The notes below the pieces were generated by a model. It had not been told where the DNA came from. It was given only the letters and a program-made list of their open reading frames with translations, and did no database searches. A program made the translations under genes and the position numbers. Below are positions 1 through 41,984 of a stretch of DNA of 41,984 bases, piece after piece (position 1 is the first letter of the stretch; every line of letters begins with the position of its first letter). The stretch is from Candidatus Gastranaerophilales bacterium (GTDB lineage: Bacteria; Cyanobacteriota; Vampirovibrionia; Gastranaerophilales; Gastranaerophilaceae), in the NCBI GenBank assembly GCA_944322665.1, contig CALUPM010000009.1, positions 1 through 41,984 of the forward strand. The letters run 5' to 3'.

Positions 1-452
1 TAGTATCTTTTTTAGAAACAAACCCTTCAACTTTTCAACCATTCAACCTTTCAACTCTCCTCACACTTCACCCTTCACGCTTCACTCCTCACTCTGATAA
101 GAACTTATCGCCCTATCGCCTTTGCGTTTTTCCAAACGGAACCTCCTAACGCCTTAGTGCCCTGGCGCCTTAGCACCCTAGTATCTTTTTTAGAAACAAA
201 CCCTTCAACTTTTCAACCATTCAACCTTTCAACTCTCCTCACACTTCACCCTTCACTCCTCACTTTGATAAGAACTTATCGCCTTATCGCTTTGCAGTCT
301 TATCGCCTTTCAAAACGTAACCTCTTAGTGCCCTAGCATCCTAGTGCCTTAGTATCTTTTCCTGAAACAAACCCTTCAACTTTTCAACCATTCACCCTTT
401 CAACTCTCCTCACACTTCACCCTTCACCCTTCACTTTTTATCGCCTTTAATT
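1..452. repeat. CT-rich modular tandem repeat block
   Basis: The stretch before glyA has no gene. It holds three tandem copies of a roughly 171-178 bp unit beginning with TAGTATCTTTT at 1, 179 and 350; the third is truncated. Each unit combines CT-rich words (CTTCAACTTTTCAACCATTC, CACACTTCACCCTTCAC) with TTATCGCC words and CCTTAGTGCCC words. The same words recur near 17,200-17,400 and 29,800-30,150, and in the opposite orientation near 19,420-19,550. Function unknown. I see no coding potential. Confidence 0.85.
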
Positions 453-464
453 ATTGTAAACTTA

Positions 465-493
465 TTGTCAAGGGCAGATGTTTTATTTATAAT
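465..493 (+). promoter_or_regulatory. sigma70-type promoter for glyA
   Basis: A TTGTCA box at 465-470 is separated by exactly 17 bp from TATAAT at 488-493. Transcription would start near 500, giving a leader of about 25 nt that carries the GAGGTGATC Shine-Dalgarno sequence at 511-519. It lies just after the repeat block. Confidence 0.75.
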
Positions 494-524
494 TTGGAAA
501 GGAAGATTGTGAGGTGATCAGGGT

Positions 525-1766
525 ATGAATATAGAGCATATTAAAAAGACAGACCCGCTTGTGGCGGAGCAGATTGAAAAAGAACTTGAAAGACAACAGA
601 ATACAATTGAACTTATTGCAAGCGAAAACTGCACTTCATTAGCCGTTATGGAAGCTGCCGGAAGCGTTCTGACAAACAAATACGCGGAAGGCAAACCGCA
701 CAAAAGATTTTACAACGGCTGCGAACATATTGATGTTATAGAAGAAATTGCACAAAAAAGAGCGTGCGAACTTTTCGGAATGGATCATGCAAACGTTCAG
801 CCTCACAGCGGCGCGCAGGCAAATATGGCAGTGTTTATGTATGCCTTAAAACCCGGAGATAATGTTCTCGGGATGGATTTGTCAAACGGCGGACACCTTT
901 CACACGGGTCACCGGTTAATTTTTCTGGGCTTTATTTTAATGTAAAAAGCTACGGAGTGGACGCCGACGGAAATATTGACTACGACAACGTCCGCAAAGT
1001 TGCACTTGAACATAAGCCGAAACTTATCATCTGCGGGGCTTCCAATTATTCAAAAATTATCGACTTTAAAAAGTTTAGAGAAATTGCAGATGAAGTCGGC
1101 GCATATTTGCTTGCTGATATTGCACATATTGCGGGGCTTGTTGTTGCAGGGCTTCACCCGTCACCGGCGCCGTATGCGGATTTTGTCACAACCACAACGC
1201 ATAAATCCTTAAGAGGCCCCAGAGGCGGAATTACAATGTGCAAAGCAGAGCACGCCGCAGGAATTGACAAGGCAATTTTCCCCGGAATGCAGGGCGGCCC
1301 TCTTGAACATATAATCGCAGCTAAAGCAGTTGCGCTTCTTGAGGCTTCAAAACCGGAATTCAAGGAATACGCCGGACAGATTATCAAAAACGCAAAAGCT
1401 CTGGCACAGGGTTTGCTGGATGAAGGTATGGATATTGTCGGCGGAATGACAGAAAACCACCTCATGACACTTGATTTAAGAAGAACGGGCAAAACCGGCA
1501 AAGATATGGCAAATGTTCTTGAAAGAGTCGGGATTACTGCAAACAAAAACACGGTTCCGGATGATCCGCAAAGTCCGTTTGTCACAAGCGGAATTCGTCT
1601 TGGCACACCTGCTGTTACAACAAGAGGCTTCAAGGAAGATGATATGGTTGAAGTTGCAAAAATTATTGCATCTGCCATATTTTCATCGGATAATGAAATC
1701 GGATTAAACAACTTGAGAGAACGTTCGCTTAAGCTGTGTAAAAAATATCCGCTCTATAATGAATAA
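525..1766 (+). CDS. glyA: Serine hydroxymethyltransferase
   Basis: PLP enzyme that interconverts serine plus tetrahydrofolate with glycine plus 5,10-methylene-THF; it is the main cytosolic source of one-carbon units. The 413 aa match the usual bacterial length (about 415-420). The N-terminal ELIASEN block, the [13 protein letters not shown]-type substrate region and the PLP-lysine motif [14 protein letters not shown] are present, with the Schiff-base lysine at about residue 227. The start is well supported: GAGGTGATC at 511-519, almost a perfect anti-SD complement, precedes the ATG at 525. It has its own promoter at 465-493. The wecA-like gene follows 50 bp downstream on the same strand, so they may be co-transcribed. 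Nothing is missing or odd. Confidence 0.97.
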
Positions 1767-1816
1767 GGCTGAATCAGCTTTAAAATTCAAAATCTGAGCG
1801 GCTTTAAAGGGACAAA

Positions 1817-2854
1817 ATGATTATCAAACTCACAAACGCACATATAATCGGAACAGTAATAGCCTATATTTTCGGGGTATTTCTGGTACCGCTTGTTATT
1901 GCGTTTTCCAAAAAAGAAGGACTTGTAGATCTTCCAAACGAAAGAAAAATCCACAAAATTCCGGTGTCGCGTCTCGGCGGGGTTGCAATCTGGACAAGCA
2001 CAATGCTTACTTTTTTGTGTCTTGTATTTATGAGTTATTATCCGTACGGAAGTTTGCTGTCAGGGATTTTGCTCGGAAGCTCGCTGATGTTTCTTCTGGG
2101 ATTAGTGGATGATGTTTATAATCTTAATGCAAAATTTAAGCTTTTTATACAACTGTCAATTGCGACAATTGTGTATCTTCTCGGGGTCAAAATCCAGTCG
2201 CTGCCGTTTTTCGGCGGGATGGATTTAGGGTTCTGGTCATATCCGATTACACTTTTGTGGATTGTCGGGATTTCTAACGCCGTGAATTTTATTGACGGAG
2301 TAGACGGGCTTGCGGGTTCGGTTGTTACGGTCAACTCACTCACGCTTGCAATCATCGCAATTTCTATGACTCCGTCAAATCCGATTGTGGCTTTGATCGG
2401 TTTTATTCTTGCCGGAGCCATGCTTGCGTTTTTGACTTACAACTTCAACCCTGCAAAAATCTTTATGGGGGACAGCGGAGCGTTATTTTCGGGATTTCTT
2501 CTTGCGACGATTTCGATTGTCGGGGTTATGAAAGCCGCAACACTGACCCTTCTTCTGCCGTTTGTGGTTCTGGCGGTGCCTATTATGGATATTGTTTTCA
2601 GCAGCACAAGAAGAATCTGCAAAGGTAAATCTCCTTTTGTTGCAGATGCCGAACACATTCACCACAAATTATTGCATGCCGGATTTTCACAGAAAAAAAC
2701 CGTTCTAATTCTTACATCAGTCGCAATTATTGCAGGCGCAATCGCGTCTTTAATCATGGGTGAAAACACCATAAAGCATTATGCGGTCTGCATTTTAATC
2801 GTAATTTTTGTAATGTTGTTACTTAATTTCATAAAAGTATTGACAAAAAAATAA
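1817..2854 (+). CDS. WecA/TagO-type undecaprenyl-phosphate GlcNAc-1-phosphate transferase
   Basis: Integral membrane enzyme of the MraY/WecA (PNPT) superfamily that moves a HexNAc-1-phosphate from a UDP-sugar to undecaprenyl phosphate. That step starts O-antigen, teichoic-acid-like or other polymer synthesis. About ten hydrophobic segments are visible. Diagnostic motifs in order: PNERKIHKIPVSRLGG (about 40-55), GLVDDVYNL with the Asp-Asp pair near 98-99, NFIDGVDGLAG, FMGDSGALF and DAEHIHHKLL. The HIHH motif points to the WecA/TagO branch rather than MraY. Start supported by AAAGGGAC about 7 nt upstream of the ATG. The final codons contain the promoter of the next gene. The sugar and the polymer cannot be told from the sequence. 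Confidence 0.9.
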   Translation: MIIKLTNAHIIGTVIAYIFGVFLVPLVIAFSKKEGLVDLPNERKIHKIPVSRLGGVAIWTSTMLTFLCLVFMSYYPYGSLLSGILLGSSLMFLLGLVDDVYNLNAKFKLFIQLSIATIVYLLGVKIQSLPFFGGMDLGFWSYPITLLWIVGISNAVNFIDGVDGLAGSVVTVNSLTLAIIAISMTPSNPIVALIGFILAGAMLAFLTYNFNPAKIFMGDSGALFSGFLLATISIVGVMKAATLTLLLPFVVLAVPIMDIVFSSTRRICKGKSPFVADAEHIHHKLLHAGFSQKKTVLILTSVAIIAGAIASLIMGENTIKHYAVCILIVIFVMLLLNFIKVLTKK

Positions 2855-2868
2855 TTATGTGTTATTAT
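2840..2868 (+). promoter_or_regulatory. sigma70-type promoter inside the end of the wecA-like gene
   Basis: TTGACA at 2840-2845, a 17-bp spacer and TATTAT at 2863-2868. The -35 box overlaps the last codons of the upstream gene (stop at 2852-2854). It would drive the 301-aa repeat protein with a leader of about 155 nt. The leader (about 2876-3032) holds no ORF I can support. Confidence 0.7.
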
Positions 2869-3032
2869 TGCGGATGGATTTAATTACTCAGTTTTAGTCG
2901 AATGTTTTTAGTGGCATTTGCTTGAAATATTTAAGTGTAAATCTGCAATATGTTTTATAGTCTGGAATGAAAAACTTCCGGCATTAGGATATAGTAATTA
3001 CGTGGTGTTAGTTAAGTAAGGGTTTATTAACT

Positions 3033-3938
3033 ATGGATGTAAGTGCAGTAAAGAGTTATGAAAGAAGAAATCCGTTGCAAACGGTCATCAATTCAACCTT
3101 GATAGGTGCAGCCGTCGGCTATGGCGCAAAATACGCAATCCCGCTCCAGCCGCGCGAAAAAAAAGCCATTAACTACAGGGCAATAGTTAATGCAAGCAGA
3201 AAGGACGTCAACCAAAAAAGAGTAGATTCTTTTAAACTTCTGAAAACACGAACCGCCGCTCAGGATGAGTTTGTAAAATTGGTTGATACAAGAGATCAGT
3301 TTAAGTATCCGACTTTAACAAATCTTGCCGAAAGACTCGGCGGCAATGAAACTCCGCTCGGCAAAAAAGTTCTTGCAATCATTAATAATGAAGAAAACAA
3401 GGGTTTGGATCTTGACGGCCTGACAAAGAAACTCGGTCAAGAATCCGCCGATGTAAAACTGTTTACCCAACTTGCAGGCAATGACAGAGAAAGTTTTAAA
3501 AACCTTACGCTCGACAATATCATTGAAAAACTCGGCGGAGAAGATACTCCGATTGCCAAAAAAGTCACTGCAATCTTTAAAATAAACGACAACAAAGCTC
3601 TTGATTTTGACAGCGTAGCAAATTCTTTAGGCAAAAATTCGCCGGAAGTTGCGGAATTGAAGCGTGTTGCAAGATTCAACAACTGTTTCGTCACCGAAAA
3701 CATAGACAGTATCGTTAAAAAACTCGGCGGAAAGAATACAAATGAAGGAAAAGAATTCTTACAGATTATCAAAGATGTTGACAAAGAAGCTTCAAAAGCT
3801 TCAAGAGCCTTCCTGAAAGGTATTCATAAACACTTAAAAGATATCCGCTACACGGCTCCGCTCCTCATCACAGGCGCCGCAGCCGGTTTTGCAGCAGGAT
3901 TCTTGCACAATTATTTTTCACACAAAACCGAAGCTTAG
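3033..3938 (+). CDS. Protein with five ~32-aa helical repeats and a hydrophobic segment at each end
   Basis: No family recognised. The 301 aa have a glycine-rich hydrophobic segment at about 17-36 and another at about 276-292, so both ends may be membrane-embedded or membrane-associated. Between them I see five copies of a unit roughly L-x-L-D-x-L-x-x-K-L-G. Their LG pairs sit at residues 102, 134, 167, 199 and 231, a period of 32-33. Odd copies (LGGNETPLGKKVLAI, LGGEDTPIAKKVTAI, LGGKNTNEGKEF) resemble each other more than the even ones, so the true unit may be a 64-aa pair. The rest is Lys-rich and predicted helical. It has its own promoter (2840-2868); TAAGG lies about 11 nt before the ATG. 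Probably a lineage-specific structural or scaffold protein; function not assigned. Confidence 0.8.
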   Translation: MDVSAVKSYERRNPLQTVINSTLIGAAVGYGAKYAIPLQPREKKAINYRAIVNASRKDVNQKRVDSFKLLKTRTAAQDEFVKLVDTRDQFKYPTLTNLAERLGGNETPLGKKVLAIINNEENKGLDLDGLTKKLGQESADVKLFTQLAGNDRESFKNLTLDNIIEKLGGEDTPIAKKVTAIFKINDNKALDFDSVANSLGKNSPEVAELKRVARFNNCFVTENIDSIVKKLGGKNTNEGKEFLQIIKDVDKEASKASRAFLKGIHKHLKDIRYTAPLLITGAAAGFAAGFLHNYFSHKTEA

Positions 3939-3972
3939 TATAAATAGCAATTAACTAATAGTCAGAAATAAG

Positions 3973-4000
3973 CAGGGCGATCCACCAAACGTCCTGTTTT
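3973..4000 (+). terminator. Probable intrinsic terminator after the repeat protein
   Basis: CAGGGCG (3973-3979) pairs with CGTCCTG (3990-3996), with one G-U, across a 10-nt loop, and is followed by TTTT. Short T-tract, so moderate confidence. Confidence 0.5.
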
Positions 4001-4144
4001 GGCTATTTAGTTTCAGAATAAACCTCCGTTTTTATCTCAATTCTTCAGAAGTAATTCTTAAGAGTGTAGAAAAGGCATCTTTGATACGTTATAATATTTA
4101 CATGCAATTAGGGGTAATATAAATTTCAAAAGGAGAAGGATTAC

Positions 4145-4306
4145 ATGAAAACTGCAACTAAAAAGGATGTGAGAACAGGGAAGGTCAGATCAAAATTTAA
4201 TGACGAATTTGAAAAGTATCTTAAGGCTCAGTGCTTAAAAACAACGTTTAACGGATTGGAATTGGAGACATTCTCCTGGTACAAAAAAGTTTTAGGTCTT
4301 GTATAG
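4145..4306 (+). CDS. Small 53-aa basic protein
   Basis: Reads MKTATKKDVRTG... and ends ...WYKKVLGLV. It is rich in Lys, with no Cys pairs, signal peptide or membrane segment. AGGAG at 4131-4135 gives ideal spacing to the ATG, a TATAAT -10-like box lies at 4090-4095 (the -35 is weak), and a strong intrinsic terminator follows 18 bp after the stop. The complete gene architecture around a very short frame argues that it is real. No function recognised; it stands alone between a plus-strand and a minus-strand gene. Confidence 0.65.
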   Translation: MKTATKKDVRTGKVRSKFNDEFEKYLKAQCLKTTFNGLELETFSWYKKVLGLV

Positions 4307-4323
4307 TGTTTATTGAATAAAAC

Positions 4324-4363
4324 AAAGAGTCCGGTGAAAACTCTTTGCCGGACTTTTTGTTTT
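4324..4363 (+). terminator. Intrinsic terminator after the 53-aa gene
   Basis: AGTCCGG (4328-4334) pairs with CCGGACT (4348-4354) and extends through A-T and G-U pairs. It is followed by TTTTTGTTTT. The flanking A-run means it may also act on the converging M29 peptidase gene. Confidence 0.85.
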
Positions 4364-4391
4364 GTGCGAAATTTTAAAATGTTTTAGAGGT

Positions 4392-5498
4392 TTAAATTAA
4401 AAACTTTCCGTTTTCATAAATTAGAATATCATCGGCAAAGATTTTGCCGTTATTTTTCATGCCTTTAATCATGTCCCAGTGAAGACCTGAAACATTTTTG
4501 CCGCCTGTTTCGGGGTAAGAGGCACCGGCTGCCATGTGGATTGCGCCGCCGATTTTTTCGTCGAACAGAATATTTCCCGTAATATCCTGAATACAGTCAT
4601 TTGTACCGACTGCGATTTCGCCGATACCACGGGAACCTTCATCCGTATCAAGCATGGCGTTTAGAAAATCTTCGCCTTTATCAGCTTTTGCCTTCACAAT
4701 TCTGCCACCTTCAATCCACAGATGAACCCCGTGTGCTTCGTTGCCCCTGTATAGCTGAGGAAAATCAAAATATATTTCGCCGTTAATATCATCTTCTACA
4801 GGAGAGGTGAAAACTTCACCGTCAGGATAGTTATTTAAGCCAGAACAGCTAATCCATTTTCTGCCTTCGACTCCGAAAGTTATGTCTGTCCTGTCGCCGG
4901 TTATGCGGATTTTTTTAACATTGTTCAGATAATTTGCCCATTTGGTTTGTTTTTCGTCCATTTCTTTGAGTTTTGCAACCGGATCGTCGAGGTCAAGGTA
5001 GCAGGCTTTGAAAAGGAAATCCGAATATTCATCAAAGGACATTTTTGCTTCCTGCGCAAGAGCATGCGTCGGAACATCCGCAATAACCCAGCTTGCCTCT
5101 CCGTTAGCAGAACGGGTCAGAAGTTTTTCCGAGAGCGGTTTTGTTGCCGCAGAACGCCTTGCAAGTTTTTTCATATCAGCACGCGCCATATTTTTAGTAT
5201 TCATTGGCCCGCCGATTGATATGAATTTGTCGACTGTTTCATATTCAAGTTTTGTAATCGGGTCGATATAGTCAAGCTGTTCATCTGTTGCGTATTTTAT
5301 GAAAGTATCGGACAAATCTTCAATTGAAGTTCTTACAATCGGGTGCCCGCCGCGCTCAAGAACTCTTTTATAAACAGCTTTTACAAGCTCTTTTGTATAG
5401 ACGCTTGTACCTCTGATTTGGACTAAATCACCTTTTTGAACATTTGTCGAATAATCGACAAGAACTTTTGCATATTTTTCCCAGATTGGATTTTCCAT
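4392..5498 (-). CDS. M29-family aminopeptidase (AmpS/AmpT type)
   Basis: Cytosolic metallo-aminopeptidase that removes N-terminal residues from peptides; family members use a two-metal centre. The 368 aa span both the N-terminal and catalytic parts. Family features seen: NYPDGEVFTSPVED, with the first metal-binding Glu; the Glu of IGEIAVGTN; GGAIHMAAGASYPETGG; and LHWDMI, supplying the His and Asp ligands near the C-terminus. Length is somewhat below the usual roughly 400 aa, but no conserved block is missing. A GGGGGAAATT-like stretch precedes the ATG. It is a single gene, convergent with the 53-aa gene, and upstream of it lies only repeat DNA. Confidence 0.92.
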   Translation of the reverse strand: MENPIWEKYAKVLVDYSTNVQKGDLVQIRGTSVYTKELVKAVYKRVLERGGHPIVRTSIEDLSDTFIKYATDEQLDYIDPITKLEYETVDKFISIGGPMNTKNMARADMKKLARRSAATKPLSEKLLTRSANGEASWVIADVPTHALAQEAKMSFDEYSDFLFKACYLDLDDPVAKLKEMDEKQTKWANYLNNVKKIRITGDRTDITFGVEGRKWISCSGLNNYPDGEVFTSPVEDDINGEIYFDFPQLYRGNEAHGVHLWIEGGRIVKAKADKGEDFLNAMLDTDEGSRGIGEIAVGTNDCIQDITGNILFDEKIGGAIHMAAGASYPETGGKNVSGLHWDMIKGMKNNGKIFADDILIYENGKFLI

Positions 5499-5559
5499 AA
5501 TTTCCCCCGTGCTATATTTATAATAATATCATTTTATCTGAATTCTTTGTATTGGTTAA

Positions 5560-5885
5560 TTTGCTATCCTGCAATGGAATCGCCATAATTTCGTGCAGTC
5601 ATTCCGGAGGCAAAGCCAGAAAAAATACCGTCGGGCTGCTTTATATGTCATTCTGAGGGAGCGCCGCAACCGGAGACTCTCATGACATTCTTAGGAGATC
5701 CTTCGGCTAAAGCCTCAGGATGACGTCCTATTTTTAGCTGCTCTTTCGCTACGCTCAAGATGACATACATTTCTTCACGTCATTCTGAGGACGCTGGTCC
5801 GAAAAATCTCATTGCGTTTTACATGGATCCTTCACAGGTACGACTTACGAATTTCACCCTCTGCCCGTGCAGCTCAGAATGACAG
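5560..5885. repeat. Dispersed CATTCTGAG-type repeat cluster
   Basis: The gap between the peptidase and lpxA holds no gene. It contains several inverted copies of a TGTCATTCTGAGG...CCTCAGGATGACG element with linkers such as GATCCTTCGGCTAAAGCC. Related copies occur near 14,445-14,560, 16,835-17,065, 25,690-25,915 and 29,716-29,760. The paired orientations could fold as hairpins. Confidence 0.8.
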
Positions 5886-5905
5886 TTTTTGCCGGACAAT
5901 AAGTT

Positions 5906-6715
5906 CTATTCTTCGCTTTCAAGCGATTCGTGGCCGGATTTGTGCGATTTCAGAAGAACTCCGCGTTTTGATGTCTTGATAAATTCAATCATCTTTTCAA
6001 TATACGGGTTCATCGGGATTTCAGCCTTAATCTTTTCGATTGCCTGAGTTGTGTTGTATTCTTCGGAAATCAAAAGTTTGAACGCTTCATTAGTGGCAGT
6101 TCTGATTTCCTGAGAAACACCTCTGCGCTTCATAGCAACAACATTAAGTCCGCGCGGAACAGGCGGTCTGCCTTCGCCTTTTGAGTACGGCAGGATATCC
6201 TGACGTGAGGCTGAAAATCCGCTTATAATCGCCATATCACCGATTCTTATATTTTGGTGGAACACGCTCATCCCGCCGACAAATGCGCCAAATCCGACAT
6301 GAACATGTCCGCCTAACGTGACAAGGTTTGCAAGAATTACTTCATCCGCAAGAACACAGTTGTGCGCAACATGTGAGCCAACCATCAAAAGACATTTTTT
6401 GCCGATTCTGGTTGTAAAATCTCCGCAGGCAGCGCCTCTGTGAACGGTTACGTTTTCTTTAATAATTGTTCCGTCGCCGATTACAACTTTTGTCGGCTCG
6501 CCTTTGTAGCCTAAATCCTGAGGCTCCGAACCGATTGTCGCAAACGGGGAAATCGTACAATTTTCACCGATTTCTGCAAATTCTATATGTGCATTTGAAA
6601 TTACTCTTGTGCCGCTTCCGATTTTTACGTTTTCGCCGATTACTACATAAGGCCCGATAATCGCATCTTCCGCAATCTCGGCTGACGGATGAATTATTGC
6701 TGTCTTGTCTATCAT
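5906..6715 (-). CDS. lpxA: UDP-N-acetylglucosamine O-acyltransferase (LpxA)
   Basis: Catalyses the first step of lipid A synthesis, transfer of a 3-hydroxyacyl chain from ACP to UDP-GlcNAc, in the cytosol. The 269 aa carry the left-handed beta-helix hexapeptide pattern (I-G-x-N-x-x-I) through about residue 190, then a C-terminal helical domain. The catalytic His lies in SHVAHNC (His118, equivalent to E. coli His125). IGSEPQDLGYKGEPT and SASRQD-type blocks are also typical. AGAGAGGT precedes the ATG by about 6 nt. It is the last gene of the lpxD-lpxC-fabZ cluster, separated from fabZ by two extra genes. The C-terminal tail is Ser/Glu/His-rich. Confidence 0.95.
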   Translation of the reverse strand: MIDKTAIIHPSAEIAEDAIIGPYVVIGENVKIGSGTRVISNAHIEFAEIGENCTISPFATIGSEPQDLGYKGEPTKVVIGDGTIIKENVTVHRGAACGDFTTRIGKKCLLMVGSHVAHNCVLADEVILANLVTLGGHVHVGFGAFVGGMSVFHQNIRIGDMAIISGFSASRQDILPYSKGEGRPPVPRGLNVVAMKRRGVSQEIRTATNEAFKLLISEEYNTTQAIEKIKAEIPMNPYIEKMIEFIKTSKRGVLLKSHKSGHESLESEE

Positions 6716-6784
6716 AAATTACCTCTCTTTGCTTATTATGTGTAAATTATAGTACAAATCAAAGGTAACAACAATAATTTTATA

Positions 6785-8395
6785 TTATTTTAATATGAAA
6801 TCTTTATGAAAATCCATTGCCATTTCAAACCCTTCTTCAAGAGCATTATTTATGATATCGACAAGTTCCTGATTTTTTGATTGTGCCGCAATCATCGCAA
6901 GTTCCATATAATCACTCTGAGCCTCATCGGTTGATTGAATTTTGTAAGGTTTGCTGCCGTCTTTTTGAATATTTCCTCTTACAATACCTGCAGCATAGTC
7001 CCTTAATGTCTGAAAGTCCTTAGGTTTCCTTTTTAAATTCATATCTGCTAAACTGCCCAGAATATTCCACACGGAAATCTGATATGTATCCGCCATTACG
7101 TTTTGTATGCCGGCGATGTTTGTTTGTTTTGTAAAAATTGTATTTGAAATTTCATCAATACTGCTGGTTTTAAGATAAGGATTGTATATTGTATCAACAT
7201 TTAAGGTTCCTTGAGCAAGTCCCGCTTTTTCTTCAACGAATTTTCTTAATCTTAAAGGAACCGTTCTTATTGTAAAAAATGTTTCATTTTCTTCCTTTAC
7301 TTTTTTCCAGGCGTATTCCATATTTCTTGAAAATATTTTTTTTGCCCACTCGTTTGTACCCCAGAACTGCCTCATTGCATTCGACTGCTCTTTTGAAATT
7401 TCAACAGGATTTGCTTCCGGATTGAAGTTTTTAAAACCTTTCTTTTTCATAAATTCTGAAAGTGCGGACTTTATTCTGTCTGCACCGTAAGCACTCCACG
7501 CTCTTTTCAGAACCCTTGTCATTTCTTCGGATTTTTCCGGATTCTGTCTGTAAAATTCTTTCATTTTTTCAGACATATCATAAATTCTTGACGGATTTTC
7601 CTGATAATATTTTTTCAAGCCTTCCGAGATATGTTCTCTGTGTTCTTTTGAAAGCGGCCCGCGCGGAATGTAAACAGGCTCGCCTGCTTCCTGTGCTTTT
7701 TTATCAAGCGCAAGTCTGCGTTTGTAGGTCATCTCGGCCGTCAATCTTGCATTGTAATCAGGATCCGAAAGTTTTAAAATTTGTCCGTAAGTTTGATTCT
7801 GGCGCGGAATGTTCAACTTTTTCATTGTCCAGTGAATATCTTTTCCGTCTGTGTATTTTTTCAAATCGTTTATGGAAAACCCTTCACCGTAATACAATTT
7901 TAAAAGCTGAAGCGAAAGGTCTTCATTCTTATCAAAACATTCAAGTTTTCCTTTTTTAACATCATCACCGAATGAGTTTTCGCTGAATTTAACTTCGCTG
8001 TCGGAAAGAACGTCTGCAAATTCAGAAAATTTTTGTTTTACTTCATCAAGTGTAGTGCAGCTTTTCAAAGATTCGTAATATTTTTTGTGAATATCAATCA
8101 AAGTTTGCTTCGCTTTATTTCCGCTCTCTAAAATCATGCCTGCCCATTCACGAATATGTTTCGGATAAACTGCGGAATTTTTTTGTGCCAGTTTATCAAG
8201 ATTTGTGATTGTATCCGCAAGATTTAAACTGTATCCGCCCGTGAAACTCAAATAATCCTTTGTTGAAGGAAGTTTGGCAAAGACCATTTGATTGGAATTT
8301 GCTGCTGCCGGTTGAGTCGTTAAATTTTTTTTATTCTGTTTTAAATAAGTGTTATTTTTCGCGAAAATCGCAGGGGTAATGTAATTAATTTGCAT
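6785..8395 (-). CDS. Lineage-type protein with SFTGGY motif and NUMOD3-like helical segment
   Basis: 536 aa, no overall family recognised. The N-terminus (MQINYITPAIF, then a low-complexity Asn/Gln/Ala linker) leads to SFTGGY at residues 50-55, a motif I associate with large uncharacterised proteins of gut Melainabacteria. Residues 247-300 contain PLSKEHREHISEGLKKYYQ and two further short helix repeats (SEKMKEFYRQNPE, TRVLKRAW). These resemble the NUMOD3 DNA-binding repeat found beside homing nucleases. No GIY-YIG or HNH catalytic motif is visible, so this is not a homing endonuclease on the evidence seen. The C-terminal third is helical. AAGGAGATA precedes the ATG at ideal spacing. It sits between fabZ and lpxA, probably in the same transcript. 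Confidence 0.75.
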   Translation of the reverse strand: MQINYITPAIFAKNNTYLKQNKKNLTTQPAAANSNQMVFAKLPSTKDYLSFTGGYSLNLADTITNLDKLAQKNSAVYPKHIREWAGMILESGNKAKQTLIDIHKKYYESLKSCTTLDEVKQKFSEFADVLSDSEVKFSENSFGDDVKKGKLECFDKNEDLSLQLLKLYYGEGFSINDLKKYTDGKDIHWTMKKLNIPRQNQTYGQILKLSDPDYNARLTAEMTYKRRLALDKKAQEAGEPVYIPRGPLSKEHREHISEGLKKYYQENPSRIYDMSEKMKEFYRQNPEKSEEMTRVLKRAWSAYGADRIKSALSEFMKKKGFKNFNPEANPVEISKEQSNAMRQFWGTNEWAKKIFSRNMEYAWKKVKEENETFFTIRTVPLRLRKFVEEKAGLAQGTLNVDTIYNPYLKTSSIDEISNTIFTKQTNIAGIQNVMADTYQISVWNILGSLADMNLKRKPKDFQTLRDYAAGIVRGNIQKDGSKPYKIQSTDEAQSDYMELAMIAAQSKNQELVDIINNALEEGFEMAMDFHKDFILK

Positions 8396-8458
8396 TCGGG
8401 GTATCTCCTTGTCTGAAAATATAAAATACGTGAATTATTTTTTTTGCGCAAAAATTTT

Positions 8459-9622
8459 CTAATCTGACAAACTTTTATATGCAATCCACGCTGACATTGT
8501 GTGCTGGACATAATCAATTCTTATTTCTTTATCAATATTTTTGGCATCAGGCTTGTCCCAGTCGGGGCTTGCAGGAATACCGCCCTCATAAACGCCTGTT
8601 TTTACCTGTCGTTTTACCAGAAATTCTACGCCTGCTTTCAGTGAATATGCAAGCTTTTGTTTCAAAACTTTATCTTCTATACACTGATATGCGGCAATCA
8701 AACCTTCCATATTCGTTGCGTTTCCGCACAGAGAACGATTTATCGTAAATGAACCGAATTTTTCATCTCTTGTATTAAGATTTTGTTTTGCAATTATGGC
8801 TTTTACGTTTCTTTCAACAAAAGCTCTCATCAGCGCACGCTGCGGGGAATTCATGGCATTGTCCGGTGTGGCAAAAAGTTTTTGCGTTGCAAGCATTCCC
8901 CAGTGGTCAAATTTTATATTTGCACCGCCGGCTTCCGCCGCTTTTTCAGCAAGCCTGAAAAGCCCTTTTTTTGCAGCATCCAGCCATTCTTGCCGTTTGT
9001 CAACTTCGTATAAGTACAAAAGCCCCAGACACGCTTCTCCGGGGTAAAAACGCGCCGCCTGAAGGTTCGATTTTTCTTTTTTGGTAACCAGATAGCTCGG
9101 CCAGAAATCACCCTTCGGGGTCTGCATAAATATAATAAAATTCGCAAGTTTTTCTAAAATATGTTTTGGAACTTTGTTTTCGGGCAGAAGATTTGAAAGC
9201 GCGCACAGTGCAAGCCCTGCACCGCCTGACGTTGCATAAATAACATTTTCATCCTTTAACGGCTGGGATAAAAGCGCATATCTGTCTTTACCGACTTTTC
9301 TTATGTAAGTTTTAATCAAATATTCAGACCCGAGAAGCCGCTTGTTGTAAAGCGCATTTTTACCAAGAAGCCGCTCGCATAGATACATTGAATACAAAGT
9401 CCCTGCATGTCTTAATGTACCGTAGGATTTTCCGGAATATTTCTTCTTCGGGTTTAAATTGTTTTGATATACAAATTTGCCTTCAGAATCCATATTTTTT
9501 GAAATATAAATCATCGCAAGAATAATTGCATTCTCAAGTTCGTCCGCAGCTGCAGGCGGAATTTCTATGCTGTCTTTCTTCTTACCGAAAAAATTAGAAA
9601 GTATGGGAAGGGGATTTCTCAT
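8459..9622 (-). CDS. Alpha/alpha-toroid (six-hairpin glycosidase-like) protein
   Basis: 387 aa. The protein is almost entirely helical hairpins. Recurrent blocks such as TLRHAGTLYSMYL, ATSGGAGLALCAL, YPGEACLGLLYLYE, HWGM and the C-terminal RIDYVQHTMSAW resemble alpha/alpha-barrel enzymes and six-hairpin glycosidases or epimerases acting on polysaccharides. Substrate and active-site residues cannot be assigned. There is no signal peptide, so the product is probably cytosolic. Its place inside the lipid A cluster suggests an envelope-glycan role (inference). There is no convincing SD; instead a TAGACA-17-TATAAT promoter ends 7 bp before the ATG, suggesting a leaderless transcript. Confidence 0.8.
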   Translation of the reverse strand: MRNPLPILSNFFGKKKDSIEIPPAAADELENAIILAMIYISKNMDSEGKFVYQNNLNPKKKYSGKSYGTLRHAGTLYSMYLCERLLGKNALYNKRLLGSEYLIKTYIRKVGKDRYALLSQPLKDENVIYATSGGAGLALCALSNLLPENKVPKHILEKLANFIIFMQTPKGDFWPSYLVTKKEKSNLQAARFYPGEACLGLLYLYEVDKRQEWLDAAKKGLFRLAEKAAEAGGANIKFDHWGMLATQKLFATPDNAMNSPQRALMRAFVERNVKAIIAKQNLNTRDEKFGSFTINRSLCGNATNMEGLIAAYQCIEDKVLKQKLAYSLKAGVEFLVKRQVKTGVYEGGIPASPDWDKPDAKNIDKEIRIDYVQHTMSAWIAYKSLSD

Positions 9623-9629
9623 ACTTTCT

Positions 9630-9658
9630 ATTATACGCAGAACTGTTTAAATTGTCTA
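9630..9658 (-). promoter_or_regulatory. Internal promoter before the toroid gene
   Basis: On the minus strand TAGACA (9658-9653) is followed after 17 bp by TATAAT (9635-9630). The -10 ends 7 bp from the ATG at 9622, placing the expected transcription start at or next to the start codon. The -35 box abuts the fabZ stop. Confidence 0.65.
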
Positions 9659-10111
9659 TTATTTTAACGCAAAAGTCATATCGGCTTCAACGCAGAGTTT
9701 GCCGTCAACTTTTCCGACTCCGTGAGCTTTGCAGATAGGCCCTTTAACTTTTGTCAATTCGACTTCCATATCAAATCTGTCGCCGGGACGGACAATATTC
9801 TTAAATCTTACACCGTCAACGCCTGCGTAAAGTGTCAGTTTTCCTTCAAACTCGGGCATTGTCATCAATATCGGAGCAGAACACTGCGCCATTGCTTCCA
9901 GCTGCAAAACCCCGGGCATTATAGGATTCCCGGGAAAGTGCCCCTGAAAAAACTGTTCGTTCATCGTAAGATTTTTGTAGCCTTTTGCGTATTTGCCCGG
10001 AACACATTCCGTAATTCTGTCTACAAGTAAAAACGGATATCTGTGAGGAATCATTTCCATTATTTGCATTGTATCAAACTGCAGTATTTTTTCTTCCGCT
10101 TGTTCTGTCAT
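9659..10111 (-). CDS. fabZ: 3-hydroxyacyl-ACP dehydratase FabZ
   Basis: Hot-dog-fold dehydratase of type II fatty acid synthesis that makes trans-2-enoyl-ACP. In lipid A clusters it competes with LpxA/LpxD for 3-hydroxyacyl-ACP. Signature blocks: IPHRYPFLLVDRI, QGHFPGNPIMPGVLQLEAMAQ (catalytic His58 and Glu72) and the C-terminal LCVEADMTFA. Start choice: an ATG at 10117 lies only 3 nt from AGGAG (10125-10121), while the in-frame ATG at 10111 is 9 nt away, so I prefer the 150-aa form beginning MTEQAEEK. It follows lpxC by about 30 bp in the same direction. Confidence 0.95.
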   Translation of the reverse strand: MTEQAEEKILQFDTMQIMEMIPHRYPFLLVDRITECVPGKYAKGYKNLTMNEQFFQGHFPGNPIMPGVLQLEAMAQCSAPILMTMPEFEGKLTLYAGVDGVRFKNIVRPGDRFDMEVELTKVKGPICKAHGVGKVDGKLCVEADMTFALK

Positions 10112-10142
10112 AATCATTCTCTCCTATTATATTTACTTTTAA

Positions 10143-11021
10143 TTATTTACATTCTATCAATTTATCTTTTAACATTTTTGCTGTTTTAATATGAACGGCA
10201 TGCCCTGCTTCTTTGACTAAAATCTGGCATTTCATATTCAGAGGATTTACACCTGTCAGATAAAAATCGCCGATTAAGTCAAGAATTTTATGTTTAACCG
10301 GTTCCAGATCGCTTTTGAGAGGCGATGTGTAGCCTCCGTCATCAAGAAAACCGAGAGTGTTATCGACATTCACTCCGCGCGCAAACCCGAGCATCTGGAA
10401 TTTTTTCAGATCTTTATAAAATCCGAAGGTTCTTGCCTCTATAATTTCGTCTTTTTGTTTCGGATTGTATGCGACCCAGCGTCTTGTTAAATCCGGATGG
10501 TCGTAGTTGACTGCATAAGATATGTAAAGCTCCTCCGACGGCAGAACAACAAGACTCGTTTTGCCGTTCAAATAATACACAGGCTCTTTTACCGTATAAA
10601 ATTTTTTCTTCTCAAAAAGATGTTTTTCAATCCCCGCTTTTTCAAAAAGTTCAACCCACTGTTTTGAACTTCCGTCGAGCGCCGGAACTTCTTCTTCCGT
10701 CATAAGAATATCAATACTGTCTATCCCGCAGAATGCAAGCGCTGCTGTCAGGTGTTCGGTCAGCATTGCTCTGTGCTTTTTGTTTCCGAGAACAACGCAA
10801 TGATCGGTTGACAGAACATTGTCAACAACCGCCTCAAAAGGTTCGATTTTACCTTCCCTGCAAAGATTTTCCACCTCTTCGCGTGTCAAATCAGAACTTC
10901 CGTTTTTATTTATATAATATCTGATTTTGCCGCTTTTCGACGGAAAAAATTTTACGGAACACGGCTTGTTTTTCATCAAACCATGTCCCTGTATTGTTAT
11001 TTCATTAAGAATTGTGGTCAT
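10143..11021 (-). CDS. lpxC: UDP-3-O-acyl-N-acetylglucosamine deacetylase LpxC
   Basis: Zinc amidase for the committed step of lipid A synthesis. The 292 aa are close to the typical roughly 300. Zinc ligands are visible: His90 in LTEHLTAAL, and His244 and Asp248 in KHKILDLIGD. The general-base His274 is in AGHAVH, and the EVPALDGSS and EARTFGFYKDL blocks are conserved. It is a free-standing LpxC, not the LpxC-FabZ fusion of Bacteroidetes. Its start lies 17 nt inside the end of lpxD, so translation is probably coupled. Confidence 0.95.
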   Translation of the reverse strand: MTTILNEITIQGHGLMKNKPCSVKFFPSKSGKIRYYINKNGSSDLTREEVENLCREGKIEPFEAVVDNVLSTDHCVVLGNKKHRAMLTEHLTAALAFCGIDSIDILMTEEEVPALDGSSKQWVELFEKAGIEKHLFEKKKFYTVKEPVYYLNGKTSLVVLPSEELYISYAVNYDHPDLTRRWVAYNPKQKDEIIEARTFGFYKDLKKFQMLGFARGVNVDNTLGFLDDGGYTSPLKSDLEPVKHKILDLIGDFYLTGVNPLNMKCQILVKEAGHAVHIKTAKMLKDKLIECK

Positions 11022-12108
11022 GGTTTACATTTTCCTCAAATTCTTTCAAAAGCGGTTCGTATTTTCTGAATTTAGCGAATATTTCCTGCGCATCTTTCAT
11101 TGTTTTAAGCTGCTTGATAAAATCTTTTCTCGGCATTGCGGGAATTCCGACGATGATTGATTTTTCGGGGAAAGATTTTGTGACGCCTGCTTTTGCCGTG
11201 ACAATAGAATCTGAACCTATTTCAATGTGATCAGCAAGTCCTGCCTGTCCTGCAATTACTACCCTGTCGCCAATTACGCAGCTTCCGGCAATCCCGACCT
11301 GAGAAACAATAAGGCAGCCTTCGCCGACTTTGCAGTTGTGACCTATCATAACAAGGTCATCAATTTTTGTATTGTCACCGATTGTGGTGTTTTCAATCGT
11401 TCCTCTGTCTATTGTGCTGTTTGCTCCTATTTCGACATTGTTTCCGATTTTAACCGCGCCGATTGACGGAATTTTAAAGATTACATGTTTTTTGTTTGAA
11501 TCTTTAATTTCTCCGTCTTTTCTTGCCTGTTCGATGTTATCCGGATTTTCCGTTACAAAACTGAAGCCGTCAGCGCCTAAAGAAACCCCGTGATGAAGAA
11601 TTACGTCATTTCCGACTTCCACTCTGTCACCAATGTTTACACCGGCGTGAAAGAAACAGTTTTTACCGATTTTTGCCCCGCCGCCAATGTAAGAATTTGC
11701 AAGGATTCTGGTATTGTCGCCGATTACGGCATCGTGCGAAATAACTACATTCGGCCCTATTTGAACATTTTCACCGAGTTTTGCCGTCGGATCAACGACC
11801 GCAGACGGGTGAACCCCTTTATTTACAACCGGTGCAGTATAAAACATGTTGAGAAGTTTCATCATTGCAAGACGCGGACGCTCAACTTCAATCGTTGTCA
11901 GCCCGTCAATCTGAACCCCGAGAGGCACAAGGGCTGCTTTTGCTTTTGATTTTGCAAGATTTGCGATTTCTTCTTCCCCGAGCGCAAGCGCAAGTGTGTT
12001 TTCATCCGACAGAAGAGGCGGCGCAATCTGCGAAATCTTTACGTCCTGAACTTTTGTAAGCATTCCGCCCACAATTTGTGAAATTTCTTCAACAGTAAAA
12101 GTTTTCAT
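11005..12108 (-). CDS. lpxD: UDP-3-O-acylglucosamine N-acyltransferase LpxD
   Basis: Adds the second 3-hydroxyacyl chain (N-linked) in lipid A synthesis. 367 aa: an N-terminal uridine-binding domain (about 1-100), a hexapeptide left-handed beta-helix (about 100-320) and a C-terminal helix. The catalytic His is in MIGHNCKVGEG (His257). The loop between GADGFSF and the next coil is longer than in E. coli (about residues 186-212, Lys/Asp/Glu-rich). AAAGGAG precedes the ATG at good spacing. It overlaps lpxC by 17 nt. Confidence 0.94.
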   Translation of the reverse strand: MKTFTVEEISQIVGGMLTKVQDVKISQIAPPLLSDENTLALALGEEEIANLAKSKAKAALVPLGVQIDGLTTIEVERPRLAMMKLLNMFYTAPVVNKGVHPSAVVDPTAKLGENVQIGPNVVISHDAVIGDNTRILANSYIGGGAKIGKNCFFHAGVNIGDRVEVGNDVILHHGVSLGADGFSFVTENPDNIEQARKDGEIKDSNKKHVIFKIPSIGAVKIGNNVEIGANSTIDRGTIENTTIGDNTKIDDLVMIGHNCKVGEGCLIVSQVGIAGSCVIGDRVVIAGQAGLADHIEIGSDSIVTAKAGVTKSFPEKSIIVGIPAMPRKDFIKQLKTMKDAQEIFAKFRKYEPLLKEFEENVNHDHNS

Positions 12109-12187
12109 AAGCTTTTCTCCTTTATAAAATTAGTTCTTTATAATCTTTTTCAAATGCCGCAGCCGCAAAATTAAACCTGACAGCATT

Positions 12188-12679
12188 TTATCCAGCACCT
12201 TCCCATCCGGAAGCCTCAGACATTTTCTCAATTGTGTTTGTTGTGGATTTTCCTTTCACAAACTCTATAAATTCTACCCTTGTGCCGTTCTTCTTCATAA
12301 TATCCGCTTCCGGAAGGGTTTCCATTGTGTAATCCGCGCCTTTTGTGTAAACATCCGGCTTTATCTCGTCAAGAAGATTGCGCGGGCTGTCCTCGTCAAA
12401 AAGCACGACATAATCAACGCATCTGAGCGCACATAAAATTTCCGCCCTGTCATTTTCGTTGTTTATCGGACGACCTTCCCCTTTTATGGAACGAACGGAT
12501 TTGTCGGAATTCAGAAGGACAATCATATAATCAGCAAAGGTCTTTGTCTTTTCCAGATACCTGATATGTCCTACATGCAGAATATCAAAACAGCCGTTTG
12601 TTGCAACAACTGTCTTTCCGCTTTTATGAAGGTTTGAAACAAATTCTGCAACCTTTTCTCTTCTCAATACCTGTCCCAT
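12188..12679 (-). CDS. rfaE2: D-glycero-beta-D-manno-heptose 1-phosphate adenylyltransferase (RfaE2/HldE C-domain type)
   Basis: Nucleotidyltransferase that makes ADP-heptose, precursor of the LPS inner core. 163 aa correspond to the stand-alone cytidylyltransferase-like domain of bifunctional HldE; the kinase domain is absent here. GCFDILHVGHIRYLEK carries the HxGH motif at about residues 37-40; VLLNSDKSVRSIKGEGRPI and DVYTKGADYT are family blocks, and STTNTIEKM resembles the usual STT(N/S)xI end. AAGGAG sits close to the ATG. It is 79 bp upstream of lpxD, likely the first gene of the envelope cluster. Confidence 0.88.
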   Translation of the reverse strand: MGQVLRREKVAEFVSNLHKSGKTVVATNGCFDILHVGHIRYLEKTKTFADYMIVLLNSDKSVRSIKGEGRPINNENDRAEILCALRCVDYVVLFDEDSPRNLLDEIKPDVYTKGADYTMETLPEADIMKKNGTRVEFIEFVKGKSTTNTIEKMSEASGWEGAG

Positions 12680-12756
12680 ATTACTCCTTATTTAATCATC
12701 ATACCAAAAACAAGGAATAAAAAGCCTACTATATTAACAAAAAGTAATATATTTCT

Positions 12757-12951
12757 CTAAATTATTTTATTCAATACGTCGCCGAGTTTGTCGCTCAATT
12801 TGTAATACTTGATATCTTTAACGGGTTCGTTTAGTTTCTTATATGCCTTAATATTTGCCTTTTCTGCACTTATTTCCTTCATTATATCGTCAAATCTTGT
12901 CGGCAATCCGTAACTGAACCCCGAAGCCGCTTTTTTTATTGAATTATACAT
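12757..12951 (-). CDS. Small 64-aa hypothetical protein
   Basis: Begins MYNSIKKAASGFSYGLPTRF, is Lys-rich and helical, and ends LGDVLNKII. An upstream in-frame ATG at 13008 lacks a good SD. GGAAGG (about 12963-12968) lies 11 nt before the ATG at 12951, so I prefer the shorter form, although the spacing is long. No membrane segment or known domain. It may share a transcript with the 43-aa gene just upstream. Confidence 0.45.
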   Translation of the reverse strand: MYNSIKKAASGFSYGLPTRFDDIMKEISAEKANIKAYKKLNEPVKDIKYYKLSDKLGDVLNKII

Positions 12952-13033
12952 ACACAAACCAGCCTTCCTTTCATTATATATAAGTAAGGCCGGTCTAAAA
13001 AATTGCATGATTTCCGCTTTTGTTTAATTTTTA

Positions 13034-13165
13034 TTAAGCAATTTGCAGTGTCTGCTCAAGCATTTCTACTGTTGAGCGCGGGTAATTAAATTTCTGTTCG
13101 TCTTTTAGTTCTTTTTTTTCGTTTTTGATTTCTTCTTTTTCCATAATTAAAGTCTGGGTTTTCAT
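13034..13165 (-). CDS. Small 43-aa charged protein
   Basis: Reads MKTQTLIMEKEEIKNEKKEL... and ends ...MLEQTLQIA. A strongly charged Lys/Glu helix in the middle is followed by YPRSTVEMLEQ. GTGGAG lies 8 nt before the ATG. It sits between asd and the 64-aa gene on the same strand. No function recognised; the codon pattern and SD suggest translation. Confidence 0.5.
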   Translation of the reverse strand: MKTQTLIMEKEEIKNEKKELKDEQKFNYPRSTVEMLEQTLQIA

Positions 13166-13304
13166 TGTTTTCTCCACTGACATTATTATAAAATGCCTTA
13201 ATTTTATTTTTTGCTCTTTGCAATTTTATTTTTATTTATTTTCTTACGTTTGTCATCGGAATTTTTGCTTAAACCTGTTTGACAAGTTTAATCTAATACA
13301 AAAA

Positions 13305-14321
13305 TTAAAATAAATCCATTTCAATTATTTTTTCGCAAATCCTGACGGTGTTCAAGGCCGCTCCTATTCGCAGGTTGTCTGCGACACACCAGAGTGAAAT
13401 TCCGTTTTTGAAAGCGAGATTTTTTCTTATTCTGCCGGCAAAAACAGGGTCAACTCCTGCTGCATCTCTTGTTGTCGGATATTCATAGTTGTCAGGGTTG
13501 TCAATAACTTTTACTCCGAATGAATTTTTGAGAATTTCTCTGACTTCATCAGGGGTAATTTCTTTTTCAAATTCTATGTCTACCGCTTCGCTGTGTCCTG
13601 TGTAGACCGGAACTCTGACTGCCGTGCAGGATATTGGAAGGTCTGAAGGAAGATGAAGAATTTTTTTAGTTTCATTCACCACTTTCATTTCTTCTTTTGT
13701 GTAACCGTTTTCACAGAATACGTCTATCTGCGGAATTACGTTGAAGGAAATCGGTTTTTTGAAACATTTATTTTCAAAAGTTTCGCCGGCAAGATTTGCT
13801 TTTGTATCTGCCGTAAGTTCATTCATTGCGGCAAGCCCAGCTCCTGACACTGCCTGATAAGTTGATACTAATAACCTTTTTATCACTGCTTTTTCATGAA
13901 GAGGCTTTAATATAAGCATCAATTGAGAAGTTGAACAGTTCGGGTTTGAGATAATACCTTTATGTTTCCTCAAATCTTCGTCATTAACGTTTGCAATCAC
14001 GAGCGGAACATCTTGTTCCATTCTGAAAGCTGATGAATTGTCTATCAAAACTCCGCCTCTTTTCACAATTTCAGGTGCAAATTTTTGAGATGTTGAACCG
14101 CCGGCAGAAGCAAGTACGATATTTATGCCGTCAAAGCTTTCAGGTTTTGCTTCTTCCACGGTGTAGGTTTTTCCTTGAAATTCCAGTTTTGTTCCGGCGC
14201 TTTTCGCGCTTGATAAGAATTTAATCTCATTGTAAGGAATTTTCATTTCATCAACTATTTTAGTGATTTCACGTCCGACAACACCTGTTGCCCCTAATAT
14301 TGCGATATTCGGTTTTCTCAT
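13305..14321 (-). CDS. asd: Aspartate-semialdehyde dehydrogenase
   Basis: NADPH-dependent enzyme reducing aspartyl phosphate to aspartate semialdehyde, the branch point to lysine/DAP (peptidoglycan), methionine and threonine. 338 aa, normal for the USG-1-like form. The Rossmann motif GATGVVG is at residues 10-16, the catalytic Cys129 is in SNPNCST, QAVSGAGL follows, and PVYTGHSEA contributes the conserved His. The start is supported by GGGAGATAA upstream of the ATG. Monocistronic as far as can be seen; no clear terminator before the next small gene. Confidence 0.96.
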   Translation of the reverse strand: MRKPNIAILGATGVVGREITKIVDEMKIPYNEIKFLSSAKSAGTKLEFQGKTYTVEEAKPESFDGINIVLASAGGSTSQKFAPEIVKRGGVLIDNSSAFRMEQDVPLVIANVNDEDLRKHKGIISNPNCSTSQLMLILKPLHEKAVIKRLLVSTYQAVSGAGLAAMNELTADTKANLAGETFENKCFKKPISFNVIPQIDVFCENGYTKEEMKVVNETKKILHLPSDLPISCTAVRVPVYTGHSEAVDIEFEKEITPDEVREILKNSFGVKVIDNPDNYEYPTTRDAAGVDPVFAGRIRKNLAFKNGISLWCVADNLRIGAALNTVRICEKIIEMDLF

Positions 14322-14444
14322 TTGATTTTATCTCCCGTATTTGGTTTGCAACTTTAATCTTAGCAAAAACAAAAACAAATAGACCTGCATATTACAAAAC
14401 GTAAAAAAATAGGATGCATATAGCAAATTCCGCCAAAAATTCTC

Positions 14445-14570
14445 AAAACAGCGTCATACTGAGCACTCTGCCGAACAAAACGATTAAGTATCGTTTTGTG
14501 AGAGGCCGAAGTATCTCGATAAAAAAGATTCTTCGGACTAAAGTCCTCAGAATTACGGGCTTTTATTGTA
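14445..14570. repeat. CATTCTGAG-type dispersed repeat, inverted pair
   Basis: CGTCATACTGAGCACTCTGCC, followed by GAAGTATCTCGA, and then ATTCTTCGGACTAAAGTCC with CTCAGAATTACGGG. This is a diverged inverted pair of the same element as near 5,600 and 25,700. It lies downstream of the flotillin operon and upstream of asd. Confidence 0.7.
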
Positions 14571-14596
14571 TCTATGGAATTTTGCTATATAAGTAC

Positions 14597-14626
14597 AAAA
14601 AAAGACGGTTGAAAAATTCAACCGTC
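14597..14626 (-). terminator. Intrinsic terminator of the flotillin operon
   Basis: A perfect 10-bp stem, GACGGTTGAA (14604-14613) with TTCAACCGTC (14617-14626), and a 3-nt loop. On the minus strand it is followed by seven T. It lies 28 bp beyond the flotillin stop. Confidence 0.9.
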
Positions 14627-14653
14627 GATTACTTTTACAGTAGAAAATTTTAT

Positions 14654-16129
14654 TTATTTTTCCTCATCTTTCTTTTCTGCTTTTTTCGGTGCAGCAGGAA
14701 TGCAAGGAGCCTGAACGGTTACGGGTTCGGCTTCAATATCTTCCTGAGATGCAACTTTGCCGAGGATTTGCGGAAGCTCAACCCCTGCCTGCGCTGCAAG
14801 ATCATGCATTGCAGGAAGTGATTTGATTAAATCACGCATAAAGTTTGCGGTTGTGCTGCCGCCTTTAGAGCCTGCGCCGCCGTCCCAGACAGTGATTTTG
14901 TCAAATTTGATATTTTTAATTGCTTCAACCTGTTTAGCAACAATATCTTCAATTTTTTCAATCATCAGGAAGCTTGTTGCAATTTCAGGTTTGTTATTAC
15001 TGATTTTAACAAGCTGGTCGTAACCTTTTGCTTTTGCTTCAAGTACGGCACGGACACCTTCGGCTTCTGCAAAGTATTTTGCCTTGATTGCGTCGGCTTC
15101 ACCGTTTGCAATACGTCTGAGGCGTTCTGCTTCGGCATCAGCTTCTACCTGAATTTTAAGTTTTTCAACTTCCTGAGCTGCAAGTTCTTCTTTCTTAAGT
15201 CTTGCCTCTTCCCGTTCTTTCTGCGCCATCAAGACGTCACGTTCTGCGTTTGCTTTGGCAACTTCACCGAGCTTAAGAGCGTCTGCCTGTTTAACGGCAA
15301 GGTTAGCATTTGAATCGGCAATGTTTGCTTTTGCAATGTTTTCACCGTCTACGGCTTCCGCTTCAAGGCTTGCGGTTTTAATACGCTGTTCTTTTTCAGC
15401 GTTTGTTTTACCGATTTCTGTCTGTGCTGTTTGTTCCGCTACCTGAACTTCTTTTTCTTTGTTTGCTTCAGCCTCACCGATTGCACCGAGTTTTTCCTGT
15501 TGTGCAACTTCTACTTTTGCCTTGTTAATTGCTTCTGCTGCGGCTTTTCTTCCGATTGCATCAATGTAACCGGATTCATCGGTGATATCTTTGATGTTTA
15601 CGTTGATAATCTCTAAACCGATTTTATTAAGTTCCGTGTTTACGTTTGCGTTAATCTGTTCAAGGAATTTTTCTCTGTCCTGATTGATTTCTTCAATTGA
15701 AAGAGTCGCAATCGCAAGACGCAGCTGACCTAAGATAATGTCGCTTGCCTGAACGATTATATCGTTTTTGCTCAGCCCCAGAAGTCTTTCTGCGGCGTTA
15801 ATCATTATTGAATCTTTTGTTGAAATTCCGAATGTAAAAGTTGACGGAACAGCAACACGGATATTCCCTTTAGAAAGCGCGCCTTTCAAATCAATATCAG
15901 TTGTCATCGGCTCAAGTGACAGAACCCCGTAATCCTGAATAAGCGGGATGATAAAAGTTCCGCCGCCGTGAACGCATTTTGCAGTTGACGTTCCGCCGGT
16001 TTTACCGTAAACTACGATGACTTTGTTTGACGGGCAGCGTTTGTACTGGTTTGCAACAAATATCAGCGCCGCAATCAGTATCAGCGCCGGTACCCCCACA
16101 AATGCCATAAATCCTGGTTCTAAAAACAT
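14654..16129 (-). CDS. Flotillin-family (SPFH) membrane protein
   Basis: Scaffold protein of membrane microdomains, anchored at the inner membrane. 491 aa: one N-terminal transmembrane segment (about 7-27), an SPFH/band-7 domain (about 28-190), then a long Ala/Glu/Lys-rich coiled coil (about 190-370) full of EAE and AEA heptads, as in flotillins/YqiK. A C-terminal region follows with a Gly-rich hinge (WDGGAGSKGG) and a Pro/Ala/Lys tail. AAAGGAGAAGG precedes the ATG. It lies directly downstream of a YqiJ-like gene (21 bp), the usual partner arrangement. Confidence 0.92.
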   Translation of the reverse strand: MFLEPGFMAFVGVPALILIAALIFVANQYKRCPSNKVIVVYGKTGGTSTAKCVHGGGTFIIPLIQDYGVLSLEPMTTDIDLKGALSKGNIRVAVPSTFTFGISTKDSIMINAAERLLGLSKNDIIVQASDIILGQLRLAIATLSIEEINQDREKFLEQINANVNTELNKIGLEIINVNIKDITDESGYIDAIGRKAAAEAINKAKVEVAQQEKLGAIGEAEANKEKEVQVAEQTAQTEIGKTNAEKEQRIKTASLEAEAVDGENIAKANIADSNANLAVKQADALKLGEVAKANAERDVLMAQKEREEARLKKEELAAQEVEKLKIQVEADAEAERLRRIANGEADAIKAKYFAEAEGVRAVLEAKAKGYDQLVKISNNKPEIATSFLMIEKIEDIVAKQVEAIKNIKFDKITVWDGGAGSKGGSTTANFMRDLIKSLPAMHDLAAQAGVELPQILGKVASQEDIEAEPVTVQAPCIPAAPKKAEKKDEEK

Positions 16130-16150
16130 TTCCTTCTCCTTTGATTTCCT

Positions 16151-16699
16151 TTAAACTCGTACAATATAAATTTTGTTATTTTCTACTTTTTCGATCCTGA
16201 CCGGCATAAACGCATGAATTTCTTCATCTGTCATATTAACAGCATCAATCACCGAAAGCCGGTCATTAATTGTTATTTCAATCTGACCTTCACTTTGAGG
16301 TTTAAAGGCTGTGTATGCTCTGCCAACAGTACCCACAAAATCCTGAAGGTCAATTTTTTCTCTTTTGTCAAGTTTTTTGATTAAGAACATCAAATAAGCC
16401 GACAAAAACATAAAAATTATCCCGAACACAAAAGCAGCAATAAAAGATATCACCGCCCCGAGCTTAAACTGAACAAAACAGGCAAGCCCGACCCAGCCGA
16501 ACCCCATAAGGAACGCAAGAATTGACTGGATTGAAATAAAATCAAACGCGACATCAGTATCGCTTAAGGACGTAAAATCAGCGTGAACTTCCGCATCTCC
16601 GCCGGTAAAGATAAACAAACATATTTTGATTATATAAAATATGGTTGCAAACACGGCAACTGCCAGAAACATATTCTCTATACTCATAAATTCAGGCAT
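16151..16699 (-). CDS. YqiJ/NfeD-like membrane partner of flotillin
   Basis: 182 aa with an N-terminal membrane helix (about 10-30), two more adjacent hydrophobic segments (about 55-110) and a soluble C-terminal beta-rich domain (about 120-182; VGTVGRAYTAF...MPVRIEKVENNKIYIVRV) resembling the OB-like NfeD fold. Such proteins pair with SPFH proteins (E. coli YqiJ-YqiK, Bacillus YuaF-FloT). AAAGGAG lies 7 nt from the ATG. First gene of a two-gene operon with the flotillin. Assignment by topology and context more than by a diagnostic motif. Confidence 0.8.
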   Translation of the reverse strand: MPEFMSIENMFLAVAVFATIFYIIKICLFIFTGGDAEVHADFTSLSDTDVAFDFISIQSILAFLMGFGWVGLACFVQFKLGAVISFIAAFVFGIIFMFLSAYLMFLIKKLDKREKIDLQDFVGTVGRAYTAFKPQSEGQIEITINDRLSVIDAVNMTDEEIHAFMPVRIEKVENNKIYIVRV

Positions 16700-16829
16700 A
16701 TAAAAACTCCTTTCAGGTATTAATTTTACTTTGAAAGGAGCTTTTTGAAGTCATCCGTTTGATTGATTTAGGGCAGCCGCCGAATAATTGCAGACGGTAA
16801 ATGTAAGATTAATAAATCCGGCATAAATA

Positions 16830-17400
16830 TTCTTGTTATCCTGAAGCGCACGCTCAGAAGGTGAAAGACGTATGCCGTACCCGTTTACAGCGAGTGCGAA
16901 CAGCCGAAGGCTCCCCTTAAAAATTCTTCTGTCATCCTGAGCGAAGCGAAGGATCCCCTAAAAACGCCATGAGATTCTTCGGACTGGCGTCCTCAGAATG
17001 ACATGTCGGGTGCGATGGGGTTCTTCTGTCGTTGCACTCCCTCAGGATGACATGACGGACAAAATGGGGCGATTTCTTATCGTTTTAACGTCTTATCACC
17101 TTTATTTTAACCCCTCACCCGAATTCCAACGACTCACTTCGTTCGTCGGGAATTCTACCCTCTCCCGCAAGGGGTGAGGGGATTATTTTATGTAAAGGAC
17201 TTATCGACTTATCGCCTTGCAGTCTTATCGCCTTTTTAAACGTAAGGAACTTATCGTCCTAACGTCTTTTCGTCTTTATAACATAACTTCTTAGCGCCTT
17301 AGTGCCCTACAGCCCTAGCATCTTTTCCCGAAACAAACCTTTCAACTTTTCAACCCTCCTCACACTTCACTCTTCACTCTTCACTTTTTTTATCGCCTTT
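16830..17400. repeat. Composite intergenic repeat region
   Basis: The 700-bp gap between the YqiJ-like and ferritin genes holds no supported gene. In order: several CATTCTGAG/CTCAGGATGAC elements (16,835-17,060); GACATGACGGACAAAATGGG, shared with about 29,753; an inverted CCCCTCACCCGAATT...AATTCTACCCTCTCCCGCAAGGGGTGAGGGG element (about 17,110-17,182), also seen near 29,907-29,975; then TTATCGCC words and CT-rich words as at 1-450, ending at the ferritin stop. Confidence 0.8.
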
Positions 17401-17910
17401 TTATCCGATAACCGGCGCCACAAAAGTTCTTGCCGCAAGTTCTTTGTCAAGCATCAAGAGAGCTTTCGCATCGTCTTTAATAAGTTTCAATGTCGCAAGC
17501 ACTCCGCCGACATTTGATTCTTCTTCAACCTGTTCTTTTACGTACCAGTCAAGGAAAGAAAGTGCTGCGCGATCTTTAACTTCTTCTGCGACATCCATCA
17601 ATGCATTAATGCGGGAAGTTACGTATTCTTCGTGTTTCAGAACTTCTTCAAAAACATGCAGAGGAGACGTCCAATCAACCTGTGGTTTTGCAATAGCCTC
17701 AAGTTCAACCTTTCCGCCTCTTTCGTGAACATAATTAAACATTCCCATAGCATGAGCGTGTTCTTCCTGAACCTGTACTGTCATCCAGTTTACAAACCCT
17801 TTTAGATTAAGTCTTTCAAAATATGCCTGCATTGAAAGATAAAGGTATTCAGAATAAAATTCTTTGTTAATTTGATCATTAAAAGCTTTTTCTAATTTTT
17901 CAGAAATCAT
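17401..17910 (-). CDS. ftnA: Ferritin (FtnA type)
   Basis: 24-mer iron-storage protein that oxidises Fe(II) and stores ferric mineral in the cytosol. 169 aa, four-helix bundle. All ferroxidase residues of E. coli FtnA have counterparts at the same numbers: Glu17, Glu50, His53, Glu94, Gln127 and Glu130. There is no haem-binding Met typical of bacterioferritin. AAAAAGGAG precedes the ATG at ideal spacing. Divergently transcribed from the GH13-like gene across about 140 bp. No Fur box could be identified with confidence. Confidence 0.95.
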   Translation of the reverse strand: MISEKLEKAFNDQINKEFYSEYLYLSMQAYFERLNLKGFVNWMTVQVQEEHAHAMGMFNYVHERGGKVELEAIAKPQVDWTSPLHVFEEVLKHEEYVTSRINALMDVAEEVKDRAALSFLDWYVKEQVEEESNVGGVLATLKLIKDDAKALLMLDKELAARTFVAPVIG

Positions 17911-18054
17911 TTTTCACTCCTTTTTATTAAAAACTACTCTGTCAATTTTTATTCTAACACTGAAATGAGTAAATAGATATTAAATTTTAATTAAATTATC
18001 TTAACCCTCAAGGTGAATGTAAAAATTACGCGGATTTTTTATAAAAAAATTGTT

Positions 18055-19404
18055 ATGACAAAAAATTTCAACAACGGAAATCTTCGCCCGACAGAAAAAT
18101 TATTAAGTGTTTTAAGCGGAAGTTCAACCCTTCATTATGACACGTGGACGGAAAGCCGCGCATTCCGCGGGATCGGACGGGCTTCAAACAAAAAATGGCT
18201 TGCGGGAATTCATCCCTCAACTTTACTGACAAGAACCTTCAAACGTGCGGTCGATTCTATTGTGACGTTGAGCGAAAGCGGAGAATTCTACAGAGAATTT
18301 CCCAAAAATATTAAAACCCCTGACTACGGCGACAGGTGGGGACGGCTTGCAAATTACATTGAAATAAACAACCGTGCAATTGCAAACATGACTTTTGAAC
18401 ACTGCTGCTGCGGAATTATCAGCACGATTAAGCTTCTTCCGGCAATTCCGCCGTCTGCGTTCAGCTGGGCAAACTGCGTAATACTTTCGCAAATCTGGCC
18501 GAACATCTTCGGTGACGGATATAACAAAGGATTAGAAGAAAATTCTATTTACGGAGTCAGGCTGAATGCAGGCTACAGCCGGAATATCATTGATTTTTCG
18601 ATTGCAGATAAAGTAAGCCCCGAAGAGCAATTCAGGGCGTTTAATGACCTTGCGCATTTTAGAGGGCTTAAAACCGGTTACAGAGTAGTAATTTCCGCCG
18701 ATCAAATGAAAATCGCACATCCTGACGGCGACGATGAAGGTTTTGACTGGTGCAATGCGGAACATCAGGAACTCTGGATTAACGAGTGCGTAAAACTTTG
18801 CAAACTCGGGTTTGAGGCGATTTTCATAGATTCCGCAAAACACATTGGCGGCTACGACTGCGAAAATTACACAGGTGTCGGAGATTTACCGGAATACCCG
18901 CAGATGCAGTATATCCTAAACGAAATCCGCGCCCGCTCGGGTATGACAACATTAAGTTTTGTCGGAGAAAAAAGTTCCGGTGATTTTGACCGTTACAAAA
19001 ACCTCGGGCTTACAGCAGGAACAGCCTTCATTAACCCCGATAACTACGAAACCGTCAAAGACTGGTCGGAAAAACTCAAATATGCCAGAGATTATGCTCC
19101 GGGGGTTGAAGTTTCCAACGACAACGACACCGGCGGAACACCTTATGAAATAAGGCTTGAAAGAATAAAAAACTCTCTTTTCGGATTTGAACTTGCAAGC
19201 GACAAGCTTCCGAGCTTTATGCAGATGGAGGATTTGTTTCCGCTCAGATATGACGCGAACACCCATCTTTTAATGATGACAAACCCTTCCTACTCCACTG
19301 ACGGAACCCCCGAAAGCCACTGGTACAATCTTTTTACCCACGATGACGGGATTGAATACAACAAAAAGACAGGAGAATTATTTGCATATGCGATTGATAA
19401 ATAG
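18055..19404 (+). CDS. GH13-like (alpha-amylase superfamily) TIM-barrel protein, divergent
   Basis: 449 aa from the ATG at 18055. A GTG at 18013 would add 14 residues; neither start has a proper SD. Overall similarity is not recognised, but three motifs spaced as in the GH13 barrel are visible. These are GFEAIFIDSAKHIGG (Asp259, nucleophile position, region II), LSFVGEKS (Glu305, acid/base, region III) and VSNDNDTGG (Asp358, region IV, like NHDT). The N-terminal part is unusual, with HCCC at about 116-119. There is no signal peptide, so it is probably a cytosolic enzyme acting on alpha-glucan or another sugar. TATAAA lies 9 nt before the ATG. Flanked by repeats on both sides. Confidence 0.7.
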   Translation: MTKNFNNGNLRPTEKLLSVLSGSSTLHYDTWTESRAFRGIGRASNKKWLAGIHPSTLLTRTFKRAVDSIVTLSESGEFYREFPKNIKTPDYGDRWGRLANYIEINNRAIANMTFEHCCCGIISTIKLLPAIPPSAFSWANCVILSQIWPNIFGDGYNKGLEENSIYGVRLNAGYSRNIIDFSIADKVSPEEQFRAFNDLAHFRGLKTGYRVVISADQMKIAHPDGDDEGFDWCNAEHQELWINECVKLCKLGFEAIFIDSAKHIGGYDCENYTGVGDLPEYPQMQYILNEIRARSGMTTLSFVGEKSSGDFDRYKNLGLTAGTAFINPDNYETVKDWSEKLKYARDYAPGVEVSNDNDTGGTPYEIRLERIKNSLFGFELASDKLPSFMQMEDLFPLRYDANTHLLMMTNPSYSTDGTPESHWYNLFTHDDGIEYNKKTGELFAYAIDK

Positions 19405-19420
19405 GTGTTAAGACTGCAAG

Positions 19421-19540
19421 GCGATAAGACGTTAAGTGCGTTACGTTTAAAAAGGCGATAAGACTGCAAGGCGATAAGACTGCAAGGCGATAAGACTGCA
19501 AGGCGATAAGGCGTTAAGTGCGTTACGTTTAAAAAGGCGA
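19421..19540. repeat. 16-bp tandem repeats with flanking direct copies
   Basis: AAGGCGATAAGACTGC is repeated at 19452, 19468 and 19484, plus a partial copy at 19500. The array is flanked by near-identical copies of GTTAAGTGCGTTACGTTTAA. It is the reverse complement of the GCAGTCTTATCGCCTT words found before ferritin (about 17,217) and near 30,085. No spacers, so not CRISPR. Confidence 0.85.
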
Positions 19541-19666
19541 TAAGACTAATAAATTAAGTGAAACAACTCAACGCGCCCGCAAGGGCAAATTAAAAAAGAA
19601 AGGAAAAACATTCAAAATTAAATATAAAAATGCCGCGATAGCGAAGTGAACAATAATTGCAGACAA
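19541..19666. repeat. Direct duplication, copy 1
   Basis: About 126 bp starting TAAGACTAATAAATT and ending AATAATTGCAGACAA. It is matched nearly base for base by copy 2 at 19872-19997, a constant offset of 331 bp with no indels seen. Contains AAAGAAAGGAAAAACATTC and GATAGCGAAGT. Not followed by a gene. Confidence 0.85.
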
Positions 19667-19871
19667 GGCAAACATCAAAGGCGGGTATTGTTCGAGCGCA
19701 GCGAGTTTACCCGCCTAAATGCCGAGTCTTGCAAATTATTAGTGAACGAAGCGTGCCGGCTGGTTTTGCGGCACTTTTGCCACCAAAAGTGCCCCCGTCC
19801 GGAGGACAAAAAAAGAGATTCTTCTGGCTTCTGCCCACAGAATAATAGAAAAACCTAATGCAACAGGGCGC
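19667..19871. other. Spacer between duplicated leaders, with an inverted repeat
   Basis: No supported gene. GGCGGGTA and TACCCGCC form an inverted repeat at about 19680-19715, and GGCACTTTTG/CAAAAGTGCC words lie near 19770-19795. It ends with GAGATTCTTCTGGC, reminiscent of the CATTCTGAG repeat family. Confidence 0.55.
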
Positions 19872-19997
19872 TAAGACTGATAAATTTATTGAAACAACTC
19901 CGCGCGCCAGCAATGGCAAACCCAAAAAGAAAGGGAAAACATTCAAAATCAAATATAAAAATGCTTCGATAGCGAAGTAAACAATAATTGCAGACAA
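19872..19997. repeat. Direct duplication, copy 2 (leader of the tandem ferritin-like gene)
   Basis: Second copy of the 126-bp element, ending 18 bp before the ATG at 20016. Here it probably forms the 5' leader of that gene. Differences from copy 1 are scattered substitutions. Confidence 0.85.
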
Positions 19998-20015
19998 AAG
20001 AAAGGAAAAACTAAA

Positions 20016-21320
20016 ATGACATTTAATCCGTTAAAAGAAAAGGGAATTTCAATTGAAAACCAGCTTAGAAACTGGCACAAAATTGTTAAAAGACCGTTTG
20101 ACAAACATAAAGTCGACTGCTACACCAGAACCCGCCAGATTTTGATGAACGGGATTGAGGTTGAAGCGTGGAATTTTAAACATGCATTTGCAAGATTCTG
20201 TCCTGATGACGATGTTTGCAAAATTCTTGCAGAAACCAGACGTATAGAAGATATGCAGCAGACAACCGTAAACTGGATGACACCTGCAGAACAGTCCGTT
20301 CTTGAAACGACTCTCGGGTATGAACAGGTTGCGGTAGATTTAACGGCGTGGCTTGCGCAGAACGAACCGGACGATTATGTCCGAGAAACCTTCAATTTCG
20401 GGCTTCTTGAAGATTTTGACCATCTTTACCGCTACAGCCAGTGGGCATATATGATTCACGGAATTGACCCGAACGACATTTTGCAAAACCGGACAGATGT
20501 CCTTGTCAGCCGCCCGACACAAAACCATCACAACGACAACAAAATCAGGCTTAGAAACCATTACGACAGAGAAACCGCCGACCCGCAGACAAAAGTCAAC
20601 ATCCTGACTCTTGTATCAGGCGAGCAGCAGACACATAATTTCTACGCCGAACACGGAATGATGTACGGAAACGACGATTTGAGAAGAACTTTCGGCGAAA
20701 TCTGCGACGTGGAAGAAGAACACGTCACAATGTACGAATCCCTGATTGACCCGAACGAAACTATGTATGAAAAACTTCTTCTTCATGAATTTACGGAAGT
20801 ATGCACCTACTACAACTGCTACAAAGACGAGCAGGACGAACAATTAAAATTAATCTGGGAAGAATTTCTTGCCTTTGAAATCGAACATTTGAAAATAGCA
20901 TCCGACTTAATCAAAAAATACGAGAAGCGCGATCCGGAAGAAATTATCGGCGACAGTGTTGTGGAACCCTGCCACTTTGAAAGCCAGAAAGAATACGTTG
21001 CAGATATTTTGATTAACGAAATAGACAAACGCCTTGACGGGGAAGAAGAAAAAGGCTACACAATAATTGAAGATCTTCCTGACAACTGGTCAAGCTATGA
21101 TGTTCAGGAAAAAGTCGGCGAAGAGGGCGCTCCGACCGAAAAGACAATACAGCTTATAACAACAGCAACCGGCCGCGACATAGTTTTCGGAGCACCGAAA
21201 CTCATCAAAAAACAGGCGGAACTGATTGAGCGCGGGCTTGAAGAAAAAGCACAGGCGCCTGATACTGTTTCAGCCGACGACTACAGGGATATGGAAACCG
21301 CTGATATGGTAGAATTTTAA
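20016..21320 (+). CDS. Tandem ferritin-like (diiron four-helix) protein
   Basis: 434 aa, no named family recognised. Helices carry Glu/His patterns typical of the ferritin-like superfamily: GYEQVAVD (Glu103), LLEDFDHLYRY (Glu132, His136), SGEQQTHNF (Glu203, His207), DVEEEHVTMY (Glu233, His236), FTEVCTY (Glu261) and EIEHLK (Glu288, His291). The spacing suggests at least one complete diiron site and possibly two half-bundles in tandem. The last 130 residues are acidic and probably a separate domain. A soluble metal-dependent oxidase, rubrerythrin-like peroxidase or iron store are all possible; no rubredoxin Cys motif is present. AAAGGA lies about 9 nt before the ATG. Followed 18 bp later by a small membrane protein. 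Confidence 0.7.
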   Translation: MTFNPLKEKGISIENQLRNWHKIVKRPFDKHKVDCYTRTRQILMNGIEVEAWNFKHAFARFCPDDDVCKILAETRRIEDMQQTTVNWMTPAEQSVLETTLGYEQVAVDLTAWLAQNEPDDYVRETFNFGLLEDFDHLYRYSQWAYMIHGIDPNDILQNRTDVLVSRPTQNHHNDNKIRLRNHYDRETADPQTKVNILTLVSGEQQTHNFYAEHGMMYGNDDLRRTFGEICDVEEEHVTMYESLIDPNETMYEKLLLHEFTEVCTYYNCYKDEQDEQLKLIWEEFLAFEIEHLKIASDLIKKYEKRDPEEIIGDSVVEPCHFESQKEYVADILINEIDKRLDGEEEKGYTIIEDLPDNWSSYDVQEKVGEEGAPTEKTIQLITTATGRDIVFGAPKLIKKQAELIERGLEEKAQAPDTVSADDYRDMETADMVEF

Positions 21321-21338
21321 CTCTGAAAGGACAACTTT

Positions 21339-21614
21339 ATGAACAAAATAATCAAATTTGCCGGCGGAGGTCTGCTTCTCGGGCTTGCCGCCGCATCAAT
21401 CGCCGGAATAATCATGAAGAAAAACGGCACTTTAGACAAATTCATAGAAAACTTCAAAAAAGAACAGGACTTAAAAAAATTCAACAAAGACGATATTTTT
21501 GAAAGCCGTCTGTGCATGATTTCCGAAAACGACTGCGGCTGCGAGGAGGAGTATAAACACAAAACCCTTCACGGCGCAAACAATTTTAAACCCTCCACAA
21601 ACGGGAAACTGTAA
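21339..21614 (+). CDS. Small membrane-anchored protein, partner of the ferritin-like protein
   Basis: 91 aa. A Gly/Ala-rich membrane helix at about 6-26 (FAGGGLLLGLAAASIAGIIM) is followed by a Lys-rich helix and a polar tail containing CMISENDCGCEEEY. The three Cys could bind metal or form a disulfide. AAAGGAC precedes the ATG at good spacing. It sits 18 bp after the ferritin-like gene and before a strong terminator, so the two form an operon. Function unknown. Confidence 0.75.
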   Translation: MNKIIKFAGGGLLLGLAAASIAGIIMKKNGTLDKFIENFKKEQDLKKFNKDDIFESRLCMISENDCGCEEEYKHKTLHGANNFKPSTNGKL

Positions 21615-21630
21615 ATTCTGATAAAATTTC

Positions 21631-21668
21631 GGCGGCAGAATTTTAGAAAAATTCTGCCGCCTCTTTAT
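21631..21668 (+). terminator. Strong intrinsic terminator
   Basis: A perfect 14-bp stem, GGCGGCAGAATTTT (21631-21644) with AAAATTCTGCCGCC (21648-21661), a 3-nt loop AGA, then TCTTTATT. Ends the ferritin-like operon and may also serve the converging carbonic anhydrase gene. Confidence 0.92.
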
Positions 21669-21680
21669 TAATTAAAAATT

Positions 21681-22286
21681 TTAAATTAAATCTACCAGAC
21701 CTGTCGAATGGTCAAAATGACATTTTGCAATGTACAAACTGCCGTCTTTGACCGCCTGATTAACGATTACCGAATGTTTCATCAGATAATCTTCAACCCA
21801 TCTTGTGTGCTCCTGCGCAAAAAAGTTGTGGCAGGTTATGTCCTCTTTTTTGTCAAGAACAGGATAAACACACTTCAAAATAGACGAAAACTCCTTCATC
21901 GGCTCGGGATAATGCTCTTTTGCATACTTCATAACCCCGCAGTCGTCGTGCCCTAATAAAATCAAAAGCGGTACGCCCAGTTTTTTCACAGCATATTCAA
22001 CGCTTTCCACAACATTAGGCCCTGTTGTCATGCCGGCAACCCTAACAACAAAAATCTCCCCTATTCCGCAGTCAAAAATAATCTCCGGCACCACCCTTGA
22101 ATCCGAACACGTCAGAACACAAGCATAAGGTTCCTGATGAAACGCATACTTTTTTAAGGTTTCAAGTGAAATATTTTTAGTCGTCGGGGTGCCGTTTACA
22201 AAATTTCTGTTGCCCGCTAAAAGCTTCTCCAATTCGATCTTTGCTGAAGGTATAATGTTTTTTGGTAAATTAAATTTGTTTTCCAT
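21681..22286 (-). CDS. Beta-class carbonic anhydrase
   Basis: Zinc enzyme interconverting CO2 and bicarbonate in the cytosol. 201 aa. Zinc ligands and the Asp/Arg dyad are visible: Cys60-Ser-Asp62-Ser-Arg64 (CSDSR), and His113 and Cys116 in GHDDCGVMKY. RVAGMTTGPNVVESVEYAV is the typical following block. Convergent with the ferritin-like operon. The SD is weak (TAGAG very near the ATG). Confidence 0.94.
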   Translation of the reverse strand: MENKFNLPKNIIPSAKIELEKLLAGNRNFVNGTPTTKNISLETLKKYAFHQEPYACVLTCSDSRVVPEIIFDCGIGEIFVVRVAGMTTGPNVVESVEYAVKKLGVPLLILLGHDDCGVMKYAKEHYPEPMKEFSSILKCVYPVLDKKEDITCHNFFAQEHTRWVEDYLMKHSVIVNQAVKDGSLYIAKCHFDHSTGLVDLI

Positions 22287-22325
22287 AACTCTATTTTTAT
22301 ATAAAAAAAAAGTCCTTGCAAATTG

Positions 22326-22727
22326 TTAAGATTTATCTTTTTTCAGGTAATCCTCAAAACTTTTTGTACTTATCTTGTAGCCGCAGCCATCATGGAGTTT
22401 TGCCGGAAAGTAAATCTTTTTCACCGGATAATTCCTGCACATCGCAGGACGCCTTTTGTAGTCCGAACATAAACCCTCCGGCGTCACAAGTTTGCAGGCA
22501 AAAATAAAGTTCCCGTATTCGTCCTTACCCTTAATATAAAACCTTCTGTATTTCGGAAACAAAAACTGCATAATCTTGAATTCTTTTTCCGTATAAGTGT
22601 CCACACTGTACATATAATTACAGCATTTGCCGCACTTTTTGCACTCTCCCGTAATCTCATATTCAACTTTTTCCGCCACAAAATATGACCGTATTTCATT
22701 TATTATAGAAAATATAAAATCCAGCAT
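22326..22727 (-). CDS. YkgJ-family cysteine cluster protein
   Basis: 133 aa. CKKCGKCCNYMY gives CxxCxxCC, and a later CSDYKRRPAMCRNYP completes the zinc or iron-sulfur-binding pattern of this family (formerly UPF0153), whose function is unknown. The protein is otherwise basic and aromatic. No SD is seen; TATAAT ends 6 nt before the ATG, so the mRNA may be leaderless. Upstream of carbonic anhydrase on the same strand, 39 bp apart, and divergent from the PBP gene. Confidence 0.85.
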   Translation of the reverse strand: MLDFIFSIINEIRSYFVAEKVEYEITGECKKCGKCCNYMYSVDTYTEKEFKIMQFLFPKYRRFYIKGKDEYGNFIFACKLVTPEGLCSDYKRRPAMCRNYPVKKIYFPAKLHDGCGYKISTKSFEDYLKKDKS

Positions 22728-22733
22728 ATTTAT

Positions 22734-22739
22734 ATTATA
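22734..22739 (-). promoter_or_regulatory. -10 box immediately before the YkgJ-type gene
   Basis: TATAAT on the minus strand, 6 nt before the ATG at 22727. No convincing -35 at 16-18 bp. Supports a leaderless or near-leaderless start. Confidence 0.5.
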
Positions 22740-22825
22740 TCCCGAAATGTTGAAAACTTGCCCTTAAATATGTTTTATAATAGAATTGTAAAGTAATTAA
22801 GAAGGGATAATTTTAAAGAATAAAA

Positions 22826-24991
22826 ATGGTTAGAATAAAAAGAACGGATTCGGAAACAACCGCAAAAGCCGCGGCACGAAAAAATATTATGAAAAAAGAA
22901 AACAAATTTTTCAGAGCTGTAAAAGTGATATTTATTTTAGGAATTGCCTGTGCTCTTGCAGGATGTGTTTCATTTAACCTTTATCTTTCTTCTCTGCCTC
23001 CGATAGAAAACCTTGACGGATTCAAGCCGAATATTGTCACAAAATTTCACGCCCACGACGGCGAAATTATAAAAACCTTTACGGCATACACATATTCCCG
23101 CGTAGAGATGAAAGATGTTCCGCAGGACTTTATCAACGCTCTTATTGCAACAGAGGACAAAAACTTTTACAAACACCACGGATATGACCTTTACGGACTT
23201 GCCCGCTCGACAGTCCAGAACCTTATTGCCCGCAAGCTTGTGCAGGGCGCAAGCACAATTACCCAGCAGCTTGCAAGAATTCTGTTTCTCTCAAACGAAA
23301 AAACTTTTGACAGAAAGTTAAAAGAACTCGTAATCGCAGCAAGAATTGAAAAAACAATTTCTAAAGACCAGATTCTTGAAATGTATATGAATAACGTTTA
23401 CCTTGGCTCCGGCGCATACGGAGTTGAAGGAGCAGCAGAAATCTATTTCAACAAAAAACTTAAACAGCTTTCCCTTCCGGAACTTGCGCTGATTGCAGGT
23501 CTGCCTCAGGCTCCGTCTGTTTATTCGCCATTTAACAATCTTGATCTGGCTATAAAAAGACGTAATCAGGTTCTTTTGAGAATGTATAAAATGAAATTCA
23601 TTACAAAAGAACAGTATGAAAAAGCCAAAGAAGCAAAAGTAAAACTCAGCACAATGCCCCGATATTACACAACAAACAAAGCCCCGTATTTCTGCGATCT
23701 TGTGCTTGCAGAACTGGAAAAACTCGGATTTGATGAAACTGATATCTCTCAGGGCGGTTATAAAGTCGTAACAACACTTGATTTTAAAACCCAGAAAGCC
23801 GCAAATGAAGCTATTCTCAAAAACATGAACGCATACGGACTGAAAAAGAAAAACCAGCAGGCAGCAGTATTTTCATTCAGCCCTGTTGACGGAAGAATTC
23901 TTGCCTATGCGGGCGGAAAAGATTACACCCAGAGCCAGTACGACAGAGTTCAGGCAGTAAGACCGGCAGGTTCGGCATTCAAACCGTTTGTCTATGCAGC
24001 GGCAATCGAAAAAGGATTTAACCCTAATGACCTGATAGAAGATGCGCCGGTTACACTCGGCGGCTGGGCGCCTCACAATTACGGCAACAATTACAGAGGA
24101 AAAATTCCCCTTCATAAAGCGCTGAAAGTATCCTCAAACGTTTGTGCCGCAAGGTTGATAAAAGATGTCGGCATCCGTTCGGTAATTCAGATTGCAAGAG
24201 TTCTCGGGATAACAACCCCGCTTGAATACGATTACACTATTGCGCTCGGGTCAAACGGTACAAAATTATACGAAATTACAAGAGCTTACGGCGCTTTTGC
24301 AAACGGCGGATATATAGTAGAACCATTTGCGGTTGAAAGCGTTGAAACCTCCAGAGGAAAAATAGTTTACCGCGCGCCGGAGGCAAGAAAGACCCACCAG
24401 TTAAGTTACAATACAGCAGCCGTTATGACAGCAATGCTGAAAAACGTAATTAACGGAGGTACAGGCGCCGCTGCAAACATAGGCAAACCCGCCGCAGGCA
24501 AAACCGGTACAACAGACGACTACAAAGATGCCAGCTTTATCGGCTACACCCCGAATGTCGTAACAGGTGTCTGGGTCGGAAACGACGATAATACGGTCAA
24601 CCCGAAATCCGTACAGGGCGGAACTGTTCCGGCTCTAATCTGGCGCGACATTATGAAGGTTGCAACTGCTCCATATAAAAATGCGGATTTTGATTATCCG
24701 GAAGTAAAACTTATTGATGTAAAACCAAAACCGGAGCCAAAACCGGAAGAAACAGACCAGCCGCAGGAACCAGCAGAAAAGGAACAACCGGAAAATCAGC
24801 AGCAGACTCAAGATATTACTCCCGCTGCCAAGCCTGCACTTACACCAGCCGAGGTTGTTAAAAACTTTAAACAATCAAAATCTGAATCTGAAAAACCAAA
24901 ACCGCAGCCCGCACCTCAGCCTGCAGGAGTAACTGAAATTCAAAAAGCGCCGGTTCCGATACCGATGGCAGTTCCGGAGAGTTTGCACTGA
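22826..24991 (+). CDS. Class A penicillin-binding protein (PBP1A-like)
   Basis: Bifunctional peptidoglycan synthase. 721 aa: a short cytosolic N-terminus, one membrane segment (about 31-54), a GT51 transglycosylase domain with catalytic Glu110 in ATEDKNFYKHHG and QGASTITQQLAR, then a transpeptidase domain with Ser383 (GSAFK), Ser436-x-Asn438 and KTGT at 559-562. The tail after about 630 is Pro/Glu/Gln/Lys-rich and low complexity. The hydrophobic segment contains LAGC at 44-47, an exact lipobox, preceded by an alternative Met22. TATAAT occurs at 22776-22781 with a poorly spaced TTGAAA. The stop overlaps the next start (TGATG). Confidence 0.93.
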   Translation: MVRIKRTDSETTAKAAARKNIMKKENKFFRAVKVIFILGIACALAGCVSFNLYLSSLPPIENLDGFKPNIVTKFHAHDGEIIKTFTAYTYSRVEMKDVPQDFINALIATEDKNFYKHHGYDLYGLARSTVQNLIARKLVQGASTITQQLARILFLSNEKTFDRKLKELVIAARIEKTISKDQILEMYMNNVYLGSGAYGVEGAAEIYFNKKLKQLSLPELALIAGLPQAPSVYSPFNNLDLAIKRRNQVLLRMYKMKFITKEQYEKAKEAKVKLSTMPRYYTTNKAPYFCDLVLAELEKLGFDETDISQGGYKVVTTLDFKTQKAANEAILKNMNAYGLKKKNQQAAVFSFSPVDGRILAYAGGKDYTQSQYDRVQAVRPAGSAFKPFVYAAAIEKGFNPNDLIEDAPVTLGGWAPHNYGNNYRGKIPLHKALKVSSNVCAARLIKDVGIRSVIQIARVLGITTPLEYDYTIALGSNGTKLYEITRAYGAFANGGYIVEPFAVESVETSRGKIVYRAPEARKTHQLSYNTAAVMTAMLKNVINGGTGAAANIGKPAAGKTGTTDDYKDASFIGYTPNVVTGVWVGNDDNTVNPKSVQGGTVPALIWRDIMKVATAPYKNADFDYPEVKLIDVKPKPEPKPEETDQPQEPAEKEQPENQQQTQDITPAAKPALTPAEVVKNFKQSKSESEKPKPQPAPQPAGVTEIQKAPVPIPMAVPESLH

Positions 24992-25629
24992 TGAATGAAA
25001 ATATTTTTATACCTCATATAGGAGTTGACGAATCCGGCAAAGGTGATTTTTTCGGGCCTCTGTGCGTTGCCGGAGTTCTCGTTGATGAAAAAAACGCGGA
25101 CTTTTTCTCCTCTTTAGGGATAAAAGACAGTAAAAAAATTACCGATAAAAAAATCCTTGAGCTTGAAAGCAAAATAAAAGCCTCTGCACCTCACACTGTT
25201 ATTGCTATTTCAAATAAAAGGTACAACGAACTTTACAGTAACATAAAAAATTTAAACAAACTTCTTGCCTGGGGTCACGCAAGGGCAATCGAAAATATTC
25301 TTGAAAAAGAAGAATGCGCTTACGCTCTATCAGACCAGTTCGGCGATGAAAGCCTCATAAAATCCGCCTTAATGAAAAAAGGTCAGAGCATTGAATTAAA
25401 ACAGATGGTCAGGGCAGAAAGCGATATTGCAGTTGCCGCCGCCTCAATTCTTGCACGCGCTGCGTTTGTACACAAAATCGCCGCAATGGAAACGGAATTC
25501 GGCATAAAATTTCCTAAAGGCTGTGCACCGCAGGTTAAGGATGCCGCAAAAGTTTTTATAGAAAAATTCGGACACCAAAGACTTCCCGAAGTCTGCAAAA
25601 CCCACTTCAAAACTTACAAAGAAGTTTAA
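24991..25629 (+). CDS. rnhC: Ribonuclease HIII-type, lacking the N-terminal domain
   Basis: Removes RNA from RNA-DNA hybrids. 212 aa. GVDESGKGDFFGPL (Asp13, Glu14) is the HIII form of the motif; HII has the ...GRGPLAGPV type. Asp115 (ALSDQFGD) and Asp145 (AESD) complete the four acidic residues. Typical HIII proteins are about 300 aa with an N-terminal TBP-like substrate-binding domain; here the protein begins almost at the catalytic motif. It is translationally coupled to the PBP gene by a TGATG overlap. HII remains possible but less likely from the motif. Confidence 0.85.
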   Translation: MNENIFIPHIGVDESGKGDFFGPLCVAGVLVDEKNADFFSSLGIKDSKKITDKKILELESKIKASAPHTVIAISNKRYNELYSNIKNLNKLLAWGHARAIENILEKEECAYALSDQFGDESLIKSALMKKGQSIELKQMVRAESDIAVAAASILARAAFVHKIAAMETEFGIKFPKGCAPQVKDAAKVFIEKFGHQRLPEVCKTHFKTYKEV

Positions 25630-25689
25630 TTCAAACAATCAAGAAATGCAAAATTATACCAGATTTTGAGTATTCAATAATAAAAAAGT

Positions 25690-25925
25690 ACGTCATTCTG
25701 AGACGAAGGCGAAGAATCTTCTGAAAACACGATGAGATTCTTCAGTCGCTGTGCTCCTTCAGAATGACATGAAAAAACTGCGTCATCCTGAGGCACACGA
25801 GCAGAGGAGGAAAGGCGCAAGCTGTATTTGTTTTATCGCGAGTACAAAAGCCGAAGGATTTCCTTAAAACCGGATGAGATTCTTCAGTCGCTGCGCTCCT
25901 TCAGAATAGCAGTCTTATATATTAT
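25690..25925. repeat. CATTCTGAG-type repeat cluster
   Basis: The gap after rnhC has no gene. It holds two or three inverted pairs: CGTCATTCTGAGACGAAGG with CTCCTTCAGAATGACATG, then CGTCATCCTGAGGC with GCTCCTTCAGAATAGC. GATGAGATTCTTCAGTCGCT occurs twice. It ends in AT-rich DNA before the hpf terminator. Confidence 0.8.
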
Positions 25926-25996
25926 ATAGTATATGTGGAATTTGCTATATAAATCCCGATATTAAAACAATTTTATTAAACAAACCTGTGTTAAAA

Positions 25997-26025
25997 AATC
26001 TCCGGCGCTAACCGGAGATTTTTAT
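25997..26025. terminator. Bidirectional intrinsic terminator (hpf side)
   Basis: AATCTCCGG (25997-26005) pairs with CCGGAGATT (26012-26020) across a 6-nt loop, with A-run and T-run on the outside. On the minus strand it lies 29 bp after the hpf stop. Confidence 0.88.
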
Positions 26026-26048
26026 TAATCTTAATCTTATTAACAGAA

Positions 26049-26408
26049 TTATTCTTCAACAGCCTCAACTTTTTCTTCAATAACATCCGTTCGGATTGAA
26101 GAATTGTCAAAACCGGAATTTTTCTCTTTCAATTTTTTAATCTGTCTTGCGAGTTTGTCAGCCAGCAAATCTATACTTGCGTACATTGATTCTCCGGCTT
26201 CTTCAACCTTAATCGTACCGCTGTTGGTTTTGCACAAAACTTCAGCTACATGTTTGTCTGATGCTGCAGGATTTTTAATTACCGATAAAACTACATCAAT
26301 CCCCTGAATTTGATCGTAATGAGATGCAACCTTGCCGATTTTTTCTTTTACATAAGACTTGATTGCTTCGGTAATTTCAATGTTTCTTCCGTTTACGTGT
26401 ATGTGCAT
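26049..26408 (-). CDS. hpf: Ribosome hibernation promoting factor, short form
   Basis: Binds the decoding region of the 30S subunit during stationary phase or stress, promoting inactive ribosomes. 119 aa: beta-alpha-beta-beta-beta-alpha fold. MHIHVNGRNIEITEAIKSYV, a basic second helix ending LADKLARQIKKLKEKN, and an acidic tail are typical. The C-terminal dimerisation domain of long HPF is absent. TAGGAGGG upstream of the ATG is a very strong SD. An extended -10 (TGTTATACT) and a perfect inverted repeat lie just upstream. Confidence 0.93.
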   Translation of the reverse strand: MHIHVNGRNIEITEAIKSYVKEKIGKVASHYDQIQGIDVVLSVIKNPAASDKHVAEVLCKTNSGTIKVEEAGESMYASIDLLADKLARQIKKLKEKNSGFDNSSIRTDVIEEKVEAVEE

Positions 26409-26422
26409 TTGACCCTCCTATT

Positions 26423-26442
26423 TATACTGCTTATACAGTATA
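26423..26442 (-). promoter_or_regulatory. hpf promoter with overlapping palindromic operator
   Basis: A perfect inverted repeat TATACTG-N6-CAGTATA. Its distal arm is part of an extended -10 (TGT TATACT on the minus strand) with TTTAAA 17 bp further upstream. A repressor bound here would block transcription initiation. It differs from a classic LexA box (CTG-N10-CAG); the factor is unknown. Confidence 0.55.
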
Positions 26443-26515
26443 ACATAAGATTGATTTTTTTTAAAGGGTAAATGGCATTTCGGTAATGTATATTTAACAA
26501 ATTTTTCCGGAAAAA

Positions 26516-26737
26516 CTAATCTTCCAGAATAAACTGCTGCAACTCAACATTAGGAGTGCCGATTACACGTACAAGCTCAAGAACTGAAGCTTTCATCTGG
26601 CATTTTTGCGATGACCCGCTGAAAAAATCTTTATAAAAACAACCTTCGCAATTACATCCGCGTTTATAACATTCCAGTGCAGTAGGTGTCCATCTTCTGA
26701 CAGCAACTGCTCTACCCATATCTCTACTTCTAAACAA
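26516..26737 (-). CDS. Small Cys-rich protein (73 aa)
   Basis: Not assigned to a named family. RRWTPTALECYKRGCNCEGCFY followed by QKCQMKASVLELVR gives C-x5-C-x-C-x2-C and a later Cys, a likely metal-binding knuckle followed by a helix. Start is TTG at 26737 with GGAG about 10 nt upstream; an in-frame ATG at 26719 has a weaker SD. It has a good promoter and a structured leader of about 100 nt. Located upstream of hpf on the same strand, about 110 bp apart. Confidence 0.6.
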   Translation of the reverse strand: MFRSRDMGRAVAVRRWTPTALECYKRGCNCEGCFYKDFFSGSSQKCQMKASVLELVRVIGTPNVELQQFILED

Positions 26738-26836
26738 TTTATACTATCTCCAAACTTTAATCTGCAACAATAGTAAAGCTCCCAGCCCTATAACAGGCTG
26801 TAATCTCCACCCCTTGCGGTCTTTTGACCACCTCTT
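26738..26836 (-). ncRNA. Structured 5' leader of the Cys-rich gene
   Basis: About 99 nt. Near its 5' end GTGGTC pairs with GACCGC (26831-26826 with 26821-26816) around an AAAA loop. Further on CAGCC pairs with GGCTG (26800-26796 with 26787-26783). Two GGAG motifs occur. I recognise no known riboswitch. It could be a regulatory leader or simply a long UTR. Confidence 0.4.
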
Positions 26837-26842
26837 AATTAC

Positions 26843-26870
26843 ATTATAGGAGATAAGGATATTTTTTCAA
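26843..26870 (-). promoter_or_regulatory. Promoter of the Cys-rich gene
   Basis: On the minus strand TTGAAA (26870-26865), a 16-bp spacer and TATAAT (26848-26843). Confidence 0.65.
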
Positions 26871-27099
26871 GGGCGCAACATGTGATTGTGAACATTTGTA
26901 ACAGACGGTTCAAATCAAGCATTATTGCGGGTTCCGGCGCGTCAATATACTTAAAAACTAATCTCCTACATGGTTTCGGATTTTTAAACCATGAAAAAGC
27001 ATGCACAGAGCATGATTTCATGATTTTTACTTTCATTAAGTTTTGTAAAAGATTAGAATGGAAATTTATTCAGGCATGCCTTTTTATTATTTAAAAACT
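26871..27099. other. Gene-free stretch with CATG-containing inverted repeats
   Basis: Between mntP and the Cys-rich gene I support no coding region. CATGGTTT-N9-AAACCATG (about 26969-26993), a cluster of GCATG/CATG words (26,998-27,022) and AGGCATGCCT followed by T-rich DNA (about 27,074) are notable. The two short frames here lack SDs. Confidence 0.4.
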
Positions 27100-27642
27100 C
27101 TAAAACAGTGCTTTTACGGCAAGAGCAATTAAAATTAAACCGCCTGTAACTTCCATAAATTTTGAAGGAAAATTTTTGAAAAATTCACTGAACCAGAAAC
27201 CGGCAAGCGACATAACAAAAGATACGGCGCCTATTACTAATGCCGGCAGGGCAAGGGTTGTTTCGCTGAAGCTCAAACTTGCTCCTGCGCCGAGTGCGTC
27301 AATACTTGTTGCAACACCGAGCAGCAACAGGCATTTAGCATCAATACAGTTATTTTTTTCTTCAGTTTCTTCCACAAAAGATTCAATAATACAATTTACG
27401 CCGAGTATAAGAAAAATTGCAAATGTCAGAAGATGTGTATAATTTGACACCAGACTGCTTATCAAAAATGCAAACAGATACCCTATTGCAGGCATCAATG
27501 CCTGAAAAAGCCCCATTGTAAAAGCAAGTTTTAAAGAATTGAGTTCCTTTTCTTCCTTTACAACCAGCCCCTGCGAAAAAGAAACAACACAGCAGTCAAC
27601 ACCCAGCGCTATTGCAAGTAATATTATTTCAATCGCACTCAA
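27100..27642 (-). CDS. mntP: MntP-type manganese efflux pump
   Basis: Six-helix inner-membrane protein. Two Asp-containing repeats are visible, LAIALGVDCCVVSFSQGL near the N-terminus and GVATSIDALGAGASLSF in the second half, as in MntP/YtaF proteins; between them lies an acidic, Cys-containing loop. I chose TTG at 27642 because GAGGTGG sits just before it; a further in-frame TTG at 27654 would add four residues. Either start lies inside the end of the DUF4127 gene, so translation is probably coupled. The substrate (Mn2+) is inferred from the family. Confidence 0.82.
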   Translation of the reverse strand: MSAIEIILLAIALGVDCCVVSFSQGLVVKEEKELNSLKLAFTMGLFQALMPAIGYLFAFLISSLVSNYTHLLTFAIFLILGVNCIIESFVEETEEKNNCIDAKCLLLLGVATSIDALGAGASLSFSETTLALPALVIGAVSFVMSLAGFWFSEFFKNFPSKFMEVTGGLILIALAVKALF

Positions 27643-28969
27643 TTTCCACCTCAAACAGTCTGTTCCACGGATATTTATAAATTGTATTATACTTCCTGTT
27701 CAGGAATTTTTGAATACGGTTTTTGTATGGTTCAATTATTTTCCTTAAGACTTTAACATCCGCATCTTCAAGCTTCTGACGGCAATTTGCCTGATATGCC
27801 CAGTCATCCATAAATCTTGTCATCTGAAGTTTTAAAAACGATTCTTTATTATATTTTTTAGCCAGAAACTTCACTTTTGCAGCACAGATAAGACTTCCGA
27901 GTGTATTTGCGGAAGTATTCCACGCAGCAAACCCGCAAAACATTTCATCTGCAGGATGATCAAAAATTTGTTTAACCAAAAAATTGTCAGCCCCGTTTGC
28001 AAACCTTACATCTGCAATCATATATGGTTTTTGAGGAGGGCACCAAACCCTGCGGAAAGGTTCGGTCGAAACTTTCATAACAATTTCACCCTGATGTTTT
28101 TTGAAATTATTGACATAAAGAAGGATATCAGCTTCTTCTTCAGATGAAATTTTACATCCGGCAAGTTCTATCTGTCCTTTCACAGACTCTTCTATTGAAA
28201 TATCCTCATAATTGGAAATTAAATCTTTTTCTTCGGGTTCCAGAAATACCGGAGAGATTTTAATTTCACCTTGAATTGCTCTTGCAAGAAGCGTTAGCGG
28301 AATTTCATCCGCGCCTGTTTTTACAAAACCTCCCTGACTTTCAAGAAAATCCGCTTCTTCAACATTGAACCCGAATTCCGCACAATCGTCTTTTGAAAAA
28401 ACAAGAGTGTCAAAAAATCCTTCTTTCTGCCATTTTAGATATAATTTATTTATATCGAAATTTCTTTCTCTTGTTTTAAGATAATCATCAAGAATTTCCT
28501 GAGGAATTTCTGATTTTACAGAACTTTCATTCTCGTTTTTGTGAGAAAGATAGGAATATTCAAAAATCTTTTTGCCCCATTGTGACCAGTATTCTTTTTC
28601 CTCCTCGTTTATGTTGTTGTTGGAAATTCTCATAATACTTGAAAAAGCGTAAATTTTTGAATGTTTTTCGAGAAGAAGTTCTTTAAATTTTAAAATTTTT
28701 TCTTTTATTTCATCAAAAGTATCAGGACATCTTCGTGAAGGAATAAGACCTCCGTAGGCAATTGTATCAAGAGAAATCACAAACGCATCAAGTTCCGGAA
28801 GGGTTTTCATCCAGTCAAAAATCTTTTCGGTATCCGCCTGCTTTGTCAAATCCCCGAGAAATTCCCGCGGCGGAAGATAAAAATTAATGTTGTCATCAAT
28901 TGCCGCAATCATTTCAGGAAGCGTATAGCAGACAGGTCTGTTGTCTATCGGAATAAAACCTATGTTCAT
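27629..28969 (-). CDS. DUF4127 family protein
   Basis: 446 aa. Opens with GFIPIDNRPVCYTLPEMIA, then PPREFLGDLTKQAD, VISLDTIAYGGLIPSRRCPD and IMRISNNNINEEE, which match the pattern of DUF4127 proteins, of unknown function. The second half includes MIADVRFANGAD and FCGFAAWNTSANTLGSLI. No signal peptide or membrane segment. There is no SD; instead TTTACA-17-TATAAT ends 6 nt before the ATG, suggesting a leaderless mRNA. Overlaps mntP. Confidence 0.85.
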   Translation of the reverse strand: MNIGFIPIDNRPVCYTLPEMIAAIDDNINFYLPPREFLGDLTKQADTEKIFDWMKTLPELDAFVISLDTIAYGGLIPSRRCPDTFDEIKEKILKFKELLLEKHSKIYAFSSIMRISNNNINEEEKEYWSQWGKKIFEYSYLSHKNENESSVKSEIPQEILDDYLKTRERNFDINKLYLKWQKEGFFDTLVFSKDDCAEFGFNVEEADFLESQGGFVKTGADEIPLTLLARAIQGEIKISPVFLEPEEKDLISNYEDISIEESVKGQIELAGCKISSEEEADILLYVNNFKKHQGEIVMKVSTEPFRRVWCPPQKPYMIADVRFANGADNFLVKQIFDHPADEMFCGFAAWNTSANTLGSLICAAKVKFLAKKYNKESFLKLQMTRFMDDWAYQANCRQKLEDADVKVLRKIIEPYKNRIQKFLNRKYNTIYKYPWNRLFEVEIECD

Positions 28970-28975
28970 AAGCTT

Positions 28976-29004
28976 ATTATATGTTATTATTTGAATTATG
29001 TAAA
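28976..29004 (-). promoter_or_regulatory. Promoter of DUF4127-mntP, 6 bp from the start codon
   Basis: Minus strand: TTTACA (29004-28999), 17-bp spacer, TATAAT (28981-28976), then AAGCTT and the ATG at 28969. The predicted transcription start falls on or next to the start codon. Confidence 0.65.
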
Positions 29005-29018
29005 AACGGTAACAATTT

Positions 29019-29687
29019 ATGACAATTAAAAAAACTTCCCAAAATATTCAGAATTTATTTGACGAAATTGCGCAGCGGTATGATTTTATGAACAAAGTAA
29101 TATCCTTCGGGCTTCAGGGAAAAGTAAAAGAAGAAGCCGTCAAAATGACAGGAATAAATCCGCACTCAAAAATTCTTGATGCCTGCTGCGGGACAGGAGA
29201 TATTGCAAGGTTAATAAAGACAAAATTTCCTTCTGCCGGTGTCACAGGTCTTGATTTTTCAGACCGGATGCTTGAAATTGCAAGGGGAAAGACATCCGGA
29301 ATAAATTTTGTTTTAGGAGATATTACAAAGACAGACTTCCCTTCCGCAAGCTTTGATGTTGTTACAATGTCATTCGGTTTAAGGAACATTCCGGAGCCTG
29401 AAAAAGCGTTAGAAGAAATCTACAGAGTTTTAAAACCCGAGGGAGAATTTCTGCATCTTGATTTCGGGAGTAAAAATATTTTCAGCAGAATTTTTGATAT
29501 AGAAGCGCCGGTTTTAGCGGGGATTTTTTGCGGAAAGACTGAACCTTATAAATATTTAATTCAGTCTAAAAAAGACTTTCCTCCGCCAGACAAACTGATA
29601 AAAGTTATAGAGGCTTCAGGATTCAGATTAAAAGGGCGGAAGAATTTTGTTTTTAATGCACTTTCGGCGCAGGTGTTTGAAAAATAA
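29019..29687 (+). CDS. menG: UbiE/MenG-family methyltransferase
   Basis: SAM-dependent C-methyltransferase, in the family acting on demethylmenaquinone or the ubiquinone precursor. 222 aa. FDEIAQRYDFMNKVISFGLQ, LDACCGTGDIARL (SAM motif I), GLDFSDRML, VTMSFGLRNIPEP (family signature) and EIYRVLKPEGEFLHLDFG are all present. No other quinone-synthesis gene is in the window, so the substrate is not confirmed by context. The SD is weak (ACGG). Divergent from DUF4127 across 49 bp. Confidence 0.88.
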   Translation: MTIKKTSQNIQNLFDEIAQRYDFMNKVISFGLQGKVKEEAVKMTGINPHSKILDACCGTGDIARLIKTKFPSAGVTGLDFSDRMLEIARGKTSGINFVLGDITKTDFPSASFDVVTMSFGLRNIPEPEKALEEIYRVLKPEGEFLHLDFGSKNIFSRIFDIEAPVLAGIFCGKTEPYKYLIQSKKDFPPPDKLIKVIEASGFRLKGRKNFVFNALSAQVFEK

Positions 29688-29715
29688 GATATTTTACGGA
29701 ATCCGGTATTATTTT

Positions 29716-30149
29716 TTATGTCATTCTGAGGGAGTGAAACGACCGAAGAATGACATGACGGACAAAACGGGGCGATTTCTTATCGTCTTGTATCCTTTAT
29801 TCCGAAACCTCCTTGTGCCCTACTAGTGCCTTAACGCCTTAGTATCTTTTCCGAAACAAACCTTTCACCCGTTCAACTCTCATCACTCTTCACTCTTCAC
29901 TTTTTACCCCTCACCCGAATTTCTAAATTCGCTGCGCTCATTAAGAAATTCTACCCTCTCCCACAAGGGGCGAGGAAATTGTTTTGTAGCAAACCATTCA
30001 CCCGTTCAACATTTCAACCTTTCAACTTCCTCACACTTCACGCTTCACCCTTCACTCTGATAAGAACTTATCGCCTTATCGCCTTGCAGTCTTATCGCCT
30101 TTCTCAACTCTCCTCACTCTTCACGCTTCACCCTTCACTTTTTATCGCC
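29716..30149. repeat. Composite intergenic repeat region
   Basis: No supported gene. In order: one CATTCTGAG/GAATGACATG pair; GACGGACAAAACGGGGCG, shared with about 17,051; CCTTAGTATCTTTTCCG and CT-rich words; the CCCCTCACCCGAATT...CTACCCTCTCCCACAAGGGG element; then TTATCGCCTTATCGCCTTGCAGTC and CT-rich words up to the next stop codon. A forward frame of about 105 codons here is made only of repeat words and is not a gene. Confidence 0.8.
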
Positions 30150-31157
30150 TTAATACAACCCGTAAACGTTTCCGCTCTGAATTGTATTTTTTATATTATC
30201 CATTGTGCTTTGAAGAATAAAATTTACAGATTCCCTTGTGGCATAAGCAATGTGAGGCGTAATGATTACATTTTTTTCGGATTTCAAAAGTGTTAGAAAT
30301 TTATTTTCTTCCCTGCAAATTTCCGACGGATTCTGCGGCATATAGCATTCCGGGCTTCCGTATCCGCATACGGTAAAATCAAGCGCAGCGCCTTTTATTT
30401 TTCCGTTTTTAACTGTGTTATAAAGCGCCTGTGTATCAACAAGCTTTGATGATGAAGTGTTTATAAAATATGATCCTTCTTTCATCAAATCAAACTGCGG
30501 ATTAGAAAACATTCTGAAATTGTCACAGGTATAAGGCATGTGAAGGGTTATTATATCGGAAGCTCTAAGCAAATCTTCAAACGAAAGATATTCAAGTCCG
30601 TATTTTGCAGTGAGTTCCTGTTTAGGCTGTATATCGTATCCGTAAACTTTCATACAAAAAAACTTCGCGATACTGCATACAGCAGCTCCGATTGCGCCTG
30701 TTCCCGCAATTCCGAGTGAAAGGTTTGAAATATCTCTTCCGGAAAGTTCCTTTTTATCAGAATATGTACCGTCTAATGCAGGTTTAATATTTCTTATAAG
30801 CGCCAGAATAAGTGCAAAAGTAAATTGCGCAACCGACCTTCCTCCGTAATTTGTAACGTTTAAAACCGCAATATTTCTATCCGTCGCGGCTTTTTTGCTT
30901 ATATGCTCAAAGGAAGTCGAACGGGTTGATATTATGCGGAGATTTTTAAATTCTTTTATAACGTCCTCTCCGACTTCCGAATCCGTAAACACGCTGAGAA
31001 TTGTTGTTTTTGTTTTGATTTCTTCAGGCAAATTTTTAACGCTTTCAGGAGTTAAGCTTTCTTTATAAAAAGTAAAGTCGAAATTTGGAAATTTATTTTT
31101 TTCAAAAAATTCTTTTTCTTCATCCCTGAAGTCAAAAAACACCATATCTATTGCCAT
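30150..31157 (-). CDS. D-2-hydroxyacid dehydrogenase-like protein with altered catalytic residues
   Basis: 335 aa with the two-domain fold of the D-lactate/2-hydroxyacid dehydrogenase family. NAD site GTGAIG at 152-157, with the following Asp175 in VYGYD. Normally the block INTARGGLVD supplies the catalytic Arg; here it is INTSSSKLVD, with Ser236 in place of Arg. The catalytic Glu of the usual VFExE segment is also not where expected (ALDFTVCGYGSPE), while the catalytic His302 in PHIAYAT is kept. So it may not act as an ordinary dehydrogenase. AAAGGAGAG precedes the ATG. Confidence 0.8.
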   Translation of the reverse strand: MAIDMVFFDFRDEEKEFFEKNKFPNFDFTFYKESLTPESVKNLPEEIKTKTTILSVFTDSEVGEDVIKEFKNLRIISTRSTSFEHISKKAATDRNIAVLNVTNYGGRSVAQFTFALILALIRNIKPALDGTYSDKKELSGRDISNLSLGIAGTGAIGAAVCSIAKFFCMKVYGYDIQPKQELTAKYGLEYLSFEDLLRASDIITLHMPYTCDNFRMFSNPQFDLMKEGSYFINTSSSKLVDTQALYNTVKNGKIKGAALDFTVCGYGSPECYMPQNPSEICREENKFLTLLKSEKNVIITPHIAYATRESVNFILQSTMDNIKNTIQSGNVYGLY

Positions 31158-31331
31158 TAAACTCTCCTTTTTGATTATTATTTGTTCTTTCAGGCAGAAA
31201 ATCTATTATGCAAACGGGTAGATAAAAAGTTTAAAAATAAAACTTTTCTCTAATGAAAACAGCCTGAAAAAAGTTTATTCTAATAATGCAGGCAGACAAA
31301 CCTGATCAAATTAAAAGGTGTTCTGACAGAA
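31158..31331. other. AT-rich upstream stretch, no gene seen
   Basis: Lies between the dehydrogenase start and the 46-aa frame. TAATAAT near 31,280 could be a -10 for rightward transcription, but no good -35 accompanies it. Confidence 0.3.
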
Positions 31332-31472
31332 ATGAATACCGTAAATTCCGTATCAAAACCGAATTCTCCTGCGATTGAGCGGGCGTGGTGCATAACTTTG
31401 CGGCAGGCAAAAATAAAAAGCCTCAGCGCAAATATGCTAAATAAGCGGTTTTATACGGACGGCTGCGGGTAA
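31332..31472 (+). CDS. Possible 46-aa small protein or structured RNA
   Basis: The frame begins MNTVNSVSKPNSPAIERAW and ends NKRFYTDGCG. AAAAGGTG lies 11 nt before the ATG. CGGCT-N7-AGCCG overlaps the stop, and GGCTGC (about 31461) could instead pair with GCAGCC (about 31498), so the 3' part can fold in two ways. A terminator follows at 31507-31545. The unit is transcribed opposite to both neighbours. Either a small protein or an sRNA is possible. Confidence 0.4.
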   Translation: MNTVNSVSKPNSPAIERAWCITLRQAKIKSLSANMLNKRFYTDGCG

Positions 31473-31506
31473 GCCGCCACGAACTTGCCTTAAATTTGCA
31501 GCCGCT

Positions 31507-31550
31507 AAAAAGGCGTGACGGGTAAAACTGCCGCGCCTTTTATTTTATTG
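31507..31550 (+). terminator. Intrinsic terminator of the small unit
   Basis: AAAAGGCG (31508-31515) pairs with CGCCTTTT (31534-31541), with an inner CGG/CCG pairing, followed by ATTTTATT. Could also work in reverse for the oppD-like gene on the other strand. Confidence 0.75.
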
Positions 31551-31562
31551 CAAATCTCCGGT

Positions 31563-32525
31563 TTAGTTATTTGAAAAATTTAAAAAACATGCGCTTTTAT
31601 GATTTGCTCCGACTTCAAAATACGGAGGATTTTGTTTTTCACACGGTGCAAAACAATTTTTGCACCTCGGATGAAAACGGCAGCCTGAAATATTTTCTCT
31701 AATACTTGGCGGCTGACCTTGAATTGTTTCAAGTTTTTCTCCGCGGTTTGCCGGAATAGAATTTAATAGAGCAAGCGAATAAGGATGATTTGTATTTTTG
31801 AAAAATTCTCCCGCGGGCGCGCTTTCTACAATGCGGCCTGCGTACATAACAGCGATATCATCGGCATTTTCCCCGACAAGCGCAAGGTCATGGGTAATTA
31901 ATAAAATAGAAGTTCCGGTTTGATTTTTAATATCTTCAAGAAGTTTCATAATCTGTGCCTGAATGGTAACATCAAGAGCTGTTGTGGGTTCATCCGCAAT
32001 AATAATCCGCGCCTTACATGCAAGCGCCATTGCAATTATTGCCCTCTGCTTCATACCTCCTGAAAACTCGTGAGGATAAGATTTTAATCTTTCTTTTGCA
32101 CAGGGAATTTGAACCATTTCCAGTGCTTCAAGTGCTTTTTTTTCGGCTTCTGCACCTTTCAAATCCTGATGTATTTTTATAACCTCAAGAAGCTGGTTTC
32201 CGACAGTATAAAGCGGATTTAAAGATGTCATCGGATCCTGCGGAATAAGCGCAATTTCAGCCCCGCGGATTTTGTGCATTTCTTTTTCGCTTAATTCAAG
32301 CAGATTTTGATTTTTGTAAATAATTTCTCCGCCCGTGATTTTTGCATTCTTTGGTAAAAGCCTTAAAATACTCATTGCGCTGATTGTTTTGCCGCAGCCG
32401 CTCTCTCCGACAAGCGCCAGCATCTTCCCCTGCATAAGCGAAAAACTGACGTCATAGAGCGCCTGACAAAATCCGCTCTCTGTCTTGAATCCAAGGTTTA
32501 AATTATTAACCTCTAAAACTTTCAT
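31563..32525 (-). CDS. Oligopeptide/dipeptide ABC transporter ATP-binding protein (OppD/DppD type)
   Basis: Cytosolic ATPase subunit of a peptide importer. 320 aa. Walker A GESGCGKT (about 40-47), Q-loop region LIPQDPMTSLNPL, signature FSGGMKQR, Walker B IIIADEPTTALD, H-loop LLITHD, and the C-terminal Cys-containing oligopeptide extension (GCRFHPRCKNCFAPCEKQNP). No permease, binding protein or OppF is adjacent, so partners must be elsewhere. No SD; TATAAT ends 7 nt before the ATG. Confidence 0.92.
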   Translation of the reverse strand: MKVLEVNNLNLGFKTESGFCQALYDVSFSLMQGKMLALVGESGCGKTISAMSILRLLPKNAKITGGEIIYKNQNLLELSEKEMHKIRGAEIALIPQDPMTSLNPLYTVGNQLLEVIKIHQDLKGAEAEKKALEALEMVQIPCAKERLKSYPHEFSGGMKQRAIIAMALACKARIIIADEPTTALDVTIQAQIMKLLEDIKNQTGTSILLITHDLALVGENADDIAVMYAGRIVESAPAGEFFKNTNHPYSLALLNSIPANRGEKLETIQGQPPSIRENISGCRFHPRCKNCFAPCEKQNPPYFEVGANHKSACFLNFSNN

Positions 32526-32532
32526 ATAATAA

Positions 32533-32538
32533 ATTATA
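32533..32538 (-). promoter_or_regulatory. -10 box immediately before the oppD-like gene
   Basis: TATAAT on the minus strand ending 7 nt before the ATG at 32525; the -35 region is poor. Confidence 0.45.
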
Positions 32539-32609
32539 CACTATAAATCAAAAAATAAATAACTCCGGCGGGTACTTTCTTTTGCCTTACAGCGAAGATC
32601 TGAGCGCAT

Positions 32610-32641
32610 AAAAAGACCGTCCTTTTACAGACGGTCTTTTT
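32610..32641. terminator. Bidirectional intrinsic terminator
   Basis: AAAAAGACCGTC (32610-32621) pairs with GACGGTCTTTTT (32630-32641) around an 8-nt loop. On the minus strand it ends the 561-aa protein gene before oppD. Confidence 0.92.
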
Positions 32642-32665
32642 TATATAAATACAGACAGATTTTAA

Positions 32666-34351
32666 TTAAGGTTTAAGAAAGATATATTTTGTCGGGTTTT
32701 CTTTTGCCAGTCTTTCGGCTTCTTCTTCAGCCTTTTGCTGGCTCGGAAGTTCGTCAACAAGTACATTCTGGTTACAATCCTGAACTTTGTAGCTGTCACC
32801 CGGATAAGTTACCGGATTGTAGTAATTCAGTTTGACTTTTTTGACTATTCCCAGATCTACTTTTCCATTATTGAATACATAATCTACACCGTTGACGGTT
32901 TTTGTATCCGGAAGCTGTATTTTACCCTGTTTAAGACCTTTGCCGGCACCAAAGAGGTCATTTCTCAGAGCCATAATATCAGCGTGAGTCATCGGCTTTC
33001 CGTCTGCACGTTTGTATTTGCCCATTACGACGTTGTACGGGTTGTCACCTTTAATTATTATATTGCCGTTCTTGTCTTTTTCTTTAATTCCGGCACGTAC
33101 ATAATAATCGTGAACTTTTACACCATCATTTTTGCCGATACTCAACTGGCAGAGTTCAGGTTCAGGTTCCGTTTCGTCATCATCATCTCCAGTAGGAGTC
33201 GGCGTTACAACAACAGTATCGTCATCATCGTCGTCATCATCACCTGCCGGCGGAACCGTTCCCGGAATTTCATCAATTTTTTGGGCATCAATTTCCGGAT
33301 GTTCATCGCAGAATTTTGCAATTTCATAAGCCGCCATAAGTTCTCTGTCGTTGACTTTTTTGCCTGTCAATTCGCCGTAAGCAAGCTTCAGGATGAATGC
33401 TTTATCTTCATCGGAAATATTTTCCATTTTGAGAATAGCCTTCATCATTTTCTGGTTTTTCTCGCCGCGGATTCGTGTTTCGATATTCTTTTCACCTTTT
33501 GCAACGATTTCTTCTGCCGTATTTCCGTTAAAGATATCCTTGCCGCCGTTATCTTTAACTACTGCAGCAAGTGCTAATGCCGGGATTACGCTTGCAAGAA
33601 GTCCTCTTAATGCGCCGACACCAACTGCATTTGAGGTGTGAATAGTATCAAGCAGTTCACTGGAACCTGCGTTAGGCCCTGCACTATGAATACCGTAAAC
33701 ATTACTTGTAAAGTCTGCGCCGACAAGTGACCCTACACCTGCACCGACTCCGAGAACCCCGAGTGCGGCAAGCGTTTTGTAAAGCCACGTAAGATCTTTT
33801 TCTCTTTCGTAACCGGCACGTTTCATAGCGCGTCTTATCGTTCTTTTGCCGACACCGTAATCAGAAGCGGCTGTTGAAATTTCATCAAGGTTTGCTTTGT
33901 TGTCAAAACCTGTGTACTTGCCTAATCTTCTTTTGTACATGTCGCTTGAAAATTCGCCGTTGATATAAAAATCTTCGGGATTGTCAGCTATAATTCCGCG
34001 GACTTTTGCATCAAACTTTTTGTCAGGATCGAGATAAACATGATCTCTGTCAGGCATCGCCTTCTGTGCTGCCTCCATCTGTGCCCTGTCAATGTAAACC
34101 ATTCTGTCATCTACTACTGCTGCAGCCTTTTCATTTTTCATAGTGTTTTTAGCGCAGGCATTAGCTTCTTTCTGGGTAAGTTCCGGAATATCACGTCTGT
34201 ATTCCGCAGCTTTTTCTTTCTGAAAAACAGTTCTTGCATCTTTGTCTGTTTTCAATGCCCTTGCTTTTAGCCTGTCCAATCTTGAACGTCTGTACTGACC
34301 GTCCTCATACTTTGCAGGCTGCGCAGCTACTCCTTTTACTGCATCTGTCAT
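32666..34351 (-). CDS. Large lineage-type membrane protein with poly-Asp linker and LysM-like C-terminus
   Basis: 561 aa; no overall family recognised. Residues 1-190 are charged and helical with many Lys/Arg/Asp, including EISTAASDYGVGKRTIRRAMKRAGY, which resembles a helix-turn-helix. Two hydrophobic segments follow (about 196-218 and 246-268). A linker of eight consecutive Asp and a later DDDD/EPEPE run separate a C-terminal domain. There, YYVRAGI...KGDNPYNVVMGKYK...ADIMALRNDL...GKIQLPD is reminiscent of a LysM repeat. No signal peptide at the N-terminus. AAAGGGGA precedes the ATG. Function unknown; envelope association is inferred. Confidence 0.72.
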   Translation of the reverse strand: MTDAVKGVAAQPAKYEDGQYRRSRLDRLKARALKTDKDARTVFQKEKAAEYRRDIPELTQKEANACAKNTMKNEKAAAVVDDRMVYIDRAQMEAAQKAMPDRDHVYLDPDKKFDAKVRGIIADNPEDFYINGEFSSDMYKRRLGKYTGFDNKANLDEISTAASDYGVGKRTIRRAMKRAGYEREKDLTWLYKTLAALGVLGVGAGVGSLVGADFTSNVYGIHSAGPNAGSSELLDTIHTSNAVGVGALRGLLASVIPALALAAVVKDNGGKDIFNGNTAEEIVAKGEKNIETRIRGEKNQKMMKAILKMENISDEDKAFILKLAYGELTGKKVNDRELMAAYEIAKFCDEHPEIDAQKIDEIPGTVPPAGDDDDDDDDTVVVTPTPTGDDDDETEPEPELCQLSIGKNDGVKVHDYYVRAGIKEKDKNGNIIIKGDNPYNVVMGKYKRADGKPMTHADIMALRNDLFGAGKGLKQGKIQLPDTKTVNGVDYVFNNGKVDLGIVKKVKLNYYNPVTYPGDSYKVQDCNQNVLVDELPSQQKAEEEAERLAKENPTKYIFLKP

Positions 34352-34442
34352 GATTTTCCCCTTTCAAATTTGACCTTTTCCTTTTCATAAAATAGTGTGT
34401 GCTATTTTACCCCTATGCTTTTATAAACAATTTTGGTCTTCA

Positions 34443-34468
34443 AAAATTGCATGAAAACATGCAATTTT
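34443..34468. terminator. 11-bp hairpin in the gap upstream of the poly-Asp gene
   Basis: AAAATTGCATG (34443-34453) and CATGCAATTTT (34458-34468) around AAAA. T-rich exits on both sides suggest a weak terminator for the CDF gene, or an operator. The rest of this 237-bp gap (34352-34588) holds no gene. Confidence 0.5.
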
Positions 34469-34588
34469 ACGGGGTTAAAATCTGCAAACTCTTGCAGGAC
34501 AAGGGGAATTAGTCATTAAAATTTTCTTAACAAAACGTAATATTTAACTCCGGAATTTTTATTTTTAACTGCCGGAAAATGCCAGAAA

Positions 34589-35491
34589 CTATTGTCCGGT
34601 ATTTTTAGCAGAGCATTTTGCACATTCAGGCTCTGCATGGATAGATATATTACAAATTCCGAGAGTATCTTTTATTTTATCTTCTATTTTGTCACAAATG
34701 TCGTGACAATGCTTAATTGTCATATCTTCCGGAAAAACAAGAGTCATCTCAATAAGTTTTTCAGGCCCTGAGCAGCGGGATTTCAAATCTTTATAACTTA
34801 TAACCCCTTCCTGTTTCATTTCTTTAATAGCCGCTTCTATTTTCTTTAAATCTTCTTCCGGCAGCGCACCGTCCAGAAGGTTATTGAGAGTTGTTTTTGA
34901 TATTGAAAAACCTGTTTTGAGAATAAATAAAGCAACCAGAATTGCAATCAGCGGGTCGAGTATTTCAAGACCTGTAACTCTAATTAAAACCAAACCGGCA
35001 AGAACTCCCAGCGACGACCAGATGTCTGTTCTAAGATGTTCACCGTCAGCCATTAGCGAAATTGAATTAGTTTTTTTACCGACATAAAAAAGGTAAGAAC
35101 TTACAAGAAAATTTGCGACAACGGCAATTGACATAACTATTATGCCGAGAGTCGTTTCAGCTTCCATTGAGGCACCGGAAATAATTTTTTTGGAAGCTTC
35201 AAAAACAATATAAAACGCAGCAAAAATAATCAATCCGCCTTCAATAAACCCTGACATATCCTCGTATCTTCCGTGTCCGAAAGGATGATCTCTGTCGGCA
35301 GGTTCCGAGGACTTCATAACAGCAAAAAACGTGAGAACCGACGCCAGAAAATCACTCAGAGAATGAATTGCCTCCGAAATTATACTGATACTTCCGGATA
35401 TGGCACCTGCAACAAGTTTCAGAATTATTATAACGGCATTGGAAATTATGGAAAGCCCTGCCGCGGCTTTTTTCTCTAATACATTTTGCAT
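34589..35491 (-). CDS. Cation diffusion facilitator (CDF) metal transporter
   Basis: Proton-coupled exporter of divalent metals in the inner membrane. 300 aa from the ATG at 35491: six helices (about 12-200) and a cytosolic ferredoxin-like C-terminal domain. HSLSD in helix 2 and HLRTD in helix 5 are the HxxxD metal sites typical of Zn/Cd exporters. DRDHPFGHGRYED is the family loop, and the tail carries ECAKCS. A longer frame reaching 35596 runs into the rhuM remnant and is unlikely. No SD; TTTACT-17-CATAAT ends 6 nt before the ATG. Confidence 0.9.
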   Translation of the reverse strand: MQNVLEKKAAAGLSIISNAVIIILKLVAGAISGSISIISEAIHSLSDFLASVLTFFAVMKSSEPADRDHPFGHGRYEDMSGFIEGGLIIFAAFYIVFEASKKIISGASMEAETTLGIIVMSIAVVANFLVSSYLFYVGKKTNSISLMADGEHLRTDIWSSLGVLAGLVLIRVTGLEILDPLIAILVALFILKTGFSISKTTLNNLLDGALPEEDLKKIEAAIKEMKQEGVISYKDLKSRCSGPEKLIEMTLVFPEDMTIKHCHDICDKIEDKIKDTLGICNISIHAEPECAKCSAKNTGQ

Positions 35492-35497
35492 AAAGGA

Positions 35498-35526
35498 ATT
35501 ATGGCATTTTAAACGCCAAAAGTAAA
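35498..35526 (-). promoter_or_regulatory. CDF gene promoter within the rhuM remnant
   Basis: Minus strand: TTTACT (35526-35521), 17-bp spacer, CATAAT (35503-35498), then 6 nt and the ATG at 35491. It overlaps the last codons of the decayed rhuM frame. Confidence 0.55.
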
Positions 35527-36068
35527 GAGGGTTTTTCAACTTTGAAGAAGAATTTTGTTTCCTCAGCATTAGAATTGTAATCCGTACTTGTTGCATAGAT
35601 ATCCAAAATTTGGCGGTAGAAAACTTTCTCTGAAGAACGAATATCCCTGATACGTTCTAAAAGTTCTTGCCAGTAGCCTCCGCCGCCTGCTTGTTTTAAT
35701 AAATCGTCATTCAGTGCAAAACCTTTTTTCATATATTCTTTTAAAATTTGTGTTGCCCAAATTCTAAATTATGTACCACGTAAAGATTTTACACGGTAGC
35801 CAACAGAAATTATAACATCAAGATTGTAGTGCTTGGTATTATAATTTTTTCCATCGGATGCAGTTGTCAAGTAATCCTTGACAACTGCATTTTCCAGAAG
35901 CTCTCCTTCTTCAAAAATATTTTTAATATGCAGGCTTATATTCTGTTTTGTATTTTGAACAGTTCTGCCATTTGATTTTGCGTAAGCCAGACTGTTTCGT
36001 TTTCTATTCTTACATCAATTTTCGTTCGCCCGTCTTGAGTCTGGTAAATTATAATTTCATTTTCCAAG
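35499..36068 (-). pseudogene. Decayed rhuM-family gene
   Basis: RhuM/virulence-associated proteins are about 330 aa, common beside mobile DNA, of unclear function. From TTG 36068 (AAAGGA upstream) the frame gives ENEIIIYQTQDGRTKIDVR and VWLTQNQMAELF, then is lost by a one-base deletion near 35,950. The next frame gives SLHIKNIFEEGELLENAVVK and HYNLDVIISVGYRVKSL, and ends at an in-frame TAA (35771-35769) where the family has RGTQFRIWAT. The same frame then resumes: KKGFALNDDLLKQAGGGGYW and VFYRQILDIYAT, ending after FFKV in unrelated residues. The C-terminal 130 or so residues are missing. Three separate lesions mean it is not functional. Confidence 0.88.
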
Positions 36069-36129
36069 CTATAATCCTTTATTTTATGCAATTATAACAT
36101 ATATTAGCTATGATGACGAATCCTCAATT

Positions 36130-36226
36130 TTAATCGTATCTTAAACCATTTTTTAGCAAAATGCGGTATTCCTTATCCAGAATTCTGATTGTATCAGCTT
36201 CTTCAGGTGTCAACTTCTCAAATATA
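36130..36226 (-). pseudogene. Short gene remnant
   Basis: Immediately after the autotransporter stop a frame reads FEKLTPEEADTIRILDKEY, continues RILLKNGLRYD and stops at 36130. It has no start codon or SD and looks like the C-terminal end of a lost gene. Its parent family is not recognised. Confidence 0.4.
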
Positions 36227-36227
36227 A

Positions 36228-39200
36228 TTAAATATTTTCATTTGGCTTAGTTTCATGCCCGAAGATATACCTTAGCCCGGCATTAGCTGCGATACCGTTT
36301 CGTCCGCCGTTACGGATTAGGACTTGCCCGTAGGCCGTAAAGTTATCGTTTATTGTTTGCTGGATACCCAAACCATACTGAACATAAGGTTTCATGCTTA
36401 AATCAGGCAGTGTTGCCATATTGGCTGTAAACTGCGAATCGTTCATAATATTCCAGTTCATTCCTGCTGTTAAGTATGGCTGCCAGCCGTTTCTGGTATT
36501 GAGGGCAAATCTTACGTTCGGAGAAATTTGTAATGCGTGCAGAGGGTCGCCGTTTATGCTTACGCCTGCTGCGTTTGTGTAATCAAATGTGTTTACGAAT
36601 GTATAGCTTAAGAGTAGACTTGGCTGGATGATGAATTTGCCGTCTTTAAATTCAAAATTGTACCCGGTTTTGTTTGCAACACCTGCCATAAACATCGGGA
36701 AATCCTCACTGCCATAGCGTGTGCTTGCGTCTGCTACGCTCGCTCCTGCGTTTACTGTTAAACCTGTGAAGAAGTTGCCTTTATAGTAAGTTCCGGTTAA
36801 GCCGAGGTTGCCGCCATTCTGGTAAATGCTGTTGCCGTTGAATGACTGGTGGCTTCCAAGATATGATACATGGGCACTCAAGACTCCTTCGCCGCCATTC
36901 TTGAATTGATGAATTCCGCTATCTCCGCCGATGAATGTGCCGTATGAGAAACTTCCGACACTCGGGCCGTTTTTCAATCCGACGCTGTCATAAGATGCAA
37001 ACGGTCTTACCCATGTTCCGCCTGAATTTGTTTCGTTTACTTTGTAAGTCACGCTGTCTGCTTCTTCTGTTATAGCATATCTGTTTGCTTGTTTTTGTGC
37101 AAGTCTGACGCTTGCAGGGTTAAGCATTCTCATATCCATATTGTTAAAGGCATTGTTATAAGTATCTAGCATACTTACATATCCGCCTAGTTGAGCTGCA
37201 ACCGGGCCGGTCATTACTGACGGATTTATGTTGTTATAGTTTTCGCTTGAGCCGCGGGAGAAAGTGAAGTTTCCTGTTGATGGATTGTATCCTACTCCGT
37301 ATTTGTAGATTGGAGAATATGCAACTTCCGTTACTGTTGTTCCGATATGGCTTGCAAGAGAATCATTTTCCCCTAACATTACGGATGGTTCTACTGCGTT
37401 AATTTCTACTTTATCTTTTGCTGCGTCACTTAAGAGATTTATTTCACTGACATTCAGGATTGCGTCTTTATTTGCGGTTGCACTGTCTGCCGTAATCTTA
37501 TCCATTGTTTCTTTTGCAAGGTCAGCATCAAGCATAATGTTTGAATTTGAATTAATATTTATTGCGGCAAGATCAATTGTTCCGACTGCGTTATTGGCAA
37601 GATTTAATGTACCGCCGTTAAAATTCAAAGTGTTTTTATTTCCCTGACCGTTTAAGTATTCATCTTTTGTAAAACTTACCGTTCCATTGTTAAGGTTGTA
37701 GTTTACACCGTCAACGTAGGTATTATGGATTGTGTTTGTATTTTCGTTCGTTAATGTCAACTGCTGAACTTTATTATTAAAAGAAATATTTCCGTCACCA
37801 TTCAGTCTAAGTTCGTTTGCGGAATTTGCGGAACTTATTTTGTCATTGACCGTAATCCCTTTGCCGTTTTGAGTGTTTAAGAAGGCTTTTGAAGTTGTAC
37901 CGTCAAGATAAATTACGTCTGTATCCGAGTTATTTCCTAATGAAATATCGTTGTTTGATGCGTTAATATTTACAGCACCGCCGTCATTGACTGTTAAAGC
38001 ACCTTTTCTTTCCGGCACAGGTGCAAAGCCTTTAATGTTTGTGTCGTTAAAAGATAAGGTTTGTCCGTTGTTTATTGCAAATCCTACATTATCTTCACCG
38101 TCAAGAGTATAACCGTTCCCGTTTACTGTTAAAGATTTTCCGCCAAGTTCGCCTGTCCAGCCTGTTTCAGAATTTGTTCCAGTGATTTTAATATCGCTGT
38201 TTGCTGAAAAAACTCTGTCATCTGACAAAGCGACATCCACCCCGCCGACTTTATCTGTCTGGTTTACGGCAACTGTAAACCCGTCAGTTTTCAGGGCTTC
38301 GCCGTTTTCATCCGCAAGGCGGTTCACTGTAAGGTTGTTATCTTTTGCTTTTATTGTGTAAATATAATCGTTTGTCAGAGTATTTATTCCATTTTCGGGT
38401 GTTTTCAATTCCATTCCGTCAGGTGTAATTGAGGCTGTGTATTCGTTTTTGGTTGTATCTGCAAAGTCTGACATAATATTTACGTTTTTGAGATTTAATG
38501 TTCCTGTTGCGGTAGTTGCTTTGATTGTGTCAAAAATCTGATCAGAACTTGCAAGGTTCATGTCTATTTTAAGGTTTGCGTTGTTAGAAGTTAAACTGTT
38601 GAGGTTCATTCCGCCTACATTATTATTTGCTAAATCAAGCAGGGAGCCTTCTTCTAGGGTTAAGTCAGTTCTGTCAAGGTAATTGTCTTTTGTTAAAGCA
38701 AGTGTTCCCGCTTTCAAATTTACCGCAAGTGCAGAATTTTCATCAGGCGATACAAAATTATCCACAATTATTTTTCCGACCGATGATAGATTTTCGTATA
38801 AATCATTGACAGAAGAATTATTGATATCTATAACTGAATTTTTACCAGTGATACCGCCATCAAAAGAAATGGTTTTACCTTCATTTGCATTCAGATAAAG
38901 TTTGTTATTTTCAAGGTAAATATCAGCACCTTTATCAGCTTTATTGCCGCTGAATTTTACATCTTTGTTTAGGGCTGTTATACGTGTACCCATTTCAACC
39001 CCTAACTCATCTAAAACGATTACCAGGTCTGCTAAATCACCATTATAACCAGTATAAACAGCACCGCCTTCTTTGGCACTGTTATTAGTAAAGTTTGTAT
39101 CTACTATTCTGACAGGTGCACTGTTTGCATAAATTGCTCCACCTTTTTCCGCAGAGGAATTTCCATTGAATGTTGAATCGGCTATAGTGGTTTGTGCCAG

Positions 39201-41348
39201 CGTAAAACCACCTGAAGGCATCTCCTGATTCTCAGGATTAGTGTATTTAAAATCAGGCTGTAAATTTATTGCTCCACCGTTCGCTTCAGTAGTATTATTT
39301 TCAAAAGAAGTTCTTTTTATGTTTAAGTTCCCGCTGTCACGATAGATAGCCCCACCCTGCTTTGCTGTGTTGTTTATAAAATCTGTGTCTGTTATATTTA
39401 ATGTTTGACCGCTAAAAGCTACAGCACCACCGTTTCCTGTTGTTGAATTTGAGGTGAATGTTGAATTCGTAATATTTGCATTATTTCCGTTATAAAAAGC
39501 TACAGCTCCGCCGCTTGCACCGGAAGCGTTACCTTCAAATACTGAATTTGCTATTGTTATATTATCATTAGAAAATCCAAAAATTGCACCACCGTCGCCA
39601 AAATAACCGTTGTACTCTTCCTGAATAGTATTTTCAGAATAATATTTTGCACTATTATTTTTAAATACAGAATCATTTACTGTAATATTTCCATTCCAGG
39701 CAGCGATGGCACCGCCCTCAGCAGCAGCTTGATTTCCTGCGAATTCACTTCCCGTGATTTTTACATCACCATTGTTATCTATTGCTCCGCCGCTGCCATC
39801 ATAATCATTTTCATAATATTTATCGGGATCTTCTGCTGATTTATATGAGTATTCTTTTTTTGCTGTATTATTATGAAATTTACTGTTATTAACAGTTAAT
39901 ATGCCATTTCCGGAAACAGCACCGCCAAATACGCTTTCATTACTTTCAAAAGTAGAATTTTCTATTAATAAATTATCTCCTGTGTTGTATATAGCACCAC
40001 CTGAACCAAGATATGATTCCGTAGTCCCCGCTTCGTTTGCCTGAACCCTTTTTACTAATGCACTGTTATCGGTAAATATTGAATTTTTTACAGTTAAATT
40101 ATCTCCTTCATGGTATATCGCTCCGCCGGTGCCAACTTCACTTGTGTAATCCTGAACAATACCTCCATCTGCTTTGTTTCCGGTAAACGTTGAATTTGTA
40201 ACGTTTACAGCGTCACTCATGCTGTATATAGCACCGCCGTTCCCCGTTGTTGAGTTGGAAGTGAAGGTTGAATTTGTAATATTTGCAATGGTACTCCATG
40301 CACTTATGGCGCCGCCGCCTTCGCCTCCGGCAATATTTCCTTCAAACAAAGAATCTCCCACAGTTAAATGCCCGGATCCTGCTATTGAAAGCGCACCACC
40401 TATACCATCAATGCAACTCTCGTCTACATATTCAACTTCACCCTGCTCATTTAAACGGAAATAGCCCTCAACTGTTTCAGATTTGGCCGTATTATTTATG
40501 AAGTTTGAATTTTTTATTGTTACGTTCCCTGAGTCACTATAGATTGCACCGCCTGAGTAAGCAGCTAAGTTTCCGCTAAATGTAGAGTTCTCAACTAGCA
40601 AATCCCCGTTGTTATAAATAGCACCTCCCAGTCCGTTATACCAGGAGATGTCTTTTGTGTATTCTTCTCCATTATGTGTATATGTTGTTTTACCACTTAT
40701 CAACGAATTAGACTTATTATTTGAAAATTCGCTGTTTTTTATAACAGCAGTTCCTCTATTAGCTATTGCTCCGCCGGATTCAGCAGTATTATTTTCAAAC
40801 GAATTATTTTCTATATTAATATCTGCGTTTTCATTATAAATCGCTCCACCGTAGCCACCACTATTACTTGTAGAAATAGTAATAATGTTATCGTCAGCAG
40901 AACTATAAGTAAAACCTTGAACTTCATGTGAAGCATTATTTCCGGTAAAAGTACTGGCCTTTATTACATTTATTGTACCTTCATTGTATATTGCTCCGCC
41001 GTCTGCAGAATTATTATTCTCAAATGTTGAATTTGTTATGCTGAGTTCGGCTCCTTTGTCGCCTGCGTTATAAATTGCTCCGCCTTTTCCTTCGCTTCGT
41101 GGGTAAGTTTCTGTTCCAGTTACTGTTAAAGCGGAATTATCTTTGAATACAGCGTTGTCTATTGTCAATTTTCCTGTATTATAAACAGCCCCGCCGGCAC
41201 CTTCATATTGGATATTACTATATGTTTTATCCTGAATATTAATGGTTTCACCATCTTTAACAATTGTTCTATCTGCCGCAAACACAAAATTTGTAGCAGC
41301 CAGCACGGCAGCCGCCAACAAGGATGTCAAAAAGCTATTCTTCTTCAT
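36228..41348 (-). CDS. Pmp-like autotransporter adhesin with C-terminal beta-barrel
   Basis: Type V secreted surface protein. 1,706 aa from the ATG at 41348 (GGAG 6 nt upstream; an in-frame TTG 4 codons earlier overlaps the SD). A signal peptide of about 24 residues ends NFVFA. Residues about 30-780 carry roughly 22 GGA(I/V/L) motifs alternating with NSxFxxN units, the pattern of chlamydial Pmp proteins, predicting a beta-helix stalk. Residues about 780-1430 are a second Asn/Leu-rich passenger region. From about 1440 (GGTWVRPFASYDSVG) to the end is an autotransporter barrel. The last strand GLRYIF is followed by a 10-residue tail instead of ending at Phe. Divergent from an XRE regulator. Confidence 0.93.
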   Translation of the reverse strand: MKKNSFLTSLLAAAVLAATNFVFAADRTIVKDGETINIQDKTYSNIQYEGAGGAVYNTGKLTIDNAVFKDNSALTVTGTETYPRSEGKGGAIYNAGDKGAELSITNSTFENNNSADGGAIYNEGTINVIKASTFTGNNASHEVQGFTYSSADDNIITISTSNSGGYGGAIYNENADINIENNSFENNTAESGGAIANRGTAVIKNSEFSNNKSNSLISGKTTYTHNGEEYTKDISWYNGLGGAIYNNGDLLVENSTFSGNLAAYSGGAIYSDSGNVTIKNSNFINNTAKSETVEGYFRLNEQGEVEYVDESCIDGIGGALSIAGSGHLTVGDSLFEGNIAGGEGGGAISAWSTIANITNSTFTSNSTTGNGGAIYSMSDAVNVTNSTFTGNKADGGIVQDYTSEVGTGGAIYHEGDNLTVKNSIFTDNSALVKRVQANEAGTTESYLGSGGAIYNTGDNLLIENSTFESNESVFGGAVSGNGILTVNNSKFHNNTAKKEYSYKSAEDPDKYYENDYDGSGGAIDNNGDVKITGSEFAGNQAAAEGGAIAAWNGNITVNDSVFKNNSAKYYSENTIQEEYNGYFGDGGAIFGFSNDNITIANSVFEGNASGASGGAVAFYNGNNANITNSTFTSNSTTGNGGAVAFSGQTLNITDTDFINNTAKQGGAIYRDSGNLNIKRTSFENNTTEANGGAINLQPDFKYTNPENQEMPSGGFTLAQTTIADSTFNGNSSAEKGGAIYANSAPVRIVDTNFTNNSAKEGGAVYTGYNGDLADLVIVLDELGVEMGTRITALNKDVKFSGNKADKGADIYLENNKLYLNANEGKTISFDGGITGKNSVIDINNSSVNDLYENLSSVGKIIVDNFVSPDENSALAVNLKAGTLALTKDNYLDRTDLTLEEGSLLDLANNNVGGMNLNSLTSNNANLKIDMNLASSDQIFDTIKATTATGTLNLKNVNIMSDFADTTKNEYTASITPDGMELKTPENGINTLTNDYIYTIKAKDNNLTVNRLADENGEALKTDGFTVAVNQTDKVGGVDVALSDDRVFSANSDIKITGTNSETGWTGELGGKSLTVNGNGYTLDGEDNVGFAINNGQTLSFNDTNIKGFAPVPERKGALTVNDGGAVNINASNNDISLGNNSDTDVIYLDGTTSKAFLNTQNGKGITVNDKISSANSANELRLNGDGNISFNNKVQQLTLTNENTNTIHNTYVDGVNYNLNNGTVSFTKDEYLNGQGNKNTLNFNGGTLNLANNAVGTIDLAAININSNSNIMLDADLAKETMDKITADSATANKDAILNVSEINLLSDAAKDKVEINAVEPSVMLGENDSLASHIGTTVTEVAYSPIYKYGVGYNPSTGNFTFSRGSSENYNNINPSVMTGPVAAQLGGYVSMLDTYNNAFNNMDMRMLNPASVRLAQKQANRYAITEEADSVTYKVNETNSGGTWVRPFASYDSVGLKNGPSVGSFSYGTFIGGDSGIHQFKNGGEGVLSAHVSYLGSHQSFNGNSIYQNGGNLGLTGTYYKGNFFTGLTVNAGASVADASTRYGSEDFPMFMAGVANKTGYNFEFKDGKFIIQPSLLLSYTFVNTFDYTNAAGVSINGDPLHALQISPNVRFALNTRNGWQPYLTAGMNWNIMNDSQFTANMATLPDLSMKPYVQYGLGIQQTINDNFTAYGQVLIRNGGRNGIAANAGLRYIFGHETKPNENI

Positions 41349-41435
41349 TCTCTTCTCCAAATTCTTTATTTAGAACATATTTTTCTATAAATTACCATAT
41401 TTAAAATAGTATTACAAGATTAAAAACAGAAAAAT

Positions 41436-41449
41436 CATCTATTTAGATG
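41436..41449. promoter_or_regulatory. Candidate operator palindrome between autotransporter and XRE gene
   Basis: CATCTATTTAGATG: perfect 6-bp arms with a 2-bp centre in the 158-bp divergent intergenic region. A TATACT -10-like box for the XRE gene is at 41477-41482. The rest of the gap is AT-rich without other clear signals. Confidence 0.4.
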
Positions 41450-41506
41450 TCTTTAATACGGTTTATAAGTTAGAAATATACTATTATCCTCAAAAAGAAG
41501 GTAGCT

Positions 41507-41824
41507 ATGAACATTAAAAAAGATTTTGGGCAAAGAATAAAAGAATTACGAAACAAAAAGGGGATAACACAATATCAGCTTGCTGAAATGACTGGAATTG
41601 ATCCAAAACACATGAGTCACATTGAAACAGGAAGAAGTTTCCCAAAAGCAGATTTGATAGAAAAATTTGCCATTGCACTAGATATTGATTATACAGAATT
41701 ATTTAAAACACAGCACTTGGATAACCGTAAAATATTACTTGAAAAACTCGGAAGTTATTTAGAGAATGCTTCTGATACTGATTTGCAGGTGATTTATAAA
41801 CTTATTTCCGGATATTTTAATTAA
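41507..41824 (+). CDS. Small XRE-family transcriptional regulator
   Basis: 105 aa. An N-terminal Cro/C1-type helix-turn-helix (about 8-62: FGQRIKELRNKKGITQYQLA, MTGIDPKHMSHIETGRSFP) and a short helical C-terminal part that may dimerise. AAGG lies 5 nt before the ATG. Divergent from the autotransporter, which is the obvious candidate target besides its own promoter (inference). Confidence 0.9.
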   Translation: MNIKKDFGQRIKELRNKKGITQYQLAEMTGIDPKHMSHIETGRSFPKADLIEKFAIALDIDYTELFKTQHLDNRKILLEKLGSYLENASDTDLQVIYKLISGYFN

Positions 41825-41826
41825 TA

Positions 41827-41984
41827 TTACTCTTCGTCTTCCTCAATTGGCACAATTTCATCAAGTTCTATGTGATACCGTTTGCCATTTTTATCAACAC
41901 AGGTTGCTCCTAATAAATATTTTGATTACTAGTCGGACGTAGTTTTTCAACTTGTTTAATATACTCTTCTACAATCTTAATTTT
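41827..41984 (-). pseudogene. Frameshifted gene fragment at the window edge
   Basis: From the edge the minus strand reads KIVEEYIKQVEKLRPTSNQ, then hits a stop two codons later. In another frame it continues KYLLGATCVDKNGKRYHIEL and DEIVPIEEDEE to a stop at 41827. One missing A in the run at about 41925 would join the two frames cleanly. Family not recognised; the gene is also cut by the window end. Confidence 0.5.

Follow-up and report, generated by a model that had tools for sequence, protein, structure and literature searches.

The best-known means by which gut bacteria vary their surface are invertible promoters and slipped repeats. Another arrangement, in which a regulator is kept in its locus while the surface content varies among strains, is found in the FCT region of Streptococcus pyogenes, whose regulators RofA and Nra are not known to be XRE proteins. 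According to PMC7900414, this region has the standalone regulator RofA/Nra between conserved genes, a heterogeneous surface-protein content and the character of a recombination hotspot. The locus described here resembles it in the kept regulator and differs from it in two ways: the FCT cargo consists of sortase-built pili and matrix-binding proteins, and the FCT region is one locus, as against dozens of private regulator-gene pairs here.

Two further systems resemble the two genes of our locus. The autotransporter encoded in the window, by which we mean the whole stretch of 41,984 nucleotides that was analysed, shares with the chlamydial Pmp proteins the GGA(I/L/V) and FxxN repeats, the family PF02415 and an autotransporter barrel; no Pmp middle-domain family was found in it, and phylum, neighbourhood and XRE slot differ. 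The repressor RstR of the CTX phage acts on a divergent promoter. The XRE protein of the window is likewise a small HTH protein, and its best NCBIfam match is the RstR repressor subfamily NF041951, aligned over residues 7-101. This match scores 48.8 bits, below the cut-off of 80, and a further difference is that the divergent gene here is a surface gene.

For the lineage itself, type IV pilus genes are listed for a Melainabacterium of the termite gut in PMC5877343. Term searches gave no mention of pili, pilin, autotransporter or adhesin in the main text of PMC3787301, and none of six terms in PMC4040986. We found no literature linking Gastranaerophilales with an autotransporter or with XRE, and none on autotransporter or prepilin genes divergent from an XRE gene, two results that do not establish absence from print.

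We propose that a conserved anchor is made up of the XRE gene together with its two-way promoter, and that the divergent position is a slot for exchangeable surface-related genes, the autotransporter being one filling. By binding three candidate half-sites, O1 to O3 (Table 1), the XRE protein would control the slot gene and itself. On the comparisons given below we consider this proposal probable.

Table 1. Features of the autotransporter-XRE locus, in positions of the window
Feature	Position	Strand	Remarks
Pmp-repeat-like autotransporter, cargo in the window genome	36228-41348	minus	1706 aa
Autotransporter beta-barrel domain	36231-37163	minus	TIGR01414 on the last 311 aa
Constant stalk and barrel	36228-38979	minus	85-88% DNA identity to L002/L004
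Variable passenger (GGA[ILV]/FxxN repeats)	38980-41182	minus	alignment to L002/L004 DNA limited to patches of 117-287 bp
Constant 5' end of the autotransporter gene	41183-41348	minus	84.5% / 86% DNA identity to L004 / L002
Shared two-way promoter region	41349-41506		158 bp
Possible cargo -10	41374-41379	minus	TATGTT on minus strand, inside the ACATA block; by eye
O1, candidate half-site	41394-41400	minus	ACCATAT on plus strand, AATATGGT-like on minus strand
O2, candidate half-site	41415-41421	minus	consensus CAATATT, window CAAGATT (one change)
Palindrome CATCTATTTAGATG (CATCTA-TT-TAGATG)	41436-41449		in the spacer between blocks
O3, candidate half-site ACGGTTTA	41458-41465	plus	inverted relative to O1/O2
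Possible XRE promoter	41460-41465 and 41482-41487	plus	-35 GGTTTA, 16 nt, then TATTAT; by eye
XRE (HTH_19/HTH_3) regulator, proposed module anchor	41507-41824	plus	105 aa

The mosaic autotransporter and its relatives

The first-pass annotation had described a giant adhesin with about 22 GGA(I/V/L) motifs, NSxFxxN units and a typical barrel, in a probable gut cyanobacterial relative, and much of this description holds. Taking the start at ATG 41348 (the program's list of open reading frames starts at TTG 41360), the protein has 23 GGA[IVL] motifs against 0.34 expected from shuffles, 22 of them within residues 52-764, the passenger, and 11 NSxFxxN motifs against 0.13. It matches Chlam_PMP, PF02415, in Pfam (E 4.6e-38, 125.5 bits), in line with a Pmp-repeat-like passenger, and TIGR01376 in NCBIfam (E 1.9e-8). 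The C-terminal barrel of a type V autotransporter was recovered when the last 311 residues were scanned alone (TIGR01414 in NCBIfam, E 2.9e-16, 59.5 bits, cut-off 16); the scan of the full-length protein does not list this family at E<=0.1. TIGR01414 is matched by 19 of 22 aligned sequences and PF03797 by 3 of the 22, the window protein being among those that do not match the latter. The family that we take to be the Pmp middle domain is not among the Pfam families found at E<=0.1. The word "giant" suits the length of the protein in a relative sense, since open frames of homologues reach 4035 aa. A place among gut Melainabacteria agrees with the names attached to the 29 XRE orthologues: Gastranaerophilales in 19, Scatousia in one, cyanobacteria in two and "bacterium" only in seven.

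The N-terminus, MKKNSFLTSLLAAAVLAATNFVFA, looks like a signal peptide by eye. A single-sequence model of passenger residues 25-420 gives a solenoid of short strands (pLDDT 63, pTM 0.70), with which Foldseek found no match at E<=0.001; its top matches are mostly what we take to be beta-helix proteins. The AlphaFold model of the barrel, made from three near-identical sequences, has a pLDDT of 27, and searches of solved structures with the autotransporter gave no useful match. Slipped-repeat phase variation of the gene was rejected, as a search for tandem arrays found none in it.

Judged by its DNA alignments, the autotransporter gene is a mosaic. The comparison is with L002 and L004, the two XRE orthologue loci that carry this autotransporter. 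Its 5' end and its stalk and barrel are constant, and the identity of the 5' end runs on through the promoter and the XRE gene. Between them lies the variable passenger (Table 1), which has degenerate internal repeats. The final 1.1 kb (36228-37341) are 91% identical to the autotransporter of another genome, G004, which is otherwise different. Homologues are present in 31 of the 59 genomes searched (own included), and match mainly the C-terminal part.

Several smaller observations concern these genes and their surroundings. The autotransporter frames are interrupted in L002 (about 3568-7842) and in L004 (2881-7854), possibly by assembly error. A second autotransporter reaches a contig edge (G000:C66:1-210), and its last 70 aa are 91% identical to the barrel end of the window. 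In L239 (G029:C31), an XRE paralogue (43%) at 1075-1422 is divergent from an autotransporter at 1599-5300 with 18 GGA[IVL] motifs. Adjoining the autotransporter at 35537-36104 of the window is a RhuM-family gene, apparently interrupted, whose DNA is 88.6% identical to a portion of the RhuM gene of L006, where the frame is open.

Conserved blocks in the shared promoter

The divergent XRE gene across a 158-bp gap had been correctly recognized. Between the window and L006, 136 of 146 positions are identical in the promoter, 248 of 318 in the XRE gene and 40 of 106 on the cargo side. Together with the promoter of the window we compared 28 orthologous ones, 29 in all, of which 23 form a non-redundant set after six near-copies were dropped.

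The perfect palindrome that the first-pass annotation had singled out is present and has its single exact copy in the 102-contig assembly here. It is of an ordinary kind, and weak as a signal: perfect 6-2-6 palindromes number 22 in the window, or roughly one in every 1.9 kb. Its conservation, on which the earlier reading depended, is not found: it is exact in 5 of the 29 promoters, the window's included, and its mean top-base frequency in the non-redundant set is 0.62, with 0.57 for the spacer at 41469-41480, 0.88 for 41393-41427 and 0.86 for 41450-41468. On these grounds the palindrome was rejected as the operator.

The sequences that are kept lie to either side of it. O1 is exact in 28 of the 29 promoters (22 of the 23 non-redundant ones, against 0.89 expected), the consensus of O2 in 24 (19 of 23, against 1.88 expected) and O3 also in 24 (18 of 23, against 0.06 expected); a fourth block, ACATA, is found in all 29 and in 23 of 23, against 8.6 expected. 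Spacing is nearly constant. Counting near variants of O2, the distance from O1 to O2 is 21 bp in 28 of 28 promoters, and that from O2 to O3 is 42-43 bp in 29 of 29 when near variants of both blocks are included. The blocks and their spacing are kept regardless of cargo type. O1 and O2 have the same orientation and both resemble O3 read on the opposite strand, and we propose for this reason that the three are half-sites for the XRE protein. Two possible promoters were placed by eye, and O1 overlaps the -35 region of the one for the cargo, O3 the -35 of the one for the XRE gene. A consensus promoter scan gave 3 sites, against 3.9 expected, and the two promoters placed by eye are not among them.

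The XRE protein would probably bind all three predicted half-sites, with O1 and O2 close to the cargo promoter, separated by two helical turns, and O3 over its own -35. Most likely it acts as its own repressor and also controls the slot gene, whether by repression or by activation being indistinguishable by sequence. Each slot would then behave as its own switch, because the same regulator would control the slot gene and itself, and switching could conceivably take place cell by cell. This binding and control, and with them the switching and a gain in surface variation, are inferred.

Across the genome of the window, O3 has one exact copy, the window's own, and 27 copies with one mismatch, a total of 28 against 15 for the control; no regulon is therefore claimed. 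The intergenic sequences of XRE paralogues in the same genome have no obvious common block by eye, and an operator shared among these paralogues was set aside.

The regulator and its distribution

The XRE protein matches HTH_19 (E 2.3e-13, 50.3 bits, cut-off 30.2) and HTH_3 (47.5 bits, cut-off 23) in Pfam. Among the 80 loci kept, 29 are orthologues with 55-82% identity; L031, a paralogue at 41%, was left out of the orthologue counts. The group is sparse: at E<=1e-33 it is present in 30 of 383 genomes of the family (own included), and of 14 genomes of the window's genus only the own genome has it. Among 50 distant relatives (L032-L081, nearly all from Firmicutes by record title), 40 have a divergent neighbour, and the prepilin N-terminal pattern matched none of the 50 loci. 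By eye, several of these neighbours resemble genes for secreted proteins, lipoproteins or zinc-ribbon proteins, and many lie 130-165 bp away. A divergent neighbour is common, then, for XRE genes, which speaks against our proposal, as does the sparseness of the orthologue group.

Other explanations were weighed. The XRE protein could be a repressor of phage or element type, like RstR, with the slot gene as accessory cargo, as in lysogenic conversion. Its best NCBIfam match would agree with this, as would its patchy distribution and the genes that Pfam tests identified in the flanks: a serine recombinase and a ParB/methylase in L004, an Mrr endonuclease in L003 and RhuM in L006. We consider it unlikely, however, given that the RstR score lies below its cut-off, that seven loci (L012, L016, L019, L020, L022, L024 and L030) share by eye a housekeeping-like flank, and that no phage structural genes were noticed in the lists of open reading frames. 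Somewhat less probable is a guard or toxin-antitoxin-like pair in which the XRE protein holds down a costly gene and has no role in variation. Against it, the cargo changes while the XRE gene stays, and the proteins encoded in the slot are of very different families and sizes. For it speak the one-to-one divergent pairing, a weak similarity to antitoxin HTH models, each below its cut-off, and a weak similarity to the restriction controller proteins C.AhdI and C.BclI.

Proposed exchange of the divergent gene

Our proposal of a regulator anchor with exchangeable cargo draws on what lies across the promoter in other genomes. In the 27 XRE orthologues with a readable divergent gene, this gene is prepilin-like in 14, glycosyltransferase-like in 8, a secreted protein or lipoprotein in 3 and this autotransporter in 2, all labels that rest mostly on N-terminal sequence. 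L010, on a contig that starts inside the promoter, and L030, with an unreadable cargo, were left out of the count and of the tree, and L083 and L245, which have the same length (18360) as the L002 contig and are apparently this contig, were counted once with it. The glycosyltransferase label was confirmed by Pfam in three of three tested among the eight, with L011 barely above the cut-off; a glycosyltransferase, though, is no surface protein itself. For the 14 prepilin-like cargoes the label is weak. It was given by N-terminal pattern and checked by profile in three: the cargo of L015 scores 19.7 bits against PF07963, below the cut-off of 21.2, and those of L012 and L029 have only a glycine-rich domain in Pfam and no match to the prepilin motif families. 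Pfam finds WG repeats in the cargo of L006, and it matched no family to that of L008. By eye, a lipoprotein/zinc-ribbon cargo operon lies to the left of the XRE gene in L006, L008 and L009; in each of the three it lacks different genes, and the first gene facing the promoter in L008 differs from that in L006 and L009.

Different cargo is found beside an unchanged regulator. The XRE proteins of L002, L003 and L004 are identical, and they face the autotransporter in L002 and L004 and a glycosyltransferase in L003. On the left of the cargo, L004 and L006 have 2.2 kb in common at 92.5% identity; on the right they are 90% identical across promoter and XRE gene, and their cargoes are unrelated. Their promoters agree at 143 of 146 positions, and homology stops at most about 20 bp upstream of the two start codons, at -159 and -162. 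Like the FCT region, this pair combines the same flanks, a different surface cargo and a kept regulator, which is a test of working alike and not of descent. Beside XRE genes that are 95-96% alike, the promoters are 75% alike in L003 and L004 and in L005 and L006, and promoter and cargo may therefore move together. Placed on the tree of XRE proteins, the cargo labels require 7 changes, with a minimum of 3 and a mean of 12.3 after shuffling, and so are more clustered than by chance; cargo is therefore also inherited, and exchange is not rampant.

Least probable of all, and largely refuted, is the original suggestion that the XRE gene exists to control the autotransporter through the palindrome: the two divergent genes have their 158-bp region in common, are kept together in L002 and L004 and have a paralogous counterpart in G029, but 25 of the 27 readable orthologues face another gene, an identical XRE protein stands beside a glycosyltransferase gene in L003, few promoters have the exact palindrome, and outside the L002 lineage a divergent XRE gene accompanies 1 of 15 autotransporter homologues with a readable 5' flank (the G029 pair). 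These 15 are what is left of 20 stretches once L228, L230, L231 and L242, with an unreadable 5' flank, and L245, of the L002 lineage, are subtracted. That the intergenic region is better conserved than the sequence on either side fits control of the divergent gene by the XRE protein, which is not tied to the autotransporter; the "dedicated control" of the first-pass annotation is better read as placing any gene in the slot under the XRE promoter.

The pairing of XRE and prepilin genes was also counted genome by genome, taking as a pair an HTH_3 match divergent from a prepilin match within 450 bp (profile matches). The counts cover six genomes, and pairs of G053 were left out. In four genomes of the window's genus, 82 of 148 HTH_3 matches are paired in this way (G000, 22 of 40; G001, 40 of 59; G012, 19 of 40; G005, 1 of 9), with 0.02-1.3 pairs expected per genome assuming 1800 genes, and these four genomes have no HTH_3-prepilin pair in any other orientation. 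G001, of about 2 Mb, thus has 40. Two genomes of other genera gave 4 of 21 (G019) and 0 of 14 (G065). Divergent pairs are in excess in three of the four genomes of the genus, and the rich set is not general. The prepilin matches used, out of those found, were 41 of 41 in G000 (10 of them below the Pfam cut-off), 79 of 83 in G001, 8 of 10 in G005, 63 of 70 in G012, 54 of 55 in G019 and 11 of 11 in G065. The six slot proteins of G000 that were tested bear the prepilin motif, all scoring above the TIGR02532 cut-off of 16.3; all six also match PF07963, one of them above the cut-off. The own loci L127, L129, L133, L134 and L136 had no BLAST match and stand outside the cargo tally, and the pair counts of G000, G019 and G065 use profile matches.

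More tentatively, and as a possibility on which we would not yet rely, some gut Melainabacteria may have private one-gene switches by the dozen in a single genome, each made of an XRE gene and, divergent from it, a surface gene that can be interchanged. They would generate combinatorial surface variation with neither DNA inversion nor slipping repeats, because species would trade cargo and retain regulator and promoter. At E<=0.01 there are 135 prepilin-motif matches in G053 (2.3 Mb), against 11 in G065. A regulator anchor with exchangeable cargo is possibly an undescribed route of cell-surface variation. If this reading is right, neighbouring cells of one strain are predicted to differ in the pilins and adhesins that they display, and many surface genes of unknown function in a mostly uncultured gut lineage would acquire an annotation rule.
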